A program made the translations under genes and the position numbers. From an uncultured Clostridia bacterium (GTDB lineage Bacteria > Bacillota > Clostridia > Christensenellales > Borkfalkiaceae): a stretch of 64,000 nt of DNA. The stretch's first letter is position 1. The number at the start of each line of letters is the position of its first letter. Below the pieces are notes generated by a model, which was not told the origin of the DNA, made no database searches, and saw only the letters and a list, made by a program, of their open reading frames with translations. Where the stretch lies: contig CANRGG010000005.1 in the NCBI GenBank assembly GCA_947630115.1, positions 1 through 64,000 on the forward strand, read 5' to 3'. This document shows positions 1-64,000 of the stretch, in pieces.

Positions 1-272
1 TCCGGCTCGTCATGTTGCTGATCGCGGGGAGCGTCGGCACCTATGGGATCCTGCTCGTGACGGCGTTCATCCTGCTTTATCTCGTGACGACCGATAACTA
101 CGGCACGCCGGTGCTCGCCCCCTTCTCGCCGATGATCGGGCGGGATCTGCGCGATTCCCTCGTCAAATACAATCTCGGCTCGCTCGATCTGCGGCCGAAA
201 ACGATCGGGAGCGAAAACCGGCGGCGGATCAAGCGGGAAAAAGAGAAGAAAAAGGAGAATGAAGATGAATAA
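1..272 (+). CDS. gerA: Spore germination protein GerA family, C-terminal end (partial)
   Basis: This is the C-terminal end of a GerA-type subunit of a nutrient germinant receptor, which sits in the spore inner membrane and responds to germinants together with the B and C subunits. The open frame runs through the left edge (codons before the first ATG at 12 are in frame), so the start lies outside the window. Visible features are a hydrophobic segment (about residues 5-30), the family-typical YGTPVLAPFSP stretch followed by a D-L-x-D motif, and a basic/acidic Lys/Glu-rich tail. It overlaps the next gene, gerB, by a few bases, as in the usual gerA-gerB-gerC operon. The call rests on the tail motif and the two downstream partners. 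Confidence 0.9.
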   Translation, partial: RLVMLLIAGSVGTYGILLVTAFILLYLVTTDNYGTPVLAPFSPMIGRDLRDSLVKYNLGSLDLRPKTIGSENRRRIKREKEKKKENEDE

Positions 273-1341
273 AATTTCCGCGCGGCAGCTTTATTTCTTT
301 CTCGCCTGCGTCGCGCCGATCGGCAAGCTCGTCATCATGCCGTCGCGGCTCGCGGTCTATTCGGGCAACGATCTGCTCCTGCCCGTTCTGTTCCATTATC
401 TGATCCAGGCGGCGGTCATCTTCGCCGTTCTGCTCCTTGCAAAGCGCGGCATGAGCCTCTTCGAAATGCTCGAAAATTCGCTCGGGAAGATCGCCGCGTC
501 CTGCATTGTGCTGCTTTTGTCCGCCTTCTTACTCTTTGCGGCGTTTTTGCCCCTGATCGAACAAAAAGTGTTCGTCCAGGGGACCTTTTACGATACCATT
601 CCCTCGCTCGTCGCCTTCGCCCCCTTCTTCCCGCTCGCGGCCTATCTCTGCTCCAAACCGCTCTCCTCTTACGGGCGCACTTGGGATCTGCTCGGCCCCA
701 TCGCGCTCGTGGGGCTCGTCGGCATTCTTCTGTTGTCCTTTACGGAGACCGACCTCGGCGCGCTACTGCCCGTCGGCTCCTCGGGCGCCAAGGGAATTCT
801 GAGCGGGACAGGGTACACCTTCTGCTGGTTTTTCGATTCCCTCTTCCTGCTTTTCCTGCTCGGCAAGATCGACTATCAAAAGGGCATGGCGTGGAAGGGC
901 GCCCTCTTCTATTTTTTGGGCGGGCTTGCGGCGATCCTCTTCATTGCGGTCTTTTACGGGATCTTCCAGGAGACGGCGATCAACCAGCTCTTCGCCTTCG
1001 CCAAGACGAGCGTCTTTTTCTCGGGGATCACCGTTCTCGGACGGGTGGATTTCATCTTTATTTATGCGCTCGCGTTCGTTCTGATCTTCTACTGCACCCT
1101 GCCCTTGCAGGCGGGCGTCGAAGGGATCCTGCAAGTTTTCGGCAGGAAGCGCTATCTGCCCACCATTCTGGCGGTCGCGGTGACCGGCTTGCTCGTCGTG
1201 CTCATGATCGTCTTTGACTATCGCTTCGGGCAGGTCATGCATTTTGTTTCGGAAAAGGTGTTCTGGATCTTTCCCGTCTTTACCGTCGCCGTGCCGCTTT
1301 TGTGTCTGTTTTTGAGGAGGAAACCCGTTGAAAGCGCGTAA
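265..1341 (+). CDS. gerB: Spore germination permease GerB family
   Basis: Integral membrane subunit of the germinant receptor, belonging to the amino acid/polyamine permease-like GerB family. The protein is about 358 residues with roughly ten hydrophobic segments, close to the usual family length. The ORF track begins at an ATG at 259, but the Shine-Dalgarno AGGAG at 253-257 leaves only one base before that ATG. The ATG at 265 has a seven-base spacing, so I place the start there (MNKISARQ). It overlaps the gerA stop and its own end overlaps the gerC start by 14 bases, which indicates translational coupling in one operon. Substrate specificity cannot be read from sequence. Confidence 0.9.
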   Translation: MNKISARQLYFFLACVAPIGKLVIMPSRLAVYSGNDLLLPVLFHYLIQAAVIFAVLLLAKRGMSLFEMLENSLGKIAASCIVLLLSAFLLFAAFLPLIEQKVFVQGTFYDTIPSLVAFAPFFPLAAYLCSKPLSSYGRTWDLLGPIALVGLVGILLLSFTETDLGALLPVGSSGAKGILSGTGYTFCWFFDSLFLLFLLGKIDYQKGMAWKGALFYFLGGLAAILFIAVFYGIFQETAINQLFAFAKTSVFFSGITVLGRVDFIFIYALAFVLIFYCTLPLQAGVEGILQVFGRKRYLPTILAVAVTGLLVVLMIVFDYRFGQVMHFVSEKVFWIFPVFTVAVPLLCLFLRRKPVESA

Positions 1342-2551
1342 ATTTCTGAAAACGCTGCCCATGAAGTTCTATCTGTTGCTGCTCGGGCTCATCCTCTTTT
1401 CCTTTTTCTCCAACGACTTCGGTCTCGTCGACATCCAAAAGACGGCGGTCATCCTCGCGGCCGGGATCGACAAGACGGAGGAGGGCTTCTCCCTCACCGC
1501 GCAGATCGCCGTGCCCAAGGGCAGCGACCGCTCGCAGGGAGGCACTTCGAGCGTGGACATCGAGTCGGAGGGCGCGACCGTCTCCGACTGCGTTTCCAAT
1601 ATCTTTTCGGAGACGGGCTGGGTGCCCAAGCTCGTGTTCATCAATCTCATCGTGATCGGCGAAGAGGCGGCGAAAGAGGACGTCATCTCCTATCTGAACT
1701 ACTTCATGAGAAACGAATACATGAACGACTCCTGCTATCTCGCCGTCTGCGAGGGAAAGGCGCACGATCTGCTCACTTCCAAGAGCGCGACCGACGACAC
1801 GTCCGCGCTCGCCATCCAGAAACTCTTCTCAAACGCCGCCGAAAAGACGGGAAAAGTCATGCCGAACAACCTGAAAGATTTTTCGATCGGATACTACGGC
1901 GTGTCGAAGAGCGGCTATCTTCCCTATCTCCGCTCGCAGAGCCAAAAGGGCGCCGAACATAGTCCCTCTCCCGGCACGGGCGAATCGGGGGGCGGCTCTT
2001 CGAGCTCTTCTTCGGGCTCCTCTTCGGGCGCTTCGGGCGACAAGGACGAGAAAGTCTACATCGCCGAGGAGACCGCCCTCTTTTCGGAGGGCAAACTCGT
2101 CGCAATCCTGCCGCGCGAACAGACGCTTGCATTCAGCATGTTGAGCGGAAACATCGTCTCGGGGACCTTCAACGCCAAAGAAAAGGACGGGAAGGCGGTG
2201 ACGCTCGCGGTCATCGAGAACAAGGGCGGGGTGTCGCTCGACATGAGCGGCGCGCCGCGCGTCAAAATGCAAATCGACCTCACGGTCCGTCTTTGCTGCC
2301 GCGGAACGACCGCCCCCATTGAGGACATCTCCGAGGACGACGTGAGCGAAGAGCTGCTCGAAAGCGCGAAAGAGGTCCTCTCGCAGTACGTGGCCGATCT
2401 CTGGGAGACGGGCAAAAAGAGCGGCTGCGACCTCTTCCATCTGCGACGCGATCTGTACCGCGCGTCCCTCAAAAAATACAAGGAATGGAAGGATTTCCTC
2501 CCCGAGGTGGCGGAGCCCGAGATCAAAACGGAAGTCAAATCCTTGAAATGA
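1328..2551 (+). CDS. gerC: Spore germination protein GerC family, without visible lipobox
   Basis: Third subunit of the germinant receptor, 407 residues. The start is TTG at 1328, supported by AGGAGG at 1315-1320 with seven-base spacing and overlap with the gerB end. After the N-terminal hydrophobic segment comes the pattern expected of the GerC N-domain (LVDIQKTAVILAAGID). GerC proteins are normally lipoproteins, but no cysteine follows the signal-like segment; the sequence there reads FFSNDFGLVD. It may be anchored by an uncleaved N-terminal helix instead. A Ser/Gly run (about residues 215-238) forms a flexible linker between the two halves. Operon position gives strong support to the call. 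Confidence 0.88.
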   Translation: MKARKFLKTLPMKFYLLLLGLILFSFFSNDFGLVDIQKTAVILAAGIDKTEEGFSLTAQIAVPKGSDRSQGGTSSVDIESEGATVSDCVSNIFSETGWVPKLVFINLIVIGEEAAKEDVISYLNYFMRNEYMNDSCYLAVCEGKAHDLLTSKSATDDTSALAIQKLFSNAAEKTGKVMPNNLKDFSIGYYGVSKSGYLPYLRSQSQKGAEHSPSPGTGESGGGSSSSSSGSSSGASGDKDEKVYIAEETALFSEGKLVAILPREQTLAFSMLSGNIVSGTFNAKEKDGKAVTLAVIENKGGVSLDMSGAPRVKMQIDLTVRLCCRGTTAPIEDISEDDVSEELLESAKEVLSQYVADLWETGKKSGCDLFHLRRDLYRASLKKYKEWKDFLPEVAEPEIKTEVKSLK

Positions 2552-2584
2552 AAAAATTTCCGGAAAAAATTTTTGAAAAACCCC

Positions 2585-2612
2585 TTGACAAACGAAAAAT
2601 ACCTGTTATAAT
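2585..2612 (+). promoter_or_regulatory. Consensus sigma-A promoter ahead of the short-ORF array
   Basis: TTGACA at 2585-2590 and TATAAT at 2607-2612 with a 16-base spacer, both hexamers perfect. It lies just after gerC and points into a region without any normal gene, so its product is either the array of tiny ORFs or structured RNA that follows, or the far-downstream spoIIE. Confidence 0.8.
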
Positions 2613-2945
2613 GGAATTACAAGGAGCAAGAAAGGAACAAAAAAAGTGAATCTGTAACAGGAGGATACTCCAATGGGCCATCAAGCCGGTTAATCGACCA
2701 AAATGAAGGAAAAGGAGGGCGACTCCGATGGGCAATCCGATCGGTTGAAAGAGACCGCGGGAAATATCCCGCAAGAGGCGCGAGGACGCGCCGGGAAATC
2801 TTTTCGGGGAGGTGGTGTGCGATGAAATTCGGAACATATCCCGGAGGAAAGACGAACCCAAAAAGGAGGACAGACCGATGTACCGTTTGACGAGAGGAGT
2901 TTCTGGGTAAGCCGGAAAAATTCCATGGATCGGCGCCGGGCTCTT
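2613..2945 (+). other. Structured leader with four tiny ORFs, each with a strong ribosome site
   Basis: Four minimal reading frames lie downstream of a perfect promoter, each 7-9 bases after a strong Shine-Dalgarno core: 2673-2693 (MGHQAG), 2728-2748 (MGNPIG), 2822-2890 (22 residues) and 2878-2910 (MYRLTRGVSG). The first two are clearly related at DNA level (GGAGG, then CTCC, then ATGGGC), and in both the GGAG could pair with the CTCC to hide the ribosome site. Two further perfect stem-loops follow at 2757-2772 and 2777-2792. A 40-codon frame at 2703-2825 without a ribosome site ends in an ATGA overlap with the third tiny ORF. I do not recognise this as a known RNA family. It may be leader peptides, a structured RNA, or both. 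Confidence 0.5.
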
Positions 2946-3056
2946 GGGCGCCGCGGCCGTGAGCGGCAAGGGAAAGACCGTTCCGGGCTTTGAAAGAAGC
3001 TCCGTCCGTCCCGCAAGGGGCGGAGGCGAATCGCCGAATACAATCGAATCAATCGG

Positions 3057-3088
3057 GGCGCACCGCGGCTTTGCGGGGCGCCTTTTCT
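3057..3088 (+). terminator. Terminator-like hairpin in repeat copy 1
   Basis: Stem GGCGC-A-CCGC / GCGG-G-GCGCC with a six-base loop and one A/G mismatch, followed by TTTTCTT. It would stop or attenuate transcripts from the promoter at 2585. Confidence 0.6.
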
Positions 3089-3170
3089 TCGGCGTTTTCG
3101 AGGGAAAACGGCTTTCAACCTTCTCGCAAGGGGCGGAGGCGAATCGCCGAATTACAATCGAATCAATCGG

Positions 3171-3203
3171 GGCGCACCGCGGCTTTGCGGGGCGCCTTTT
3201 CTT
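3171..3203 (+). terminator. Terminator-like hairpin in repeat copy 2
   Basis: The same stem, loop and T-run as in copy 1, 114 bases further on. Together they make a double terminator or attenuator between the short-ORF array and spoIIE. Confidence 0.6.
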
Positions 3204-3270
3204 CGGCGTTTTCAGGGGAAAACGGCTTTTCGGACCTTCTCGCAAAAGTCCGCGCTTGTTTTTCCCGAAA

Positions 3271-3326
3271 TTCCGACATACAAAGACATGATCAGCCCCT
3301 CTTTGCGCGCATTTTTTCTTTATAAT
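3271..3326 (+). promoter_or_regulatory. Possible spoIIE promoter with one Spo0A-like box
   Basis: TATAAT at 3321-3326 lies 26 bases before the spoIIE ATG but has no good -35. On the minus strand 3271-3277 reads TGTCGGA, one base off the Spo0A box TGTCGAA. This fits how spoIIE is controlled in Bacillus, but the match is weak. Confidence 0.3.
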
Positions 3327-3352
3327 TGGAGAAAACGCTTTGAGGTGGTTTG

Positions 3353-5638
3353 ATGAAAAAACCAAAGGTCCGGATCCCTGCCGGCATTCTGCCCTCCGCC
3401 GGGAAATATCTCCTGCTGCTGCTCGGGATGATCCTGATGAATTTTGCGCTTCCCGCGCATGAACCCTTTTCCTTTCCGCTTTATTATGCCGCGCTCTGCT
3501 ATGGGTTCGACCCCATTCTCACGAGCGCGGAATATCTGTTTTCCTCGATCGTCTCCCTCGACCTCTTCGCGACCCTCTCCGCGCTGACTCAAGCCGCCAT
3601 GTTGCTCCTCATCTTTGCGCTCTACCGCAGGATCCGCAAAAAGATGAAACTGGAACGGCTCGCCTTCGTTGCGGCGGCGCAGATCCCCTTCGTTTTGCTC
3701 TTTCCCCTCGAGGGCTATGCGATCTTTCCCTTCCCCGCGATCTGGCAGAAGGTGATTATCGCATTTTTTCTCTTCGTCCTGTCCGTCTTTTCGGAGGGCG
3801 CCCTCTATTCCCTTCTTCGCCGCGCCTTCCGCTGCCGTCTGACCGCGGGCCAGCTGGCGGAGATCCTCCTCTTTTCAGTGGTCCTCGGGCTGGGCGTCTG
3901 CGGCGCGCTGGGCGAAACGGTGTATCTTTGCATTTCGCTCTCCGCCCTGCTCATCGCGGCGATCCTTCTCAAAAGTTCTCCCGCGGTGCCCTTTGCGGCG
4001 GCGCTCTCCGTCCCCCTCTGCTTTCTCCATGCGAGCGCGCTGCCCCTTGCCGAGTTCACCCTGTACGGCTGTTTTTCTTTGCTCTTCGTCGCCTATGGCA
4101 AGCTCCCGGCGGTTCTCGGCTTTACTCTGACCTACATCGCCTCCAAATATTTCGAAGGCCTTTACTTCGAAGGCGCCGTCCCCATCCTTCTGGGGCTTCT
4201 CCCCTGCTTTCTTGCGGCGGCGGCTGCGCTGCTTCTCAACGAAAAATTCTACAAAAAAGCCAAACACACCCTGCTTTTTTACCGCGAACGCGCCCTGCCG
4301 CGGATTGCGATCAACCGGAACCGCCGCGCCGTCGGGGAACGGCTGTATGAAGTCTCTTCCCTCTTCCGCGAGATCGAAAATGCCTTTGCCGAGGACGAAC
4401 AGGAGGACAATACCTGTGCAGTCATCACCGACCGGCTGAAAAACACCCTCTGTCTGAACTGCCCCGGACGGCGCAGATGTGAAGAGAGCGGCGCCTTTGC
4501 GGGAATGGACAAGCTCGTGGCGATCGGCTATGCGAAGGGACAGGTGAGTTTGGTCGATCTCCCCTCCGACCTCGGCTCGGTCTGCGGGAATACCGCGGGG
4601 CTTCTCTTTTCCGCCAACAAACTGCTCGCGACCTACCGCGCCGCGGCGAAGGAGCTTGCGGGGGCGCGGGAGAGCCGCCGGCTGCTTGCCCAGCAGGCGC
4701 ACGGGGTGAGCGAGATCCTGAAAGACATTGCCCTCGAACAGGGGGAGGAATATTCCTTCTCGGAGGGCGAGAGCGCCCTTTCCGCCGCCCTTGCGACGGC
4801 GGGCATCTTGAGCTCGGAGATCTTCGTCTACGGCGACGGGAACTCCCTCACCGTGAGCATGACGCTCGCCTCCAACGTGAACGGGAAGCGGCTCTGCGCG
4901 GTCGCGGGCAAGGCGCTGGGCACACCGCTGTCCCTTGCCGAGAAGATCCCCCTCGCGCCCAATCGCACCTGCTACATTCTGCGGCGCAAGCCGGAATTCG
5001 ACGCTGCGTTCGGCGTGGCGACCCTTCCCAAAGAGGGAGAGACCGCCTGCGGCGACGCCTATTCCATTCTGAAGATCGACGAGCGGCGGTTCCTCGTCGC
5101 GCTCTCGGACGGCATGGGCAGCGGCGAAGCCGCCCGCGACGTCTCCGACAAGACGCTCAACCTGCTCGAGAGCTTTTATAAGGCGAAAATGCCCTCGGAA
5201 ACGGTGCTTTCGACCGTAAACCGCCTCATCGCCTTCTCGCCCGAAGAGACCTTCGCCTGTCTTGATCTTGCGGCGGTCGATCTCGACACGGGGGAAGCGG
5301 ACGTCGTCAAGATCGGCTCGCCCGTCGGCTTCATTCTCTCGGAGGAGGAGCTGCGCGTTCTGGAGGGCGACTCGCTGCCGATGGGCATGCTCGAAGCGGT
5401 CCACCCCTCGACTTTGCGCGCGCAGATGGGAGAAAACGATTTCATGCTCTTTATGAGCGACGGCGTGACCTCTTCTTTCGGCTCTTCGGCCGATCTTTAC
5501 GGATATCTGAGCAACCTGCGCCCGATCAACCCGCAGTCGCTTGCGGAGGAGATCCTGCAAAACGCTCTTTCTCGGCGGCAGGGGCACGCCGAGGACGACA
5601 TGACCGTTGTCGCCGTGAAACTGATGAAATCGGCATGA
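3353..5638 (+). CDS. spoIIE: Stage II sporulation protein E (PP2C phosphatase)
   Basis: SpoIIE is a membrane-bound serine phosphatase that dephosphorylates a STAS anti-anti-sigma protein, so that the forespore sigma factor is released; it also acts at the polar septum. The protein is about 761 residues. Residues 1-310 hold about ten hydrophobic segments, a central region follows with a Cys pair cluster (CLNCPGRRRCEE), and the last 210 residues form the PP2C domain with the SDGMGSGEAARD metal-binding motif and a second FMSDGVT motif. The ORF track starts at TTG 3350; ATG 3353 is better placed after GAGGTGG at 3342-3348. It is preceded by an 800-bp structured non-coding region. Confidence 0.95.
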   Translation: MKKPKVRIPAGILPSAGKYLLLLLGMILMNFALPAHEPFSFPLYYAALCYGFDPILTSAEYLFSSIVSLDLFATLSALTQAAMLLLIFALYRRIRKKMKLERLAFVAAAQIPFVLLFPLEGYAIFPFPAIWQKVIIAFFLFVLSVFSEGALYSLLRRAFRCRLTAGQLAEILLFSVVLGLGVCGALGETVYLCISLSALLIAAILLKSSPAVPFAAALSVPLCFLHASALPLAEFTLYGCFSLLFVAYGKLPAVLGFTLTYIASKYFEGLYFEGAVPILLGLLPCFLAAAAALLLNEKFYKKAKHTLLFYRERALPRIAINRNRRAVGERLYEVSSLFREIENAFAEDEQEDNTCAVITDRLKNTLCLNCPGRRRCEESGAFAGMDKLVAIGYAKGQVSLVDLPSDLGSVCGNTAGLLFSANKLLATYRAAAKELAGARESRRLLAQQAHGVSEILKDIALEQGEEYSFSEGESALSAALATAGILSSEIFVYGDGNSLTVSMTLASNVNGKRLCAVAGKALGTPLSLAEKIPLAPNRTCYILRRKPEFDAAFGVATLPKEGETACGDAYSILKIDERRFLVALSDGMGSGEAARDVSDKTLNLLESFYKAKMPSETVLSTVNRLIAFSPEETFACLDLAAVDLDTGEADVVKIGSPVGFILSEEELRVLEGDSLPMGMLEAVHPSTLRAQMGENDFMLFMSDGVTSSFGSSADLYGYLSNLRPINPQSLAEEILQNALSRRQGHAEDDMTVVAVKLMKSA

Positions 5639-5690
5639 CGGCCCGAAATTTGAAAAAGACGATTTTATGATAGGGAAGAAAGTTTGACGG

Positions 5691-5731
5691 ACGCGGCGCC
5701 CGAGGCATTCGCCTCGGGCGCCGCGTGTTTA
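5691..5731. terminator. Long hairpin terminator, copy 1
   Basis: Perfect 16-bp stem around the loop ATTC (ACGCGGCGCCCGAGGC and its complement), then GTTTATAAGTTT. It lies between the ends of spoIIE (rightward) and the leftward membrane-protein gene and can serve both. A copy with 35 of 36 bases identical lies at 6907-6942. Confidence 0.85.
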
Positions 5732-6604
5732 TAAGTTTATTTTGGTTGATAAAGTTGTCTCCTCTTCGTTCGTTTTGAATTCATTGGAACTTTTAATTAT
5801 ATTTTGAATTAGCTTTCTCTTCATGATCGCAGATGCGACCAATCCTGCGATCGCATGTCCTGCCAGAATAATAAAGATGATTGCGATCCCCCATGGATTT
5901 CCCATGAGTACAAATCGACTTTGAAACATCTCGTCAAGTGAAGTTGCCGATTTCACCTGCGCTCTCGCAACAATGATATACGCGATATAAAACCCCATCG
6001 TAAGCATAGCCGAGATTGCGCAGACGAGATACCCTCCCTTGTATTCTCTCCTTTTTTTCGCGCTATGTTTGATATTTCTGTAATACATCAATAGAGCATA
6101 GTCTTTGTCGAATAAAAACCGATAGGATTTCAGCGGCAAAAGGATCGAAAATAAAATCGTAATGAACATAAAAACCATGATCGCCATGGACAAAAATTGC
6201 AATGAGTCGAAACTTTTGCCTTTATGATCTTGAAATGCCCCGCTGATTTCCTCGAAAAAGGAAAAATTGACGCTTCCCAAGCTTTCTCCGAACAAATCAA
6301 GGCTTATTTTATAAAAAGGTGCGAATAACAAGACGAAAAATAAGATCGCGACCGCGATAAAAGAGAAAAAGCCTAAATATTCCGCCTTCGTCATCGTCCA
6401 GCGATAAGCGTCAAGCTCCCCTGTCTTCTTGATCTCGTTCATTTCGGCTTGGATTTTTCCGGGATCATCCTCTAAAAGATATAATAACCGCTCTCCGTAT
6501 GACCTTTTTAGCGATTTGATCAAAACGACTATCATCGGAACCAAAAGCCCGACACCGGTTAAGCCCATTATTACATACAATCCGTTTAACAATATATCCA
6601 TCAT
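5729..6604 (-). CDS. Hypothetical integral membrane protein of the hairpin-bounded cassette
   Basis: I do not recognise this protein. It is about 291 residues with four to five hydrophobic segments: one at the N-terminus, pairs near residues 75-100 and 150-180, and two near 200-225 and 240-265. A charged loop follows the first segment. The ORF track starts at 6628, but that ATG touches the -10 box of a consensus promoter and would lie upstream of the transcript start. The ATG at 6604, nine bases after GGAGG, is the likely start. Its codon use is AT-rich compared with all neighbours, which suggests transfer. It is divergent from an XRE regulator whose likely operator covers its promoter spacer. 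Confidence 0.75.
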   Translation of the reverse strand: MMDILLNGLYVIMGLTGVGLLVPMIVVLIKSLKRSYGERLLYLLEDDPGKIQAEMNEIKKTGELDAYRWTMTKAEYLGFFSFIAVAILFFVLLFAPFYKISLDLFGESLGSVNFSFFEEISGAFQDHKGKSFDSLQFLSMAIMVFMFITILFSILLPLKSYRFLFDKDYALLMYYRNIKHSAKKRREYKGGYLVCAISAMLTMGFYIAYIIVARAQVKSATSLDEMFQSRFVLMGNPWGIAIIFIILAGHAIAGLVASAIMKRKLIQNIIKSSNEFKTNEEETTLSTKINL

Positions 6605-6628
6605 TTGTTTTTTCCTCCGTTTTTTCAT

Positions 6629-6657
6629 ATTATATAGGACTTTTTCCTATATGTCAA
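6629..6657 (-). promoter_or_regulatory. Consensus promoter with operator palindrome
   Basis: On the minus strand TTGACA (6657-6652), a 17-base spacer and TATAAT (6634-6629), both perfect. The spacer is filled by the palindrome ATATAGGA-N5-TCCTATAT (6632-6652). A third half-site TCCTATA at 6675-6681 overlaps the -10 of the divergent XRE gene. This is the layout expected for repression and autoregulation by the adjacent XRE protein. Confidence 0.7.
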
Positions 6658-6689
6658 GAAATTATCGGTAAATTTCCTATAATTTTATT

Positions 6690-6899
6690 ATGGATATTGC
6701 AAAGAAGGTCGGAGAAAATTTAAGACTTGCAAGAAAGGAAAAAGGAATTACGCAAACTCAACTTGCAAAGGAGCTGAAAAAATACCAACCCGACTACAGC
6801 GAATATGAAACGGGCAAAGTGGAGTTGGACTATGAAAAAATCGTTTATCTCTGCAGACGGCTTGAAATAACACCCAACGATCTTTTCGGATTTGATTAA
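6690..6899 (+). CDS. XRE-family helix-turn-helix regulator
   Basis: Small DNA-binding protein of 69 residues consisting of a single HTH_3/XRE domain (GENLRLARKEKGITQTQLAKEL, then YSEYETGK and a final helix). It most likely represses the divergent membrane-protein gene and itself through the TATAGGA sites between them. There is no Shine-Dalgarno sequence, and a TATAAT at 6678-6683 lies only six bases before the ATG, so the message would start at or next to the initiation codon, i.e. it may be leaderless. The gene is AT-rich like its partner. Seven bases after its stop lies the second copy of the flanking hairpin. Confidence 0.85.
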   Translation: MDIAKKVGENLRLARKEKGITQTQLAKELKKYQPDYSEYETGKVELDYEKIVYLCRRLEITPNDLFGFD

Positions 6900-6906
6900 A
6901 ATGGAA

Positions 6907-6947
6907 ACGCGGCGCCCGAGGCATTCGCCTCGGGCGCCACGTCTTTC
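6907..6947. terminator. Long hairpin terminator, copy 2
   Basis: The same 36-base inverted repeat as at 5691-5726 with one base changed (GCCACGT instead of GCCGCGT), followed by CTTT. It would terminate the XRE gene. The sequences outside the 36 bases are unrelated between the two copies. Confidence 0.75.
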
Positions 6948-7021
6948 CGCCGAAATAGCCCCGATCTTTGAGAAAGTTTTTTGCGCGTGGGGAAAAAATC
7001 TTCGAAACTGTTTTTTATCTC

Positions 7022-7050
7022 TTGAAAAATGGCGGGATTTGGTGTATAAT
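7022..7050 (+). promoter_or_regulatory. gpmI promoter
   Basis: TTGAAA (7022-7027), 17-base spacer, TATAAT (7045-7050), about 33 bases before the gpmI ATG. Confidence 0.75.
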
Positions 7051-7083
7051 AAGGGGTGAATCCAGACAAAAAAGGACCTTTCT

Positions 7084-8640
7084 ATGAAAAAAATTCCCTA
7101 TGCGATCATCATCATGGACGGCTACGGCCTCCGCCCCGAAAAGGACGGCAATGCGATCGTTTCCGACGGCAGCCAACACGTCAATGCCCTGCTGAAAGCC
7201 TACCCTTCCGCAACGCTCGGCGCGAGCGGACTCTTCGTCGGGCTTCCCGAAGGACAGATGGGCAACTCCGAAGTGGGTCATCTCAACATCGGCGCGGGCA
7301 GAATTGTCTATCAGGACCTCACAAAGATCACAAAATCCATAGAGGACGGCGATTTCTTCGAAAATCCCGCCCTCATCCAAGCGATGGACAATGCGCGCAA
7401 ACCCGGCAAAAAACTCCATCTGTTCGGGCTTTTATCGGACGGCGGCGTGCACAGCCATATCTCCCATCTCTTTGCCCTTCTCCAAATGGCGAAAGCGCGG
7501 GGCCTGAAAGAGGCCTATGTTCACGCCTTTTTAGACGGGCGGGACGTCTCCCCCACCTCGGGCGTCAAATATGTGAAGGAACTGCTCGAAAAAATGCACG
7601 CGCTCTCCTTCGGGAAACTCGCCTCCCTTTCGGGCAGATATTACTCGATGGACCGCGACAATAACTGGGACCGCGTGGAAAAGAGCTACGACATGCTCAC
7701 CCTCGCAAGCGGGCTTTCGGCGGAGGATCCCGTCGCGGCGCTCGAAGCGTCCTATCAAAGCGGCGTGACCGACGAGTTTGTTCTGCCGACCAACCTTTAT
7801 GAAAACGGCAAGCCGGTTGCGCTCGTCGAAGAGGGCGACTCGATCGTCTTTTTCAACTTCCGTCCCGACCGGGCGCGGGAGCTGACGCGCGCCTTTTCCG
7901 AGCCGGAATTCCTCGTCCCCAAGGGCACGGCCTTTGTGCGCAAGACGGGCTTTTTGCACCCCGTTTACGTCTGTTTCACCCCCTATGACGCCTCGTTTTC
8001 GAACGTTTCGGTCGCCTTCCCCAAGCAAAATCTTGCCAACACGCTGGGAGAATATCTTGCAAAGTGCGGCAAGACGCAGCTTCGGATCGCCGAAACGGAG
8101 AAATATGCCCATGTCACCTTCTTTTTCAACGGCGGCGTCGAGCAGCCCAACGAAAACGAGACGCGCGTCCTCATCAACTCGCCCAAGGTCGCAACTTACG
8201 ACTTAAAGCCGGAAATGTCCGCCTTGGAAGTGACCGAGCGGGCGCTTTCAGAGCTTGATTCGGGCAAATACGATGTGATGATCTTAAACTTTGCGAACTG
8301 CGACATGGTGGGACACACCGGCGTTTTCGACGCGACGGTGAAAGCCGTGCACACCGTGGATGAATGCGTCGGACGGATCGTCGACAAGATCCTTTCGATG
8401 GGCGGAAGCGCGATTTTAACCGCAGACCATGGAAATGCGGACAAAATGCTCGAAAAGGACGGAAGCGCCTTCACCGCGCATACGACGAGCCCGGTGCCCG
8501 TCGCGGTGATCGGGGACAAATTCAAGGGCGCGCAGCTGCGCAAAGACGGCATTTTAGCCGATCTTGCACCGACTTTGCTCGATATGATGTCCCTCCCCAT
8601 CCCCGCCGAGATGACAGGCAAAAGTTTGCTTCTCAAATAA
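7084..8640 (+). CDS. gpmI: 2,3-bisphosphoglycerate-independent phosphoglycerate mutase
   Basis: Cytoplasmic metalloenzyme that interconverts 3- and 2-phosphoglycerate in glycolysis. The 518-residue length is typical. The alkaline-phosphatase-type phosphotransfer core is seen at the N-terminus (IIMDGYGLRP, then MGNSEVGHLNIGAGR carrying the catalytic serine) and at the C-terminus (NFANCDMVGHTG, LTADHGNADKM, HTTSPVPV), with the transferase insert between. The ATG at 7084 follows AAGGA by seven bases. It has its own promoter and ends in a long palindromic terminator shared with the convergent glycosyltransferase gene. In spore formers this manganese-dependent enzyme is linked to 3-phosphoglycerate build-up in spores; that link is family knowledge. 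Confidence 0.97.
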   Translation: MKKIPYAIIIMDGYGLRPEKDGNAIVSDGSQHVNALLKAYPSATLGASGLFVGLPEGQMGNSEVGHLNIGAGRIVYQDLTKITKSIEDGDFFENPALIQAMDNARKPGKKLHLFGLLSDGGVHSHISHLFALLQMAKARGLKEAYVHAFLDGRDVSPTSGVKYVKELLEKMHALSFGKLASLSGRYYSMDRDNNWDRVEKSYDMLTLASGLSAEDPVAALEASYQSGVTDEFVLPTNLYENGKPVALVEEGDSIVFFNFRPDRARELTRAFSEPEFLVPKGTAFVRKTGFLHPVYVCFTPYDASFSNVSVAFPKQNLANTLGEYLAKCGKTQLRIAETEKYAHVTFFFNGGVEQPNENETRVLINSPKVATYDLKPEMSALEVTERALSELDSGKYDVMILNFANCDMVGHTGVFDATVKAVHTVDECVGRIVDKILSMGGSAILTADHGNADKMLEKDGSAFTAHTTSPVPVAVIGDKFKGAQLRKDGILADLAPTLLDMMSLPIPAEMTGKSLLLK

Positions 8641-8663
8641 AAAAATAAGGTTGAGATCAAAAG

Positions 8664-8700
8664 AGCCGCGGGCGCCCGATCGGGCGCCCGCGGCTGATTT
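8664..8700. terminator. Bidirectional palindromic terminator
   Basis: A perfect 32-base palindrome (AGCCGCGGGCGCCCGA and complement, 8664-8695) followed by GATTTTAT. It separates convergent gpmI and the glycosyltransferase gene. Confidence 0.8.
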
Positions 8701-8720
8701 TATGTTTTCGCTTGCGGTTT

Positions 8721-10031
8721 CTATTCCTTTTTTCCGGTGTTGCGGTTGATCTTCACCCATTTCGGCTTGGAAAAGAGCCCGAAAGTCATCGTCACGCAAT
8801 AGACCACCGTAAAGGCGGGAAAGAGCAGCGCGCCCGAGAGAAGTTCCCGCCTCTTGTTTGCACCCATCTTTTTGTAATCGAGCAAAATGAGCAGTAGCCC
8901 CTGCGAAATGCCCGCGATGAAAAACAGCGCGCCGAGACAGATCCCGATGATCACAAGAAGCTGCCAAAGGCCTGGTCCCGCGATCCCGAGCGCCGCCGCC
9001 TCCGCCCCCGTCAGCGCCCCCATCCCGCCGAGATAGGCGCAGGCATAGATATAATAGGCGGGGATCCAGGTGCAAAGAAGCAGGCAGATGAAGGTGAAAT
9101 TGTAGGTCAAAATCTGTTCGAAGAAGGAAAAACGGAGCTGCTTGATGGTGTTCCAGCACATTTTCAGGGTGTATTTCCCGAGCAGCCGCGCGTTCCCCGC
9201 CGCGATCCGCTTGTTGCGGTTCATCGTGTCGCGGAAGGAAGAGGGAAGATCTTCATAGACCACGGCGTCCTCGACAAAGCGGCAGCGGTAGCCCTCGAGC
9301 ATCCGCTTGAAACAGAATTCGGTGTCCTCGGTGATACTCACGGTGTCATAGCCGCCGATCTTTTTGATGATCTCCATGTCGGTCATCGACCCGGGGCCGT
9401 TGACATGCGCGTCGATGTGCAGTCGCTCCCGCACGCGGGAGGAAAAGCGTGAGTCGAAGATATAATACAGTCCGCAGGCGCGGGTAAATTGGTTCTGCGT
9501 CATGTTGAGCGCGGACTCATAGGGACGGGCGATCTTGGCGCCCGACAGATACGCGTCGTTCATGAGGGAGAGAAAGTCGTCGCAGACATGGTTGTCCGCG
9601 TCGAGACGGATGGAAAAACTGTAATCAATCCCGCTCGCGAGGATGTGTTCGTAGCCGAATTTGAGCGCATACGAGACGATGTGCTTCTTGGGATCGGGGT
9701 CGTCGAGCACCAGAACCTTCGCCCCCGCTTTCTCCGCCAGCTGCGCCGTGTTATCCGTGCAGTTGTGCGCGACGACATAGACGTCGAAGAGCTCTTTGGG
9801 ATAGTTCTGGCGCTCAAACAACAGCCGCACCGTATCGAAGATCACGTCCTCCTCGTTGTGCGCCGGAATGATCACGCAGATCCGCTTTTTCTCCTCGTTC
9901 TTCGGAAACTTCCGCTTGGGGAGCCAGAAGAGGAACATATAGAGAAATTGCAGAATAAACGGGATCCCGATGAGGATGAGCAGGACGTTGTTGATCTGCG
10001 TGAGAACGTTGTACAGGGTGACGTGCCACAT
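8721..10031 (-). CDS. Membrane glycosyltransferase, family 2
   Basis: Predicted processive-type GT2 enzyme of about 436 residues that would transfer sugars from nucleotide sugars on the inner face of the membrane. Order of features: one N-terminal membrane segment, catalytic domain beginning ICVIIPAHNEEDVI, metal-binding RLDADNH, ITEDTEF as the general-base motif, RNKRIAAGN in the place of the Q/RxxRW motif, then three to four C-terminal membrane segments. The ORF track starts earlier, inside the upstream gene. The ATG at 10031 lies directly after the stop of the alcohol dehydrogenase (10033), so translation is probably coupled. It is last in the dut-trmB-adh-GT operon. The product polymer is unknown. 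Confidence 0.85.
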   Translation of the reverse strand: MWHVTLYNVLTQINNVLLILIGIPFILQFLYMFLFWLPKRKFPKNEEKKRICVIIPAHNEEDVIFDTVRLLFERQNYPKELFDVYVVAHNCTDNTAQLAEKAGAKVLVLDDPDPKKHIVSYALKFGYEHILASGIDYSFSIRLDADNHVCDDFLSLMNDAYLSGAKIARPYESALNMTQNQFTRACGLYYIFDSRFSSRVRERLHIDAHVNGPGSMTDMEIIKKIGGYDTVSITEDTEFCFKRMLEGYRCRFVEDAVVYEDLPSSFRDTMNRNKRIAAGNARLLGKYTLKMCWNTIKQLRFSFFEQILTYNFTFICLLLCTWIPAYYIYACAYLGGMGALTGAEAAALGIAGPGLWQLLVIIGICLGALFFIAGISQGLLLILLDYKKMGANKRRELLSGALLFPAFTVVYCVTMTFGLFSKPKWVKINRNTGKKE

Positions 10032-10032
10032 A

Positions 10033-11124
10033 TCATTTTCCGAAGGAGCGGAGGAAGATCCGCTCGATCTCCGCCGCGGTCGGCTCATAGACCGACTTTT
10101 TCACGTTCTTGTTTTCGGCGGAACGCCTTGCAAAGTCCAAAAGCTCCTCTTTGCCGATCTGTTCCCGCTCGCCGAGAAGAGAGTCGATCACGCTTGCGAT
10201 CTCTTGCGCGCGCTCGCCGCAAGCCTCCTCGACGGTCTGAAGTTCCTTGATCTTTTTCTCTTCGCAGAGGCGGAAAGTCTCGCCGAGGAGAAGCCCGTTC
10301 GCCCTGCCGTGGTCGATATGACGGAAATAGGTGAGGCAGTACCCGAGCCCGTGCACCGCCGTCGTGCCCGATTGGGCGATCGCCATGCCCGCGAGCGTTG
10401 ATCCGTACAACAGCGCGTCGCGGTCGGACAGGGAAAGCTCGCCGTCCGCCCGCTTCATGACGGGATAGAGCGTTTTAAGCGCCTCCTTTGCGAGCATTTC
10501 CGACATCGGAGTCGAGGCGCGGGACAACAGGCTCTCCGCCGCATGGGAGAAGGCATCGATCGCCGTGTTGATCGTGATGTTCTTCGGAAGATCCTGCATG
10601 TACTTGCCGTCAAGAAAGGCGACGCGGGGGAACATGGCAGGCGAGGAAATGCTCGTCTTGGTCTTTGCGAAGTCGTTCGTGATGATGGAATACTGCGTCA
10701 CTTCGCTGCCCGTGCCCGCGGTTGTCGGAATATGCGCCATGGGAAGAGCGAGCGGCAGAAATCCGCCCTGAAAGACCTCCTCGTCGGGGCGTTCCTGAAG
10801 GGCGAGCGTTGCGATCGCCTTCGCCGCGTCCATGGGCGAGCCGCCCCCGATCGCGACGACGAAATCCGCGCCGCAGCTCACGAGAAGGGCGACTCCTTCG
10901 CGAATGCAGCCGAGCGTCGGGTTGGGCATGACGCGGTCGAACAGGGTGTGCCCGATCCCGCAAAGATCGAGCGCTTCCAAGACGTCTTGCAAGGCGCCGT
11001 TTTTCGCCGACGATCTTCCCGTGACGATGAGGGCGTGCGTGCCGAGTTCTTTGAGTGCGTCCGCCCCGTTTTTGACGCAATCTCTGCCGGAAACAATGCG
11101 CGTGGGCATAAAATAAGTAAACAT
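10033..11124 (-). CDS. Iron-containing alcohol dehydrogenase family protein
   Basis: NAD(P)-dependent dehydrogenase of the iron-activated group III family, 363 residues. The N-terminal nucleotide-binding half shows AIGGGSPMDAAKAIA and HIPTTAGTGSEVT. The C-terminal half carries metal ligands in NTAIDAFSHAAES (Asp and His), AVHGLGY and RHIDHG. The ORF track extends to 11409, but ATG 11124 with AAGGAG nine bases ahead is clearly the start, one base after the trmB stop. The substrate is not predictable; butanol, propanediol and 4-hydroxybutyrate enzymes look alike. The operon with dut and trmB gives no metabolic hint. Confidence 0.9.
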   Translation of the reverse strand: MFTYFMPTRIVSGRDCVKNGADALKELGTHALIVTGRSSAKNGALQDVLEALDLCGIGHTLFDRVMPNPTLGCIREGVALLVSCGADFVVAIGGGSPMDAAKAIATLALQERPDEEVFQGGFLPLALPMAHIPTTAGTGSEVTQYSIITNDFAKTKTSISSPAMFPRVAFLDGKYMQDLPKNITINTAIDAFSHAAESLLSRASTPMSEMLAKEALKTLYPVMKRADGELSLSDRDALLYGSTLAGMAIAQSGTTAVHGLGYCLTYFRHIDHGRANGLLLGETFRLCEEKKIKELQTVEEACGERAQEIASVIDSLLGEREQIGKEELLDFARRSAENKNVKKSVYEPTAAEIERIFLRSFGK

Positions 11125-11125
11125 A

Positions 11126-11818
11126 TCAAATTTCTCCTTGTTCTTTTTTGATCGCGACCGCACGGAAGATGGGAAGCCCTTTTTCGAGAAAGTTCCTCTC
11201 GTATTCCGTGACGATATTCTCTTTGGCAAGTCCGCCGGCATGAAGATCGCGGGTGATACTCTCGATCTTGAAGCCGGTTTCCCGGAAGCGGGCGAGCGAA
11301 TAATCGAAAAACTCCTCGCTGTCCGTCTTTTGCACGATCTTTCCGCCGTCTTGCAGCAAATTCCGATAGATCTGAAGAAACCTTGACGAGGTGAGCCGCT
11401 GTTTTTCACGGCTCTTTTCGGGGAGCGGCGTCGAAAAATTCAGATAGATCGTTTGAACGCTCTTCTCTTTGAGATAGCAGGGCAAGATCTCCGCCGGGAT
11501 ATTGAGAAAGCGGACGTTCGGGATCTGTTCCCGCTTTACCCGCTCCATGGCGGTCAAAATCACGTTGGAGCAGATCTCCACCGCGAGGAAATCGACGTCC
11601 GGCTCCCGCTTCGCTTTTTCCGCGATGAACGTGCCCAAGCCGCAGCCGATCTCGAGTTCCACAGGCGCGCTCCGGTGAAAGCATTCCTCCAAGTCGATCG
11701 GCGCGCGAAAGTTTTCCGCCGCCTCTTTGAGGTTGAGCATGGGTCGGCCCGCGACAAGCAAAACGTCGCTGCAGGACGCCATACGCGCCTCCAGATTGCG
11801 TTTTCTGCGCATTCTCAT
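11126..11818 (-). CDS. trmB: tRNA (guanine-N7-)-methyltransferase, TrmB family
   Basis: SAM-dependent methyltransferase for m7G46 of tRNA, 230 residues. The SAM-binding motif ELEIGCGLGTF, the segment DFLAVEI, the NFSTPLP stretch and the C-terminal NIVTEYERNF are in family order. The oddity is the catalytic-region motif: most family members read NFSDPWPK followed by R/H, whereas here it is NFSTPLPEKSREKQRLTS, so the Asp and Trp are replaced. The downstream KQRLTSSRFL remains. Either this clade tolerates the change or activity is reduced. It lies between dut and the alcohol dehydrogenase with 1-12 base gaps. Confidence 0.88.
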   Translation of the reverse strand: MRMRRKRNLEARMASCSDVLLVAGRPMLNLKEAAENFRAPIDLEECFHRSAPVELEIGCGLGTFIAEKAKREPDVDFLAVEICSNVILTAMERVKREQIPNVRFLNIPAEILPCYLKEKSVQTIYLNFSTPLPEKSREKQRLTSSRFLQIYRNLLQDGGKIVQKTDSEEFFDYSLARFRETGFKIESITRDLHAGGLAKENIVTEYERNFLEKGLPIFRAVAIKKEQGEI

Positions 11819-11830
11819 ATGTTTCGGCCC

Positions 11831-12271
11831 TTATTTCGTGCCCGTGGAGCCGAAGCCGCCCGCCCCGCGCGCCGTATCGGACAGCTCGTCCGCTTCGAGA
11901 AAATTCGCCGTATAATAGGGTGCGATCAAAAGCTGGGCGATCCGCTCGCCGCATTTCACCGTCTGCGTCTCCTTCCCGTGGTTATGCAGGGCGACAAGGA
12001 TCTCGCCGCGGTAATCGCAGTCGATGACCCCGACTTTGTTGGCGGGCGCAAGGTCCCGCTTCGAGGCGAGCCCGCTGCGCGCAAAGACAAGGCCGACCGT
12101 CCCCTCGGGAAGTTCGACGGCGATCCCGGTCCGGACAAAGACGGTCTCCCCCGCTTGAATGGGGAGATCTTCCGGAATACAGGCATAGAGATCGGCGCCC
12201 GCGGAGAACGCCGAGCCGTAAGAGGGAAGTTTTGCGCCTTCTTCGAGTTTTTTGACTTTGACGTTTTTCAT
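11831..12271 (-). CDS. dut: dUTP diphosphatase
   Basis: Hydrolyses dUTP to dUMP and diphosphate, keeping uracil out of DNA and feeding dTMP synthesis. The protein is 146 residues, normal for the trimeric family. All five motifs are visible: GADLYA, ARSGLA, GVIDCDYRGEI with the catalytic Asp, ERIAQLLI, and the C-terminal RGAGGFGSTG that closes the site. The ORF track starts at 12292; I prefer ATG 12271, which follows AAAGGAAAG. It is the first gene of the dut-trmB-adh-GT operon and has its own near-consensus promoter at 12292-12320. Confidence 0.95.
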   Translation of the reverse strand: MKNVKVKKLEEGAKLPSYGSAFSAGADLYACIPEDLPIQAGETVFVRTGIAVELPEGTVGLVFARSGLASKRDLAPANKVGVIDCDYRGEILVALHNHGKETQTVKCGERIAQLLIAPYYTANFLEADELSDTARGAGGFGSTGTK

Positions 12272-12291
12272 GATCTTTCCTTTTTGATTCA

Positions 12292-12320
12292 AGGATACAC
12301 GATTTGTAAAATTTTGTCAA
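12292..12320 (-). promoter_or_regulatory. dut operon promoter
   Basis: Minus strand TTGACA (12320-12315), 17-base spacer, TATCCT (12297-12292). It starts immediately downstream of the PFOR terminator. Confidence 0.75.
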
Positions 12321-12321
12321 G

Positions 12322-12358
12322 GAAAAGAGGACGGCACTTTTCGCGCCGTCCCCTTTTT
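12322..12358 (-). terminator. PFOR terminator
   Basis: GGACGGC / GCCGTCC stem (12329-12351) with a nine-base loop. T-rich runs lie on both sides, so it would work leftward for PFOR (TCTTTTCC) and could also work rightward. Confidence 0.7.
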
Positions 12359-12375
12359 TCTTTTTCGGGGCTCGA

Positions 12376-15300
12376 TTATTCTCTGCCCGCCATCTTCTTG
12401 TAGCCTTCAAGACGCGCCTTTGCGCTCTCTTCGGTCTTTTTGAAGAGCTCTTCCGCAACGTCGGGCTGGGTCTTTTTGAGGGAAGCATACCGCGTCTCGC
12501 CCAAAATGAACGCCTGATAGTCGCCCGTCGGATCCTTCGAGTCGAGCGTGAAGGGATTTTCGCCCGCCTCGCTCTTGCGGGGATCGTAGCGATAGAGCTG
12601 CCAATATCCGCAATCGACCGCGTTCTTCTCTTCGGTCTGGGACTTCATCATGTTGATGCCGTGGTTGATGCAGGGCGCATAGCAGATGATGAGGGACGGT
12701 CCGTGATAGCTCTCCGCCTCCTTCATCGCCTTGACGAGCTGCGCCTTGTCCGCGCCCATCGCGCACTGCGCGACGTACACATAGCCGTAGCTTGCCGCAA
12801 TCATGCCGAGGTCCTTCTTCTTGACCCGCTTGCCGCTCGAAGCGAACTTCGCAACCGCGCCGATCGGGGTCGACTTGCTCGCCTGTCCGCCCGTGTTGGA
12901 ATACACTTCGGTGTCGAGCACGAGCACGTTGACGTCCTCGCCGCTTGCGAGCACATGGTCGAGCCCGCCGTAGCCGATGTCGTACGCCCAGCCGTCGCCG
13001 CCGATGATCCAGAACGATTTCTTCACAAGGCAATCCTTGTCGGCAAGGATCTCCCGAACGATCGCGCCGCAGGTCTCGCAATCCTTATGCGCTTCGAGCT
13101 CTTTGATGAGCGCTTCCGAAGCCGTCTTGCTCGCCTCCGCGTCGTCCATGCCCTCGATCCAGGCAGTCAGAACCTTCGTGTCCTTGCCCTTCTCCTGCCA
13201 GATCGCCGCGAGCTTTTCGAGCCGCTCCTTGATCGCCGTCCTTCTCGCCTTGTAGGCAAGGTGCATGCCGTAGCCGAACTCTGCGTTGTCCTCGAAGAGG
13301 GAGTTCGCCCAAGCGGGACCCTTGCCCTGCTTGTTGGTCGTATACGGGCAGGTGGGCGAGGAGCCGCCGTAGATGGACGAGCAGCCCGTCGCGTTCGCGA
13401 TGATCATGCGGTCGCCGAACAGCTGCGTCGCGACTTTGATATAAGGGGTTTCGCCGCAGCCCGCGCATGCGCCCGAGAACTCGAAGAGGGAATGGGTGAA
13501 CTGCGATTTCTTGACGTCCGCCATCTTCGCCGTGACCTCTGCGGGAACGTCCTCGATCGTCTGCGCATATTCCCAATTCTTCGCCTGAACTTCCTCTTCC
13601 TCGGCGAACGGGGTCATGACGAGCGCCTTGTTGCCCTTCATGCCGGGGCAGATGTCCGCACACACGCCGCAGCCCATGCAGTCGAGCGGGGAGACCTGGA
13701 TCCTGTACTGATAGCCGTTTGCCTGCGTCGCTTTGAGCGTTTCAAACTCCGCGGGGATCTTTTCGCCGTCTTTGACGAGATAGGGACGAATGCAGGCGTG
13801 CGGGCAGACGAAGGAGCACTGGTTGCACTGAATGCAGTTTTCCTTGACCCACTTCGGAACGGTGACCGCGACGCCGCGCTTTTCAAACTTGGTGGTGCCC
13901 GTCGGGACGGAGCCGTCCGCATTGAATGCGGAGGAAGGCAGCTTATCGCCTTCAAGCGCCAGAACGGGTGCGATGACGTTGCGGAAATATTCGTTGTCCG
14001 CAAGTTTGACAAGGGCTGCGCCCTCCTTGGTCGTCGCCCAATCGGCGGGAATGTCGATCTTGACAAGATGTTCCTTTGCGGAGTCGATCGCGGCGTAGTT
14101 CATCTGCACGACCGCGTCGCCCTTTCTTGCGAAGGACTTATATGCCATCTTCTTCATGTAATCGACCGCGTCCTCATAGGGCATGATCTGCGGATTGATG
14201 AGGAAGAACGCCGATTGCAGAATGGTGTTCGTCCTGCCGCCGAGCCCGAGCTTTCTCGCAATGCCGATCGCGTCGATGACATAGAGCTTTGCATGCTTCT
14301 TCGCGAGCGCGTTCTTCATTCTGGCGGGAAGGTTGGCGTTGAGCTCTTCGACGCTCGTCCAAGGCGCGTTCAAAAGGAAGGAGCCCCCCTCTTTGAGGTC
14401 CGTCGTCATGTCATAACGGATGACGTAGGAAGGATTGTGGCAGGCGATGAAGTCCGCCGCGTCGATGAGATATTCGCTTTGGATGGGCGTCTTGCCGAAA
14501 CGGAGATGGGAGACGGTGATCCCGCCCGATTTCTTGGAGTCGTAGAAGAAATATGCCTGCGCGTACATATCGGTGTGATCGCCGATGATCTTGATGGAGT
14601 TCTTGTTCGCGCCGACGGTGCCGTCCGAGCCGAGCCCGTAGAATTTGACCGAAGTGGATCCTTCGGGCGCCGCGTCGAATTTCTCGGAGAAGTCGAGGGA
14701 GGAATTCGTGACGTCCTCGTGGATCCCGACCGTGAAGTGGTTCTTCGGCTGCTTCGCCTCGAGGTTCTTATAGACGGAAAGGACCATGGAGGGGTTGAAC
14801 TCCTTGGAGCCGAGCCCATATCTGCCGCCGTAGACCTGAATGCCGCTCACGCCCTTTTCGAGCAGCGCAGTGCAGACGTCGAGATAGAGCGGCTCGCCGA
14901 GCGATCCGGGTTCCTTCGTTCTGTCGAGCACGGCGATCCGCTTGCAGGTCTTGGGGATTGCCGCAAGGAAGGCGTCGGTCGCGAACGGGCGGTAAAGACG
15001 CACTTTGATGAGGCCGTACTTCTTGCCCATTTTATTGAGCTTGTTGATGGATTCCTCCACCGTTTCCGCGCCCGAGCCCATGATGACGACAACTTCTTCC
15101 GCGTCGGGAGCGCCCACATAGTCGAAGAGGTGGTATTTTCTGCCCGTCAGCGCGGAGACTTCGTCCATCATCTCCTGCACGATCCCGGGGACCGCGAGAT
15201 AATATGCGTTGGCGGATTCTCTGTTCTGGAAGTAAGTATCGCCGTTCTGCGCCGTGCCGCGCTGGATGGGATGTTCGGGATTGAGCGCGCGGGCTTTGAA

Positions 15301-15912
15301 TTCCGCAACGTCCTTTGCAAGCCCCTTCTTGTCGAAGAGCGCCTTCATCTCGTCGTAATCGATCGCGTCGATCTTGGAGACTTCATGCGAGGTGCGGAAG
15401 CCGTCGAAGAAAGAAACGAAAGGAACGCGCGCGCGAAGGGTGGAAAGATGGGCGACGGTCGCAAGGTCCATGACCTCCTGCACCGAGCAGGACGCGAGCA
15501 TTGCAAAACCGGTCTGGCGGCAAGCCATGACGTCGGCATGGTCGCCGAAGATGTTCAGCGAATGCGCCGCGATCGCACGCGCCGAAACGTGCATGACCAT
15601 GGGCAGCAGTTCGCCCGCGATCTTGTACATATTGGGGATCATGAGAAGAAGCCCCTGGGAAGCGGTGTAGGTCGTCGTCAAAGCGCCCGCGCTCAAAGAG
15701 CCGTGAACGGCGCCTGCCGCGCCCCCTTCCGACTGCATCTCGGTAATGCGGAGCTTCTGTCCCCACATATTCACTCTGCCCTGCGTCGCCCACTCGTCGG
15801 CGGACTCCGCCATCGGAGACGAGGGGGTAATGGGATAGATGGCAGCCACTTCCGAGAACGCGTAAGCGACATGCGAGGCGGCTGTGTTGCCGTCGATTGT
15901 CATCTTTGTCAT
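12376..15912 (-). CDS. nifJ: Pyruvate:ferredoxin (flavodoxin) oxidoreductase
   Basis: Single-chain PFOR of 1178 residues that oxidises pyruvate and CoA to acetyl-CoA, CO2 and reduced ferredoxin, the central step of anaerobic pyruvate fermentation. Domains in order: N-terminal pyrimidine-binding part (YPITPSSPMAE, with Thr and Glu near the thiamine), gamma/CoA-binding regions, an 8Fe ferredoxin domain (CIQCNQCSFVCPHACI and CMGCGVCADICPG at about 690-770), then the thiamine diphosphate-binding domain (FSGACAGCGETPYIK, GGDGWAYDIGYGG, TEVYSNTGGQ). The start ATG at 15912 follows GGAGG by seven bases. It is monocistronic with its own perfect promoter and terminator. Confidence 0.97.
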   Translation of the reverse strand: MTKMTIDGNTAASHVAYAFSEVAAIYPITPSSPMAESADEWATQGRVNMWGQKLRITEMQSEGGAAGAVHGSLSAGALTTTYTASQGLLLMIPNMYKIAGELLPMVMHVSARAIAAHSLNIFGDHADVMACRQTGFAMLASCSVQEVMDLATVAHLSTLRARVPFVSFFDGFRTSHEVSKIDAIDYDEMKALFDKKGLAKDVAEFKARALNPEHPIQRGTAQNGDTYFQNRESANAYYLAVPGIVQEMMDEVSALTGRKYHLFDYVGAPDAEEVVVIMGSGAETVEESINKLNKMGKKYGLIKVRLYRPFATDAFLAAIPKTCKRIAVLDRTKEPGSLGEPLYLDVCTALLEKGVSGIQVYGGRYGLGSKEFNPSMVLSVYKNLEAKQPKNHFTVGIHEDVTNSSLDFSEKFDAAPEGSTSVKFYGLGSDGTVGANKNSIKIIGDHTDMYAQAYFFYDSKKSGGITVSHLRFGKTPIQSEYLIDAADFIACHNPSYVIRYDMTTDLKEGGSFLLNAPWTSVEELNANLPARMKNALAKKHAKLYVIDAIGIARKLGLGGRTNTILQSAFFLINPQIMPYEDAVDYMKKMAYKSFARKGDAVVQMNYAAIDSAKEHLVKIDIPADWATTKEGAALVKLADNEYFRNVIAPVLALEGDKLPSSAFNADGSVPTGTTKFEKRGVAVTVPKWVKENCIQCNQCSFVCPHACIRPYLVKDGEKIPAEFETLKATQANGYQYRIQVSPLDCMGCGVCADICPGMKGNKALVMTPFAEEEEVQAKNWEYAQTIEDVPAEVTAKMADVKKSQFTHSLFEFSGACAGCGETPYIKVATQLFGDRMIIANATGCSSIYGGSSPTCPYTTNKQGKGPAWANSLFEDNAEFGYGMHLAYKARRTAIKERLEKLAAIWQEKGKDTKVLTAWIEGMDDAEASKTASEALIKELEAHKDCETCGAIVREILADKDCLVKKSFWIIGGDGWAYDIGYGGLDHVLASGEDVNVLVLDTEVYSNTGGQASKSTPIGAVAKFASSGKRVKKKDLGMIAASYGYVYVAQCAMGADKAQLVKAMKEAESYHGPSLIICYAPCINHGINMMKSQTEEKNAVDCGYWQLYRYDPRKSEAGENPFTLDSKDPTGDYQAFILGETRYASLKKTQPDVAEELFKKTEESAKARLEGYKKMAGRE

Positions 15913-15979
15913 TGAGAAACCTCCATAAAATTATTCTGATTTTCGGGCCGGGAAAAACGTTTTTCCGAAAGCCTTGTCC

Positions 15980-16008
15980 ATTATACAATTTTTTTCTCTT
16001 CTTGTCAA
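15980..16008 (-). promoter_or_regulatory. PFOR promoter
   Basis: Minus strand TTGACA (16008-16003), 17-base spacer, TATAAT (15985-15980), both perfect, about 68 bases before the start codon. It implies very strong basal expression. Confidence 0.85.
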
Positions 16009-16038
16009 ACGGAAACACGCTTTCCGGGCGGAAAACGC

Positions 16039-16067
16039 TTGCAAAAAATCCGCAAATCGGTTATACT
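16039..16067 (+). promoter_or_regulatory. SRP RNA promoter
   Basis: TTGCAA (16039-16044), 17-base spacer, TATACT (16062-16067), placing the transcript start near 16072-16074. Confidence 0.75.
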
Positions 16068-16069
16068 GT

Positions 16070-16323
16070 TTGTGCTGTGATAGGCGGGGAGTCAGCGGTG
16101 CCCTGTATCTGCAATCCGCTATAGCAGAGCCGAACGCTTTTCTCGGTGCGCTTCATGGGAGGCTGCACGCAGTAAGGAATGTTGATCGCAAGGTCTTATG
16201 CAACGCGCGTCCGCGAACCGTGTCAGGGTAGGGATACAGCAGCACTAAACGGAGCCGCGCGTGTGCCATGAGGGAGCTTTGCGGGAGTCACCTGCTGCGT
16301 TCCCGCTTCGGTGGACGCAACAA
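16070..16323 (+). ncRNA. ffs: Signal recognition particle RNA, long (Bacillus-type) form
   Basis: RNA scaffold of the signal recognition particle, which with Ffh targets nascent membrane proteins. The 5' part matches the Alu domain of the Bacillus scRNA (GGCGGGGAG, AGCGGTGCCCTGTA, CTGCAATCCGCTATAGCAG). The S domain is recognisable from CCGTGTCAGG and AGCAGCACTAA flanking a GUA-GGGA-UAC stem with a GNRA loop. The two ends can pair (UUGUGC with GCAACAA). About 250 nt, so the Alu domain is kept, as in spore-forming Bacillota. Ends are approximate. ORF-track frames across it are spurious. Confidence 0.93.
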
Positions 16324-16382
16324 AAAAAGCCCTCACAGTTTTTTTCGCAAACGATCCTTTCCGGATTTACTATTTATGATCA

Positions 16383-16426
16383 GCGGCAAAGCGGCGGATA
16401 TTTCTCCGCCGCTTTGCCGCGTCTTT
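16383..16426 (+). terminator. Terminator downstream of the SRP RNA
   Basis: Perfect 16-bp stem GCGGCAAAGCGGCGGA / complement (16383-16420), six-base loop, then GTCTTTT. It separates the SRP RNA from the surface-protein gene. Confidence 0.8.
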
Positions 16427-16478
16427 TGGTCCGTTTTCCTGTGTTTTTTCTCGTTTGCCGCCCCTTTTTCGCCCATTT

Positions 16479-16540
16479 TTCGACACCGATCGACAAAATT
16501 TCTGAAAATGCTTGAATTGAGCCCTGAAAAATGGTAAAAT
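16479..16540 (+). promoter_or_regulatory. Promoter of the repeat surface protein with possible Spo0A boxes
   Basis: TTGAAT (16512-16517), 17-base spacer, TAAAAT (16535-16540) preceded by TGG (extended -10). Just upstream lie TTCGACA (16479-16485, exact reverse complement of the Spo0A box) and ATCGACA (16489-16495), spaced one helical turn. A forward TGTCGAA lies at 16551-16557. Control by Spo0A is inferred only from these matches. Confidence 0.5.
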
Positions 16541-16570
16541 ATCCGAAAATTGTCGAAAAGGAGCGGACCT

Positions 16571-19500
16571 TTGCGAAAGATGAGCCTGCGAAGATCGTTT
16601 CCGATCTTCGCCTTTTGTTTATCGGCGATCTTTTTCTTTTTGCCGCGGGGAACTCGGGCCCGTTCCTCAGCGGAGTCCTCTCCTCTTGACCGAGAGACCT
16701 TCGAAACGCTCTGCTCGGAGATTGTTGAGAGCGCCGAAAACGGGGACGATCTGCGCGCCGCGGCAGAAGAAGGCCGCTCCGCCGACGAATTTGCGGCAAG
16801 AAGCGCGGGGAAAGAGGTCTTTCTCGAGCTCGGCGGCCTTCAATGGACGGCAGTCTATCTTTCGATGAGCGAAAAAGAGGACGTTGTTCTCACCCTTTGG
16901 CTTGCGGACAGCGAAGAGCGCGAGCTTTGGTCGCTTTCCGACCCGCGGAGCGACAGGCCCGAGAACGAGATCCCCGGCAATCTGTACGGGCGCAGTTATC
17001 TTCGCGCCGTTTTGTGCGGCTCCCCCTATCTTGCGGACGACCGCGGCTCGGTCTCGGAGGGGGCGGACGTTCAAAACGACACTTGGAAAAAATTTTTGGA
17101 AAATTACGGCAAATTTCTCCTCTCGCCCGAAGAGATCCCCTATCAGAATACGCAGTCGGCGCGCGACCTTCTCGGCGAAACATACGATCTTCCCAACGAA
17201 AGTCTCGGAACGGAGCAGGAGCTTTCCTACGATTACCGCGGCAAAGCGGGCTATTTTGACTGGAAAACGGACAAGCTGTGGCTGCCGAGCCTTTCCGAAG
17301 TGGGAAACGAGCCCGAAACGGGGCTATGGAAAACCTCTTTTTCCCAGCGGGGAACGGACGAGACGAAATCGGTCTGGCTGCGCACGGGCGCTTTTTTCGA
17401 AGATCACGGGGAGATCACCCCGCGCGCCTATTATCTGCACGGGGACGAAAGCACCGCCGATTCGATCGAAGGAAATACTTCGCTTCTCGTCCGGCCTGCG
17501 ATCCATCTGGATCTCAGCAGGATCGCGCCCGAAACGCAGCCGCTGCAGCTCGAAAAGCCGGCGAAAACTTCGGCGGAAAAGATCTATGACGGCAGCCCGC
17601 TCGCTTTAACCGTCGAAAACGCCGACATGCTGAATGTTTCCGAGCCGCCTGCGGGCGCAGAATATGTGCTTTCCGAGGATAAAAAGAAAGGGACCTTTTC
17701 CGCGACGAATGCGGGGAGCTACCGTCTTGAAATTTCTCCGAAAGAGAACGCCGTCTGGACAGACGGGACCCGCGAGCCGGTCGCGCTCCTCCTCACGATC
17801 GGGCGGGTCCGAAAAGTTCTGACCGCGGTGTGGGAACTTCTGCCCGAGACGGACGGCGAACGGGAGCCCTTCCGCTTTGAGACCCAGACGTCCGACTCGG
17901 CGGAGAGCGTCTATAACGGGAGAGATCTTCAGGAGATCCCCCTCTCCTGTTTCAACGTCTCTTTGCTCGACGAAAACGGCGAGCCGCAGCGGGCGGTAAC
18001 GCTTTCGAAGAGCGCCACGGGCGGCGGCAGCCTGCCGGGAAGCCGGCTGGAAGTTCGGCTCTCCCTCCCGGACGAGGGCGGGAACGTTCAATGGGAACTT
18101 GTCGAAAGTTCGGCGCGTTTCACGCTCGAAGTCGTTCCCCGTCCCGTCTCTGTCAAGCTCCGGGCGGGAAGCGGAAGCGTCTATGGGGAGCCTCTGCCCC
18201 TCCCCTCCTCTTTGATGGAGTACGAGGCGGACTCCCTCCGCCTTTTGGAAGGAGACGAAACCGCCCTTCTCTTTTCCGGTCTTTCCGACCGACCTGCGGC
18301 GGGGACCCATTTTGTGAGCTTCGCCCTTCAAAAAGAATATTCCGACCGCTATCTTCTTTTCTCGGAGCGCGGAACGTTCACCGTTTCGCCGAAAACAGGC
18401 GCCGCGGAAGGGCTCTTCGTCCCAAAAAAAGAATACGACGGCAGCGCTCTTGCGACAGTTTCGGAAGGCGCGAGATTTTCGGGCGCGCTGGAAGGCGACG
18501 AGGCGACGCTCTCTGCCGCCGCCCGCTTTGAGGACGGGAACGCGGGCAGAGACAAGCCCGTGCGGATCGCCCTCTCCCTCACCGGCGCGGACGCGAAAAA
18601 CTATCGGCTTGAACAGGAAGAGCTTGTCGTCGTTTCTTCGATCCTCCCCCGCGCCCTTCGCATGGAGATCCAAGACACGCAGGCGATTTACGGCGACCCT
18701 CTTCCGCAGTTCGAGTGCAATCTGATCGGCGGGACGGCGGTTCCCGGTGACGATCTGCGCCTTCGTCTCTTCCTTTCCGGCCCTGCGGAGACCGCGGGCG
18801 AGTACGAAATTTTCGGCGAATGCCTCAACCCGAACTATTCCGTGACCTTCGAGGGCGGCATTTTTACGATTTTGAAAGCAAAAATCGAGATTCCGACCGT
18901 TTCCAATTTGATTTACAATGGGAAAGTTCAAACCGCGGGGCTTGATGAAAACCTATTTATCGTTGATGATAAGGGTGGAAAAAATGTCGGCACGTATACA
19001 GCGAAATTGCAATTAAAAGACCCGACAAATTATGAATTTGCAACGGGCGAAACGGAGATCGAGCTGAGCTATCAAATTTTGCCGTATGAGATAACTGTTC
19101 AAATCGAGGACGCCTCGTCGGTCTATGGCGAAGAGTTTGCAGAACTGAAATACATCGTCCTCGACAAAATCTTCGATGGCGATGAGCTCGAAATCTTCCT
19201 CTCGTTTGACGGCAAAAACGCCGGAGAGTACGAAATTTCGGGCAACTGGACGAATCAAAATTACGCCGTGACTTTTGAAGGCGGAACCTATACCATTTTG
19301 AAAGCGAAAGTCGCCGTCCCGACCGTATCCAACCTGATTTATAACGGCAAAATCCAAACCGCAGGGCTTGATGAAGAACTATTTATCGTTGACGACATGG
19401 GCGGCAAGGATGTTGGCACATATACAGCGAAATTGAGATTAAAAGACCCGACAAATTATGAATTTGCAACGGGCGCGGACGAGATTACCCTCCAATATAA

Positions 19501-21379
19501 AATCCTGCCGTATGAAATAACCGTTCAAATCGAGGACGCCTCGTCGGTCTATGGCGAAACATTTGCAGAATTGAAATATACCGTCCTCGGCGAAATCTTC
19601 GACGGCGATGAGCTTGGAATCACCCTCACGTTTGACGGCGAAAATGCCGGCGAATATGAAATCAAAGGCACTTGGGACAATAAAAATTATGCTGTCACGT
19701 TCGAAAATGGCATCTATACCATTTTGAAATCGAAAGTCGCCGTCCCGACCGGCTCCGACCTGATTTATAACGGAAAAATTCAGACTTCGGGGCTTGATGA
19801 ATCGCTTTTCCTTGTCGACGACAAGGGCGGGAAAAATGTCGGAACATATCAAGCAAAATTAAAACTAAAAGACCCGGAAAATTATGAATTTGCAACGGGC
19901 GCGGACGAGATTACCCTCGAATATCAAATCCTTCCGTATGGAATAACCGTTCAAATCGAAAATGCCTCGTCGGTCTATGGAGAAAAATTTGCAGAACTGA
20001 AATATACCGTCCTAGACGAAATTTTTGATGGCGATGAACTTGAAATTGCCCTCTCGTTTGACGGCGAAAACGCCGGCGAATACGAAATCACGGGCACTTG
20101 GGACAACAAAAATTACGCTGTCACGTTCAAAGGCGGAACCTATACAATTTTGAAGGCACAGGTTTCCGTCCCGACTATTTCGAACCTGATTTATAACGGC
20201 AAAATTCAGACCGCGAGAATTGATGAAAACCTATTTATCGTTAACGACAAGGGCGGGAAAAATGTCGGGACATATACAGCAAAATTGCAATTAAATGACC
20301 CCACAAACTACGAATTTGCAATGGGCGAGACGAAGATTGAGTTGACTTATCAAATTCTGCCATATAAAATAGCCGTCCAAATCGAGGACGCCTCGTCGGT
20401 CTATGGCGAAAATTTTGCAGAACTGAAATATACCGTCCTCGGCGAAATCTTTGACAGTGATGAGCTTGGAATTACCCTTTCCTTTGATGGTAAAAATGCC
20501 GGCAAATATGAAATTCAAGGCAACTGGGACAATAAAAATTATAACGTGACTTTCAAAAATGGAACATACACCATTTTGAAAGCGAAAGTCGCCGTCCCGA
20601 TCGTCTCCGACTTGATTTATAATGGGAAAGTTCAAACCGCGGAGCTGGATGAAAACCTATTTATCGTTAATGATGACGGCGGGAAAAATGTCGGCACTTA
20701 TCAAGCGAAATTGAGCTTAAAAGACCCGACAAATTACGAATTTGCGACAGGCGCGGACGAGATTACCCTCGAATATCAAATCCTGCCGTACGAGATTACC
20801 GTCCAAATCGAGGACGCGTCGTCGGTCTATGGCGAAGCGTATGCAGAGCTAAATTACACTGTCCTTGGCGAAATCTTCGACGGCGATGAACTCGGAATTA
20901 CCCTCTCGTTTGACGGCGAAAATGCAGGCGAATATGAAATCAAGGGCAGCTGGAACAACAAAAATTACGCTGTCACGTTCAAAGGTGGCACCTACACCAT
21001 TTTGAAAGCAAAAAACGAATGGCTCGGCGAATTCCCGAACTTCGAAGAGGGCGAGATCCCCGATCTTGCCGCGCTGCCGAAGGCAAAATTCGGCGAGACG
21101 GAGGTCGCATTCTTCCTAGACCCCGCCTGCACGCAGGAATATTCCGGCGACCTCAATATGGCGCAGTCCGGAACCTATTATCTGCGCGTGCGGATCCTTC
21201 CCTCCGAAAATTTCGAGGGGATCGAAGCCGTCTTTACGTTCGAGATCGGCAAAACGCCCAAGAACGGGTTCCCGCATTTGGAACTTTTATGCGGCGCGGG
21301 CGCGCTTGCGGGCTGTCTTGCGGCAGTCTACGCCCTCAGAAAACGCAGAACAACCGATCGGAACTCGCGCATAAAATGA
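16571..21379 (+). CDS. Large surface protein with DUF6273-like domain and MBG-type repeats
   Basis: Predicted secreted or wall-exposed protein of about 1602 residues. The start is TTG 16571, seven bases after AAGGAG, rather than the upstream TTG of the ORF track. A signal-like segment is followed by a domain (about 50-330) with features of DUF6273 (LGGLQWTAVYLS, a DKLWLPS block, VWLRTGAFF, LLVRPAIHLDLS). Ig/MBG-like domains follow, then five units of about 142 residues, each made of a YNGK...GTYTAKL domain and a VQIEDASSVYG...YAVTF...YTILKAK domain. The end is a hydrophobic helix and a basic tail; no LPXTG is visible. The repeat DNA is more AT-rich than the flanks, suggesting later expansion. 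Probably adhesion or matrix; no enzyme motif seen. Confidence 0.8.
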   Translation: MRKMSLRRSFPIFAFCLSAIFFFLPRGTRARSSAESSPLDRETFETLCSEIVESAENGDDLRAAAEEGRSADEFAARSAGKEVFLELGGLQWTAVYLSMSEKEDVVLTLWLADSEERELWSLSDPRSDRPENEIPGNLYGRSYLRAVLCGSPYLADDRGSVSEGADVQNDTWKKFLENYGKFLLSPEEIPYQNTQSARDLLGETYDLPNESLGTEQELSYDYRGKAGYFDWKTDKLWLPSLSEVGNEPETGLWKTSFSQRGTDETKSVWLRTGAFFEDHGEITPRAYYLHGDESTADSIEGNTSLLVRPAIHLDLSRIAPETQPLQLEKPAKTSAEKIYDGSPLALTVENADMLNVSEPPAGAEYVLSEDKKKGTFSATNAGSYRLEISPKENAVWTDGTREPVALLLTIGRVRKVLTAVWELLPETDGEREPFRFETQTSDSAESVYNGRDLQEIPLSCFNVSLLDENGEPQRAVTLSKSATGGGSLPGSRLEVRLSLPDEGGNVQWELVESSARFTLEVVPRPVSVKLRAGSGSVYGEPLPLPSSLMEYEADSLRLLEGDETALLFSGLSDRPAAGTHFVSFALQKEYSDRYLLFSERGTFTVSPKTGAAEGLFVPKKEYDGSALATVSEGARFSGALEGDEATLSAAARFEDGNAGRDKPVRIALSLTGADAKNYRLEQEELVVVSSILPRALRMEIQDTQAIYGDPLPQFECNLIGGTAVPGDDLRLRLFLSGPAETAGEYEIFGECLNPNYSVTFEGGIFTILKAKIEIPTVSNLIYNGKVQTAGLDENLFIVDDKGGKNVGTYTAKLQLKDPTNYEFATGETEIELSYQILPYEITVQIEDASSVYGEEFAELKYIVLDKIFDGDELEIFLSFDGKNAGEYEISGNWTNQNYAVTFEGGTYTILKAKVAVPTVSNLIYNGKIQTAGLDEELFIVDDMGGKDVGTYTAKLRLKDPTNYEFATGADEITLQYKILPYEITVQIEDASSVYGETFAELKYTVLGEIFDGDELGITLTFDGENAGEYEIKGTWDNKNYAVTFENGIYTILKSKVAVPTGSDLIYNGKIQTSGLDESLFLVDDKGGKNVGTYQAKLKLKDPENYEFATGADEITLEYQILPYGITVQIENASSVYGEKFAELKYTVLDEIFDGDELEIALSFDGENAGEYEITGTWDNKNYAVTFKGGTYTILKAQVSVPTISNLIYNGKIQTARIDENLFIVNDKGGKNVGTYTAKLQLNDPTNYEFAMGETKIELTYQILPYKIAVQIEDASSVYGENFAELKYTVLGEIFDSDELGITLSFDGKNAGKYEIQGNWDNKNYNVTFKNGTYTILKAKVAVPIVSDLIYNGKVQTAELDENLFIVNDDGGKNVGTYQAKLSLKDPTNYEFATGADEITLEYQILPYEITVQIEDASSVYGEAYAELNYTVLGEIFDGDELGITLSFDGENAGEYEIKGSWNNKNYAVTFKGGTYTILKAKNEWLGEFPNFEEGEIPDLAALPKAKFGETEVAFFLDPACTQEYSGDLNMAQSGTYYLRVRILPSENFEGIEAVFTFEIGKTPKNGFPHLELLCGAGALAGCLAAVYALRKRRTTDRNSRIK
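18890..21012 (+). repeat. Coding tandem repeats, period about 426 bp, five units
   Basis: Direct repeats inside the surface-protein gene. The phrase encoding SNLIYNGK (or SDLIYNGK) recurs near 18900, 19328, 19754, 20180 and 20606, a spacing of about 426 bases (142 codons). Units differ by scattered, mostly conservative changes. They offer substrate for recombinational copy-number change. Confidence 0.9.
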
Positions 21380-21423
21380 AATGCGGCGATTTGCCGTGAA
21401 ATTCATACTCAAGAGGTCATTTT

Positions 21424-21777
21424 ATGTGCAACTCCTGTAATTCCTGCAATTCCTGCAACAACGGCTGCGGCTGCGACAACGGAAACAATAACAACAGCAT
21501 CTCCCCTTTGAGCGGGACCTTCACCCTGTTTCCCAACAACGGTTGCGGGTGCAATAACGGCTGTGGCTGCAACAGTAACGGCTGCTGCTGCAACGACGTT
21601 CTTCTGAACACCCTGAGAAATCTTTTCAACACCAATTCCTGCGGTTGCAACCGCGGCTGCGGGTGCGGATGCAACAACTGCGGCTGCAATAACGGCTGCG
21701 GCTGCCGGAACAACTTCAACAGCATTGACGCCTATTACATTCGCCAATACGGATGTGGCTGTTGTTCGAACAACTGA
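21424..21777 (+). CDS. Cys/Asn/Gly-rich small protein
   Basis: Unrecognised protein of 117 residues with 25 cysteines, mostly in GCGC or CNNGCGC repeats, and a very high asparagine content. An ordinary hydrophobic stretch (VLLNTLRNLFN) sits in the middle and a short aromatic patch (DAYYIRQY) near the end. GAGGT precedes the ATG by about seven bases. There is no signal peptide. Such composition occurs in spore-coat or exosporium structural proteins, where disulfides crosslink the layer, and in metal-binding proteins; sporulation context in the window favours the former but is only circumstantial. It is followed by its own terminator. The reverse-strand ORFs of the track here are shadows. Confidence 0.75.
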   Translation: MCNSCNSCNSCNNGCGCDNGNNNNSISPLSGTFTLFPNNGCGCNNGCGCNSNGCCCNDVLLNTLRNLFNTNSCGCNRGCGCGCNNCGCNNGCGCRNNFNSIDAYYIRQYGCGCCSNN

Positions 21778-21833
21778 GCCCGGGCTTTTCGGCCAAAGCA
21801 AGGCGCAAAGCCTTCGGATGCCGGAAGGGTCTG

Positions 21834-21874
21834 AAATTAAGCGGTTTGGCGGTCTGTCAGACCGCTTAATTTTT
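21834..21874 (+). terminator. Terminator of the Cys-rich gene
   Basis: AAATTAAGCGGT / ACCGCTTAATTT stem with a nested GGTCTG-T-CAGACC inverted repeat, followed by a T-run. Confidence 0.75.
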
Positions 21875-21967
21875 ACGGCCGCATTTTTGCGGACGCACGC
21901 AGCCGCCGCCTTTTTTCCGTCGCAGCGGATTTTTGGGGCGGACTTTCTTCAAAGGACAAGCAAATCC

Positions 21968-21996
21968 TTGCCCGATCTGTCTTTTTTTGATAAAAT
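21968..21996 (+). promoter_or_regulatory. GNAT gene promoter
   Basis: TTGCCC (21968-21973), 17-base spacer, TAAAAT (21991-21996); ATG follows about 40 bases later. Confidence 0.5.
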
Positions 21997-22036
21997 ATCC
22001 GTAATTGGCGGCGTTTTTGTGGAGGTTTGAAAAAAA

Positions 22037-22522
22037 ATGGGCGATCTGTCTCTGCAAAAGATGACTCGGGAACTTTGTCATGAATTTTACAAGCATTTCG
22101 AAAATGATCCGGATATTTATATGGATCTAAAGAAGTTTGCGCCCTATCGGTATGACCCTTCGAAGGTAGACGCCTATTTCGACGCCCAGCAAAGGCCGGA
22201 CCGGCTCGTCTTTGCGCTCCTGTCTGACGGACAGCCGATCGGCGAGATCAAATTCAAAAACATCGATCGAATAAAGCGCGAATGCAGTCTGGGGATCCAT
22301 CTGCAAAACGATTCGGTCAAGGGGAAGGGATATGGGACGCTGGGCGAGAAGCTGGCCGTGCAGTATGCCTTCGACCGGCTCGGAATGCGGGCGATCAACG
22401 CCGATGTGGTTCTGAAAAACACCCGAAGCATGCATGTGCTGGAAAAGCTGGGCTTTCGCTGTCTCGGCGGCGACGATACCTTCCGTTATTACAGGCTTGA
22501 AAAGAACGATCAGACCCCATAA
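22037..22522 (+). CDS. GNAT family N-acetyltransferase (RimJ/RimL-like)
   Basis: Predicted acetyl-CoA-dependent N-acetyltransferase of 161 residues. The acetyl-CoA binding motif is seen as GKGYGTLGEKLAVQYAF (Q/RxxGxG/A type), preceded by the beta strand CSLGIHL and followed by NTRSMHVLEKLGFRCLG, the pattern of the RimL/SpeG-like subfamily that modifies protein N-termini, polyamines or small amines. GGAGGT lies 11 bases before the ATG. It is monocistronic between two terminators. Substrate unknown. Confidence 0.88.
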   Translation: MGDLSLQKMTRELCHEFYKHFENDPDIYMDLKKFAPYRYDPSKVDAYFDAQQRPDRLVFALLSDGQPIGEIKFKNIDRIKRECSLGIHLQNDSVKGKGYGTLGEKLAVQYAFDRLGMRAINADVVLKNTRSMHVLEKLGFRCLGGDDTFRYYRLEKNDQTP

Positions 22523-22569
22523 GGCAAGTGTAACGCGCCGCTTAAAAAATTTTCGAAATCGAAAAAAGC

Positions 22570-22598
22570 CGGGAGTTCCAACCTCCCGACTTTTCCGT
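22570..22598. terminator. Terminator between GNAT and degV
   Basis: CGGGAG / CTCCCG stem (22570-22588), then ACTTTTCCGTTTT; it lies between convergent genes. Confidence 0.6.
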
Positions 22599-22630
22599 TT
22601 TCCCCTCTTCATACAATATTTCGCCCGAGA

Positions 22631-23581
22631 TCAGAATTTTTTCGGGACGACCTTCCCCAGCGGCTTTTTCTCCGCAGCGGGCGAAGGCGTCAACACACCC
22701 CGCCGGTCCTTTCCGTAAAAGAACAGCGCGACCGTCCCCGGCCCCACGTGGGAGCCCGTGCAGATGTCATAATACTCCGTGATGATCCGACCGACGCCGA
22801 TCCCGCGGATGAGTTCCGCAAGATATTCCACGTCCTCTTCGCAGTCGCAGTGGCAAATCGCCACCGTCTGGTTTTCATGATCGCTCGCGCGTTCGCGGTA
22901 AGCCTCGGCCAGCGCGGCAAGCGCCTTCTTTCTTCCGCGCTCCTTCCCGAAAAAGACCAGCTTTGCGTTCGCGCCGCCGTCGGCGCGAATGATCGGCTTG
23001 ATGTTGAGCAGCGTCCCCGCGATCGCAAGGGTCGTGGAGATCCGCCCCGTCTTTTTGAGATATTTGAGATCCCCCACCGTCACGTAGCTGTTGATTTTGT
23101 ACGCGTTCTCGCGCACCCATTCCGCGGCGGTCTCCGCGCTCTCGCCCATGTCTCTCAGATCGGCCGCCCGAAGAACGAGCATTCCCTCGCCCATCGAAGC
23201 GTTCGCGCTGTCCAGAACATGGACCTGCCGTCCGGGAAATTCCGCCTCGAGCATTTTCTTCGCTTCCTGCGCCTGCCGGTTCGTCGCACTGATCCCCGAA
23301 GAGATCGTGAACAGAAGGGCGTCGCGCCCCGCCTTCATCGTGGGCAGAAGCGCTTCGTAAAAGGTCTGCGCGTTGATGAGCGAGGTCTGCACCTCCGCCC
23401 CCGCGCGCATATCCTCATAAAACCGCTTCGCCGTCTCGGAAAAATCCTTGCCCTCCTCGACGCAGCAGCGCTCCACCCCATTCACTCGCATGTAATAGGG
23501 AATGATCTTGATCCCGTGCGCCCGCCGAAGGTCCTCCGGGATGTTCGCCCCCGAATCCGCATAGATGTCGAATCCGTTCAT
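22631..23581 (-). CDS. degV: DegV family fatty-acid-binding protein
   Basis: DegV/FakB proteins hold a fatty acid so that the kinase FakA can phosphorylate it for phospholipid synthesis. The protein has 316 residues, slightly longer than usual because of a basic C-terminal extension (KPLGKVVPKKF). Family features: IYADSGANIPEDL at the N-terminus, QTSLINAQTF in the place of the TSQPS motif, FTISSGISATNRQA in the fatty-acid head-group site, LKKTGRIS, and TGSHVGPGTVALFF near the end. No fakA/dhaK-like partner lies nearby. A plausible promoter (TTGTAA-N17-TAAGAT) lies at 23626-23654 on the minus strand. Confidence 0.92.
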   Translation of the reverse strand: MNGFDIYADSGANIPEDLRRAHGIKIIPYYMRVNGVERCCVEEGKDFSETAKRFYEDMRAGAEVQTSLINAQTFYEALLPTMKAGRDALLFTISSGISATNRQAQEAKKMLEAEFPGRQVHVLDSANASMGEGMLVLRAADLRDMGESAETAAEWVRENAYKINSYVTVGDLKYLKKTGRISTTLAIAGTLLNIKPIIRADGGANAKLVFFGKERGRKKALAALAEAYRERASDHENQTVAICHCDCEEDVEYLAELIRGIGVGRIITEYYDICTGSHVGPGTVALFFYGKDRRGVLTPSPAAEKKPLGKVVPKKF

Positions 23582-23625
23582 TTTGTCTTTCCGCTCCTTA
23601 TCATAAATTTGCTTCGTACAATCCT

Positions 23626-23654
23626 ATCTTACATAATTTTCCCGAAAATTACAA
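23626..23654 (-). promoter_or_regulatory. degV promoter
   Basis: Minus strand TTGTAA (23654-23649), 17-base spacer, TAAGAT (23631-23626). Confidence 0.5.
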
Positions 23655-23715
23655 CCTACTTTCTCCCGATCGCCCTCTCTTGTTCTTTTGCGGCGCTCTA
23701 CCGTCCGAAAAATCC

Positions 23716-23746
23716 ACTCTACTCACAGTAGAGTTACAGTTTTTTT
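23716..23746 (+). terminator. Orphan terminator-like hairpin or operator
   Basis: ACTCTACT-CAC-AGTAGAGT followed by TACAG and seven T. No rightward gene lies upstream, so it either ends a small unseen transcript, blocks read-through, or is an operator ahead of the desulfidase promoter. Confidence 0.45.
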
Positions 23747-23795
23747 AAGTATATTGCGGTTTTTTCTCGGGTTTTTCGGAAAAAGCGGAAATCAT

Positions 23796-23824
23796 TTGAC
23801 TTTGAGATCGTTCCGTGCTATACT
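23796..23824 (+). promoter_or_regulatory. Cysteine desulfidase promoter
   Basis: TTGACT (23796-23801), 17-base spacer, TATACT (23819-23824) with TGC in front (extended -10). Confidence 0.75.
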
Positions 23825-23861
23825 TTTCTTAACGGAAAACACAAACGGAAGAAATCTCATC

Positions 23862-25127
23862 ATGACAACGGAATTTGATCGTATCACGGAAATTTTAAGA
23901 GAGGAGCTCGTGCCCGCCATGGGCTGTACCGAGCCGATCGCGGTCGCCTATGCCGCGGCGATTGCAAGCGAGACCTTAAATCGACTGCCCACGCGCGTGG
24001 AGGTCTTTGTCAGCGGCAACATTCTCAAAAATGTGAAGAGCGTCATCGTGCCCAACACGGGCGGGCTGCGGGGGATCGCGGCGGCGGTCGCCTCGGGCAT
24101 TATCGCGGGCGGCTCCGAGGACAAGCTGGAGCTCTTGGCAAAGCTCGACGAGGGCGGCAGAAAGCGCATTCGGGAATTTCTCGAAAAGACCCCCATCGCG
24201 GTCAACAAATCGGTCTCGGACTGCGTGTTCGACATCGGCGTGCGCGTGTTCGACGGCGGCGACAGCGCCTATGTGCGGATCGCTCTGCAGCACACAAACG
24301 TCGTCGAGATCCGCCGGAACGAGGAGATCCTCTTCCAGAAGAACTTTGCGGAGAGCGCGGAGACCCGCAAGAGCGTGCTCGACATTGCGGGCGCTTTGAA
24401 ATATGCCGAAGAGGCGCCGCTCGAGATCCTCGAGCCCCTCGTCGGACGGCAGATCGACTATAACCGGAAGATCGCCGAGGAAGGGCTCAAAGACGATTAT
24501 GGCGCAAGGGTTGGCAAGACGCTCATCGAGGCGTACGGGGACAGCGTACATAACCGCGCCAAGGCGCTTGCCGCGGCGGGCTCGGACGCGCGCATGAACG
24601 GCTGCGGATTGCCCGTCGTCATTGTTTCGGGCAGCGGGAACCAGGGCATGACGACGAGTTTGCCCGTCGTCGTGTATGCGGATCATCTCGGCGCGCCGCG
24701 GGAAAAACTTTTGCGCGCCGTCACCCTCTCCGACCTTGTGACGATCCGCCTGAAAGCGGGGATCGGCAGATTGTCCGCCTATTGCGGCGCGGTGAGCGCC
24801 GGCGTCGGCGCGGGCGCGGGGGTGTGCTATCTGCACGGCGGCAATTATGAGAAGATCGCACACACGATCATGAACGCCCTTGCGATCGCCTCGGGAATCG
24901 TCTGCGACGGCGCGAAGTCGAGCTGCGCGGCGAAGATCGCTTCGGCGGTCGAGGCAGGGCTTTTGGGCTTTGAAATGGAGCAGCGGGGCAACCGGTTCCA
25001 TGGCGGGGACGGGATCCTCGAGAGCGACGTGGAAAAGACGATCGACAACGTGGGCGAGCTTGCGCGGATCGGCATGCGCGGCACGGACGAGGAAATCATC
25101 AGCCTGATGATCAAAAGCCTGAACTGA
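23862..25127 (+). CDS. cyuA: L-cysteine desulfidase family protein (CyuA/UPF0597)
   Basis: Iron-sulfur enzyme related to serine dehydratase alpha/beta folds that breaks L-cysteine into pyruvate, ammonia and sulfide. 421 residues. Cysteines expected to hold the [4Fe-4S] cluster appear in MGCTEPIA, NGCGLPVV, AYCGAVSAGVGAG and GIVCDGAKSSCAAK. The ORF track extends upstream to 23688 but crosses the promoter; ATG 23862 (MTTEFDRIT) is the family start, with only a weak GGAAG ribosome site. No cysteine transporter (cyuP) is adjacent. The products suit the pyruvate and ferredoxin metabolism indicated by PFOR. Confidence 0.92.
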   Translation: MTTEFDRITEILREELVPAMGCTEPIAVAYAAAIASETLNRLPTRVEVFVSGNILKNVKSVIVPNTGGLRGIAAAVASGIIAGGSEDKLELLAKLDEGGRKRIREFLEKTPIAVNKSVSDCVFDIGVRVFDGGDSAYVRIALQHTNVVEIRRNEEILFQKNFAESAETRKSVLDIAGALKYAEEAPLEILEPLVGRQIDYNRKIAEEGLKDDYGARVGKTLIEAYGDSVHNRAKALAAAGSDARMNGCGLPVVIVSGSGNQGMTTSLPVVVYADHLGAPREKLLRAVTLSDLVTIRLKAGIGRLSAYCGAVSAGVGAGAGVCYLHGGNYEKIAHTIMNALAIASGIVCDGAKSSCAAKIASAVEAGLLGFEMEQRGNRFHGGDGILESDVEKTIDNVGELARIGMRGTDEEIISLMIKSLN

Positions 25128-25146
25128 AACCGAGTTGAAAAACGAC

Positions 25147-25178
25147 GCGGCGGAGGAAAAAATCCTCCGCCGCATTTT
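25147..25178 (+). terminator. Desulfidase terminator
   Basis: Perfect 11-bp stem GCGGCGGAGGA / TCCTCCGCCGC followed by ATTTTT. Confidence 0.85.
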
Positions 25179-25309
25179 TCATTTTTCCAAGATCTGCCAA
25201 AACTCAGACGATCTTCCCCGCCAGCAGACTCGTCTCAAAAAATTCGCCGCCGAACCGCCGTTTATGCAATAAAATTCTCGGAAATTCGAGCGTTATACAC
25301 AGTATGAAC

Positions 25310-25338
25310 TTGATTTTTTGTTTTTTATATGGTAAAAT
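25310..25338 (+). promoter_or_regulatory. Histidine kinase promoter
   Basis: TTGATT (25310-25315), 17-base spacer, TAAAAT (25333-25338). The predicted transcript start near 25345 makes the GTG at 25348 of the ORF track an unlikely start. Confidence 0.6.
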
Positions 25339-25392
25339 ATTGGAAAAGTGAAAATCGGGGAAGTTTATCGCCCCGATCAGGATACGGGTGTT

Positions 25393-28377
25393 ATGAAAAA
25401 AAAGTGGTTGGGAAAATTGATTCTGGCTTTCTTGATGAGCTTGATCGCAGCATCGGTCGCGCTCATCGGGGTTTTCTATTTCGTGTTTATTTCCGACCAG
25501 ATCCATAAAGACAGCAGCGACCATCTCTGGGAGATCTACGATCAGGTCAGCAGGTCCCTCGATATGTTCATCGACCGGAACTGGGGACTCCTCGGCAGCT
25601 GGGACGACACCCTCGTCAATATGCAAGAGGAACAGATCCCCGATTTCTTCAAGGAACAGCAGGAACATTGGAGCATTTCGCAGTTCTATTTCCTCTCTGT
25701 CGACAAGACCTGCATGGACTCGGACGGAAATTCCTGCACCCTGACGCTCGAGGACGAATGGCACGAAGTCTTTGAGGACAAACACTCCATCATGGTCGGC
25801 GACAAGAGCCCCTTGGAACAGAACCAGAAGATCACGGTGTTTGCCGCCCCGTCCCGGCATGGGACTTATCGCGGCTTCGAATACGACGCGATCGCGGTCT
25901 CCTATCTCAACTCCGTCATCACCGAGATCCTCGACGTCGATTCCTTCGCGGGAAAGGCGAGATCCTTCGTCATCCACAGCGACGGGCGGGTGCTTCTGTC
26001 CACCCAGACGGGCAGCGGCGGTTTTGCAAACTATCTCACCTATCTGCAGGGGCAGAACCTCGATGATACGAACCTTCAAAAGATCCGTTCCGATCTCGTC
26101 GGCAAAACGCCCGGGCTCATCCAGTGCGATCTCGGACGGGAGACCCCGGTCAGCTACTATCTCCTCTACCAGCCGGTGGATCTTGCGGATCAGGACTACT
26201 CGATCTTGAGCGCCGTGCCGCAGAGTGCGGTCAGCGCAGGCTTTTTGTCCATCCAGAGCACCACGATCAACGTGCTCATCCTCATCTTCTTCCTGATCGG
26301 CGCCGCGGTCATCTTTTTGGTCATTCTCCGCAGCCGGAACCAATCGCGCAAGAACAAGATGGAACTGCAATACCGCGAGCTCATGTTCGACGTTCTGTCG
26401 AACACGGTCGATGATATCTTCATCATGATCGACCCCGAGACGCAGCGGGTGGACTATCTGAGCCCCAACGTCGAGCGGCTCCTCGGGATCCCGGGCAGCG
26501 CGGTCAGAGAGGATATCCGCACCATGGCGAAATGCGCGGTCGATTTCAACATCATCGTGCCGAAAACGGAACTCGACGAGATCCCCTTGGGCGGCAACAA
26601 GAGCTGGGAATGCGAGTACATGCACCAATCCACCGGCGAGCGCCGCTGGTATCGCGTGACGATCTATCGCATGGTCATTCAGGACGTCGCCAAAAACATC
26701 ATCGTCATGTCCGACCGCACCCTCGACAAGCAGCTCAACCAGAAATTGCAGGAGGCGCTCGACGCCGCCAAGAGCGCGAACGAGGCGAAGAGCAATTTCC
26801 TCTCCAATATGTCTCATGACATCCGCACCCCCATGAACGCGATCGTGGGATTTTCGGTGCTCCTCGAAAAGGACGCCGATCAAGTCGAAAAGGTGCGTGA
26901 ATACACCCGCAAGATCATGGCGTCCAGCCACCATCTTCTGAGCCTCATCAACGACGTGCTCGACATGAGCAAGATCGAGAGCGGAAAGACCTCCCTTAAC
27001 GTCGAAAAATTCAGCCTGCCCGAGCTTTTGGACGAACTCAACATCATTTTGCTCCCGCAAGCGAAGGCGAAAAATCAAGAATTCGTCATCCGCGTGGACG
27101 GCGCGCCGCCCGAAGAGATCCTCGGCGACAAGCTCCGTCTCAACCAGATCCTCATCAACCTGCTCTCCAACGCGATCAAATACACCCAGTTGGGCGGCAA
27201 CATCAATTTCCTCATCGAAAAGCTCTCGCAGGATGAGAACCGCTATGTCAAGCTTCGCTTCACGGTGAAGGACAACGGGATCGGCATGAGCGAGGAATTC
27301 CAAAAGCACATCTTTGCCCCGTTCAGCCGTGAAATCAACTCGGTCACCAACAAGATCCAGGGCACCGGGCTCGGCATGGCGATTACGAAAAACCTCGTGG
27401 ACCTCATGGGCGGCGTCATCGGCGTCGAAAGCGCGCCCGGCAAGGGCAGCACCTTCACCCTCGAGATGTCCTTCGCCCTCCCCACGGAGGAGGAAAAGGA
27501 CGATTGGTTCCGCCAAAAAGTCACGCGGATGCTCGTCTGCGACGACGAAGAGCAGATCTGCCTGAATATCTGCGAGATGATGCACGACACGGGCGTGGAC
27601 GTCTCCTATGTGACGGAGGGCGAAAAGGCGGTCTCGTCCGCCGTGCGCGCCCATGAGCATGGGGAAGATTTCCATGTCATCCTGCTCGATTGGAAAATGC
27701 CCGGCATGGACGGCGTGGAGACGGCGCGCAGGATCCGCGCAAAAGTCGGCGCAGCGGTGCCCATTCTCGTCCTCACCTCCTACGACTGGTCGGAGATCGA
27801 GGATGAGGCGAAAAAAGCCGGGATCAACGCCTTCTTGCCCAAGCCCTTCTTCACCTCCACCTTCTGGCAGACGATCAAGCCGCTGTTTACGGCGGAGACC
27901 CCGCTCCAATACAGAGCCGCGCCGGAAGAGACCGAAAAAGAGCGCGTCATGGAGGGAAAGACCTTCCTCGTCGCCGAGGACAACGAGCTCAACGCCGAGA
28001 TCTTGACTTCCATGCTCGATCTCGAGGGCGCCAAGTGCGACGTCGTGGTCAACGGCAAAGAGGCGGTGGAGCAGCTCCTTCAGGCCGATCCCGAAAAATA
28101 CGACATGATCCTGATGGACGTGCAAATGCCCGTGATGAACGGCTACGAGGCGACCGAGGCGATCCGCGCGAGCGATCATCCCCGCGCAAAGACCATCCCG
28201 ATCGTCGCGATGACGGCAAACACCTTTGCGGAGGATGTGCAAAACGCCCTCAACGCCGGAATGGACGGACATCTCGCAAAGCCGATCGACATGAACGCCG
28301 TGCGCGAAACGGTCGGCAAACTTCTGAAAAAGGAAATCCGGCAGTCCCACCCGGAAAAGAAAGGAGAAACTTCATGA
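25393..28377 (+). CDS. Hybrid sensor histidine kinase with two receiver domains
   Basis: Membrane sensor of about 994 residues. Order: membrane helix (8-33), extracellular sensor (to about 290, Cache-like length), second helix (295-318), PAS (330-430), HisKA with SHDIRTPMNAI, HATPase with LINLLSNAIKY (N box), DNGIGM and GTGLGMAI (G boxes), then two receiver domains: VCDDEEQ...LLDWKMPGMDG...LTSYD...LPKPF, and VAEDNELN...LMDVQMPVMNG...MTANT...AKPID. Both receivers keep the phospho-Asp and the Lys. ATG 25393 is preferred over GTG 25348. No HPt or DNA-binding output domain is present. The stop overlaps the start of the solute-binding lipoprotein (ATGA), so the two are translated together. Confidence 0.93.
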   Translation: MKKKWLGKLILAFLMSLIAASVALIGVFYFVFISDQIHKDSSDHLWEIYDQVSRSLDMFIDRNWGLLGSWDDTLVNMQEEQIPDFFKEQQEHWSISQFYFLSVDKTCMDSDGNSCTLTLEDEWHEVFEDKHSIMVGDKSPLEQNQKITVFAAPSRHGTYRGFEYDAIAVSYLNSVITEILDVDSFAGKARSFVIHSDGRVLLSTQTGSGGFANYLTYLQGQNLDDTNLQKIRSDLVGKTPGLIQCDLGRETPVSYYLLYQPVDLADQDYSILSAVPQSAVSAGFLSIQSTTINVLILIFFLIGAAVIFLVILRSRNQSRKNKMELQYRELMFDVLSNTVDDIFIMIDPETQRVDYLSPNVERLLGIPGSAVREDIRTMAKCAVDFNIIVPKTELDEIPLGGNKSWECEYMHQSTGERRWYRVTIYRMVIQDVAKNIIVMSDRTLDKQLNQKLQEALDAAKSANEAKSNFLSNMSHDIRTPMNAIVGFSVLLEKDADQVEKVREYTRKIMASSHHLLSLINDVLDMSKIESGKTSLNVEKFSLPELLDELNIILLPQAKAKNQEFVIRVDGAPPEEILGDKLRLNQILINLLSNAIKYTQLGGNINFLIEKLSQDENRYVKLRFTVKDNGIGMSEEFQKHIFAPFSREINSVTNKIQGTGLGMAITKNLVDLMGGVIGVESAPGKGSTFTLEMSFALPTEEEKDDWFRQKVTRMLVCDDEEQICLNICEMMHDTGVDVSYVTEGEKAVSSAVRAHEHGEDFHVILLDWKMPGMDGVETARRIRAKVGAAVPILVLTSYDWSEIEDEAKKAGINAFLPKPFFTSTFWQTIKPLFTAETPLQYRAAPEETEKERVMEGKTFLVAEDNELNAEILTSMLDLEGAKCDVVVNGKEAVEQLLQADPEKYDMILMDVQMPVMNGYEATEAIRASDHPRAKTIPIVAMTANTFAEDVQNALNAGMDGHLAKPIDMNAVRETVGKLLKKEIRQSHPEKKGETS

Positions 28378-29651
28378 AAAGAAAGATCTTCCCCTTGCTT
28401 GCGGCGCTGTTTCTGACCGCCGCGATGACCGCCTGCGCCGATCCCGTAACGCCGCCGGTCGATCCCGACGCGCTCACCATCATGGGGAAAAAGAGCGATC
28501 TCAACAAGCCCTATATGACGCGGATCTTCGAAAAATATCAGGCGGATACGGGCAACAAGCTGCGTCTGATCGAATTCGAGGATTCGCAGTACGAAGTCGC
28601 TGCGGCGCAGCAATTTGCGGAGGGCAAAGCGCCCGACATTTTTCAGCATTTCCACAACGCCGATCTGAGCCGCTTTGATGTCGAGGAGAATTTCCTCTAT
28701 CTCGGCGAGGCGGAGTGGGCGGACGATCTCACCGACTCGGCGCGCGCCTATTGCACCGACAAAAACGGAAATCTGCTGGGCCTTCCCTTCTGGGAGAGCT
28801 CGGTCTCGGGCTGTTATTACAACAAGACCCTTTTGAACAGTTTAGGGCTCGAAGCGGTCGCCTCGCAGCAGGACTTCGACGGGCTGTGCGCCGCGATCAA
28901 GGAAAACGGCTACACCCCCATCTGCTGGCCCGGAAACGGCTGTTCCTGGATGCCGCAGTTCGGGCTCGACCCCATCTTTGCGGACGATCCCGAGCTCCTC
29001 GAAAAGCTCAACTCGAACGAGATCTCTTTGACTGAGATCCCCGCGGTCGAAAACATGGTACAATGGATCGCGGACGCGGAGCAAAAGGGCTGGTTCGGCA
29101 ACGACTATCTTTCGACCGGCTGGAATGAGATCAGCTCGGTCATGGGTTCGGGCGAGGCCGTCATGACCTTCATCTGGGACACCTGGTTCTACACCGACTT
29201 TTCGGCGGGACAGAAGTATTCGGTGGACGATTTCGCGCTCATGCCCGTCTTTCTGAACACCGTGGAGGGCGGCACCTACGAGGGCGGCAATCTCAACATG
29301 ATGATGGTCAACAAGAACGGCGAAAAACTCCAAAAGGCGCTGGATTTCCTCTCCTACTGCGCCACACCCGAGAATTATAACTACGCCTTCGACGGCATTT
29401 CGACGGTGAGCTGTTTCAAGGGACAGACGACGAACATCCAATCCAAAATGGTGACGGACGCGACGGCGGATCTCAAAAAGAAGGAGCGCGTCTCGACCGC
29501 GGCGACCAAGATCATCGGGTACAGCGCGGAGGACGTCTCCGAGGCGCTCATCGATCTTCTTTCCGGCAGGACGAACGTGAAGGGCTGCGTCAAGGAGATC
29601 GACGATTTCCGCAAATCCGAAGCGAAAAAATACGGCGCAAGCGGTTTTTAA
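28374..29651 (+). CDS. Extracellular solute-binding lipoprotein, family 1
   Basis: Lipoprotein of about 425 residues with signal peptide and lipobox (TAAMTAC, Cys near residue 21). The mature part has the sugar-binding protein pattern: KYQADTGNKLRLIEF, EGKAPDIFQHF, WESSVSGCYYNKTLLNSLGL, ENGYTPICWPGNG, AVMTFIWDTWF. The ORF track begins far upstream in the kinase; ATG 28374, preceded by AAAGGAG, is the start and overlaps the kinase stop. No ABC permease or ATPase is adjacent, so it probably presents a ligand to the kinase sensor domain rather than, or in addition to, feeding a transporter. A terminator follows. Confidence 0.92.
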   Translation: MKRKIFPLLAALFLTAAMTACADPVTPPVDPDALTIMGKKSDLNKPYMTRIFEKYQADTGNKLRLIEFEDSQYEVAAAQQFAEGKAPDIFQHFHNADLSRFDVEENFLYLGEAEWADDLTDSARAYCTDKNGNLLGLPFWESSVSGCYYNKTLLNSLGLEAVASQQDFDGLCAAIKENGYTPICWPGNGCSWMPQFGLDPIFADDPELLEKLNSNEISLTEIPAVENMVQWIADAEQKGWFGNDYLSTGWNEISSVMGSGEAVMTFIWDTWFYTDFSAGQKYSVDDFALMPVFLNTVEGGTYEGGNLNMMMVNKNGEKLQKALDFLSYCATPENYNYAFDGISTVSCFKGQTTNIQSKMVTDATADLKKKERVSTAATKIIGYSAEDVSEALIDLLSGRTNVKGCVKEIDDFRKSEAKKYGASGF

Positions 29652-29698
29652 GAAAATTTAATTCAAAAGTGCCAGAAAACTCAATTCAAAAAAAGCAA

Positions 29699-29731
29699 GG
29701 GGCGCGGTCCGCATGGACCGCGCCCCCTTTT
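29699..29731. terminator. Terminator between solute-binding gene and leftward surface operon
   Basis: Perfect 12-bp stem GGGGCGCGGTCC-GCAT-GGACCGCGCCCC, then CTTTT. Confidence 0.85.
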
Positions 29732-29743
29732 GACCTATTTCAT

Positions 29744-30631
29744 TCAATCGTTCGAAAATTCATAGACGATCGTCACATGGTACCCATCAATCGAATAGGA
29801 AACAGAGAGCTGTTTGATCCTCTCCGCTTCGACGGAGGCCTCGACCGTCATGTCCTCGGCTTTGAGCTCCGCCGCATTCAGAAATGCCGCGGCGTTTTTC
29901 ACCTTCGCCCGGAAACTCCCCTCTTCGAAAACCGGATCCGAGAAGTTCTCTTCGCGGAAGTCGAAGCCGCGCGGCGAAAGCGATTTGACAGGAAGATCGA
30001 TCTCCTCCCCTTCGCGCCCCGTGACGTTTCCGTCCGCGCCGAACGTGATCTTCCCGCGAAGGGTCTTTCGATCGCTTTCCGGCAGGACGATCTCCCCGTC
30101 CTTTTTCTCGAAGGTAGCGAGCCTCTCCAGCGTGAACTCGACGGTGTATCCGCCGTTTTCCCCTCTTTTGAGCTCGTAACGGTCGGTGAGCGTCTCGCCG
30201 TCCCGCTCCGTCGTCACGGTGACCACGGACTGGTCGCTTTCCTTTTTGGCGTATTCGGCAAGATCCTCATAGATCGTATTGGGCGCGACGACGACTTTAC
30301 ATTCCGCCCGCTTGTTCCCGTCCTCCGTCGTGACGGAGACCGTCGCGTTTCCCCCCGCAAGCCCCGTCACCGTGCCGTCGTCGGAGACCGAGGCGATCTT
30401 GTCGTCGGAAGAGCTCCATTTGACGGCCTTATTTTCGGCGTTTTCGGGCGCCACTTCGGCATGGAGCCGGAAGGATTCCCCGATCTTCAGATCGAGCGAC
30501 GTCTTGTCGAGCGTCACGCGCTCGACGGCAATCGGACCGACGGGATCGACGTTTAAGGGATCTTTACAGCCCGAAAGCGCAGGCAGCGCAAGGCAGCATA
30601 TCAGCAGTATCAAACCAAATAATTTTTTCAC
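29744..30631 (-). CDS. Lipoprotein with bacterial Ig-like (Big2) domain
   Basis: Secreted lipoprotein of 295 residues with signal peptide and lipobox LSGC. Residues about 35-115 form a Big2 domain (VERVTLDKTSLDLKIGES, AVKWSSSDDKIASVSDDGTVTGL). The remaining 180 residues are beta-rich and unrecognised. The start is GTG at 30631, eight bases after AAGGAG. It begins 12 bases after the stop of the giant surface protein and is therefore in the same operon, which suggests that it assists or anchors that protein at the cell surface. Confidence 0.82.
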   Translation of the reverse strand: MKKLFGLILLICCLALPALSGCKDPLNVDPVGPIAVERVTLDKTSLDLKIGESFRLHAEVAPENAENKAVKWSSSDDKIASVSDDGTVTGLAGGNATVSVTTEDGNKRAECKVVVAPNTIYEDLAEYAKKESDQSVVTVTTERDGETLTDRYELKRGENGGYTVEFTLERLATFEKKDGEIVLPESDRKTLRGKITFGADGNVTGREGEEIDLPVKSLSPRGFDFREENFSDPVFEEGSFRAKVKNAAAFLNAAELKAEDMTVEASVEAERIKQLSVSYSIDGYHVTIVYEFSND

Positions 30632-30643
30632 TTCTTTATCTCC

Positions 30644-33600
30644 TTACCAAAACCTTCTTTTGAGCACGGCTCCCGCCAATGCCGCGACCGCCGAAACGGC
30701 AACCGCCGCTGCCGCCGCAAACGGGCCAAACGCAGCCTCGGACACCCGCTCCTGCACTTCGTTCCGCTCCTTTGCGTCTCCGTTATATTCCTCCGTCAAG
30801 CCTTTCAGGATCGCAAACTCCTCCGCCCGCGCGCTCTTTTCCTCGCCGCTCAGCGCCTGATAGCGTTTCACGGTCTCAGAAATCGCCGCAAAGCGCTCCT
30901 CCCGGCTCTTGGCAAGCTCGCCGTCCACGACATAGTAGATCTCCCTTTCCGTCTTGTCTTGGTTCTCCGTCACGACGACGCCCGTGAACATGTCGTCCGC
31001 GCCGTCGCTCATGAGATAACTGCGCGTCTTGAAGGGAAGCCCGAGCGATTCGGCGGTCGTGTGCGCTTTGCTCCCTTCGAGCACGTTCAGCTCGAGCTTG
31101 AAATACCAGCGGAACGCGTCCCGCTCGAAGGGCTCCACGCCGTCGGGAAGTACCAACGTCCCGACTCGGATCCCGCGGAAGGCGTCGATTTTGATCGTCT
31201 TGACCGATTGCGGCAGCACGATGAGCTCGATGTTCGTATCTTTGCCGAGATCGCGCAGGCTGTCCTGCCCGATGACCTCGAGTTTGCTGCCCTTTTCAAA
31301 GGTGAGCGAGGTAACTTTGGGAATGTTCCGGAGTGCGACGTTGCCGATCTCGGTGATGTCCTTTCCGACGACGATCTCGGTGATGTCCGTCAAAACCCCC
31401 CAGGGCCGTCCGCTCTCCGAGGAGAAGCTGTACGTTTTGCCGCTCCCCGTCAGATAGAAGGTCTTTCCTTCGAGGATGAGGAAGTACGCCTCGTCCCCCG
31501 CAAGTCCCGCATCCGTCACCTTGCCGCCGGGAACAAACGCGCCCTTTTCAAAGACGCAGTCTTCAAGGAAGGTGTCGCCGCCGAGTTTCAGCGTCCCGTT
31601 GAGCCCAAGGCAGTTTTCGTCGAAATAATGCCAGACGCCGTCGATGTTGACCGCCCCCGTCAGGAACTTTCCGCCCTGCAGATAGCGGGCGCTCCCGCTC
31701 ACCGTGTCGTCCACGAGCCCCGAATAGAGTTTCAGATCGTCGATCTTGTAATAATTTCCGCAGACTTTGCAGAAGAAGTCTCCTGTCTCGCTGTTGTATT
31801 CGAATTGATGGTCCGCAAGCTGGCACTCGCGCGGGCCCGCTTCATAGAAATCGAACTGCGTCGCGGTTCCGTTCTCGTCCACGTCCCATGCGGTGATCTC
31901 GATATGCCTGGAATTGGCGCTGACCGAAAGATAGAGGGCATGGTAGTCCTGCGTCGCCTTTTCGAATTTGTCCGAAGAGACGCAGCTGTACTTCTTGTCT
32001 CCCGCCGTGCCCGCGATGAAGTAGACGACGCCGTCCTCGCTCTCGGCGCCCCCTTTGAGCACCTTGGTGCGGGCATAGCTGTGATCATGCCCCGAAAAGA
32101 CGAATTTCACGCCCGCTTCCTCGATCGCCTGTTCCAGCCCCGCGCGGCGGTAGATCTCGCTCTCCGACTGCTCGGGGTTGGTGTTGAAGATCGGCACATG
32201 GCAGGTGAGGATCTTCCAGGTCGCCCGGCTCTTTCCCGCGTCCTCTTTGAGCCATTCCGCGAAGTTTTTGAGCTCCTCCGCGTCGGTCGTGAACCCGAGG
32301 GAGGCGACATACACGTCGCCGATCTCATAGGACGTCCAGCCGGAGGGCCCCTCCGCGGTGCTGCCGTAGATCTTGCGCGCCGCAAACGCCGTGGGATCGT
32401 TCACCGTCTCATGGTTGCCGATCACATGGATCATCGGCGTCTTGGCATAGACGTTGTTGGACAAAACGTTGAGCAGCGCCGTCCATTCGTCATAGCTGCC
32501 GGGATTGTCCACCGAGTCGCCCGTCTGAATGCCGAAGAGATACCGGTGCCCCGCCTTTTCCATGCTCTCCGAGAACTTGGACGCCATCGCCGCGTCCTCT
32601 CCCTGCATATCGCCGACGACGAAGAACTCCGTCCGCTTGATGAGGCTATCCGTCGTCGTGAAAGAGGAAGGCTCCGACCAATTCTCTCCGTCGCCGACCC
32701 GGTAATAATATTCCGTCCCCGGTTTGAGCGAGGTGAGCGCAAGGTTGTTGACATAGTTCGCGTTCTTCTGCGTGTCGTAACTGACGATCGTGCTCGTCCC
32801 CGTATAGAGGACCGCGTCCTTCATATCCTCGCTCTCGGAAAGCTCGAGCTTGTTCGCCTTCGAAGCCTCGTTCAGATCTTTGATATAGGACATCCAGCTG
32901 ATATTTTTCTGTGTGGAGGGATCGCTCACCGCATTGAAGATCGCATAATAGGCGACGGGCGGATCCCCTTCTCCGTCATATTGCACCGCATTGTAGCTCG
33001 TGACCGCCGTATAGAACGAGCGCGCGCCGTATTCGTCAATGGCATACAGAGTATAGGTCCCCTGCTCCGCCGTCAAAAGAACGTTTTTCGCCTCGCCCTC
33101 TTCGCGGATGAGCTTGCCGTCCTTGTCGGTCTTGCCGAGCTTTATCTCCTTGCTCTCCGCGTTTTCCTCGCCGTCCGCTTCCTGAACGTAATAGACGTCG
33201 ATTTCGTCGGCGGGATCGTTCTCGGTGTCGAAGATATAGATCTCCCCGTCCCCCATGTTGACGATCATATCCTGCGCGCGGAGATGGTAAAATTCCCGGA
33301 TCGGGGAATAGATCGTCCGCATGCGGAAGGTATTGACAGTCTCGATCTCTTCCGTCCCCTGTTCGGCGTCCGTTTCGAAACTGCCGCTCGCCTGGAAAGA
33401 GAGCAGGCTGCCCGCAAAGACGTTGACGGGGATCTTCAGTTTGAGAGTCGCCACCAAGCCGTTGTCCAGCCCGCCGTCAATTGCAAAGCTCCAGACGCCG
33501 TCCTTTTCGCTCTTTTTCGTGACATGGTCGGCGCAGATCGTTTCGATCTCGTATTTCCCGTTGAGGGAAAGGGTGAGATCCGCCTGTTTAACGGCGCCGA

Positions 33601-36517
33601 AGGCATAGAGTTTGAACCTGAAATAGTTGCCAATCCCGGCGAAATCGTCGTATTCAAGGCGCAGACGAGGGCCGTCCCCGCCGCCACTTACCGAGAAATA
33701 GACGGTTTCGTCCGAGACGTTTCCGAAATTATCCTTGGCGTAAAAACGCACGCTGTGCTCGCCGTCGGGAAGAGAGACGGTGTAGCAGTAGTCGCCGTCC
33801 GTTTGGAACGCCTTCTCCCGGAAGAGCTTTCCGTCGATATAATAGTAGCACGCCTCCGACATGCCCGAGTTATAGGGGCTGACCGCGGTGTCGTCGGCCG
33901 CGGAAGTGCGGAAGGTGACCGTATTCGAGGGGATCGTCATGCCGTCCTCCAACGGCTGCGGATCGGATCCGCCCGTGAGGGAATAGCGAATGCCGCCCGT
34001 CACCGGCGCCACGACGTCCTGCGTGTTCGTGCCATAGACAAACTGCACATTGTCGATGAGCACCCAGCCCTTGCAATCCTTTGTGGGGATCGGGGTGCCG
34101 TGCCGGTCGTAGAGGCCGTTCTGATAGGTTCCCGTCGCATACATCAGGCGGACAAGCTCGCCGGGCAGGATTTTGATCGCGCGGCCCGCAAACCCGGAAA
34201 GATCGGCTTCGACATACTTCCAGCCCTCCCAGTTGATCCCGCCGAAGTCGGTCTTGTCCTTCGCCTGCGCCGCATTGCAAGCGTCCGTGAAGTTCACATA
34301 TTGGTAGGTGTAATCCTCACTGCCCACGTTCTGGACGCCGATCGCCGCGCGGAGCCAAAGGTTGACCGTCCCCTCCGGCGCATAGAGCCAAAGCCCGATC
34401 GCCGTGGGCGAGCCCGTCAAGACCTGCGGACGGGAAAAGCCAATACAAGCTCCCTCGATCTTATTTTCGCTCTGCGAAAAGTCATAATTGAGTTTGATCG
34501 CCTTCTTGCCGAAACGGACGATCTCTGCCCATTCTTGCTTGTCGGTCGAGACGACTTCCGCGCTCTCCTGTCCGCCGCGATCTGCCCCGTTCGTTTCGAC
34601 ATAGTGCGCCGTGACAAGATCGACGGTATCCGCGCTTTCTCCTTCGCTTTCATTGTCCCATTTGATGATCTTGCCGCCTTCAAGGCTGACTCTGCCGAAC
34701 TTTGCGTAGTCGATGGCATGGAAACTCGTGTTGTTCTTGTCTGCGACTTCCGCCTCGCCCTCGTCGCCGCCGTTGATGACAAGGCTCGGCTGCATGCCGA
34801 TCTTCACATAAATGGATTTCGAAACTTTCTCCTGTTTGTTCTCTTCCCCCTGATAGGTCGCCGTCACGGTTGCGTTCGAGGAGATCTTCCAATTCTCCGT
34901 GACCGTGAATTTCAATCCCTCGAATGTTCCCGTGGCATATCGATTTTTATCTTTTTGCCATTCATTATACTCTTCTGTATAATGTTCATACACTTTTTCA
35001 TATTCCGCATAAGACTTATCTTCCGCTTCCGTATAGGTTTCTCCGTGTCCGAAGTATTGCTCTTTTGTCTTTTTCTCTTCATGCGGATACAGGGTGCCAA
35101 CGCCGCTGACGCGCAGCTCTTCGAATTTTTCTTCCCATTGAATATCGCCCGGCTTCAAATGGACGATCTTTTGGTTATAAAAGGCGGTGAGACCGAAATC
35201 AGTCTCCTGCTTGTAGTCCAGATTCACCGACTCGGACGGGAAGGAAAGGGTATCTGGATGATAAAAACCGAGCGTCGTTTCGCCCTTGGATTGCCCGCCT
35301 ACGACGTATTCGACCGTCAAGTCGCCGACAAAATTTTCGGGCGCCGTAAAGGTCGCCTTTGCGGTGTTTCCGCTCAAAGAACTGTCCGTAAATGTCCCTT
35401 TTTCGGCGCCGTTCGCGTCCTTGACCTTCCATTCGCCTTGGGGAATTTGATCGACCGCAAAGCCGTATGCGTCGGAGGCGAGCGCCGAAAGCTCCACCGC
35501 GGAGCCGGGCGTATAGTATTCATTCTGCGGCGTGATCGAGGCATGGTCGAACTGACCGCTCGGCTGTGCCGTCGTCGTGATGAGAAGCGCCGAAGAAATC
35601 GTCCGCTCGAAGCCGTCCGACGGGATATTGCGCATGACCGCCTCGTTTTCGCCCTCGCGATGGGTGGAGAAGGTCGTGGAGCCGCCGCCGTCGAAGTTCA
35701 GAACGTCCTTGCAGCCCAAATGGAGCATGGTATAGGCGACTTCTCTGGTCGTCAGGCCGGAAGAGCGGGGCGCCTGTCTGCCGTCCACGCAGAGAATGAC
35801 GACGGAACCGTCCTCTTTGATCCCGATCGCCGTTCTCGGAACGAGCGAAGCGTCAGTGTCAGCGCCGCTTGTCAGTTTCCCGTCCATCGCAAGCGTGAAA
35901 AATCCGCCCGACGCGTCCTCGATCGTAATATTCGGATTCTTTGTCTTTTCTCTCTGTTTTTGTTCCGCTTGTTCGATTGTCGTGCCCGCCTCGAAAATGC
36001 CGACGCTGCCATCGCTGAACGAGGCGAAATAGGCGCGGTCCTTGTTCTCATGGAACTTTTTGCCGCGGATCACCAGCATGCCCGTCGGCTCGCCCGTCGT
36101 CATATTGAAAATATCGGAGTTGACGCCCGCGATGACCCGCTCGTCGGGATATTTCGTCTGATATTCCTTCATCTGATCGGAAAGCGCCTTGAACGTCCAG
36201 GTATTCGTTTTGGTTTCGTCCAGATTTCCGTAACTTGCGCGGAATTTGACGTTCTTTCTGTCCGCTTTGATGTCCATGACATAGCCGAGCGTCTGGGTGC
36301 CGGATTCGGTGTTCATGACAAGATTGCGCTCCACAACATCGGGCGAAACGCGGAAGGAAGTGTCCGACGTGATCGTATAATCGGTATCCTTGATCTTGGC
36401 AAGATCCGCATAGGCAGGCCGGAGCGGCAAGAACAGCGCGGCGCCCGCAAGCGCACAGCAAAGCGTCGCCGCAAGGCAGGTCCCTACGATTTTTTTCTTG
36501 TTCATTTTCCCTTTCAA
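30644..36517 (-). CDS. Giant surface protein: phosphodiester glycosidase plus purple acid phosphatase-like domains
   Basis: Predicted secreted protein of 1957 residues. Start TTG 36517 has AGGAG seven bases ahead; ATG at 36505 is an alternative. Order: signal peptide; NAGPA-type phosphodiester glycosidase domain (about 60-320; GVNSDIFN, VPRTAIGI, LHLGCKDVLNFDGGGSTTF); Ig-like domains; a carbohydrate-binding-like beta region (600-820); FN3-like domain (about 1210-1310); metallophosphoesterase with GDMQ, QTGDSVDN, IGNHETV, CHVPIF and GHDHSYAR; one cell-wall-binding-type repeat (GVWHYFDENCLGLNG); leucine-rich BspA-like repeats (1680-1790); C-terminal helix and basic end. It may release sugars from phosphodiesters and then phosphate from the product; that pathway is inference. 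Confidence 0.85.
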   Translation of the reverse strand: MKGKMNKKKIVGTCLAATLCCALAGAALFLPLRPAYADLAKIKDTDYTITSDTSFRVSPDVVERNLVMNTESGTQTLGYVMDIKADRKNVKFRASYGNLDETKTNTWTFKALSDQMKEYQTKYPDERVIAGVNSDIFNMTTGEPTGMLVIRGKKFHENKDRAYFASFSDGSVGIFEAGTTIEQAEQKQREKTKNPNITIEDASGGFFTLAMDGKLTSGADTDASLVPRTAIGIKEDGSVVILCVDGRQAPRSSGLTTREVAYTMLHLGCKDVLNFDGGGSTTFSTHREGENEAVMRNIPSDGFERTISSALLITTTAQPSGQFDHASITPQNEYYTPGSAVELSALASDAYGFAVDQIPQGEWKVKDANGAEKGTFTDSSLSGNTAKATFTAPENFVGDLTVEYVVGGQSKGETTLGFYHPDTLSFPSESVNLDYKQETDFGLTAFYNQKIVHLKPGDIQWEEKFEELRVSGVGTLYPHEEKKTKEQYFGHGETYTEAEDKSYAEYEKVYEHYTEEYNEWQKDKNRYATGTFEGLKFTVTENWKISSNATVTATYQGEENKQEKVSKSIYVKIGMQPSLVINGGDEGEAEVADKNNTSFHAIDYAKFGRVSLEGGKIIKWDNESEGESADTVDLVTAHYVETNGADRGGQESAEVVSTDKQEWAEIVRFGKKAIKLNYDFSQSENKIEGACIGFSRPQVLTGSPTAIGLWLYAPEGTVNLWLRAAIGVQNVGSEDYTYQYVNFTDACNAAQAKDKTDFGGINWEGWKYVEADLSGFAGRAIKILPGELVRLMYATGTYQNGLYDRHGTPIPTKDCKGWVLIDNVQFVYGTNTQDVVAPVTGGIRYSLTGGSDPQPLEDGMTIPSNTVTFRTSAADDTAVSPYNSGMSEACYYYIDGKLFREKAFQTDGDYCYTVSLPDGEHSVRFYAKDNFGNVSDETVYFSVSGGGDGPRLRLEYDDFAGIGNYFRFKLYAFGAVKQADLTLSLNGKYEIETICADHVTKKSEKDGVWSFAIDGGLDNGLVATLKLKIPVNVFAGSLLSFQASGSFETDAEQGTEEIETVNTFRMRTIYSPIREFYHLRAQDMIVNMGDGEIYIFDTENDPADEIDVYYVQEADGEENAESKEIKLGKTDKDGKLIREEGEAKNVLLTAEQGTYTLYAIDEYGARSFYTAVTSYNAVQYDGEGDPPVAYYAIFNAVSDPSTQKNISWMSYIKDLNEASKANKLELSESEDMKDAVLYTGTSTIVSYDTQKNANYVNNLALTSLKPGTEYYYRVGDGENWSEPSSFTTTDSLIKRTEFFVVGDMQGEDAAMASKFSESMEKAGHRYLFGIQTGDSVDNPGSYDEWTALLNVLSNNVYAKTPMIHVIGNHETVNDPTAFAARKIYGSTAEGPSGWTSYEIGDVYVASLGFTTDAEELKNFAEWLKEDAGKSRATWKILTCHVPIFNTNPEQSESEIYRRAGLEQAIEEAGVKFVFSGHDHSYARTKVLKGGAESEDGVVYFIAGTAGDKKYSCVSSDKFEKATQDYHALYLSVSANSRHIEITAWDVDENGTATQFDFYEAGPRECQLADHQFEYNSETGDFFCKVCGNYYKIDDLKLYSGLVDDTVSGSARYLQGGKFLTGAVNIDGVWHYFDENCLGLNGTLKLGGDTFLEDCVFEKGAFVPGGKVTDAGLAGDEAYFLILEGKTFYLTGSGKTYSFSSESGRPWGVLTDITEIVVGKDITEIGNVALRNIPKVTSLTFEKGSKLEVIGQDSLRDLGKDTNIELIVLPQSVKTIKIDAFRGIRVGTLVLPDGVEPFERDAFRWYFKLELNVLEGSKAHTTAESLGLPFKTRSYLMSDGADDMFTGVVVTENQDKTEREIYYVVDGELAKSREERFAAISETVKRYQALSGEEKSARAEEFAILKGLTEEYNGDAKERNEVQERVSEAAFGPFAAAAAVAVSAVAALAGAVLKRRFW

Positions 36518-36575
36518 AGTAAATCTCCTCTTTTTTCTCGAATTTTCCTATAGCTTATGCAATGAGTTTTGTTTC

Positions 36576-36604
36576 ATTATATGGATTTGGAAAAAAGCTG
36601 TCAA
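36576..36604 (-). promoter_or_regulatory. Promoter of the giant surface-protein operon
   Basis: Minus strand TTGACA (36604-36599), 17-base spacer, TATAAT (36581-36576), both perfect. Confidence 0.85.
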
Positions 36605-36642
36605 GTAAAATCGGGAAATTTTGTATTTTTCTGCCGTTTTAT

Positions 36643-36673
36643 AAAAAAAGCCGACGGATTTTGTCCCCGTCGG
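36643..36673 (-). terminator. Terminator of the Cys-motif lipoprotein gene
   Basis: Minus strand CCGACGG / CCGTCGG stem (36673-36651), then CTTTTTTT. Confidence 0.8.
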
Positions 36674-36721
36674 TCGAATGTTCAAAAATAAATTTTTTCA
36701 GATCTTTTGAGCGCCCTTCGA

Positions 36722-37291
36722 TCAGTCTCCGCCGAGCCTGTGGATGATCTCGACGTCGGTGACCGCATTGCAGCCCGGGCGCAGACAGTGACGCGAACGC
36801 TGACCGTCCTGCGTCTTGGTCGGGTGCTTGTCGATCGTGAAGGCAGTGTCGAACAGATGTCCGAGCGCGCCGATGATCCGAGCTTCCGTCTCCTCGCAGC
36901 GGGTGCACTTGTGAACCATCAACCCGCTCATCTCGCAGGTCGCCTCTTGGATCTCCCATTCTCCCCAATCGTGCCCTCTTGCGGGGATCTCGCCCGTCTG
37001 TTGCAGCCCGCACATCGTGCATCTTCTCTTCCAGAGTCCGTCCTCGTTGCAGGTAACTTCCGTGACGACCTCCCACACGGTGAAGCTATGCGGGACGATG
37101 GGCATGACGATCGTGCGGACGTCGCCGCATTCGAGGCAGACGAGCCGCACCTCTCCCTCGCTGTAACAGGTCGCTTCCCGGATGACCTCCTGCCCATAGA
37201 CGTGAACGTGATCGCTGTCGCATGCGCAAAGACCGAGCGCCGTTGCGGCAACCATGACTGCGGCAAAAAGCAAAGCAGCGAATTTTTTCAC
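36722..37291 (-). CDS. Small lipoprotein with repeated CxxC/His motifs
   Basis: Unrecognised secreted protein of 189 residues. GTG start at 37291 after GGGGGAG. The signal peptide ends in LGLCACDSD, so a lipobox cysteine is likely. The mature part contains three to four repeats of about 35 residues of the type EATC...G...C..CG, followed by H (VCLECGDV, RRCTMCGL, HKCTRCEE, HCLRPGCNA). Such repeats are found in extracellular proteins of gut Clostridia, often next to other surface proteins; paired cysteines suggest disulfide or metal-stabilised small modules. It has its own promoter and lies upstream of the giant surface-protein operon in the same direction. Confidence 0.75.
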   Translation of the reverse strand: MKKFAALLFAAVMVAATALGLCACDSDHVHVYGQEVIREATCYSEGEVRLVCLECGDVRTIVMPIVPHSFTVWEVVTEVTCNEDGLWKRRCTMCGLQQTGEIPARGHDWGEWEIQEATCEMSGLMVHKCTRCEETEARIIGALGHLFDTAFTIDKHPTKTQDGQRSRHCLRPGCNAVTDVEIIHRLGGD

Positions 37292-37341
37292 TCTATTCTC
37301 CCCCTTCGGAAAAGCCGACTCCCCTCCACTTTTCCTTTTAT

Positions 37342-37372
37342 ATTATATCACACCCTCCCGCCGATTTGTCAA
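37342..37372 (-). promoter_or_regulatory. Promoter of the CxxC lipoprotein gene
   Basis: Minus strand TTGACA (37372-37367) and TATAAT (37347-37342) with TGA in front (extended -10); the spacing of 19 is long. Confidence 0.55.
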
Positions 37373-37427
37373 GCATTTGGGAAAAAGAATTCAAATTGTT
37401 ATAAAGATTCAGAAAATGTGTTAAAAA

Positions 37428-37445
37428 TGTGAAATTTCTTTCACA
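37428..37445. promoter_or_regulatory. Operator-like palindrome
   Basis: TGTGAAA-TTTC-TTTCACA, perfect 7-bp arms, midway between the two divergent promoters. A regulator binding here could act on both the lipoprotein and the transporter gene. Confidence 0.4.
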
Positions 37446-37489
37446 TCGGAAGAATTTCGGGGCTGTTTTGCGCGAGAAAGGCGATTTCG

Positions 37490-37518
37490 TTGACAAACGC
37501 GCCGATTTGTGATAAAAC
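37490..37518 (+). promoter_or_regulatory. Transporter promoter
   Basis: TTGACA (37490-37495), 17-base spacer, TAAAAC (37513-37518) preceded by TGA (extended -10). Confidence 0.65.
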
Positions 37519-37549
37519 AGAGACCGTTTCAAACAGGAAAGGAAGAAAA

Positions 37550-38863
37550 ATGCTGCCTGTCGTGCTGATCTGCGCCGCGTCGGTCGCTCTGATGATCGTC
37601 TGCGTGCTGTTTTTCCCGAAACTGAAGATCGGAAAGATTTCCGTCTCGACCTATTGGCTTGCGACGCTGCTCGGCGCCGCCGTTTTGCTTGCAAGCGGGC
37701 TCGCGGACGTGAAAACTCTGGGGACGGCACTTATCGCGGACACCGCGGTCAATCCGCTGAAGATCCTCGTCCTGTTTCTCTCCATGACGGTGCTCTCCGT
37801 CTTTTTGGACGAGCTCGGCTTTTTCCGCTATCTTGCCGGCGCCGCCCTGCGGCGGGCGCGGGGCGGGCAGAAAAAGCTCTTTCTGATCCTCTATCTCACC
37901 GTCTCGGCGCTCACCGTCTTTACTTCGAACGATGTCATCATCCTCTCCTTCACCCCCTTCATCTGCTATTTTGCGAAGAACGCCAAGATCGACCCCATCC
38001 CCTATCTTGCGGCGGAATTTGTCGCCGCCAACACCTGGAGCATGGCCCTTCTGATCGGCAACCCGACCAACATCTATCTTGCGACCGCGGCGGGCATCGA
38101 CTTCGTTTCCTATCTCAAAGTGAGCCTCGTGCCCACCCTCTTTGCGGGCGGCACGGCGTTTGGCGCCCTCTGGCTGCTGTTCCGCAAAAAACTCTCGGCA
38201 CCCATGGAAAATTTGCCCGAAAAAATCGACCTTTGCGACAAACCCCTGCTCGTGACGGGGCTCATCCATCTCGGCGCCTGCACCGTCCTGCTTGCGGCGG
38301 GCTCCTATCTGGGGCTTGAAATGTGGCTCGTCTCCCTCTGCGCCGTTTTCAGCCTGTTCCTCTCCACCCTCGTCATCTCCGCCGTCCGGAAAAAGCCGCC
38401 GAAGCCTCTTGCGGGCTGTCTCAAACGCGCGCCCTACGAGCTCATCCCCTTCCTCCTGTCCATGTTCGTGTTTATCTCCGCCCTCTCCGAGCGCGGCGCG
38501 ACCGAGGCGATCGCAAAATTCCTCGGGGAGGACCTGCTCGTTCTGAAATACGGCGCGGCGTCCTTTCTGACTGCCAACGTCATCAACAACATTCCGATGA
38601 GCGTGCTCTTTTCCGACGTCCTCGGCCATCTTCCCGCGGCCTCCGCCGCCGGGGCGGTGTACGCGACGATCGTCGGCTCCAACCTCGGGGCGCTCTTCAC
38701 CCCCATCGGCGCCCTTGCGGGGATCATGTGGAGTTCCATCCTCAGCCGCCACGGGCTGAAATTCTCCTATCTCGACTTTCTGAAAATGGGCGTTGCGGCG
38801 GGGCTCCCCGCCCTTTTCGCCGCGCTCGGGGGGCTCGAACTCATGCTCCTCCTGTTTCCTTGA
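37550..38863 (+). CDS. ArsB/NhaD-type ion transporter
   Basis: Integral membrane transporter of the ion-transporter superfamily, 437 residues with about eleven hydrophobic segments. Family hallmarks are FTSNDVIILSFTPFI and LLIGNPTNIYLA in the first half and TANVINNIPMSVLF with GSNLGALFTPIGALAGIMW in the second, the two inverted-repeat signature loops. The ORF track begins at TTG in the -35 box; ATG 37550, seven to eight bases after GGAAAGG, is the start. It could export arsenite or exchange Na+ and H+; no ars genes (arsR, arsC) lie nearby, so arsenic export is unproven. Confidence 0.85.
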   Translation: MLPVVLICAASVALMIVCVLFFPKLKIGKISVSTYWLATLLGAAVLLASGLADVKTLGTALIADTAVNPLKILVLFLSMTVLSVFLDELGFFRYLAGAALRRARGGQKKLFLILYLTVSALTVFTSNDVIILSFTPFICYFAKNAKIDPIPYLAAEFVAANTWSMALLIGNPTNIYLATAAGIDFVSYLKVSLVPTLFAGGTAFGALWLLFRKKLSAPMENLPEKIDLCDKPLLVTGLIHLGACTVLLAAGSYLGLEMWLVSLCAVFSLFLSTLVISAVRKKPPKPLAGCLKRAPYELIPFLLSMFVFISALSERGATEAIAKFLGEDLLVLKYGAASFLTANVINNIPMSVLFSDVLGHLPAASAAGAVYATIVGSNLGALFTPIGALAGIMWSSILSRHGLKFSYLDFLKMGVAAGLPALFAALGGLELMLLLFP

Positions 38864-38914
38864 CGCTTTTCCGTCTTTCCGCCCCGATTTCTTGCCCTCT
38901 TCCCCGGAAAACAG

Positions 38915-38943
38915 TTGACTTTTCCCCAAAAAAATTATATAAT
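38915..38943 (+). promoter_or_regulatory. nhaC promoter
   Basis: TTGACT (38915-38920), 17-base spacer, TATAAT (38938-38943). Confidence 0.8.
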
Positions 38944-38980
38944 GAATAAAATCATTCCGATTTATTACAAGGAGCGGACT

Positions 38981-40789
38981 ATGAACGTCAGTTTTGCAGA
39001 GATTCTTGCGGTCGCCGAAGCCGAAATCAACGCCGGCAACGCTTTGCAATTCATGGGGGATTATTTCTGGGCGCTGCTTCCCGCGCTTGCCGCGATCGTG
39101 CTCGCCCTTCTCACCAAGGAAGTTTACGTCTCCCTGTTTCTGGGGATCTTCGTGGGCTCGATGTTTCTTGCGCACGGGAACCCGATCAACGCGCTGGTCA
39201 AACTGTTTGAGATCATGGCGGGCGCGATCGGGCCGAGCACGGAAGTTTCGGGCGGAGAGGTCGTCGTCACGGGCGCGGGGAACGCGGGGATCCTGATCTT
39301 CATTCTGGAACTCGGCATTCTGGTCGCCCTGATGAACAAGGCGGGCGGCGCGAAGGCGTTCGGGAACTGGGTGCACAAACACATCAAATCGCGCAAGGGC
39401 GCTCTCCTTGCGACGACGGGGCTCGGCTGCACCCTTTTCATGGACGATTATTTCAACCGTCTCACGAACGGCTCGATCATGCAGCCCGTCAACGACAATT
39501 ACAGGATCTCGCGCGCAAAGACCGCCTTCCTCGTCGGCAGTATCTCGGTGTCCATCTGCATTCTCGTGCCGATCTCGAGCTGGGCGAGCGCGATCGCCGG
39601 CAACATCGGCGAGGGCATGAACGCGACTTCCGCCGAGGCGTTCGGCTATTATGTCAAGACCATCTTCTGCAACTTCTATCCCATCTTGATGTTACTCTTC
39701 CTCATCGTCACCTCGATCCTCGGGATCGACCTTTTCGGGCTCTACAAGCATGAGAGCCACGCGATCCTGACAGGCGATTTGACGGGCGGGCTCGAGATCG
39801 CGCAGTCGGATGAGGAGATCTCTTTCAGCCTCAAGGGCAGGGTGTTCGATCTTCTGATCCCGATCGCGGCGCTCATCGCAAGCTGCTGCACCTTCCTTCT
39901 TCTGAAAACTTCGGACGGACAGGCGATGTTCGACACGAATACTTCGCTCGCCATGGGCGGCTGCATTGCGATCATTCTCTGCCTGCCCCTCTATCTTCCG
40001 CGCAAGCTCATGACGCTGAAAGAATACACCGGCTGTTTCACGGCGGGCTTCAAGTCGATCGCCGACGTCATCATTATCCTGGCCTTTGCCTGGACGCTGA
40101 CGGGCGTCTGCGAGGAGATGAACCTTGACAAGTTCGTCACGGCGTTCGCCTATTGGATCGGCGACCTCAAGACGCTGCTTCCCGCGATCTTCTTCCTGGC
40201 GGCGATGGGCGTCGCCTTCTCGACGGGGACTTCCTGGGGCACGTTCGGGATCATGGTCCCCATCGTCGTGCCGATGGGCCAGCAGATCGGCGCCGACATT
40301 TTGATCCTCACGATCGCAGCGGTGCTTTCGGGCTCGGTGTTTGGCGATCAGGTCTCCCCCATTTCGGACGCAACCATTCTCTCCGCGGCCGCGGCGAAGA
40401 GCAACCATCTCGGCTATGTCAAGGCGCAGCTTCCGAACGCCCTTCTGATCGCCGGGATCACCTTCATCACCTTCCTTGTCGCGGGGCTCACGGGGCGGAT
40501 CTGGGTGGGCTGGATCGTCGCGCTCGTCCTCTTCGCGGGGCTGATCGTGACCGCCTATTTCATCCAGAAAAAGCACGGCAGATTGACCGACAAACTTTAT
40601 AAGGAAACGCTGGCGGAGGAGGCGGCAAGCGGCGAGGAGCTTTCCGAAGGCGGCGAAAAGGGGCAGACGGCGGACGGCGAGGTCTTGAACGACGAGATCC
40701 CGGACGACGAGCTTTCCCGGCTCGGACTGATCCCCGAATCCATGGTCAAAAAATCCGCAGACGGCGGAGACGACGAAAAAACGGCATAA
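38981..40789 (+). CDS. nhaC: NhaC family Na+/H+ antiporter
   Basis: Secondary transporter of about 602 residues with twelve or so membrane segments and a charged cytoplasmic tail (about 530-602). NhaC-type sequences visible: TTGLGCTLFMDDYFNRLTNGSIM, VPISSWASAIAGNIG, FSTGTSWGTFGIMVPIV, GSVFGDQVSPISDATILSA. Members exchange Na+ for H+ or amino acid pairs; the clade with the DDYFNRL motif is usually annotated NhaC-like. The ORF track starts in the promoter at 38915; ATG 38981, six bases after AAGGAG, is right. Monocistronic with its own promoter and terminator. Confidence 0.9.
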   Translation: MNVSFAEILAVAEAEINAGNALQFMGDYFWALLPALAAIVLALLTKEVYVSLFLGIFVGSMFLAHGNPINALVKLFEIMAGAIGPSTEVSGGEVVVTGAGNAGILIFILELGILVALMNKAGGAKAFGNWVHKHIKSRKGALLATTGLGCTLFMDDYFNRLTNGSIMQPVNDNYRISRAKTAFLVGSISVSICILVPISSWASAIAGNIGEGMNATSAEAFGYYVKTIFCNFYPILMLLFLIVTSILGIDLFGLYKHESHAILTGDLTGGLEIAQSDEEISFSLKGRVFDLLIPIAALIASCCTFLLLKTSDGQAMFDTNTSLAMGGCIAIILCLPLYLPRKLMTLKEYTGCFTAGFKSIADVIIILAFAWTLTGVCEEMNLDKFVTAFAYWIGDLKTLLPAIFFLAAMGVAFSTGTSWGTFGIMVPIVVPMGQQIGADILILTIAAVLSGSVFGDQVSPISDATILSAAAAKSNHLGYVKAQLPNALLIAGITFITFLVAGLTGRIWVGWIVALVLFAGLIVTAYFIQKKHGRLTDKLYKETLAEEAASGEELSEGGEKGQTADGEVLNDEIPDDELSRLGLIPESMVKKSADGGDDEKTA

Positions 40790-40809
40790 AAACATGAAAT
40801 TTGGATGAA

Positions 40810-40850
40810 CCCCGCGGGCAGAATTGCCCGCGGGGCTTTTGTTTTTTTGT
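40810..40850 (+). terminator. nhaC terminator
   Basis: Perfect 11-bp stem CCCCGCGGGCA-GAAT-TGCCCGCGGGG, then CTTTTGTTTTTTT. Confidence 0.9.
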
Positions 40851-40892
40851 GATAAAAAAGACGGCCTTTGGAGGATCGGCCGCCGAAAAAAA

Positions 40893-40921
40893 TGTACATG
40901 GATTAGCTTAATCTATGTACA
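40893..40921. repeat. Palindrome 1 upstream of the pilin-like gene
   Basis: TGTACATGGATTA-GCT-TAATCTATGTACA, 13-base arms with one wobble pair. It shares the core CATAGATTA / TAATCTATG with palindrome 2, 131 bases away. The DNA between them (40922-41023) is AT-rich and holds no gene. Confidence 0.8.
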
Positions 40922-41023
40922 AAATCTATTTATAGAATAACATATTTCCTTTTATCCGTCAAGTAAAATCGCCTGTTTTTCAAAAAAATTTCCGAACTTT
41001 CATATTTTATGCGCCGTCAAGTT

Positions 41024-41071
41024 GGAAAATGTTCATAGATTAAGCTAATCTATGAACATTTTCCATTTTTT
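41024..41071. repeat. Palindrome 2 upstream of the pilin-like gene
   Basis: GGAAAATGTTCATAGATTA-AGC-TAATCTATGAACATTTTCC, perfect 19-bp arms (41024-41064), then ATTTTTT. It could be a terminator, an operator, or one end of a small lost element. It lies about 100 bases before the pilin-like start. Confidence 0.8.
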
Positions 41072-41165
41072 ATGCAGTGATATAAATGCCCTGCAAAAAC
41101 GGAATAAATGCCGCTTCGTCCCGGCGGCAATTTATAAAAATTTATTTTTAAGGAGAAGAAAAACC

Positions 41166-41594
41166 ATGCAAAAAAGAAACAAAAAGGGCTTTACCCTTGC
41201 AGAACTCTTGATCGTCGTTGCGATCATCGCAATTCTCGTAGCCATTGCAGTTCCGCTTTTCGTTAGTTCGCTGAACGACGCAAAGGAGGCGACCAAGAAC
41301 GCGAATATTCGCACCGTTAGAAGCACTGCGGCTGTTGCGATCTTAAGAGACGCACAATATGAAACTCATAAAACAAATGGTTGGAAAGCCGTTGCCTGCA
41401 TTACAAAAACCAGCGAAATCAAAAGTATGACAATAACCGCAGATGATGCAGGGGGCAAAAATGCGGCAGATGAATGTAAGGAACACTCGGGAAGTGAAAG
41501 TTGTGGATGTTCGGAAGATACATGTGATTGCGCATATCAGGTTACGGTTCATATTACAACACTTGATTTAGATAAGGTAACGGTCACGGGTTAA
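41166..41594 (+). CDS. Type IV pilin-like protein with prepilin signal
   Basis: Small protein of 142 residues with a class III signal: KKGFTLAELLIVVAIIAILVAIAVPLF, where a prepilin peptidase would cut after Gly and methylate Phe. The Glu at mature position 5 is present. The C-terminal part is short, with a cysteine cluster (ESCGCSEDTCDCAY) that could form disulfides or bind metal. AAGGAG precedes the ATG at 41166; the ORF track starts in palindrome 2. No pilus assembly genes are in the window, so it is an orphan pseudopilin or pilin here. The gene is more AT-rich than its neighbours. Confidence 0.85.
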   Translation: MQKRNKKGFTLAELLIVVAIIAILVAIAVPLFVSSLNDAKEATKNANIRTVRSTAAVAILRDAQYETHKTNGWKAVACITKTSEIKSMTITADDAGGKNAADECKEHSGSESCGCSEDTCDCAYQVTVHITTLDLDKVTVTG

Positions 41595-41628
41595 TAACTT
41601 CATTTACTCAATAACTTCACAAGCAAAA

Positions 41629-41708
41629 GCGGTGAAAGCCGTTTAGCCGTCCGCATTCCGACAGGGATGTAAGAATGCGGATCGGGGCAATCTTTCAAGC
41701 AAAACCGC
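41629..41708 (+). ncRNA. Candidate structured RNA 3' of the pilin-like gene
   Basis: A multi-stem fold can be drawn by eye: GCGGT pairs with ACCGC (41629-41633 / 41704-41708), the adjoining GAAAG with CTTTC (41634-41638 / 41692-41696) leaving a seven-base bulge AAGCAAA, and an inner CCGCATTC / GAATGCGG hairpin (41651-41658 / 41673-41680). AAGCAAAA occurs just before the first strand and again in the bulge. It has no assigned family; it could be a riboswitch-like element or a 3' UTR structure. Confidence 0.35.
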
Positions 41709-41762
41709 GCTCTCTTTTTTCTTTTCAACAGGCGCATTTTGCAAAAAGGTTTGCCCAATAAG

Positions 41763-41797
41763 AGCCGCCCGAGGCGTCCGCCTCGGGCGGCTTTCCA
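41763..41797. terminator. Terminator between pilin-like gene and ctpA
   Basis: Perfect 13-bp stem AGCCGCCCGAGGC-GTCC-GCCTCGGGCGGCT. The stem core GCCCGAGGC / GCCTCGGGC is shared with the hairpins at 5691 and 6907. Confidence 0.8.
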
Positions 41798-41841
41798 TCT
41801 CTCCACCTTGTTTCTATTCCCAGCCTTATAATTTGGCCCGA

Positions 41842-43221
41842 TCAGAAGATCGCCGCGGCCAGCATTGGATCGTCGGCACCCCAAATGCGGTCGGCAGCGA
41901 CCGGGATCGCCCCGTCTGTGGGCAAAACCCCCACGCCGTGAATGCTCTTGCCGTTCGGCCAGAAGATCTCCGCAGTCGTCAGCTTCATCGCCGCACCCGT
42001 CAGCGGATAGGGATAGGTCGTCTGCATGATCCCCTTTCCGTACGTCTTGGCGACTCCCCTTTCATCCTCGCGCAGATAGATATCCGAAAGTTCAAGCGTC
42101 CCGTAATCGACCATCGCCCCGATCAGGCACTCCGACGCCGACGCCGTACTCTCGTCCGCAAGCACGCGCACCCTCGACTCCGCCGAAAAATATTCCGCAA
42201 AATCGTTCCCGTCCGCGTCGAACTCCTCCGAAGAGCCGTCGCGATACACGGCGCGCGCCACGACGGGAGAGCGCCCCGTCGCATTCCGCAGGAGATGAGC
42301 GGCGATCTCGGTGAGCACCTTCATCGAGCCGCCGCCGTTCGTCCTCAGGTCGAGAATGAGATTGACCCTGCCGCGCTCCTTCATCTTGGAAAGGCATTCC
42401 TCGAACTCGTCCGCCGCGTTGCCGTTGAATTCGTCGAGACGGATGTAGGCGGTCTTGTCGCCCAAAGCGGGCAGCGGCTCGTTCGTCTCGGTCAGTTGCG
42501 GCTTCTTTTCGCCGAGAAAACGGAAGGAAGTCTCGCTGTCGCGGTAATGGACGTATCCCGCCTGATAGTTTCCGCGCGTGAGCGTGAAAATGGCGGCGTC
42601 CGAGCCGTCGCGCGCATAGCCGCAGCGCGCCACAAACTCCCCTTCCTGTTCGCTGACGAACTTTGTAAAGTCCGAGTTCACGCCTGTTTGAAGGGAGTCT
42701 TCGCTCTTTCCGAAGCCCAAAAGGTACATGCCCTTGCGGATCCCGGCGCGGCAGGCGGGCGAATTTTCATAGACGATGAAAAACCGCGGAATGGAGACGC
42801 CGTCCTTGCGCTCGTCCGTGAGGGAGACCCCCACGCCGACGTTCTGCCCGGCGTTTCCCGCCTGATAATCGGAATAATCGACGGGCGGGAAAAAGCGGGT
42901 ATAGCTGTCGAGCCGAAGCCCCCCATAGACGGAGTCATAGAGTTCGTCCTCATCGACGGGACGGTAGTAATGGTCCTTGACGATGTCGAGCGCCCACATC
43001 AGTTCCCGCTCCTTTTCGTCGATCGAAAGATAATACCCGAACCAGCCGCCCACAAAGCCGGCCGCGGCGATGAATAGCGCAAGCATGACCGCGACGAAAC
43101 AGCGCAGCTGTCTTTTCTGTTTCCGGGGCTGAGGCGTTTCTTCCTCCGCCCGTTCCCCGGTCTGTCCTTCCGACGCTTCCTCGAAGAATTCTTCGGCCTT
43201 TTTCTCTTGATCTTCTTCCAT
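41842..43221 (-). CDS. ctpA: S41 family C-terminal processing peptidase
   Basis: Membrane-anchored serine protease of 459 residues. The N-terminus is acidic and cytoplasmic, followed by one membrane helix (about 40-65), a PDZ-like region around FIVYENSPACRAGIRKGM, then the S41 core: LDEFNGNAADEFEECLSKM, LILDLRTNGGGSM, the catalytic serine in DESTASASECLIGAM, and the lysine in TYGKGIMQTT. It ends in IHGVGVLPT. Relatives process secreted or spore proteins (CtpA, CtpB); CtpB signals in the SpoIVB-to-sigma-K pathway, but this assignment is not made here. The start ATG follows GGGGG closely; promoter at 43263-43291. Confidence 0.93.
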   Translation of the reverse strand: MEEDQEKKAEEFFEEASEGQTGERAEEETPQPRKQKRQLRCFVAVMLALFIAAAGFVGGWFGYYLSIDEKERELMWALDIVKDHYYRPVDEDELYDSVYGGLRLDSYTRFFPPVDYSDYQAGNAGQNVGVGVSLTDERKDGVSIPRFFIVYENSPACRAGIRKGMYLLGFGKSEDSLQTGVNSDFTKFVSEQEGEFVARCGYARDGSDAAIFTLTRGNYQAGYVHYRDSETSFRFLGEKKPQLTETNEPLPALGDKTAYIRLDEFNGNAADEFEECLSKMKERGRVNLILDLRTNGGGSMKVLTEIAAHLLRNATGRSPVVARAVYRDGSSEEFDADGNDFAEYFSAESRVRVLADESTASASECLIGAMVDYGTLELSDIYLREDERGVAKTYGKGIMQTTYPYPLTGAAMKLTTAEIFWPNGKSIHGVGVLPTDGAIPVAADRIWGADDPMLAAAIF

Positions 43222-43262
43222 AACAGCCCCCTTTGTTCGGATTTTGGGTCCCCTTTGATGTG

Positions 43263-43291
43263 ATTATATCACGCCGCGCTGAAAATTTCAA
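43263..43291 (-). promoter_or_regulatory. ctpA promoter
   Basis: Minus strand TTGAAA (43291-43286), 17-base spacer, TATAAT (43268-43263) preceded by TGA (extended -10). Confidence 0.8.
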
Positions 43292-43470
43292 GAACTTTTC
43301 AAAGAAAGAGAAAAATCGGCGGCACGGTCTTTTTTGTTTGGAAAAACCGAATCGCCGCAAGAAGCCGTAAACGGGCAAAGCCCGACAAAATCCGCACGGG
43401 GGGTTGATCTAAAATGGTTTCGGATTTTTCCCCGCGGAAAAATCGAAAAACGGTTCATTGGGAGGATCTT

Positions 43471-44595
43471 ATGGCGGAACGTGCAAAAACGGAGAAACAG
43501 GGACGAAAAGCGGAGCGAAACGAACGGAAAAAGCGCCGGAAAGAGGGGGTATCGGACGAGGTGAGACGGCGCGCGCCCGTCTATGCCGCGGTCTCGGCGC
43601 TTTTAAGCCTCATCGGGGTCTTTGGGCTGCTCATCGGCTATTATACGGGCGGCTCCCCCGTCGGCTATGCGCTCGCAGGCGGCGCGCCGGTGCTGCGCGG
43701 CTCCCTTCTCGGGGCGGTGCTCGAGATCTTGCGCGGCAGCATTCCCATGCCGGAGATCGCTGCGGCTTCCTCGCTCGCACAGATTTTGCCGCTCTTTCTC
43801 TATTTTGCGGCGATCTTTCTCTCCGCGTCGCTCGCGCTCTGCTTTTTCCTGACGATCGGCGCGATCTTGCTCCCGAACTCTTCCCGAAAGCTGTGCCTTC
43901 GAATCGGGAAGCTGCTCTTGCTCTCCTATTCGGCGCTCTTTTTCGGGAACTTCATCTTCCGCGCCCTGTCCTATCCCCAAATAGAAGCCGAATTTTTCGA
44001 CCTTCCCTCCGCGCTCGCCGCGGGGCTTACCCTTCTCGTTCTCGTCCTCATCTCGCTGTCCGAAAACGGCGGCAGAGGGGCGCTGAACTTTCTCCTGCTC
44101 CTTCTCTCCCTCTGCCCCGCACTCGCGCTCTGCCTCCCCAGCTCCCCGCTTTCGAAGGACGTCAACGAGCTGATCTTTTCGAACGGCGCGCACGGCGGTG
44201 CGGCGCGACTGACTCTTCTGATCCTGTGCGGCGTCACCCTTGTCAACCTGCTTTTTTCCCTACTGCGGCTCAACGTCCGGCGCGGATATTTCTTCGACTT
44301 CCTGCGCTTCGGCGCCCAGATCGCCTGCGAAGTCCTGCTTTTGCTTCGCTATGGGAGCGTCTACGCCTCCCTCCTGCAATTTTTCACCGTCCAGCCGCTG
44401 CCCGCCGCCCTCCTTCTGATCAGTCCGCTGCTCGCTTTGACCGTCTCCCTCTTTGCGGGTTCGCTGGCGGGCAGAGGAGCGCGCGCGGAACGGGAAAAGC
44501 GCAGAGCCGCAAAAAAGCAGCGGGAAACGGAGAGAGCGCGGCGGATCCCCGCGCCCGACTTCGACGAACAGCCCTCCTCCCGCGGCGCCGTGTAA
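43471..44595 (+). CDS. Hypothetical polytopic membrane protein
   Basis: I do not recognise this gene. The protein is about 374 residues: a basic N-terminal tail of 35 residues rich in Lys, Arg and Glu, then about eight hydrophobic segments (first one AVSALLSLIGVFGLLIGYY), and a basic C-terminal tail ending in a proline- and acid-containing stretch. No motif of a transporter or enzyme is evident. ATG 43471 follows GGGAGG by five bases, so the earlier start in the ORF track is not needed. A second long frame (43458-44603) overlaps it but translates to an Arg/Pro-rich shadow. The 43222-43470 gap otherwise holds only the ctpA promoter. Confidence 0.75.
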   Translation: MAERAKTEKQGRKAERNERKKRRKEGVSDEVRRRAPVYAAVSALLSLIGVFGLLIGYYTGGSPVGYALAGGAPVLRGSLLGAVLEILRGSIPMPEIAAASSLAQILPLFLYFAAIFLSASLALCFFLTIGAILLPNSSRKLCLRIGKLLLLSYSALFFGNFIFRALSYPQIEAEFFDLPSALAAGLTLLVLVLISLSENGGRGALNFLLLLLSLCPALALCLPSSPLSKDVNELIFSNGAHGGAARLTLLILCGVTLVNLLFSLLRLNVRRGYFFDFLRFGAQIACEVLLLLRYGSVYASLLQFFTVQPLPAALLLISPLLALTVSLFAGSLAGRGARAEREKRRAAKKQRETERARRIPAPDFDEQPSSRGAV

Positions 44596-44709
44596 ACCTT
44601 TGAAACTCAAAAACGGCGCGGCTCCGTAAGTCAAAAAATTCGCAAACGGCGCGAAGTAAGCCAAAATCTCAAAAAACGGCATAAAGAGGCCGAAATCCTG
44701 CAAAAATCA

Positions 44710-44756
44710 GGGCGCCCCGGGCAAGATCTTGCCCGGGGCGCCCCCCTTTCTTTCTT
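44710..44756. terminator. Terminator of the sigma module and membrane-protein gene
   Basis: Perfect 34-base palindrome (GGGCGCCCCGGGCAAGA and complement, 44710-44743) followed by CCCTTTCTTTCTTTT. Confidence 0.85.
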
Positions 44757-44777
44757 TTAAGATATCCTGACTTTCTT

Positions 44778-45140
44778 TTAAGAGATCCTGACAAAAACGC
44801 GGATCCCGTCCGTTTCGGAATAATCCCGGCTCTCGCAGAACCGGTCGACGAGATAGAGCCCTCTGCCGCGCTCGGAAAAGACGTCTGCAAGCGCGCTCTT
44901 TTCGGGCGGACGGAACTCATTCTCCCCGCGGACGGCAAGAAAGATCTTATCCCCTTCCCGTCCGGCGCGGAAAAACGCCTTTCCCCCGCCGTGCTGCAAG
45001 ACGTTGGAGAGCAGCTCGTCCGCGACGAGCCGGCAATGATAGACGGCCTCTTCGGGGATCCGCTCCGCAAAGAAGCGCGAACACATCTCATGCAGCGCCG
45101 CCCGCAGCGCTTCGAAATCTTCGATCTCGAAATACATCAT
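44778..45140 (-). CDS. Anti-sigma factor-type HATPase (second of two)
   Basis: Small GHKL-ATPase-fold protein of 120 residues in the RsbW/SpoIIAB group, which bind a sigma factor and phosphorylate a STAS protein. The N box is present (LVADELLSNVLQHGGG) and a G2-like box reads GRGLYLVDRFCE. The usual DxGxG box between them is replaced by VRGENEF. The start is one of two tandem ATGs (45140 or 45137) immediately after the sigma-factor stop, implying coupling. It is the fourth gene of the operon, an extra position not present in classical spoIIA or sigB cores. It may be the active kinase of the module. Confidence 0.82.
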   Translation of the reverse strand: MMYFEIEDFEALRAALHEMCSRFFAERIPEEAVYHCRLVADELLSNVLQHGGGKAFFRAGREGDKIFLAVRGENEFRPPEKSALADVFSERGRGLYLVDRFCESRDYSETDGIRVFVRIS

Positions 45141-45144
45141 ACCG

Positions 45145-45873
45145 TTATTCCGCCAAACTCTTTCTGAGGGAGTCCCTCAGCTTTTCCAGCACCTTTCTTT
45201 CCAGGCGCGAAACGTACATCTGCGAGACGTTCATGCGCTTTGCCGTCTCCGTCTGGGACAGTTCCTGCCCGAACCGGTAGGCGACGAGCTCGCGCTCCTT
45301 TTGCGGCAGTTCTTTGAGCGCCGCGCGCACGACGTCCTCCCGCTCGATTTGATCGAAGGCGTCGTCGCGGTCGGGGATGAGTTCCAAAAGGGCACCTCCC
45401 CCCTCCTCGCCGCCGGCGGGACGGTCCAGCGACACCACGCCCCCCGCCTCCATCGCGGAGACGACTTCTTCCTCGCTCACGCCGATCTTTTCGGCGATCC
45501 TGGAAACGGACGGCTCTCTTCCTTCGAGCGCGAACAGCTCTTCCGCGGCGCTCTTCGCCCGGGCGCGCAGCTCGGTGACGTTCCGCGGCAGATGAATGAG
45601 CCGGGAACGGTCGCGGAAATAATTTTTGATCTCCCCCGCGATCGTGGGGGTGATGAAGGTCGAAAACTTGATCCCCTTGGTCTCGTCATAGCGGTCCACC
45701 CCCTTCAAAAGCGCAAGCGAGGCGACCTGGAACAGATCGTCGTACTCGACGCCCCGCCCGACGAATTTCTTGGCGATCATCGCGGCGATATGGAGATTGC
45801 GCTCGACGATCTCGTTCCGAAGCGCCAGATCATGGGTTTGCCGATAGCGGGCAAAGAGTTCCTGTTCTTCCAT
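45145..45873 (-). CDS. RNA polymerase sigma factor, SigB/SigF family
   Basis: Sigma-70 family group 3 sigma factor of 242 residues. Region 2 begins EIVERNLHIAAMIAKKFVGRGVEYDDLFQVASLALLKGVDRY and continues KFSTFITPTIAGEIKNYFRD. Region 3 is marked by LIHLPRNVTELRARA, more like the VxVPRRIKEL of SigB than the KVSRSLKE of SigF/SigG. Region 4 has LPQKERELVAYRFGQELSQTETAKRMNVSQMYVSRLERKVLEKLR. The ATG lies two bases after the stop of the upstream HATPase. Presumably released by partner switching from the flanking HATPases when the STAS protein is dephosphorylated. Whether it is a stress or sporulation sigma is uncertain. Confidence 0.92.
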   Translation of the reverse strand: MEEQELFARYRQTHDLALRNEIVERNLHIAAMIAKKFVGRGVEYDDLFQVASLALLKGVDRYDETKGIKFSTFITPTIAGEIKNYFRDRSRLIHLPRNVTELRARAKSAAEELFALEGREPSVSRIAEKIGVSEEEVVSAMEAGGVVSLDRPAGGEEGGGALLELIPDRDDAFDQIEREDVVRAALKELPQKERELVAYRFGQELSQTETAKRMNVSQMYVSRLERKVLEKLRDSLRKSLAE

Positions 45874-45875
45874 AT

Positions 45876-46238
45876 TTACAGCGTTCCGAACCCGAAGGAA
45901 ATGCGGGCGCGCTCCTTTTCCCGAACGATCTTCAGATCTTTGACGAGCGCGTTCAAAAGCGCGATCGAGATCTCCTCTTCCAGGGAGTCCGCGCCCTTTT
46001 CTGCGCTGTATTCCGCCTCCAACTTCACTTCGAGCGAGCCCCCGCGCGTGAAGGCGACGCGGGCATTCTTCCCGCCGCCGCCCAGAAGCAGGAGCAAACT
46101 CTCCGTGACGCAGACCTTGCAGTCCTCCGCCTCGTCCAGCCCGAAGCCGACGAGGGCACAGACGCCGCCCGTCACCAGGCGGACCGTCGTCAACACTTCC
46201 TTTGCGAGCGGAAATTCCAAAGACATGAGTTCCATCAT
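45876..46238 (-). CDS. Degenerate RsbW/SpoIIAB-like anti-sigma protein (first of two)
   Basis: Protein of 120 residues with the N-terminal part of an RsbW-type fold (MSLEFPLAKEVLTTVRLVTGGVCALVGFGLDEAEDCKVCVTESL). The position of the N box, normally E-x3-N-x2-x-H, reads ESLLLLLGGGG, so the metal-coordinating Asn is gone. No DxGxG and no GxGL follow; the C-terminal part is DSLEEEISIALLNALVKDLK. It probably cannot bind ATP in the normal way but may still hold the sigma factor or the STAS protein. The start overlaps the STAS stop (ATGA) and a GGAG lies ahead. Confidence 0.78.
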   Translation of the reverse strand: MMELMSLEFPLAKEVLTTVRLVTGGVCALVGFGLDEAEDCKVCVTESLLLLLGGGGKNARVAFTRGGSLEVKLEAEYSAEKGADSLEEEISIALLNALVKDLKIVREKERARISFGFGTL

Positions 46239-46540
46239 TCGATCTCCATGATCGCGTCGAGCGCGCAGATAACGAAAAGTTTTTTGATCCGCGGCTGCGT
46301 TTTTTTCAATTTCATGGTCTTGCCGTTCTCGCGCAGACGCTTCAAAATCTTGACGAACGCGCCGAGCGTCGTCGAGTCGATAAAGGATAAATTCTCGCAG
46401 TCGAACTCGACGTCCGCAGGGGACGCCCGGAACGCCGAAAGCACTTCGGACTCGAATTCGTCCGCATTTTTGGAGTCGATCTCGCCCGAGAGCGCAAACA
46501 AGAGCACGGGCGAACTTTGGATCAACGTAACTTCCCGCAT
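46235..46540 (-). CDS. STAS-domain anti-anti-sigma factor
   Basis: Protein of 101 residues of the SpoIIAA/RsbV family. In the unphosphorylated state such proteins displace the sigma factor from the anti-sigma kinase. The motif FIDSTTLGAFVKIL contains the expected phosphorylatable Ser after Asp, and VLLFALSGEIDSKNADEFESEV forms the first part. The ORF track starts at 46597, but ATG 46540, eight bases after AAGGAG, is right. First gene of the four-gene module. SpoIIE, the PP2C phosphatase encoded in this window, is one candidate to dephosphorylate it. Confidence 0.9.
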   Translation of the reverse strand: MREVTLIQSSPVLLFALSGEIDSKNADEFESEVLSAFRASPADVEFDCENLSFIDSTTLGAFVKILKRLRENGKTMKLKKTQPRIKKLFVICALDAIMEIE

Positions 46541-46573
46541 GGTTGTATCTCCTTCTCCTTGATTATGGTTCTT

Positions 46574-46599
46574 ATAACCGGAAACCGCGGTTTTCAAAC
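46574..46599 (-). promoter_or_regulatory. Possible SigB-type promoter of the sigma module
   Basis: Minus strand GTTTGA (46599-46594), 14-base spacer, GGTTAT (46579-46574). Each hexamer is one base off the Bacillus SigB consensus (GTTTAA-N12-15-GGGTAT). It would make the operon self-activating. Confidence 0.5.
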
Positions 46600-46604
46600 A
46601 ATTT

Positions 46605-47393
46605 TTATTCCGTTATGAGCCCGTCGAGGGAGGGCAGCACGAGATCGGGCTTGTCCGAAAGCGCGGGCAGATCCTCCCGCCTCGTCTCGCCCGAGAGGAC
46701 GAGAACGCTCATCAGGCCGTTCCGATTCGCAAAGCGGATGTCGGTGTACGCCCTGTCGCCGACCATGCACAGTCTCTCTTTGGGAAGCCCCAGCCGTTTT
46801 GCGATCCCGTCCGCCATTTCCGAATAGGGTTTGCCGATGATGACGTCAGGCAGGCGATTTGCGGAGCGCTCGAACAGGGCGAGAAAGGAACCGACGTCGG
46901 GCACGGACGTCCCCTTTGCGGGGCAAACGTCGTCGGGATGGGTCGCAAGATAGGGCAAGCCGCGCTTCAAAAAGCCGTCGAACATGCGGATCTTTTCATA
47001 AGTGAGCTCCGTATCATATGCAAGCGCGCACAAATCGGGGTCTTTTTCGACGATCTGCACCCCGGCGCAAGTAAATTCCCGCTTCACTTCTTTCGTTGCG
47101 AGCAGAAAGACCCGCTTTCCGGGAAAATTCCGCACAAGGTATTCCGCCGCCGCGTTTCCCGAGGTATAGACGAGATCGCCCTCCCCGAAGAGCCCCGCCG
47201 CCGAAAGTCGCAGGCGATACGCCTCCGCCGTTCGGGAGGAATTGTTGGTCAGAAAGACGAGCTTCTTTCCTCTCTCCCGAAGCCAATGGAGGGTCTCGAC
47301 GGCATGCCCGATCGGCGTTCCGTCCAGATAGACGGTGCCGTCCAGATCGAGCAGGAACGCCCCGGTCTTTTGCAGGATCTCCTCTTTGGTCAT
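46605..47393 (-). CDS. HAD-IIA family sugar phosphatase (NagD/AraL-like)
   Basis: Haloacid-dehalogenase phosphatase of 262 residues with a C2A cap. Motif I is LLDLDGTVYLDG (both Asp), motif II FLTNNSS, motif III Lys in IGKPYSE, motif IV MVGDRAYTDI. Family members dephosphorylate small sugar or glycerol phosphates, glycerol phosphate or p-nitrophenyl phosphate, with low specificity. The ORF track is extended into a shadow of the upstream gene; the start at 47393 overlaps the upstream stop (ATGA), although MGIM at 47402 is possible. It follows a degenerate dehydrogenase-like gene and a sugar-ABC ATPase; in Bacillus, AraL (HAD) and AraM (glycerol-1-phosphate dehydrogenase) are likewise neighbours. 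Confidence 0.88.
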   Translation of the reverse strand: MTKEEILQKTGAFLLDLDGTVYLDGTPIGHAVETLHWLRERGKKLVFLTNNSSRTAEAYRLRLSAAGLFGEGDLVYTSGNAAAEYLVRNFPGKRVFLLATKEVKREFTCAGVQIVEKDPDLCALAYDTELTYEKIRMFDGFLKRGLPYLATHPDDVCPAKGTSVPDVGSFLALFERSANRLPDVIIGKPYSEMADGIAKRLGLPKERLCMVGDRAYTDIRFANRNGLMSVLVLSGETRREDLPALSDKPDLVLPSLDGLITE

Positions 47394-48466
47394 AATTCCC
47401 ATTCCATGAGCCCGAAGTCGCGGATGAGGGCGGAGAGCCCCTCCGGCGCCCGTTCGGGCAGTATTTTCAAATTTCTCAGCTCCCCCGCGCCGCGGGACAC
47501 GGGCTCGCCCGCAAGGGCGGACATGATCTTCGCCCGCTCCTCCCGCTCGTCCGAAATCGCCGCCGCCGCGCGTGCGAACGGGGCGCGGATCCGTTCGAGG
47601 GTCATCGCCCGCAAAACGTATTCCTCCGGCGTCGGCACCGAAAAGACCGCTCCCCCCGCGTTTTCCGCCCGTTTCCGATAGTCGGGGGTGAAATAGCGGC
47701 GCGGCTTGCCCTTTTCGAAAAAGGCGGCATACAGCGCCGAAAGCTGCAAATAGGCGCGCCAGAAGGGATATTTTTCCCCGCGCTCCTTCAAGAGCGCCGC
47801 AAGCGCCGTCCCCTCCCCCACCGGAAAGCCCCCGCGCTCTCTCTTCCGCTGGCGGAAATTCGCAAGGACGATCTCCTCCGCCTCCGTCGCGACGGGAAAT
47901 TCGGCTTCCATCTCTTCTCCCTCCTTCCCGGAAAAACGGGAGAGCGCCGCTCCCTCCAGCGCCGCAAGCCGGGCGAGCAGACAGCGCGCATAGCCCTCGG
48001 CAAGCAACGGCCCCGGCGCCTCGCGGTCCCAGACGATCTCCTCTGCCGCCGCAAGGGGGGCGTCCGCGGGCTCCCCGCCGATCAAGACCTTTCCCCGCTC
48101 TTCGAGGCACCCTTCGAGCGCCGGATGGGACGGATAGAGGGTGCAGGGGACGCCGCGGATCTCCGCAAAATAGCGCGCCGCCCGCAAAAGATCCCCCTCT
48201 CCCGAGGCAAGCACGCGCGAAACGCCGTCCGGCATCGAAAAAAGAGGCAGGCAATCCCCGTCAAAGACGAGCGAGATCGCCCTCGGGCTCAGCGCCGCCT
48301 CGACAAAGGCGGGATCGTCCCCGGAAAAGACGAGAAGAACCTTTCCTCCCGAGCGGGCGATTTTGCCCCCCGCGCCGGTCTCCTCCCCCGAAAATCTCAG
48401 CACCGTTCCTTCGCAACTCTCCCCATCGGGGCTCCTCTTCGGTAAAAGATCCTCGGCAAGCCTCAT
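47390..48466 (-). CDS. Degenerate glycerol-1-phosphate dehydrogenase-like protein
   Basis: Not firmly recognised. The protein is about 358 residues if it starts at ATG 48466, which follows GGAGG by five bases; the track's earlier part overlaps the ABC gene. Its layout resembles AraM/EgsA and iron-alcohol dehydrogenases: KVLLVFSGDDPAFVEAAL, then SGEGDLLRAARYFAEIRGVPCTLYPSHPALEG where active relatives have GSGTINDLAKYVA...PYISVPTAPSMDG. The glycine-rich cofactor motif and the metal-binding Asp are replaced, so it is probably not a working dehydrogenase. It lies between a sugar-ABC ATPase and a HAD phosphatase, all in one direction. This reading is inference from local pattern. Confidence 0.55.
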   Translation of the reverse strand: MRLAEDLLPKRSPDGESCEGTVLRFSGEETGAGGKIARSGGKVLLVFSGDDPAFVEAALSPRAISLVFDGDCLPLFSMPDGVSRVLASGEGDLLRAARYFAEIRGVPCTLYPSHPALEGCLEERGKVLIGGEPADAPLAAAEEIVWDREAPGPLLAEGYARCLLARLAALEGAALSRFSGKEGEEMEAEFPVATEAEEIVLANFRQRKRERGGFPVGEGTALAALLKERGEKYPFWRAYLQLSALYAAFFEKGKPRRYFTPDYRKRAENAGGAVFSVPTPEEYVLRAMTLERIRAPFARAAAAISDEREERAKIMSALAGEPVSRGAGELRNLKILPERAPEGLSALIRDFGLMEWEL

Positions 48467-48575
48467 GATCTCCTCCGAATATTTTTTTGCGCCCGAAAGA
48501 CCGCGGCGGCGCCCCCGCTTCCAAAAAGAACACCTCTTGCGGTGTTCTTCGGTAAAAAAATGATTCTTCCTTCGC

Positions 48576-49865
48576 TTATCTGCGCTTTGCGCCCTTCTTT
48601 TGCTGCGCCTTTTCCCCGTCGCGGAGCGCTTGCTCCTCCTGCGGCGTTCGCGGCAGGAACGCGGCGTCGTCCGCAAATTCGGGCAAGACCTCGTACTGCT
48701 CGTCCCTTTCGAGCATGGTCGCCTGGGTGTAGCCGTCGAACAAATGGAGATGGGCGGGATCGAGCGCAAGTTTTACGATGTCGCCCGCCGAAACTTCCGT
48801 CCGCTGCGGCACGTCGGCGATGAGCTGAGTCGGGCTGTCGCCGATCGACTTTCCCCCGTCTACCATTGCGAGCTCGCAGTAAAGCTGCGTCTTTTCGCCC
48901 AGCTTTTCGGCAACGTCCACCCGCGCCTCGATGACGGTGTCGGGCGAGGCGGCGACAAATTCCTTTTCGATCCGCGCGTCCTCGGGACGGATCCCGAAGG
49001 TGACGACCTTCCCCGTGTTGATGTATTCGTCGGCGTTTTTGATCCTCGAAACAAATTCCTTGGACAAAAAGATCTTGTTTCCTGCGCCGAAATTGAGATA
49101 GATCCGGCCCTCCTCGAGGGTGATCGTCGAATTTTCGTAGAAATTCATGTGCGGACTGCCGATATAGTCCGCAACGAAGAGATTCGCGGGATAGTCATAG
49201 AGATTGCGCGGCGTGTCGATCTGCTGCAAGAACCCGTCCTTCATGACGGCGATCCGGGTCCCGAGCGTCATCGCCTCGCGCGCGTCGTGGGTAATGTAGA
49301 CGAACGTCCCGCCCAACCGCGCGTGGAGTTTCGCAAGCTCCGTGCGCATTTTCAGGCGCAGATTGGCGTCCAGATTGGAGAGCGGCTCGTCGAAAAGGAC
49401 CGCCTTGGGCTCCCGCACGACGATCCTGCCGAGCGCGACCCGCAGCCGCTGCGCGCCCGCGAGCGTCTTGGGCTTTTTGGAAAGGCTGTCGGAAAGTCCC
49501 AAAATCTCCGCCACCGCCTTTACTTTCATGTCGATGATCTCTTTGGGAACTTTGCGCCGCTTCAAGCCGTAGGCGAGATTGTCGTAGACGGAAAGATGGG
49601 CGTAGATGATGTAGTCGGGCAGAACGACCGCAAGGTCGCGGTCTCTCGCCTCCTTCTCGTTGACGAGCGCCCCGTCGAGACGGATCTCTCCCGAAGTGAC
49701 CTCCTCGAGTCCCGCGATCATGCGAAGGACGCTCGACTTTCCGCAGCCCTCCGGTCCCGCGATCGCAAGAAACTCTCCGTCTTTGATGTGGAGAGAAAGA
49801 TCGCAGACCGCATGCGTCCCGGCGGGATAGACTTTATGGATCCCTTTCAGTAAAATTTCAGACAT
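48576..49865 (-). CDS. Sugar-type ABC transporter ATPase (UgpC/MsmK-like) with altered motifs
   Basis: ATPase subunit of a carbohydrate or glycerol-phosphate importer, about 429 residues with an OB-type C-terminal regulatory region and a long charged tail. Walker A is GPEGCGKSS (usually GPSGCGKST), Walker B is AVLFDEPLSNLDANLR and the switch His is in VYITHD. Two motifs are changed: the signature is LAGAQRLRVALGR instead of LSGGQ, and the Q-loop region reads VVLPDYIIYAHLSVYDN, with Pro where the Gln normally stands. These should weaken ATP hydrolysis or coupling. No permease or solute-binding gene is adjacent. Promoter at 49896-49924. Confidence 0.85.
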   Translation of the reverse strand: MSEILLKGIHKVYPAGTHAVCDLSLHIKDGEFLAIAGPEGCGKSSVLRMIAGLEEVTSGEIRLDGALVNEKEARDRDLAVVLPDYIIYAHLSVYDNLAYGLKRRKVPKEIIDMKVKAVAEILGLSDSLSKKPKTLAGAQRLRVALGRIVVREPKAVLFDEPLSNLDANLRLKMRTELAKLHARLGGTFVYITHDAREAMTLGTRIAVMKDGFLQQIDTPRNLYDYPANLFVADYIGSPHMNFYENSTITLEEGRIYLNFGAGNKIFLSKEFVSRIKNADEYINTGKVVTFGIRPEDARIEKEFVAASPDTVIEARVDVAEKLGEKTQLYCELAMVDGGKSIGDSPTQLIADVPQRTEVSAGDIVKLALDPAHLHLFDGYTQATMLERDEQYEVLPEFADDAAFLPRTPQEEQALRDGEKAQQKKGAKRR

Positions 49866-49895
49866 ACAATCCCAAAAAAAGTTTATTCTGTCCTT

Positions 49896-49924
49896 ATTCT
49901 ACAACAAATCCCGAAAAAAATCAA
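49896..49924 (-). promoter_or_regulatory. Promoter of the ABC ATPase gene cluster
   Basis: Minus strand TTGATT (49924-49919), 17-base spacer, TAGAAT (49901-49896). Confidence 0.6.
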
Positions 49925-51453
49925 TCAAATTCCGAACTTTCTTTCAAATTTCGGGGGCTCTCTTCGCAAAACAGGGCACAATCCCCGCTTTCTTCCGCCG
50001 AAAGGGGGTTTTCCGCCTCCAAAGACGGCTCTCCGCCGCCCGCTTCCTCCGAAATTTTCTCCGCTTCCTCCCGTTTCGCCCGTTTCAGAAGCCTTGTATA
50101 GGCGAAGAGCAGCAGCGCCGCCTGCAAGACCATGTTTGCGATCCACGAGATCGGATAAGAATAGAACAGGACCTTCAATGTATGATAAGCCTCAACTTGG
50201 AAAATGGTGTATACCCAGAGGATCCTCAGCCCGCAGACGCAGCCCAGCGTGATGAGCATGGACGAGGTGGAATGCCCCATGCCGCGCAGAACGCCGCTCA
50301 GGACGTCGCCGATCCCGAACGTAAAATAGGTGACGCAGATCATTTCGAGCCGCAGCATGCCGACCGCGATCATGTCCTCCCGTCCCGGGGAATAGAGGTT
50401 CAAAAGCGGATGTCCGAGCGCGAGGGCGCCCAGCCCCAGAAACAGCCCGACCACCCCCGTGCAGAGCACGCAGAGGAAGGTGATCTTCTTGATCCGTTTG
50501 TACTTTTTCGCGCCGATGTGCTGCCCCGTGAAGTTGAGCGCCGTCTGATGGAAGGCGTTCATGCCGACGTAGACGTAGCCCTCGATGTTCGCGGCCGAAG
50601 TATTGCCCGAGACGACCACGGTGCCGAAGGGGTTGATCGCCGCCTGGATGATGATGTTGGAGATGGAAAAGAAGGAGCCCTGAATGCCCGCGGGCAGCCC
50701 GATCACGACCATGCGCAGGAACTTATCCTTGTAAAATCTCATCTTACGCGGGCTGAAACGGTAGGATTCCTTCACCTTCATCATGTAAAAGACGACGAAA
50801 ACCGCCGAAATCGTCTGCGAAATGACGGTCGCGATCGCAACGCCGTCCACGTCCATGTGGAAACAGAACACAAAGATCAAATTAAAGATGACGTTCACGA
50901 CGCCCGCGATCGTGAGAAAGATGAGCGGACAGGTCGTGTCCCCCACCGAGCGTAAAATCGCCGCGCCGAAATTGTAGACGATCGAGACCGGGATCCCGAT
51001 CGAATAGATCTTGACGTAGAGAGTGGCTTTTTCGAGCAGGGCGGAGTCGGTGTCCATCAGGATCAGAAATTCCCGCGCGCCGAAAAACCCGACGAGCCCG
51101 AAGATCACGCCGCCGATCGCCGCCGTCGGGAACGCCGTATGGACGAGTTCGTGCATACTCTTTTCGTCCTTGGAACCGAAATAGTTGGCGGCGAGCACGC
51201 CCGCCCCGACCGAGAGCCCCAGAAGGAGATTGACGATGAGGTTGATGAGCGGGCCGGTCGCGCCGACGGCGCCGAGCGCGGTCGGGTCGGTGGAATTGCC
51301 CACGACGACGAGATCGGCCGTATTGAAGAGAAGCTGCAAGACCCCCGTCGCGATGATGGGCAGGGTGAAGAGGACCATGCGCTTGAAAAGGGGGCCTTCG
51401 GTGAGATCCACCGAGGCCGCCGCGCGCTTGAATTTTTTGATTTTGAGCGCCAT
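49921..51453 (-). CDS. MATE family efflux transporter
   Basis: Multidrug and toxic compound extrusion transporter of 510 residues with twelve membrane segments, exchanging Na+ or H+ for cationic substrates. Features: LFKRMVLFTLPIIATGVLQLLFNTADLVVVG in the first helix pair, AILRSVGDTTCPLIFL, and the second-half repeat GLPAGIQGSFFSISNIIIQ. A Glu/Ser-rich cytoplasmic tail of about 60 residues follows the last helix. GAGG precedes the ATG by six bases. It has its own promoter (51508-51536) and its stop lies within the promoter region of the ABC ATPase gene downstream. Confidence 0.93.
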   Translation of the reverse strand: MALKIKKFKRAAASVDLTEGPLFKRMVLFTLPIIATGVLQLLFNTADLVVVGNSTDPTALGAVGATGPLINLIVNLLLGLSVGAGVLAANYFGSKDEKSMHELVHTAFPTAAIGGVIFGLVGFFGAREFLILMDTDSALLEKATLYVKIYSIGIPVSIVYNFGAAILRSVGDTTCPLIFLTIAGVVNVIFNLIFVFCFHMDVDGVAIATVISQTISAVFVVFYMMKVKESYRFSPRKMRFYKDKFLRMVVIGLPAGIQGSFFSISNIIIQAAINPFGTVVVSGNTSAANIEGYVYVGMNAFHQTALNFTGQHIGAKKYKRIKKITFLCVLCTGVVGLFLGLGALALGHPLLNLYSPGREDMIAVGMLRLEMICVTYFTFGIGDVLSGVLRGMGHSTSSMLITLGCVCGLRILWVYTIFQVEAYHTLKVLFYSYPISWIANMVLQAALLLFAYTRLLKRAKREEAEKISEEAGGGEPSLEAENPLSAEESGDCALFCEESPRNLKESSEFD

Positions 51454-51507
51454 ATTCGCCTCGATCGCAGAATTTCAAAAAGCGGGCTGTCCCGCGCGAT
51501 CTTTCCT

Positions 51508-51536
51508 ATTCTAACGCCGCCCCTTTCAAAAGTCAA
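51508..51536 (-). promoter_or_regulatory. MATE gene promoter
   Basis: Minus strand TTGACT (51536-51531), 17-base spacer, TAGAAT (51513-51508). Confidence 0.65.
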
Positions 51537-51659
51537 GCGGAACGCTCTTCCCCATTGTGAAAAACCTGTAAAATTTCATCCCCCGCGGGAAATTCGCCGA
51601 AAAATCCCCTTTCCCGTCCGTTTTTTCCAAAAAAATCGGGCAATGCCGCAGAAAACAGC

Positions 51660-51815
51660 TTGATTTTTCCTTCTTTCCGTGTTATAATTCCCCTGTCCGC
51701 AAAAAAGCGGATAATCCACACCCCGAAAGGCGCCGCTCTCCGTGTTCCGCAAATCCAAACGCCGCGGAAAAGGAGCGGGAATGCCGCCTGCGGGGGAGGA
51801 AAAACGGAGGATTTT
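51660..51815 (+). promoter_or_regulatory. rpsB promoter and 5' leader
   Basis: TTGATT (51660-51665), 17-base spacer, TATAAT (51683-51688). About 120 bases of leader precede the rpsB ATG, GC-rich and able to form several stems (for example GCCGCGG and CCTGCGGGGG segments). Ribosomal protein S2 operons are often autoregulated in the leader; no family can be assigned by eye. The rest of 51454-51659 carries the divergent MATE promoter and nothing else evident. Confidence 0.6.
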
Positions 51816-52601
<786 letters not shown>

Positions 52602-52622
52602 TCGAATAAGGAGAACAATCAA

Positions 52623-53531
52623 ATGGCAGAATTTACCGCAAAGGACGTCATGGCGCTCCGCGAACAGACGGGCGCAGGCATGATGGATTGCAAAAAGGCG
52701 CTCACCGACGCCAACGGCGATATGAATAAGGCGGCGGAACTTCTCCGCGAGCGCGGCATCGCAAAGGCCGCAAAGCGCGCGGGCAAGATCGCAGCGGAGG
52801 GCGTCGTCTATGCCCTCGTCGAAAACGGCACGGGCGTGCTCATCGAGATCAACTGCGAGTCCGACTTCGTTGCAAAGGGCGACAAGTTCCATGCCCTCGT
52901 CGAAGCGGTCGCAAAGGTCGCGATCGAAAAGAAACCCGAGACCGTCGAAGCGCTCCTTTCCGCGGACATGGGCGGAAAGACAGTCGACACCTTCATTCAG
53001 GAGCAGGTCGGCGTGATCGGCGAGAAGATCTCCGTCCGCCGTTTCGTGCTTTACCGCTGCGCGGGACATCTCGAGACCTATATTCACATGGGCGGAACCA
53101 TGGGCGTCATGCTCAACTTCGCCTGCAAGGACAGCCCCGAAGTGCAGGAGCTCGCGCATAACATCGCCCTCCATGTCGCTTTCACAAAGCCCCTCTACAC
53201 CTTCGCCTCCGAGGTCTCCGAGGAGACCCTCCAGAAGGAGAAGGAGATCCTCAAAAAGGAAGTCATGAACGAAGGGAAGCCCGAAGCGATTGCGGAGAAG
53301 ATCGTCCTCGGCAAGATCAAGAAGTTCTATGAGGAAAACTGTCTCATGGAGCAGAAGTTCATCAAGGACGACACCGTGACGATCAAGGAGCTCATCGAGC
53401 GCACCGGAAAGACCGCGGGCAAGATCGAACTCAAAGAGTTCTGCTTCTTCGTCATGGGACAGGGCCTCGAAAAGAAGAACGAGGACCTGAGCGAGGAAGT
53501 CGCCAAGCAAGTCGAAGCGATGAAGAAATAA
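52623..53531 (+). CDS. tsf: Translation elongation factor Ts
   Basis: Nucleotide exchange factor that regenerates EF-Tu-GTP. 302 residues. Begins with the UBA-like N-domain (VMALREQTGAGMMDCKKALTDANGDMNKA) carrying the signature, followed by core subdomains (YALVENGTGVLIEINCESDFVAKGDKF; NIALHVAFTKPLY). The ATG follows AAGGAG by eight bases and lies 21 bases after rpsB. A strong terminator follows (53549-53578), so the pyrH part of the cluster is transcribed from its own promoter as well. Confidence 0.98.
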   Translation: MAEFTAKDVMALREQTGAGMMDCKKALTDANGDMNKAAELLRERGIAKAAKRAGKIAAEGVVYALVENGTGVLIEINCESDFVAKGDKFHALVEAVAKVAIEKKPETVEALLSADMGGKTVDTFIQEQVGVIGEKISVRRFVLYRCAGHLETYIHMGGTMGVMLNFACKDSPEVQELAHNIALHVAFTKPLYTFASEVSEETLQKEKEILKKEVMNEGKPEAIAEKIVLGKIKKFYEENCLMEQKFIKDDTVTIKELIERTGKTAGKIELKEFCFFVMGQGLEKKNEDLSEEVAKQVEAMKK

Positions 53532-53548
53532 AAAACGAATTTTTTGCG

Positions 53549-53578
53549 GCGCGCAGCTTCCAGCTGCGCGCTTTTTTT
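53549..53578 (+). terminator. rpsB-tsf terminator
   Basis: Perfect 10-bp stem GCGCGCAGCT-TCC-AGCTGCGCGC followed by seven T. Confidence 0.92.
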
Positions 53579-53651
53579 GCGTCAAAGCCTCCCCTTTCCG
53601 GCGCGCCCCCTCTCCTGCGCGATTTTTCCGCCGGAAAAGGCTGCGAACGGG

Positions 53652-53680
53652 TTGATTTTTATGGAAAAATGTGCTATACT
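53652..53680 (+). promoter_or_regulatory. pyrH operon promoter
   Basis: TTGATT (53652-53657), 17-base spacer, TATACT (53675-53680) with TGC in front (extended -10). Confidence 0.75.
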
Positions 53681-53708
53681 GAAAAAAATCAACCTGAGGG
53701 AGTATGGT

Positions 53709-54419
53709 ATGCAGCCGAAATATCATCGCGTTTTACTCAAACTCTCCGGCGAAGCGCTCGCGGGAGATCAGAAATTCGGGCTCAGCGAGGAAGTTGTTTC
53801 GAGGGTCGTCGACCAGCTCGTGAAGGTCCACGGCATGGGGGTCGAGATCGCCCTCGTCATCGGCGGCGGGAACTTCTGGCGCGGCAGACAGGGCACACAG
53901 ATGGACCGCACCACGCCCGATCACATGGGCATGCTCGCCACGGTGATGAACGCCCTCGCCATGATGGACGCGATCGAGCGCAAAGGGATCCCCACCCGCG
54001 TACAGACGGCGCTCAACATGGTCTCGCTGGCGGAACCCTACGTCCTCAGAAAGGCGCTGCACCACTTCGAAAAAGGAAGGATCGTCATCATGGCCTGCGG
54101 CACGGGGAACCCGTACTGCTCGACGGACACTGCCGCGGCGCAGCGCGCCTGCGAGATCGGCGCCGACGTTCTGCTCATGGCAAAGAACGTCGATGGGATC
54201 TACGACTGCGATCCCCATGAAAATCCCGGGGCGAAAAAGTACGAAAAACTCACCTTTTCCGAGATTTTGAACAAGCGGCTCAAGGCGATGGACGCGACCG
54301 CCGCGACGATGTGCATGGAGAACCGCATTCCCGTGCTTGCCTTTGCGCTCGGCGAGGAAGATTCCATCCTCCGGGCGGTGTGCGGCGAAAAGCTCGGCAC
54401 ACTCATTTGCAACGATTGA
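53709..54419 (+). CDS. pyrH: UMP kinase
   Basis: Bacterial-type amino-acid-kinase-fold UMP kinase, 236 residues, phosphorylating UMP to UDP in pyrimidine nucleotide synthesis. Motifs: RVLLKLSGEALAG, IALVIGGGNFWRGRQG, ATVMNALAM, IVIMACGTGNPYCSTDTAAAQRACEIGAD, LLMAKNVDGIYDCDP. ATG 53709 is six bases after GAGGGAG; the longer ORF-track frame runs back through the promoter. First gene of the pyrH-frr-uppS-cdsA-dxr-rseP run. Confidence 0.98.
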   Translation: MQPKYHRVLLKLSGEALAGDQKFGLSEEVVSRVVDQLVKVHGMGVEIALVIGGGNFWRGRQGTQMDRTTPDHMGMLATVMNALAMMDAIERKGIPTRVQTALNMVSLAEPYVLRKALHHFEKGRIVIMACGTGNPYCSTDTAAAQRACEIGADVLLMAKNVDGIYDCDPHENPGAKKYEKLTFSEILNKRLKAMDATAATMCMENRIPVLAFALGEEDSILRAVCGEKLGTLICND

Positions 54420-54461
54420 GCATTACATAAAAAAGACTATATTTTAAGAGAGGGATCTTTT

Positions 54462-55031
54462 ATGGATAACGAAAAACTGGAAGAAATTTTTTTGACGCTC
54501 GAAGAAAAATTCGAGAAAGCCGTCGGCGTTTTGAAGGACGAATTCGCCTCCATCCGCGCCGGCAGAGCCAACCCTCATGTCCTCGACAAGGTCCAGGTCG
54601 AAGCCTACGGCGGCATGAGCCCGCTCGTACAGCTCGGAAACGTCGCCGTCTCGGACGCACGCTGCCTGGTCATCTCGCCCTGGGACAAATCGCTCTTGAA
54701 ATCCATTGAGAAGGCGATCCTCACTTCGAACATCGGGATCACGCCCTCGAACGACGGAAACGTCATCCGCCTCGTGTTCCCGGAACTGACCGAGGAACGC
54801 CGCCGCGATCTTGTCAAACAGATCAAGAAAATGGGCGAGGACGCGAAGGTCGCCGCGCGCAACATTCGCCGCGAGGCGATGGAGGGGATCAAAAAGCTCA
54901 AGACCGCAAAGGAGATCTCCGAGGACGAGGCTTCGAACGCCGAACAGGACGTCGAAAAGCAGGTGTCCAAGACGATGGAAGAGATCGACAAGACCGTGAG
55001 CGCGAAGGAAAAGGAGCTGCTCACCGTCTGA
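54462..55031 (+). CDS. frr: Ribosome recycling factor
   Basis: Splits the post-termination ribosome together with EF-G. 189 residues. Contains the hinge and helix sequences FEKAVGVLKDEFASIRAGRANPHVLDKVQVEAYG, ISPWDKSLLKSIEKAI, and GNVIRLVFPELTEERRRDLVKQIKKMGEDAKVAARNIRREA. Start ATG follows GAGGGAT by about seven bases. The stop TGA shares one base with the uppS ATG, so the two are coupled. Confidence 0.98.
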   Translation: MDNEKLEEIFLTLEEKFEKAVGVLKDEFASIRAGRANPHVLDKVQVEAYGGMSPLVQLGNVAVSDARCLVISPWDKSLLKSIEKAILTSNIGITPSNDGNVIRLVFPELTEERRRDLVKQIKKMGEDAKVAARNIRREAMEGIKKLKTAKEISEDEASNAEQDVEKQVSKTMEEIDKTVSAKEKELLTV

Positions 55032-55735
55032 TGCCGAAGGAACTTTCTACCCCGCAGCCCGCCCTGCCGCGCCATATCGCGATCATCATGGACGGCAACG
55101 GGCGCTGGGCGAAAAAGCGGCTTCTCCCGCGCAGCGCCGGACACGGCGCCGGCATGAAGCGCATGATCTCCCTCTGCGACCACGCCTTTTCCCGCGGGAT
55201 CCGCGTCATGACGCTCTTTGCCCTTTCGACGGAAAACCTTTCCCGCCCGAAGGAGGAACTTGAAGCGCTTTTCGGGCTTTTCCGCGAATATTTCCGCAGC
55301 AATCTGTCGAAATTGCGGGAAAAAGGGATCGCTCTCCGCGTTATCGGCGATCTTTCGCTCGTGCCCGAGGACATCCGCACGCTCGCCCGTGGCGGCGAGG
55401 AGGCGACAAAGGACGGAAAGACGGGAACGCTCGTGCTCGCGATCGCCTACGGCGCGCGGGCGGACATTCTCTCTGCGGTCAACCGGGCGGTCGAAGGGGG
55501 GAGGCCGGTCGGCGAGGAGGAGTTTTCCGCCCTTCTCGGCACAGCGGGGCTGCCCGCGCCCGATCTGCTCATCCGGACGGGCAAGGAAAAGCGCATTTCC
55601 AACTTCCTGCTTTGGGAACTCGCCTATACCGAGCTGTATTTTTCCGACAAAATGTTTCCCGCGTTCACGAACCGGGATCTGGACCGCGCGCTCGACGATT
55701 TTGCGGGGCGGGAACGCCGGTTCGGAAAGGTCTGA
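55031..55735 (+). CDS. uppS: Isoprenyl transferase (undecaprenyl diphosphate synthase)
   Basis: Cis-prenyltransferase that extends farnesyl diphosphate to the C55 lipid carrier for peptidoglycan and other wall polymers. 234 residues. Motifs: HIAIIMDGNGRWAKKR with the Mg-binding Asp, RSAGHGAGMKRM, LFALSTENLSRP, LLIRTGKEKRISNFLLWELAYTELYF. It starts in a one-base overlap with frr (TGATG) and is followed one base later by cdsA. Confidence 0.97.
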   Translation: MPKELSTPQPALPRHIAIIMDGNGRWAKKRLLPRSAGHGAGMKRMISLCDHAFSRGIRVMTLFALSTENLSRPKEELEALFGLFREYFRSNLSKLREKGIALRVIGDLSLVPEDIRTLARGGEEATKDGKTGTLVLAIAYGARADILSAVNRAVEGGRPVGEEEFSALLGTAGLPAPDLLIRTGKEKRISNFLLWELAYTELYFSDKMFPAFTNRDLDRALDDFAGRERRFGKV

Positions 55736-55736
55736 A

Positions 55737-56639
55737 ATGAAGATTTTGAAACGCCCGCTCACGGGACTTGCCTATCTTGCGGTGATCTTCGCGTTCTATG
55801 CGGGACGCGTGCTTTTGCGCGACGTGTTTTGGGGCATGCTGCTGTTCGATGGGCTCCTTTTGCTGTTTGCCCAGATCGGCACCTTCGAAATGTGCCGGGC
55901 ACTCTCGGACAGGCTCTGCGGGCTTCAGAAAGGGCTCGTCCACTTTTTTTCCGCGGCGCTTCTGATCGGCTATTCCCTTTGCGATCTCGCCTCCCGCTTC
56001 TTTTCGGCGGAAGATCTTGCCTTTCAAATTCTCTTCGCCGTTCTGATCGCCGCCGCCGCAGTCTTTTTGGGGCTGTTGGTCGTGCGGCATGAAAAGACCT
56101 CCCTCGAATCGGTCGGGGCGTCCTTTCTCGCCCTGTTCTATCCGACGGCGTTTCTGCTCTGCCTTTCGATGATCAACCATATGACAGATCTCGGGGAGCT
56201 GGGCATTCTGTTCGTCTTTGCGATCTGTCCGTTTGCGGACTGCTTCGCCTTTGTGTTCGGCGTTCTCTTCAAGAAAAAACTGCCCAAAAAGATGTCGCCG
56301 CACGTCAGTCCCAACAAGACGGTCATCGGCGGGATCGGCGGGCTCCTCGGCGGCGCTCTGGGCGCGGTGTGTATCTTCTTTTTCTACTACGGACTGATCC
56401 GCAAAACAGCCTTTTTCTATCCCGATCTCGGTTGGTTCGTCCTGCTCGGCGTGATCGCTTCGGTCTTTGCCGAATTCGGCGATCTTGCCGAAAGCGCGAT
56501 CAAGCGCAAGATCGGAATTAAGGACATGGGAAAACTTCTTCCGGGGCACGGCGGCGTGCTCGACCGGATCGACTCGGCACTCTACGCCTCCGTCGCGGTC
56601 CTTCTCATCCTTTGGATCGGCATCATGACGGGGGTTTGA
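55737..56639 (+). CDS. cdsA: Phosphatidate cytidylyltransferase
   Basis: Membrane enzyme making CDP-diacylglycerol from phosphatidate and CTP, the branch point of phospholipid synthesis. 300 residues with about eight membrane segments. The C-terminal CDP-alcohol/CdsA signature is intact: SPNKTVIGGIGGLLGG and SVFAEFGDLAESAIKRKIGIKDMGKLLPGHGGVLDRIDS. ATG 55737 comes one base after the uppS stop; the track's extension is a shadow of uppS. Confidence 0.96.
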   Translation: MKILKRPLTGLAYLAVIFAFYAGRVLLRDVFWGMLLFDGLLLLFAQIGTFEMCRALSDRLCGLQKGLVHFFSAALLIGYSLCDLASRFFSAEDLAFQILFAVLIAAAAVFLGLLVVRHEKTSLESVGASFLALFYPTAFLLCLSMINHMTDLGELGILFVFAICPFADCFAFVFGVLFKKKLPKKMSPHVSPNKTVIGGIGGLLGGALGAVCIFFFYYGLIRKTAFFYPDLGWFVLLGVIASVFAEFGDLAESAIKRKIGIKDMGKLLPGHGGVLDRIDSALYASVAVLLILWIGIMTGV

Positions 56640-56666
56640 GCCGCATAAAATAAAGCGGCGCTTCTT

Positions 56667-57755
56667 ATGAAAAAAATCGCACTGATCGGCTGTACGGGAA
56701 ATATCGGCAGGCAGGTGATCGACGTCGTTCGCCGGTATCCCGAACAATTTTGTTTTTCCGCGCTCGTCTGCGGCTCGGACCGCGGCGCGCTCCAATCGCT
56801 CACGGCGGAATTTCACCCCCGACTTTCGGGGTGTGCCAAGGACGGTCTGCCCCCTCTTGACGAGATTTTTTCGGACTGCGACGTCGCTTTCATCGCGGCA
56901 GGAGGATTTTCCGGCCTTTCCTATACCTTGGCGGCGGCGCGGCTCGGAAAGATCGTCGCCCTCGCCAACAAGGAGTCCCTCGTCTGCGGCGGCGAACTCG
57001 TGACGAAAGAGGCCAAGGCGCACGGCGCGTCGCTCGTCCCCGTGGACAGTGAGCATTCGGCGATCTTCCAGGCGCTCTCTTTCCGACGGGACGCCCCGTT
57101 CAAAAAGCTCATCCTCACCGCGAGCGGCGGCCCCTTCCTGCGGGAGCCGAAAGAACGGCTCGAAAGGGTGACGCCTGCGGACGCCCTCCGGCACCCGACC
57201 TGGAAGATGGGCAAAAAGATCAGCGTGGACAGCGCGACCCTCCTCAACAAGGGCTATGAAGTGATCGAGGCGCGGTGGCTGTTCGGCGCGGACTTTGAAA
57301 AGATCGAGACGGTCGTCCATCCCGAGAGTATCGTGCACTCCCTCGTCTGTTTTGAGGACGGCGCGGCGATTGCCCAGCTGGGCTGTCCCGACATGCACGT
57401 CCCCATCCAGCTCGCGCTGACCTTTCCGAAGCGGCTGCCCTGCGGGGAAGATCTCGATCTTTTGTCGCTCGGCGCGCTGCATTTCGAACGGCTGCCCGAG
57501 GAAAAATTCCCCTGCTTTTCGCTCGCGCTTGAAGCGGGAAAGGCGGGCGGGGACCGTCCTGCGGTCCTCAACGGCGCGGCGGAGATCGCCGTCGGTGCCT
57601 TCCTGAAGGGAAGAATATCCTTCCCGCAAATCGCAGAAAGTATTGTATATGCGCTCGAAAAGACCCCTCCGGGGAACGCGGACTGCTTCGAAGCTCTCCG
57701 CGAGGCGGACGCTCTTTCGCGCGCAAATGCAGAGAAATATATCTATGGCAAGTAA
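56667..57755 (+). CDS. dxr: 1-deoxy-D-xylulose 5-phosphate reductoisomerase
   Basis: First committed step of the MEP isoprenoid pathway, converting DXP to 2-C-methyl-erythritol 4-phosphate with NADPH. 362 residues, slightly short but complete. NADPH site IALIGCTGNIGRQ; ALANKESLVCGG; metal and substrate loop PVDSEHSAIFQ; LTASGGPF; WKMGKKISVDSATLLNKGYEVIEARWLF. It feeds isopentenyl units to uppS two genes upstream. Its C-terminus overlaps the rseP start by 11 bases. Confidence 0.97.
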   Translation: MKKIALIGCTGNIGRQVIDVVRRYPEQFCFSALVCGSDRGALQSLTAEFHPRLSGCAKDGLPPLDEIFSDCDVAFIAAGGFSGLSYTLAAARLGKIVALANKESLVCGGELVTKEAKAHGASLVPVDSEHSAIFQALSFRRDAPFKKLILTASGGPFLREPKERLERVTPADALRHPTWKMGKKISVDSATLLNKGYEVIEARWLFGADFEKIETVVHPESIVHSLVCFEDGAAIAQLGCPDMHVPIQLALTFPKRLPCGEDLDLLSLGALHFERLPEEKFPCFSLALEAGKAGGDRPAVLNGAAEIAVGAFLKGRISFPQIAESIVYALEKTPPGNADCFEALREADALSRANAEKYIYGK

Positions 57756-59007
57756 TCTTCTCTCGGTATGGGGCACGATCGGCTCCGTCTTGCTTGCGAT
57801 CCTCATCCTGCTCGTCATGATCACCATTCACGAGTTCGGACACTATCTCGCGGGCAAGATCTTCCATTTCACCATCAACGAATTTTCGATCGGATTCGGT
57901 CCCGCCCTCTTCAAGCATACCAACAAAAAGACGGGCGAACTGTTCGCCGTGCGGCTCATTCCGCTCGGCGGCTATTGCGCGTTCGAAGGAGAGGACGGCC
58001 TCGACGAAGAGGAGGAAAAGAAACCGGAAGAGGCGCCCGTCTCCCCCTTCTCCGACCTGGACGGGGAGATGGCGGAAGCGCCCGTCCAAAGCGCGGACGG
58101 TGCGGCGGAGGGCGAGCCCGAACCCTCGGAAAAAAAGCAGCCCGATCCCAACTCTTTCACGAAAAAACCCTGCTGGCAGCGGATCATCGTGCTGATCGCG
58201 GGCGCGCTCATGAACTATTTGCTCGCGCTGCTTCTCATCATGATCGGGATCTTTGCCTACGGGCAGAACATGGTGCTCGTCACCGGCGTGGATTCCCCCG
58301 AGGACGGCATGGCGAAGCTCTATTCCTTCCAGGAGGGCGACATTCTGCTCCGGGCGGACGGGAAGAGCCTGTATCTGACGACGGACATCGCGCGGGCGGT
58401 CAACGGCAAGAAGGCGGGTGAGAGCGTCACCTTCCTCGTCGCGCAGAAGCGGGAGGACGGCAGCTTCACCGAACCGGAGGAGCGGGTCATCGTCTTGCGG
58501 GAGGACGTCAACGTCAAAAACAGCGGCGACAATCGCTTTTTGCATGCGATCGGGATCGGCGTGGGAGAGCCCGACGAAAACGGGAACCGTTACTATGAAC
58601 TCACCGACATCTCCTACCGGTTCGGCTTCTGGGAGGCGATCGGAAGATCTTTCGTCTACTCCTTCAAGATTGCGGGCTCCATCTTCCGGGTGCTCGGCGA
58701 ACTTCTGACGGGAAAACTCGGGCTTTCGGCGTTCGGGGGACCGGTGACAACGGTCACGATGACTTCGCAGATCGTCTCGCGCGGCTTCCGCTACTTCCTC
58801 GAGATCGCGGGCTATATCGGCGTCAATCTCGCCGTGTTCAACCTTCTGCCCATTCCTGCCCTCGACGGCAGCAAGGTGGTGTTCACCGCCATCGAATGGG
58901 TGCGCGGGAAGCCGATCAGCCGCAAGGTCGAGGCGATCATCCATGCCGTCGGATTCGTGCTCCTTCTGGGCTTTGCGATCCTGGTGGACATTCTGCAATT
59001 CGTGTAA
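57745..59007 (+). CDS. rseP: Site-2 intramembrane metalloprotease (RseP/RasP family)
   Basis: Zinc protease embedded in the membrane that cuts membrane-bound regulators and signal-peptide remnants. 420 residues. HEFGHYLAGK in the first helix is the zinc site, and NLLPIPALDGSK in the last part supplies the third ligand. A PDZ domain lies between. Unusual is an acidic low-complexity insert of about 50 residues (starting EDGLDEEEEKK) in the loop before the second helix pair. ATG 57745 is favoured over 57727. It overlaps the dxr end, continuing the operon. Confidence 0.95.
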   Translation: MASNLLSVWGTIGSVLLAILILLVMITIHEFGHYLAGKIFHFTINEFSIGFGPALFKHTNKKTGELFAVRLIPLGGYCAFEGEDGLDEEEEKKPEEAPVSPFSDLDGEMAEAPVQSADGAAEGEPEPSEKKQPDPNSFTKKPCWQRIIVLIAGALMNYLLALLLIMIGIFAYGQNMVLVTGVDSPEDGMAKLYSFQEGDILLRADGKSLYLTTDIARAVNGKKAGESVTFLVAQKREDGSFTEPEERVIVLREDVNVKNSGDNRFLHAIGIGVGEPDENGNRYYELTDISYRFGFWEAIGRSFVYSFKIAGSIFRVLGELLTGKLGLSAFGGPVTTVTMTSQIVSRGFRYFLEIAGYIGVNLAVFNLLPIPALDGSKVVFTAIEWVRGKPISRKVEAIIHAVGFVLLLGFAILVDILQFV

Positions 59008-59032
59008 AAGAAACAGCCGAAGAGGGAACCTT

Positions 59033-59614
59033 ATGGAAAATTTCTACGCCTATATGGACCGCATGAAGTTCATCAAGCGCTGGCAGCTCATGCGCTCGGT
59101 GCGGGACGAGAACATCATGGAGCACTCCCAATCGGTGGCGATGCTCACCCATGCGCTCTGCCTCATCGAAAACCAGGTCTACGGCGGCGCGGTCAACGCC
59201 GAAAAAGCCGTCCTCTACGCCATCTATCACGAGGTGAGCGAGGTCATGACAGGCGATCTGCCCACTCCCGTCAAATATTTCAACAACAGCATTCACGGGG
59301 AATACGAAAAATTGGAACTCCTCGCCGTGGACAAGATCGCAAACACCTTGCCCGAAGAGCTCCGCGGCGCCCTCCGTCCCTATCTCTGCGCGGACAAGCA
59401 GTCGGAGGAATACCGCTACATGAAGGCGGCGGACAAGCTCTCCGCCTATCTCAAATGTCTCGAAGAGCTGCGCTCGGGCAACGAGGAGTTCAAAAAGGCG
59501 GAAAAGACCATCAAAGATTCCCTTTCCCGCCTCTCCATGCGCGCCGTGGACTACTTTTTCGAACATTTTATCCCCGCCTTCTCCCTCACGCTGGACGAGC
59601 TCGAGGGGCTTTGA
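59033..59614 (+). CDS. yfbR: YfbR-like 5'-deoxynucleotidase (HD domain)
   Basis: HD-domain phosphohydrolase of 193 residues that removes phosphate from deoxynucleoside 5'-monophosphates. Metal ligands: the first His in MEHSQSVAMLTHAL, the HD-like pair in YAIYHEVSEVMTGDLPTPVKY, and a later Asp in AADKLSAYLKCLEEL. The classical HD dipeptide reads HE here, as in the YfbR family. ATG 59033 follows AGAGGGAA; the track extension overlaps rseP. The last codons are part of a tandem repeat. Confidence 0.88.
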   Translation: MENFYAYMDRMKFIKRWQLMRSVRDENIMEHSQSVAMLTHALCLIENQVYGGAVNAEKAVLYAIYHEVSEVMTGDLPTPVKYFNNSIHGEYEKLELLAVDKIANTLPEELRGALRPYLCADKQSEEYRYMKAADKLSAYLKCLEELRSGNEEFKKAEKTIKDSLSRLSMRAVDYFFEHFIPAFSLTLDELEGL

Positions 59615-59754
59615 GCGTGGGAAGAGCCTGAAAAACCGCCGCCGCGAGAGGCTTTGAACGGAAAGGCCCTGAAAACCGACCGCGCGAGGGGCTTTAAGCG
59701 TGGAATATCTTGAAAAATCGACCGTCGCGAGGAACTTTTGTGCGGCATTATCTT
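59606..59754 (+). repeat. Four degenerate tandem repeats of about 40-45 bp
   Basis: The pattern GGCTTTGAACG...CCTGAAAA-CCGACCG-CGCGAGG recurs three times and a fourth, more decayed unit (ACTTTTGTGCGG...CTTAAAAAATCC) leads into the terminator. The first unit includes the end and stop of yfbR. No reading frame is maintained. Confidence 0.65.
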
Positions 59755-59801
59755 AAAAAATCCGCCGCGGCTGCCATTTGGCAGCCGCGGCGGAATTTTT
59801 T
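59755..59801. terminator. Bidirectional terminator between yfbR and rqcH
   Basis: Perfect stem TCCGCCGCGGCTGCC / complement (59761-59794) with AAAAAA before and TTTTTT after. It serves both convergent genes. Confidence 0.92.
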
Positions 59802-61494
59802 AAGTTTCACCGCTCTCCCGTTCATTCTCCGGAAGCGGTTCGGCCAAGACCGTCTGATAGTCGCTGTATACGACGAACCCCGCCTTCGCCCCGCGCGGTT
59901 TTTTGACGAAGCGCGCCTTGCAGTAATCGACGGGGACCTTCCCGCCCCCCTTTGCGTCCGAATATCGCACGCAGACGGACGCGGCAAAGCCGATCACCTC
60001 CTCCGGCACGGTCTGTTTCCGGGCCTTGACGAGGACGTGGCTCGAATGGTATTTCTGCGTGTGCAGCCAGAGATCGTCGGGATCGCTCTCCCGCAAAAGT
60101 CTGTCGTTTTGCAGGTTGTTCCGCCCCGAAAGAATGCAAAAGCCTCCCCTTTCGAAGCGGCGGAAGGAAATCTCCGTCTCCCTGCCGGTTTTCTTTCCCG
60201 CGCCGCCCTTTCCGGACCCGCTTTGCGGGGCTTTCAAAATCTTTGCAACGATCAGCTCTTCCTCCGCCGAGCGCAGGTCCTCGATCGCGGAAGCGGCGCC
60301 GATCTGCGCCAGGACGCTTTCGAGATAGTCGATCTCCTCCCTTGCCTCCGCTTCCTGCGGGCGGAGAAATTCCAGCGCGCGCTTCTGTTTGCGGTATTTT
60401 TTGAAATAGTTCTGCGCATTCTGCGCGGGGGAAAGCGTCTCGTCGAGCGCGATCTTGCGCGTCTTTCCGCTCTCGTCGTAAAAATCGGGCAGCTCGCAGC
60501 TCTTCATGCCGCGGGAAAGCACATAGAGATTGGCGGTCAGAAGCTCGCCCTTGACGCGGTTTTCTTCCGCGGACGCCGCCTCGCGCAGTTTTTCGGCGAT
60601 CCCGGCGAGTTTTTTCTCCTGCTTTTTCTTCTGCGCCGAAACCGCCGCAGACAGTCGCCGCCGCTCCCCTTCCAGCCGCTTGATCGCGCGCTTTTTTGCG
60701 TAAAAATAGGACTGTGCCGCAGAAAGGGTCTCAAAATGTTTGGCGCCCGCGACGGATCTCGCGGAAAAATCGACGGGAACGCCCTCCCGTTCGAGAACGC
60801 AGGGGGAGATCTCGTCCGAAAAGATCGTCGAATAGACGTATTCCGCAAGATCGCCGCCCGCAAAGTCCGCCGCGATGCGCTCCGCCGTGACGGGGGCGAG
60901 CCCCGCGACGCGAGAGAACAAAAACCGCGACAATTCCCCCTCGGGCGGGGTCGAAAAGAGCCGCCTGAGCGCCGCTTTGTCGGACGGATCGACCTTATCC
61001 TGCCGCGCGGGAGGGAGATATTTCGCTCCGGGCAGGATGGTGCGGCGGAAATTTTCGTCGAGCGCCGTCGTTTTCATCGCGCCGAGGATGATCCCGTTCT
61101 CGGTCAGAATGACGTTGGAATACTTCCCCATGATCTCGCAGCGCAGCTCCCTCTCGCAGCAGGAAAAATCGGACGGACAGTACAGTTTCAAAATCAGAAT
61201 GCGTTCGAACCCGTCCAAAGAGACGCTCAAAATCTGGGCACCCGTCAGATCTTTCCGAAGCAGCATGCAGAAATTGGGCGCGACGAGCGGATTTTCCTGC
61301 CGGTCCTCGGTAAAATAAACGCCGCAATCCCCCGCATTTGCGTTCACGGTGAGTTTCACCGTCCCCTTTCCGGTGTATATTAGAAAGGAGAGTTCTTCCT
61401 TTTCGGGCTGGTTGATCTTGTTGATCTTTCCGCCCCTCAGCGCGCCGTCGAGCTCTTTCGCAACGAGACGCAGCGTGAAAGTATCCTGCGGCAT
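59800..61494 (-). CDS. rqcH: Ribosome quality control factor RqcH (NFACT family)
   Basis: Binds 50S subunits with a stuck peptidyl-tRNA and recruits alanyl-tRNA to add C-terminal Ala tails; older name fibronectin-binding protein FbpA. 564 residues: NFACT-N (DTFTLRLVAKELDGALRGGKI), HhH region (ERIAADFAGGDLAEYVYS), long coiled coil (residues about 270-430), then NFACT-R with DPDDLWLHTQKYHSSHV. The ORF track's N-terminal extension is not needed: ATG 61494 follows AAAGGAGG. It is divergent from tig with a promoter at 61535-61563. Confidence 0.94.
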   Translation of the reverse strand: MPQDTFTLRLVAKELDGALRGGKINKINQPEKEELSFLIYTGKGTVKLTVNANAGDCGVYFTEDRQENPLVAPNFCMLLRKDLTGAQILSVSLDGFERILILKLYCPSDFSCCERELRCEIMGKYSNVILTENGIILGAMKTTALDENFRRTILPGAKYLPPARQDKVDPSDKAALRRLFSTPPEGELSRFLFSRVAGLAPVTAERIAADFAGGDLAEYVYSTIFSDEISPCVLEREGVPVDFSARSVAGAKHFETLSAAQSYFYAKKRAIKRLEGERRRLSAAVSAQKKKQEKKLAGIAEKLREAASAEENRVKGELLTANLYVLSRGMKSCELPDFYDESGKTRKIALDETLSPAQNAQNYFKKYRKQKRALEFLRPQEAEAREEIDYLESVLAQIGAASAIEDLRSAEEELIVAKILKAPQSGSGKGGAGKKTGRETEISFRRFERGGFCILSGRNNLQNDRLLRESDPDDLWLHTQKYHSSHVLVKARKQTVPEEVIGFAASVCVRYSDAKGGGKVPVDYCKARFVKKPRGAKAGFVVYSDYQTVLAEPLPENERESGET

Positions 61495-61534
61495 AACGCC
61501 TCCTTTGCGCCGTAAAATGTCTCCGAACGACGAT

Positions 61535-61563
61535 ATTATACCCGATAAATCAAAATTTGTAAA
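61535..61563 (-). promoter_or_regulatory. rqcH promoter
   Basis: Minus strand TTTACA (61563-61558), 17-base spacer, TATAAT (61540-61535). Confidence 0.7.
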
Positions 61564-61592
61564 CGAAATCGCTTTCCTTTTCGAAAGCATTA

Positions 61593-61601
61593 TGTTAAAA
61601 T
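61593..61601 (+). promoter_or_regulatory. tig promoter (extended -10)
   Basis: TGTTAAAAT: TAAAAT (61596-61601) with TGT in front. The -35 (TTTCCT, about 61573-61578) is weak. Confidence 0.45.
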
Positions 61602-61642
61602 ATAGCTTGCGAAATTATTGTCAGGAAAATCAGGAGTATAAC

Positions 61643-62947
61643 ATGAAGTACAAAGTAAAATCCGCCGAAAAAAGCACGGTCAAGATCACCATCAACTTTA
61701 CCCCCGAAGAATGGGAAGAAGCCAACAACAAAGCCTACCTTCAAAACCGCGGCCGCTATGCGGTGAACGGTTTCCGCAAGGGCAAAGTTCCCCGCCACGT
61801 CCTCGAACTGTATTACGGCAAGGGCGTGTTCTATGAAGAGGCACTCAACCTCCTCTTCCAGGAACATTATCCCGAGATCGTCAAGAAAGAGGAGAAAAAA
61901 CACACCTTCGTGGGCGAGCCGACCCTCTCCCTCGGCGAGGATTTCTCCGAGGAGAACATCGTGCTCGAGGCGGTCGCGCCCGTCAAGCCCGACGTCGTGA
62001 TCGACCAATACAAGGGTATAAAAATTTCCAAGTATGAGTATACTGTTACGGACGCCGAAGTCGAGGAGACGATCCATGCGGATCGCGAACGCTTCGCCGA
62101 ACGGATCGAGATCAAAGACCGTCCCGCGCAGATGGGCGACATCGCGACGATCGACTTCCTGGGCAAAAAGGACGGCGTGCCCTTCGAAGGGGGCGCGGCG
62201 GAGGGACAGCAGCTCGAGCTCGGCTCCAAGGCGTTCATCCCCGGCTTCGAAGAGGGGGTCGTCGGCATGAACGTCGGCGAAACAAAGGACCTTTCCGTCA
62301 CCTTCCCCGAAAATTATTCCGCAAAAGATCTTGCGGGTAAGGAAGCGGTGTTCACCGTCACCCTGCACAAGCTGGAGGAAAAGAAACTGCCCGAGCTTGA
62401 TGAGGAATTCGCCAAGAAAATGAAGTACGATTCCCTCGACGCCTACAAGGAAAAGGTGCGCGCCCGCCTCGAACAGAGCGCGAAGTCCCGCAGCGTCAAC
62501 GACACCGAGAACGCCATCCTCTCCAAGATCGCCGAGACCGCCCACGCCGAGATCCCGGACGCCATGATCGATCGGGAATGCGAGGTCTCCATGCAGCGGA
62601 TGGAGTACAGTCTCATGTACCAGGGGATCAAGCTCGACGATTATCTCAAATACCTCGGCAAGACGCGCGAGGAGTTCAAGAAGGGCTATGAAAGCGAGGC
62701 GAGAAACACCGTTCTCCGCCAGCTCATCATCGAAAAGCTCATCAAGGACGAGAACATCGAGGCAAGCGAGGAGGAGATCGCCGCAAAGGTCGCCGAACAG
62801 GCGAAGAGCGTCGGCAAAGAGCCGGAGGAATACCGCAAGAGCATGGATCCTCGCCAGCTGGAATACATCGAGAACGACATTAAACTGACCAAACTGTTCG
62901 AATTTCTCGAAAACAACAACGAAATGATCTTGGAGGAAACAAAATGA
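61643..62947 (+). CDS. tig: Trigger factor
   Basis: Ribosome-bound chaperone and peptidyl-prolyl isomerase, 434 residues. N-terminal ribosome-binding domain with [20 protein letters not shown] (equivalent to GFRxGKxP), FKBP domain ([40 protein letters not shown]), then the helical chaperone arms. ATG 61643 follows CAGGAG. Its stop overlaps the clpP start (ATGA), forming the tig-clpP-clpX operon seen in many Bacillota. Confidence 0.98.
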
Positions 62948-63537
62948 ACGAAAAAAACGTACTCATCCCCTATGTCGTGGAACGCACGTCGGGGGGCGAG
63001 CGCAGCTATGACCTCTATTCCCGCCTGTTGGAGGACCGGATCGTCTTTTTAAGCGGCGAGATCGACGACGCCGTCGCGAACACCGTCGTGGCGCAGCTCA
63101 TCTATCTCGAGGGCAAGGATCCCGGAAAGGACATCAGCCTCTATATCAACAGCCCGGGGGGCTCGGTCTCCGCAGGGCTTGCGATCTACGACACGATGAA
63201 CTATATCAAGTGCGATGTCTCGACGATCTGTATCGGCATGGCGGCTTCGATGGCGGCGTTCCTGCTCTCTTCGGGCGCGAAGGGCAAGCGCTTTGCCCTC
63301 AAAAACAGCGAAGTCATGATCCATCAGCCCTTGGGCGGCGCGCAGGGGCAGGCGAGCGATATCCGGATCCAGGCGGAGCACATCCTCCGGATCAAGCGCA
63401 GGATGAACGAGATCCTCGCGCGCAACACCGGACGGACGGTGCAGGAGATCGAACGGGATACCGACCGCGACAACTATCTCACCGCCGACGAAGCCCTCTC
63501 CTACGGGCTCATCGACAAAGTTTACGAACGCCGTTGA
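62944..63537 (+). CDS. clpP: ATP-dependent Clp protease proteolytic subunit
   Basis: Serine protease subunit forming the 14-mer chamber used by ClpX and other ATPases. 197 residues. Catalytic Ser in [19 protein letters not shown], His in [14 protein letters not shown], Asp in [11 protein letters not shown] (TDRDN). N-terminus [30 protein letters not shown] is typical. Starts inside the tig stop codon. Confidence 0.98.
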
Positions 63538-63597
63538 CCTTTTTGCGGCATTCCAAATCCGAAGGACCGTTCCCGGTCCGTACATAAAGGGGGTAAT

Positions 63598-64000
63598 ATG
63601 CCGAAATACGAACAAAGCTGTTCCTTCTGCGGAAAGGAAAAATCCAAAACCAAAAAACTCATTGCGGGTCCCGACGGGATCTTTATCTGCGACGAATGCG
63701 TCGAGCTTTGCAAGGATATGCTCGATAAAATGCCGTCCTCTTCGCCCGCCGAGCAGATCGAACTCAAAAAACCCGCCGAGATCAAGGCGGAACTCGACCA
63801 ATATATCATCGGGCAGGACAAGGCGAAGCGGGTGCTCTCCGTCGCAGTCTACAACCATTATAAGCGTATCAATTCCCTCCTTTCGGGCAAAAAGGACGAC
63901 GACGTTGAGATCGAAAAGAGCAACATCCTCCTCCTCGGGCCCACGGGCAGCGGCAAAACCCTTCTTGCGCGGACGCTTGCCAAAATTCTGAACGTCCCCT
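63598..64000 (+). CDS. clpX: ClpX ATPase, N-terminal part (truncated by window end)
   Basis: AAA+ unfoldase that feeds substrates to ClpP. Not listed in the ORF track because it has no stop before the edge. ATG 63598 follows AAAGGGGG. The zinc-binding domain is [14 protein letters not shown]...[14 protein letters not shown] (four cysteines), followed by [33 protein letters not shown] and the Walker A loop [15 protein letters not shown]. About 134 residues are visible of a usual 410-430. Lies 60 bases after clpP. Confidence 0.97.

Follow-up and report, generated by a model that had tools for sequence, protein, structure and literature searches.

What would a gut bacterium do with one surface protein that carries both a phosphodiester glycosidase and a phosphoesterase, and how would such a protein be held at the cell? 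The question is raised by a gene in a 64,000-nucleotide stretch of DNA (the window) from an uncultured Clostridia bacterium of the Borkfalkiaceae, whose genome (G000) measures 1.61 Mb and is 94% complete. The first-pass annotation described a 1957-residue protein joining the two domains, which Pfam and the codon score bear out, with the gene lying on the minus strand. That annotation overlooked a partner lipoprotein, the C-terminal module with which the lipoprotein is paired and an altered paralogue in the same genome, and these form a large part of the analysis that follows.

A two-gene operon on the minus strand

The open reading frame exists but runs on the minus strand from 36517 to 30644, encoding 1957 aa from a TTG at 36517, a start favoured by GAGGAG 7 nt on its 5′ side. 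An in-frame ATG at 36505 gives 1953 aa and corresponds to the start sites of relatives; residues are numbered here from this ATG. The codon score of +629, compared with −593 for a 1864-aa antisense ORF, argues that the reading of the gene is not a product of chance. A strongly negative score marks the antisense frame itself (window 30959–36553, plus strand) as a by-product of codon bias, and it was discarded. The two-enzyme gene and a lipoprotein gene form an operon with clear ends:

36651..36673, minus strand: terminator-like hairpin closing the upstream transcript
36576..36604, minus strand: sigma-A-type promoter, TTGACA-17-TATAAT, 12 of 12 consensus positions
30644..36517, minus strand: gene for the secreted two-enzyme surface protein, 1957 aa (TTG) or 1953 aa (ATG, 36505)
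35579..36139, minus strand: NAGPA phosphodiester glycosidase domain with PRTAIG, VDGRQ, NFDGGGSTTF and PSDGFER intact
34010..34828, minus strand: beta-sandwich (jelly-roll-like) domain, weakly CBM/FlaA-like, with a putative role in carbohydrate binding
32654..32932, minus strand: FN3-like domain (Pur_ac_phosph_N, Pfam)
32075..32626, minus strand: calcineurin-like two-metal phosphoesterase domain with GDMQ, GDSVD, GNHE, CHVP and GHDH intact and Asp for the Tyr ligand of purple acid phosphatases
31106..31387, minus strand: LRR_5 (BspA-type) repeat region (Pfam)
30647..30931, minus strand: C-terminal helical module, transmembrane segment and basic tail, common to unrelated surface proteins
29744..30631, minus strand: partner lipoprotein gene, 12 nt downstream of the two-enzyme gene, encoding a lipobox, a Big_2 domain and a C-terminal domain without a Pfam or NCBIfam model
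29688..29727, minus strand: GC-rich hairpin and T run 3′ of the lipoprotein gene, read directly from the sequence, the likely end of the two-gene operon

Regulation by phosphate, which the first-pass annotation had raised, finds no footing here: in a simple scan, no Pho-box repeat (TT[ACT]A[CT]A) turned up ahead of any of three homologues (the window gene, its paralogue B and the related locus L037), and the window operon has a perfect sigma-A promoter instead.

Two neighbouring features are recorded for completeness. Beyond the terminator, which sets it apart from the operon, window 36722–37291 (minus strand) encodes a 189-aa lipoprotein in which zinc-ribbon-like CxxC/His motifs recur. On the other side, window 25348–29651 (plus strand) holds a hybrid sensor kinase (histidine kinase and two receivers) and, immediately after it, an ABC-type solute-binding lipoprotein, next to which no transporter gene was noticed.

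Active sites, relatives and an altered paralogue

The exported protein (N-terminal signal peptide; C-terminal hydrophobic segment and basic tail) matches four Pfam families above their cut-offs: NAGPA PF09992 (3e-30, 106 bits against 25), Pur_ac_phosph_N (1.3e-13, 51.7 bits against 30), Metallophos (4e-11, 44.1 bits against 21.5) and LRR_5 (1.1e-6, 29 bits against 27.7). Among the parts proposed for its end, the leucine-rich region and the membrane segment thus stand, and wall binding is at most suggested by a choline-binding repeat that scores under its Pfam cut-off (18 against 27). Of the binding modules proposed between the enzymes, the Ig-like domains and the beta-sandwich are present; the resemblance of the latter to CBM and FlaA is weak and a hint at best, as its AlphaFold model is poor (pLDDT 43.5) and its profile had no match among PDB sequences.

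Both sets of catalytic motifs are intact, as first annotated, when set against relatives and solved structures. In the NAGPA domain these are N129, R224-T225, D241-G242, D272-GGGS, S296-D297-G298 and R301, and the window copy retains every invariant and nearly invariant position of 23 aligned NAGPA domains. A profile of the relatives finds NAGPA crystal structures at 5e-29 to 1e-25 (3ohg at 5e-29, 6pku at 7e-26), and in alignments to 3ohg and 6pku the window domain keeps RTAIG, DG, DGGGS.TF and SDG.ER. The same catalytic domain, with motifs N.F, RTAIG, DG and DGGGS, is found in the uncovering enzyme NAGPA (6pku, 6pkg) and in the bacterial DUF2233 protein 3ohg; mammalian NAGPA is a single-enzyme Golgi protein, whereas the window domain shares its chain with a phosphoesterase and is displayed on a bacterial surface.

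In the phosphoesterase domain the intact motif residues are D1299, Q1301, D1330, N1364-H1365, H1436, H1473 and H1475. Aligned across 17 fused proteins, D1299, Q1301, D1330, D1333, N1364, H1365, H1436 and H1475 are kept in all, and H1473 in 14, being N in paralogue B and L037 and D in L068; every motif position is therefore kept in 14 of the 17, the window copy among them. A profile of the relatives reaches purple acid phosphatases at 4e-26, and both the FN3-like N-terminal domain and the metallophosphoesterase fold typical of that family lie above their Pfam cut-offs. Plant and fungal members (1kbp, 1xzw, 6gja) share this FN3-like plus two-metal arrangement and the Asp, Asp, Asn and His ligand positions. 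Unlike them, the window protein lacks the Tyr ligand of the ferric ion (GDxxY): it has GDSVD, with Asp1333 in that place and Asp likewise in 17 of 17 fused proteins, the register being set by alignment to 1xzw (GDLSY against GDvvD). The description 'purple acid phosphatase-like' therefore holds for the fold and N-terminal domain and fails in the strict sense; judged by its ligands, the domain is not a true purple acid phosphatase, and since Tyr is replaced by Asp the charge-transfer colour that names those enzymes would not be expected.

The architecture, which the first-pass annotation had suggested surveying in gut bacteria, recurs. At least 17 proteins in Clostridia, forming two clades in a tree of the NAGPA and phosphoesterase domains, are built on this core of glycosidase, beta-sandwich, Ig-like, FN3-like and phosphoesterase domains, and in most of them neither active site is impaired. 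The fusion occurs in about ten of 398 same-family genomes, mostly of other genera, and in several further families of the class; among the same-genus genomes searched, G000 alone has it. C-terminal parts differ from protein to protein (LRR_5, Listeria-Bacteroides repeats, InlB-type repeats, collagen-like, CotH) around a constant core, which argues that NAGPA and the phosphoesterase form a stable unit. Three further loci show variations. A 2666-aa ORF (L068:6302-14302) combines an intact NAGPA domain with a phosphoesterase reading GDDH in place of GHDH, fn3 and a CotH kinase domain; at L110:6194-11342, NAGPA (445 aa) and phosphoesterase (1342 aa) stand in two overlapping frames, a split gene or a frameshift; and a 1492-aa NAGPA protein (L069:8717-13195) has dockerin-like and cell-wall-binding repeats and no phosphoesterase that we could find, so that, read by eye, some gut Clostridia may include NAGPA in displays of a cellulosome-like kind.

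G000 also encodes a second copy, paralogue B (L003:13063-19164, contig C8), which is 41% identical to the window protein over the whole length and has no C-terminal transmembrane segment. A related-locus search of genome contigs returned one relative only, L037 (L037:9094-15009), a relative of B from a rabbit-gut uncultured Clostridia genome; in the tree, B and L037 are the proteins with which the window protein clusters. Both B and L037 are altered in the NAGPA domain (R243 to I/M, G273 to E, S296-D297 to A-G) and in the phosphoesterase (H1473 to N), giving DEGGS, ADGI/MQ, AGG in place of SDG, and GNDH. The joint alteration of the two sites is consistent with one common task for both domains; it is a single evolutionary event, so a 'shared fate' of the sites rests on one case, and L068, where GDDH in the phosphoesterase goes with an intact NAGPA domain, speaks against it.

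The fusion of NAGPA to a phosphoesterase is already on record. A 2024 study of ShfP described a vast radiation of extracellular calcineurin-like phosphoesterases that may be fused to NAGPA (PMC11488536). ShfP (YvnB) of Bacillus subtilis resembles the window protein in its secreted calcineurin-like domain with FN3/Ig domains, and the paper names NAGPA as a fusion partner; the domains listed for ShfP itself include a lamin-tail domain and seven Ig domains but not NAGPA (PMC11488536). The window protein has the ShfP-type layout of signal peptide, calcineurin-like domain and FN3-like, Ig-like and LRR_5 regions; its own features relative to ShfP are NAGPA, the beta-sandwich, LRR_5, the C-terminal helical module and the partner lipoprotein. 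The literature searched yielded neither a functional study of a NAGPA–phosphoesterase fusion nor a catalytic assay for this bacterial subgroup of NAGPA. By its sequence, the two-enzyme protein is thus a well-formed example of an architecture already known, and the more novel part is the partner lipoprotein with the common tail.

A C-terminal module paired with a lipoprotein

The lipoprotein's C-terminal domain is covered by neither a Pfam nor an NCBIfam model, and literature searches on the lipoprotein or the helical module found nothing relevant; the family is undescribed. Genes B and L037 adjoin the same lipoprotein neighbour. In other proteins of the window clade within the family, a shorter lipoprotein begins 2–8 nt downstream and aligns with the window lipoprotein's C-terminal domain (hhalign probability 95.8, E 7e-9). 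In genome G522 the fused gene runs off the end of a contig, and its apparent missing tail lies together with a lipoprotein at the start of another contig.

The lipoprotein family is present also in genomes without the fusion, where the preceding gene encodes an unrelated exported protein ending in the same helical module. This module comprises about 65 residues, is probably helical (pattern KFxAIxxALxTYxxLTxxEK...AYN) and is mostly followed by a transmembrane segment and a basic tail. Across 30 genomes, a family lipoprotein match lies directly downstream of 23 of 25 module genes, and the six genomes without a module match have no lipoprotein match either. All 12 fetched module genes that lay outside both training alignments have the lipoprotein directly downstream, including two missed at the genome-wide threshold. 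The module's clients comprise GH43, M4 peptidase, cohesin and endonuclease I proteins, MBG-repeat adhesins and the NAGPA–phosphoesterases. A transmembrane segment is present in the GH43, M4 and MBG clients and in the window protein; ten of ten endonuclease I clients (L158, L161, L163, L165, L166, L167, L147, L149, L152 and L153), all secreted with the helical tail, lack it and keep both the module and a cognate lipoprotein next to it. In several client proteins the module is preceded by 'CxxC..TETR..ALG' segments like those of the 189-aa lipoprotein upstream of the window operon.

Four other NAGPA–phosphoesterase proteins were checked (L035, L109, L112 and f38) and the lipoprotein family was not found downstream of them; the two whose tails were read, L109 and L112, end differently. 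Since unrelated module clients have the lipoprotein and NAGPA–phosphoesterases with another tail do not, the lipoprotein tracks the tail and not the enzyme. An idea that it partners phosphoglycan enzymes was dropped once members of the same family turned up after genes for GH43, M4 peptidase, endonuclease I and adhesins.

Across the aligned lipoproteins the lipobox Cys is the sole invariant residue, and few others come close to invariance, which argues against an enzyme. Dedicated surface-anchoring pairs are familiar from exosortase and sortase substrates with C-terminal signals, and the likeness lies in a common C-terminal region on unrelated exported proteins that is tied to a second protein. 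Here, unlike there, the partner is a small lipoprotein with one cognate copy per client, and the near absence of invariant residues besides the lipobox Cys argues against a peptidase or transpeptidase. One cognate copy per client also argues for direct binding, and we infer that the lipoprotein docks on the tail, by tethering or assisted folding. An inhibitor or self-protection factor for the client would equally be co-transcribed directly and matched one to one, and nucleases and proteases are among the clients; this reading is nevertheless distinctly improbable, given that the lipoprotein stands also behind MBG-repeat adhesins, in which no catalytic domain was found and no inhibitor is needed, and that it follows the helical tail and not the catalytic domain. 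Returning to docking, we tentatively propose, at somewhat less than even confidence, a general surface-display system of this gut Clostridia family, in which the module on exported hydrolases and adhesins is bound at the membrane by each client's own cognate lipoprotein. Clients without a transmembrane segment, such as endonuclease I, would then be held by the lipoprotein alone.

Substrate and role

NAGPA chemistry leaves a phosphomonoester, which makes a phosphatase suitable as the next enzyme, and a stepwise attack on a sugar-1-phosphate diester appears chemically coherent. The proposal, made in the first-pass annotation, that sugar and then phosphate are released remains reasonable, as both domains, with genuine motifs, are also found side by side in relatives; for the organism's own teichoic acid as the target there is no support. 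Neither TagB/F-type PF04464 nor LtaS-type PF00884 has a match in the genome, each with a matching Bacillus subtilis control, and these absences are not absolute in a genome 94% complete. A search of the genome for the Stealth phosphotransferase family had a control without any match. PhoD/GlpQ teichoic acid hydrolases offer a precedent for surface phosphoesterases on phosphodiester glycans; the window system differs in having no Pho box, no TagB/F or LtaS match in its genome and an extra glycosidase domain. Self teichoic acid thus seems an unlikely substrate, and the missing TagB/F and LtaS matches and Pho box favour a foreign phosphoglycan; among foreign substrates the sequence does not discriminate.

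For the activities, their order and the docking we arrive at the following model. Exported via its signal peptide and made together with a dedicated lipoprotein, the protein would be held by its C-terminal transmembrane segment. The NAGPA domain would cut the glycosyl-1-phosphate bond, setting the sugar free, and the phosphomonoester left behind on the second residue would then lose its phosphate to the two-metal phosphoesterase domain; the latter domain could instead be a diesterase. The beta-sandwich and Ig-like domains between the enzymes would grip the glycan and fix the distance, and the lipoprotein, docked on the helical module as tether or folding partner, would take no share in the chemistry. 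The role would be foraging on a foreign phosphoglycan for sugar and phosphate, a nutritional function made likely by the other clients of the module–lipoprotein pair, most of which, where identified, are hydrolases of nutrient type (GH43, M4 protease, endonuclease I, cohesin). As a whole, this two-step surface foraging model stands evenly balanced in our judgement.

Other roles were weighed against it. The surface display would also fit remodelling of the cell's own envelope phosphoglycan or lipoglycan, with the lipoprotein presenting a lipid-anchored substrate: its model (pLDDT 72) bears a weak likeness to LolA, LolB and LprF (prob about 1.0, E 1e-4 to 1e-3), and for the related family the ShfP authors favour teichoic acid, eDNA or phospholipid head groups as substrates (PMC11488536). 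We consider this unlikely in view of the missing TagB/F and LtaS-type matches, the NAGPA–phosphoesterases that have another tail and no lipoprotein, and the lipoproteins behind modules on nucleases, proteases and GH43, which are not phosphoglycan-specific. Phosphate or nucleotide scavenging, with the phosphoesterase acting on nucleotides, eDNA products or phospholipid head groups and NAGPA on nucleotide sugars, would draw on the varied phosphoester substrates of the extracellular calcineurin-like family (PMC11488536), the hydrolysis of UDP-GlcNAc also by mammalian UCE (PMC12024695) and the same lipoprotein partner family beside secreted endonuclease I of relatives; it is quite unlikely, there being no Pho box, a beta-sandwich between the enzymes that indicates a glycan, and a 2000-residue surface protein that would make sense only with solid substrates. 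Predicted conflict proteins do combine NAGPA with TelC-type and peptidoglycan enzymes (PMC12419801), yet antagonism by breaking phosphodiester-linked wall glycans of rival bacteria is highly improbable for a protein with no toxin-like delivery part, whose fellow clients are nutrient-type hydrolases and whose lipoprotein family, pairing with unrelated enzymes and adhesins, supplies no enzyme-specific immunity-like gene.

If the foraging model is right, a single protein at the cell surface would convert a phosphodiester-linked glycan to sugar and phosphate, which is not an activity so far assigned to uncultured Clostridia of the gut. The module and lipoprotein pair would offer a handle on how glycosidases, proteases, nucleases and phosphatases are held at the surface of these bacteria, and a genomic marker for the proteins so displayed.
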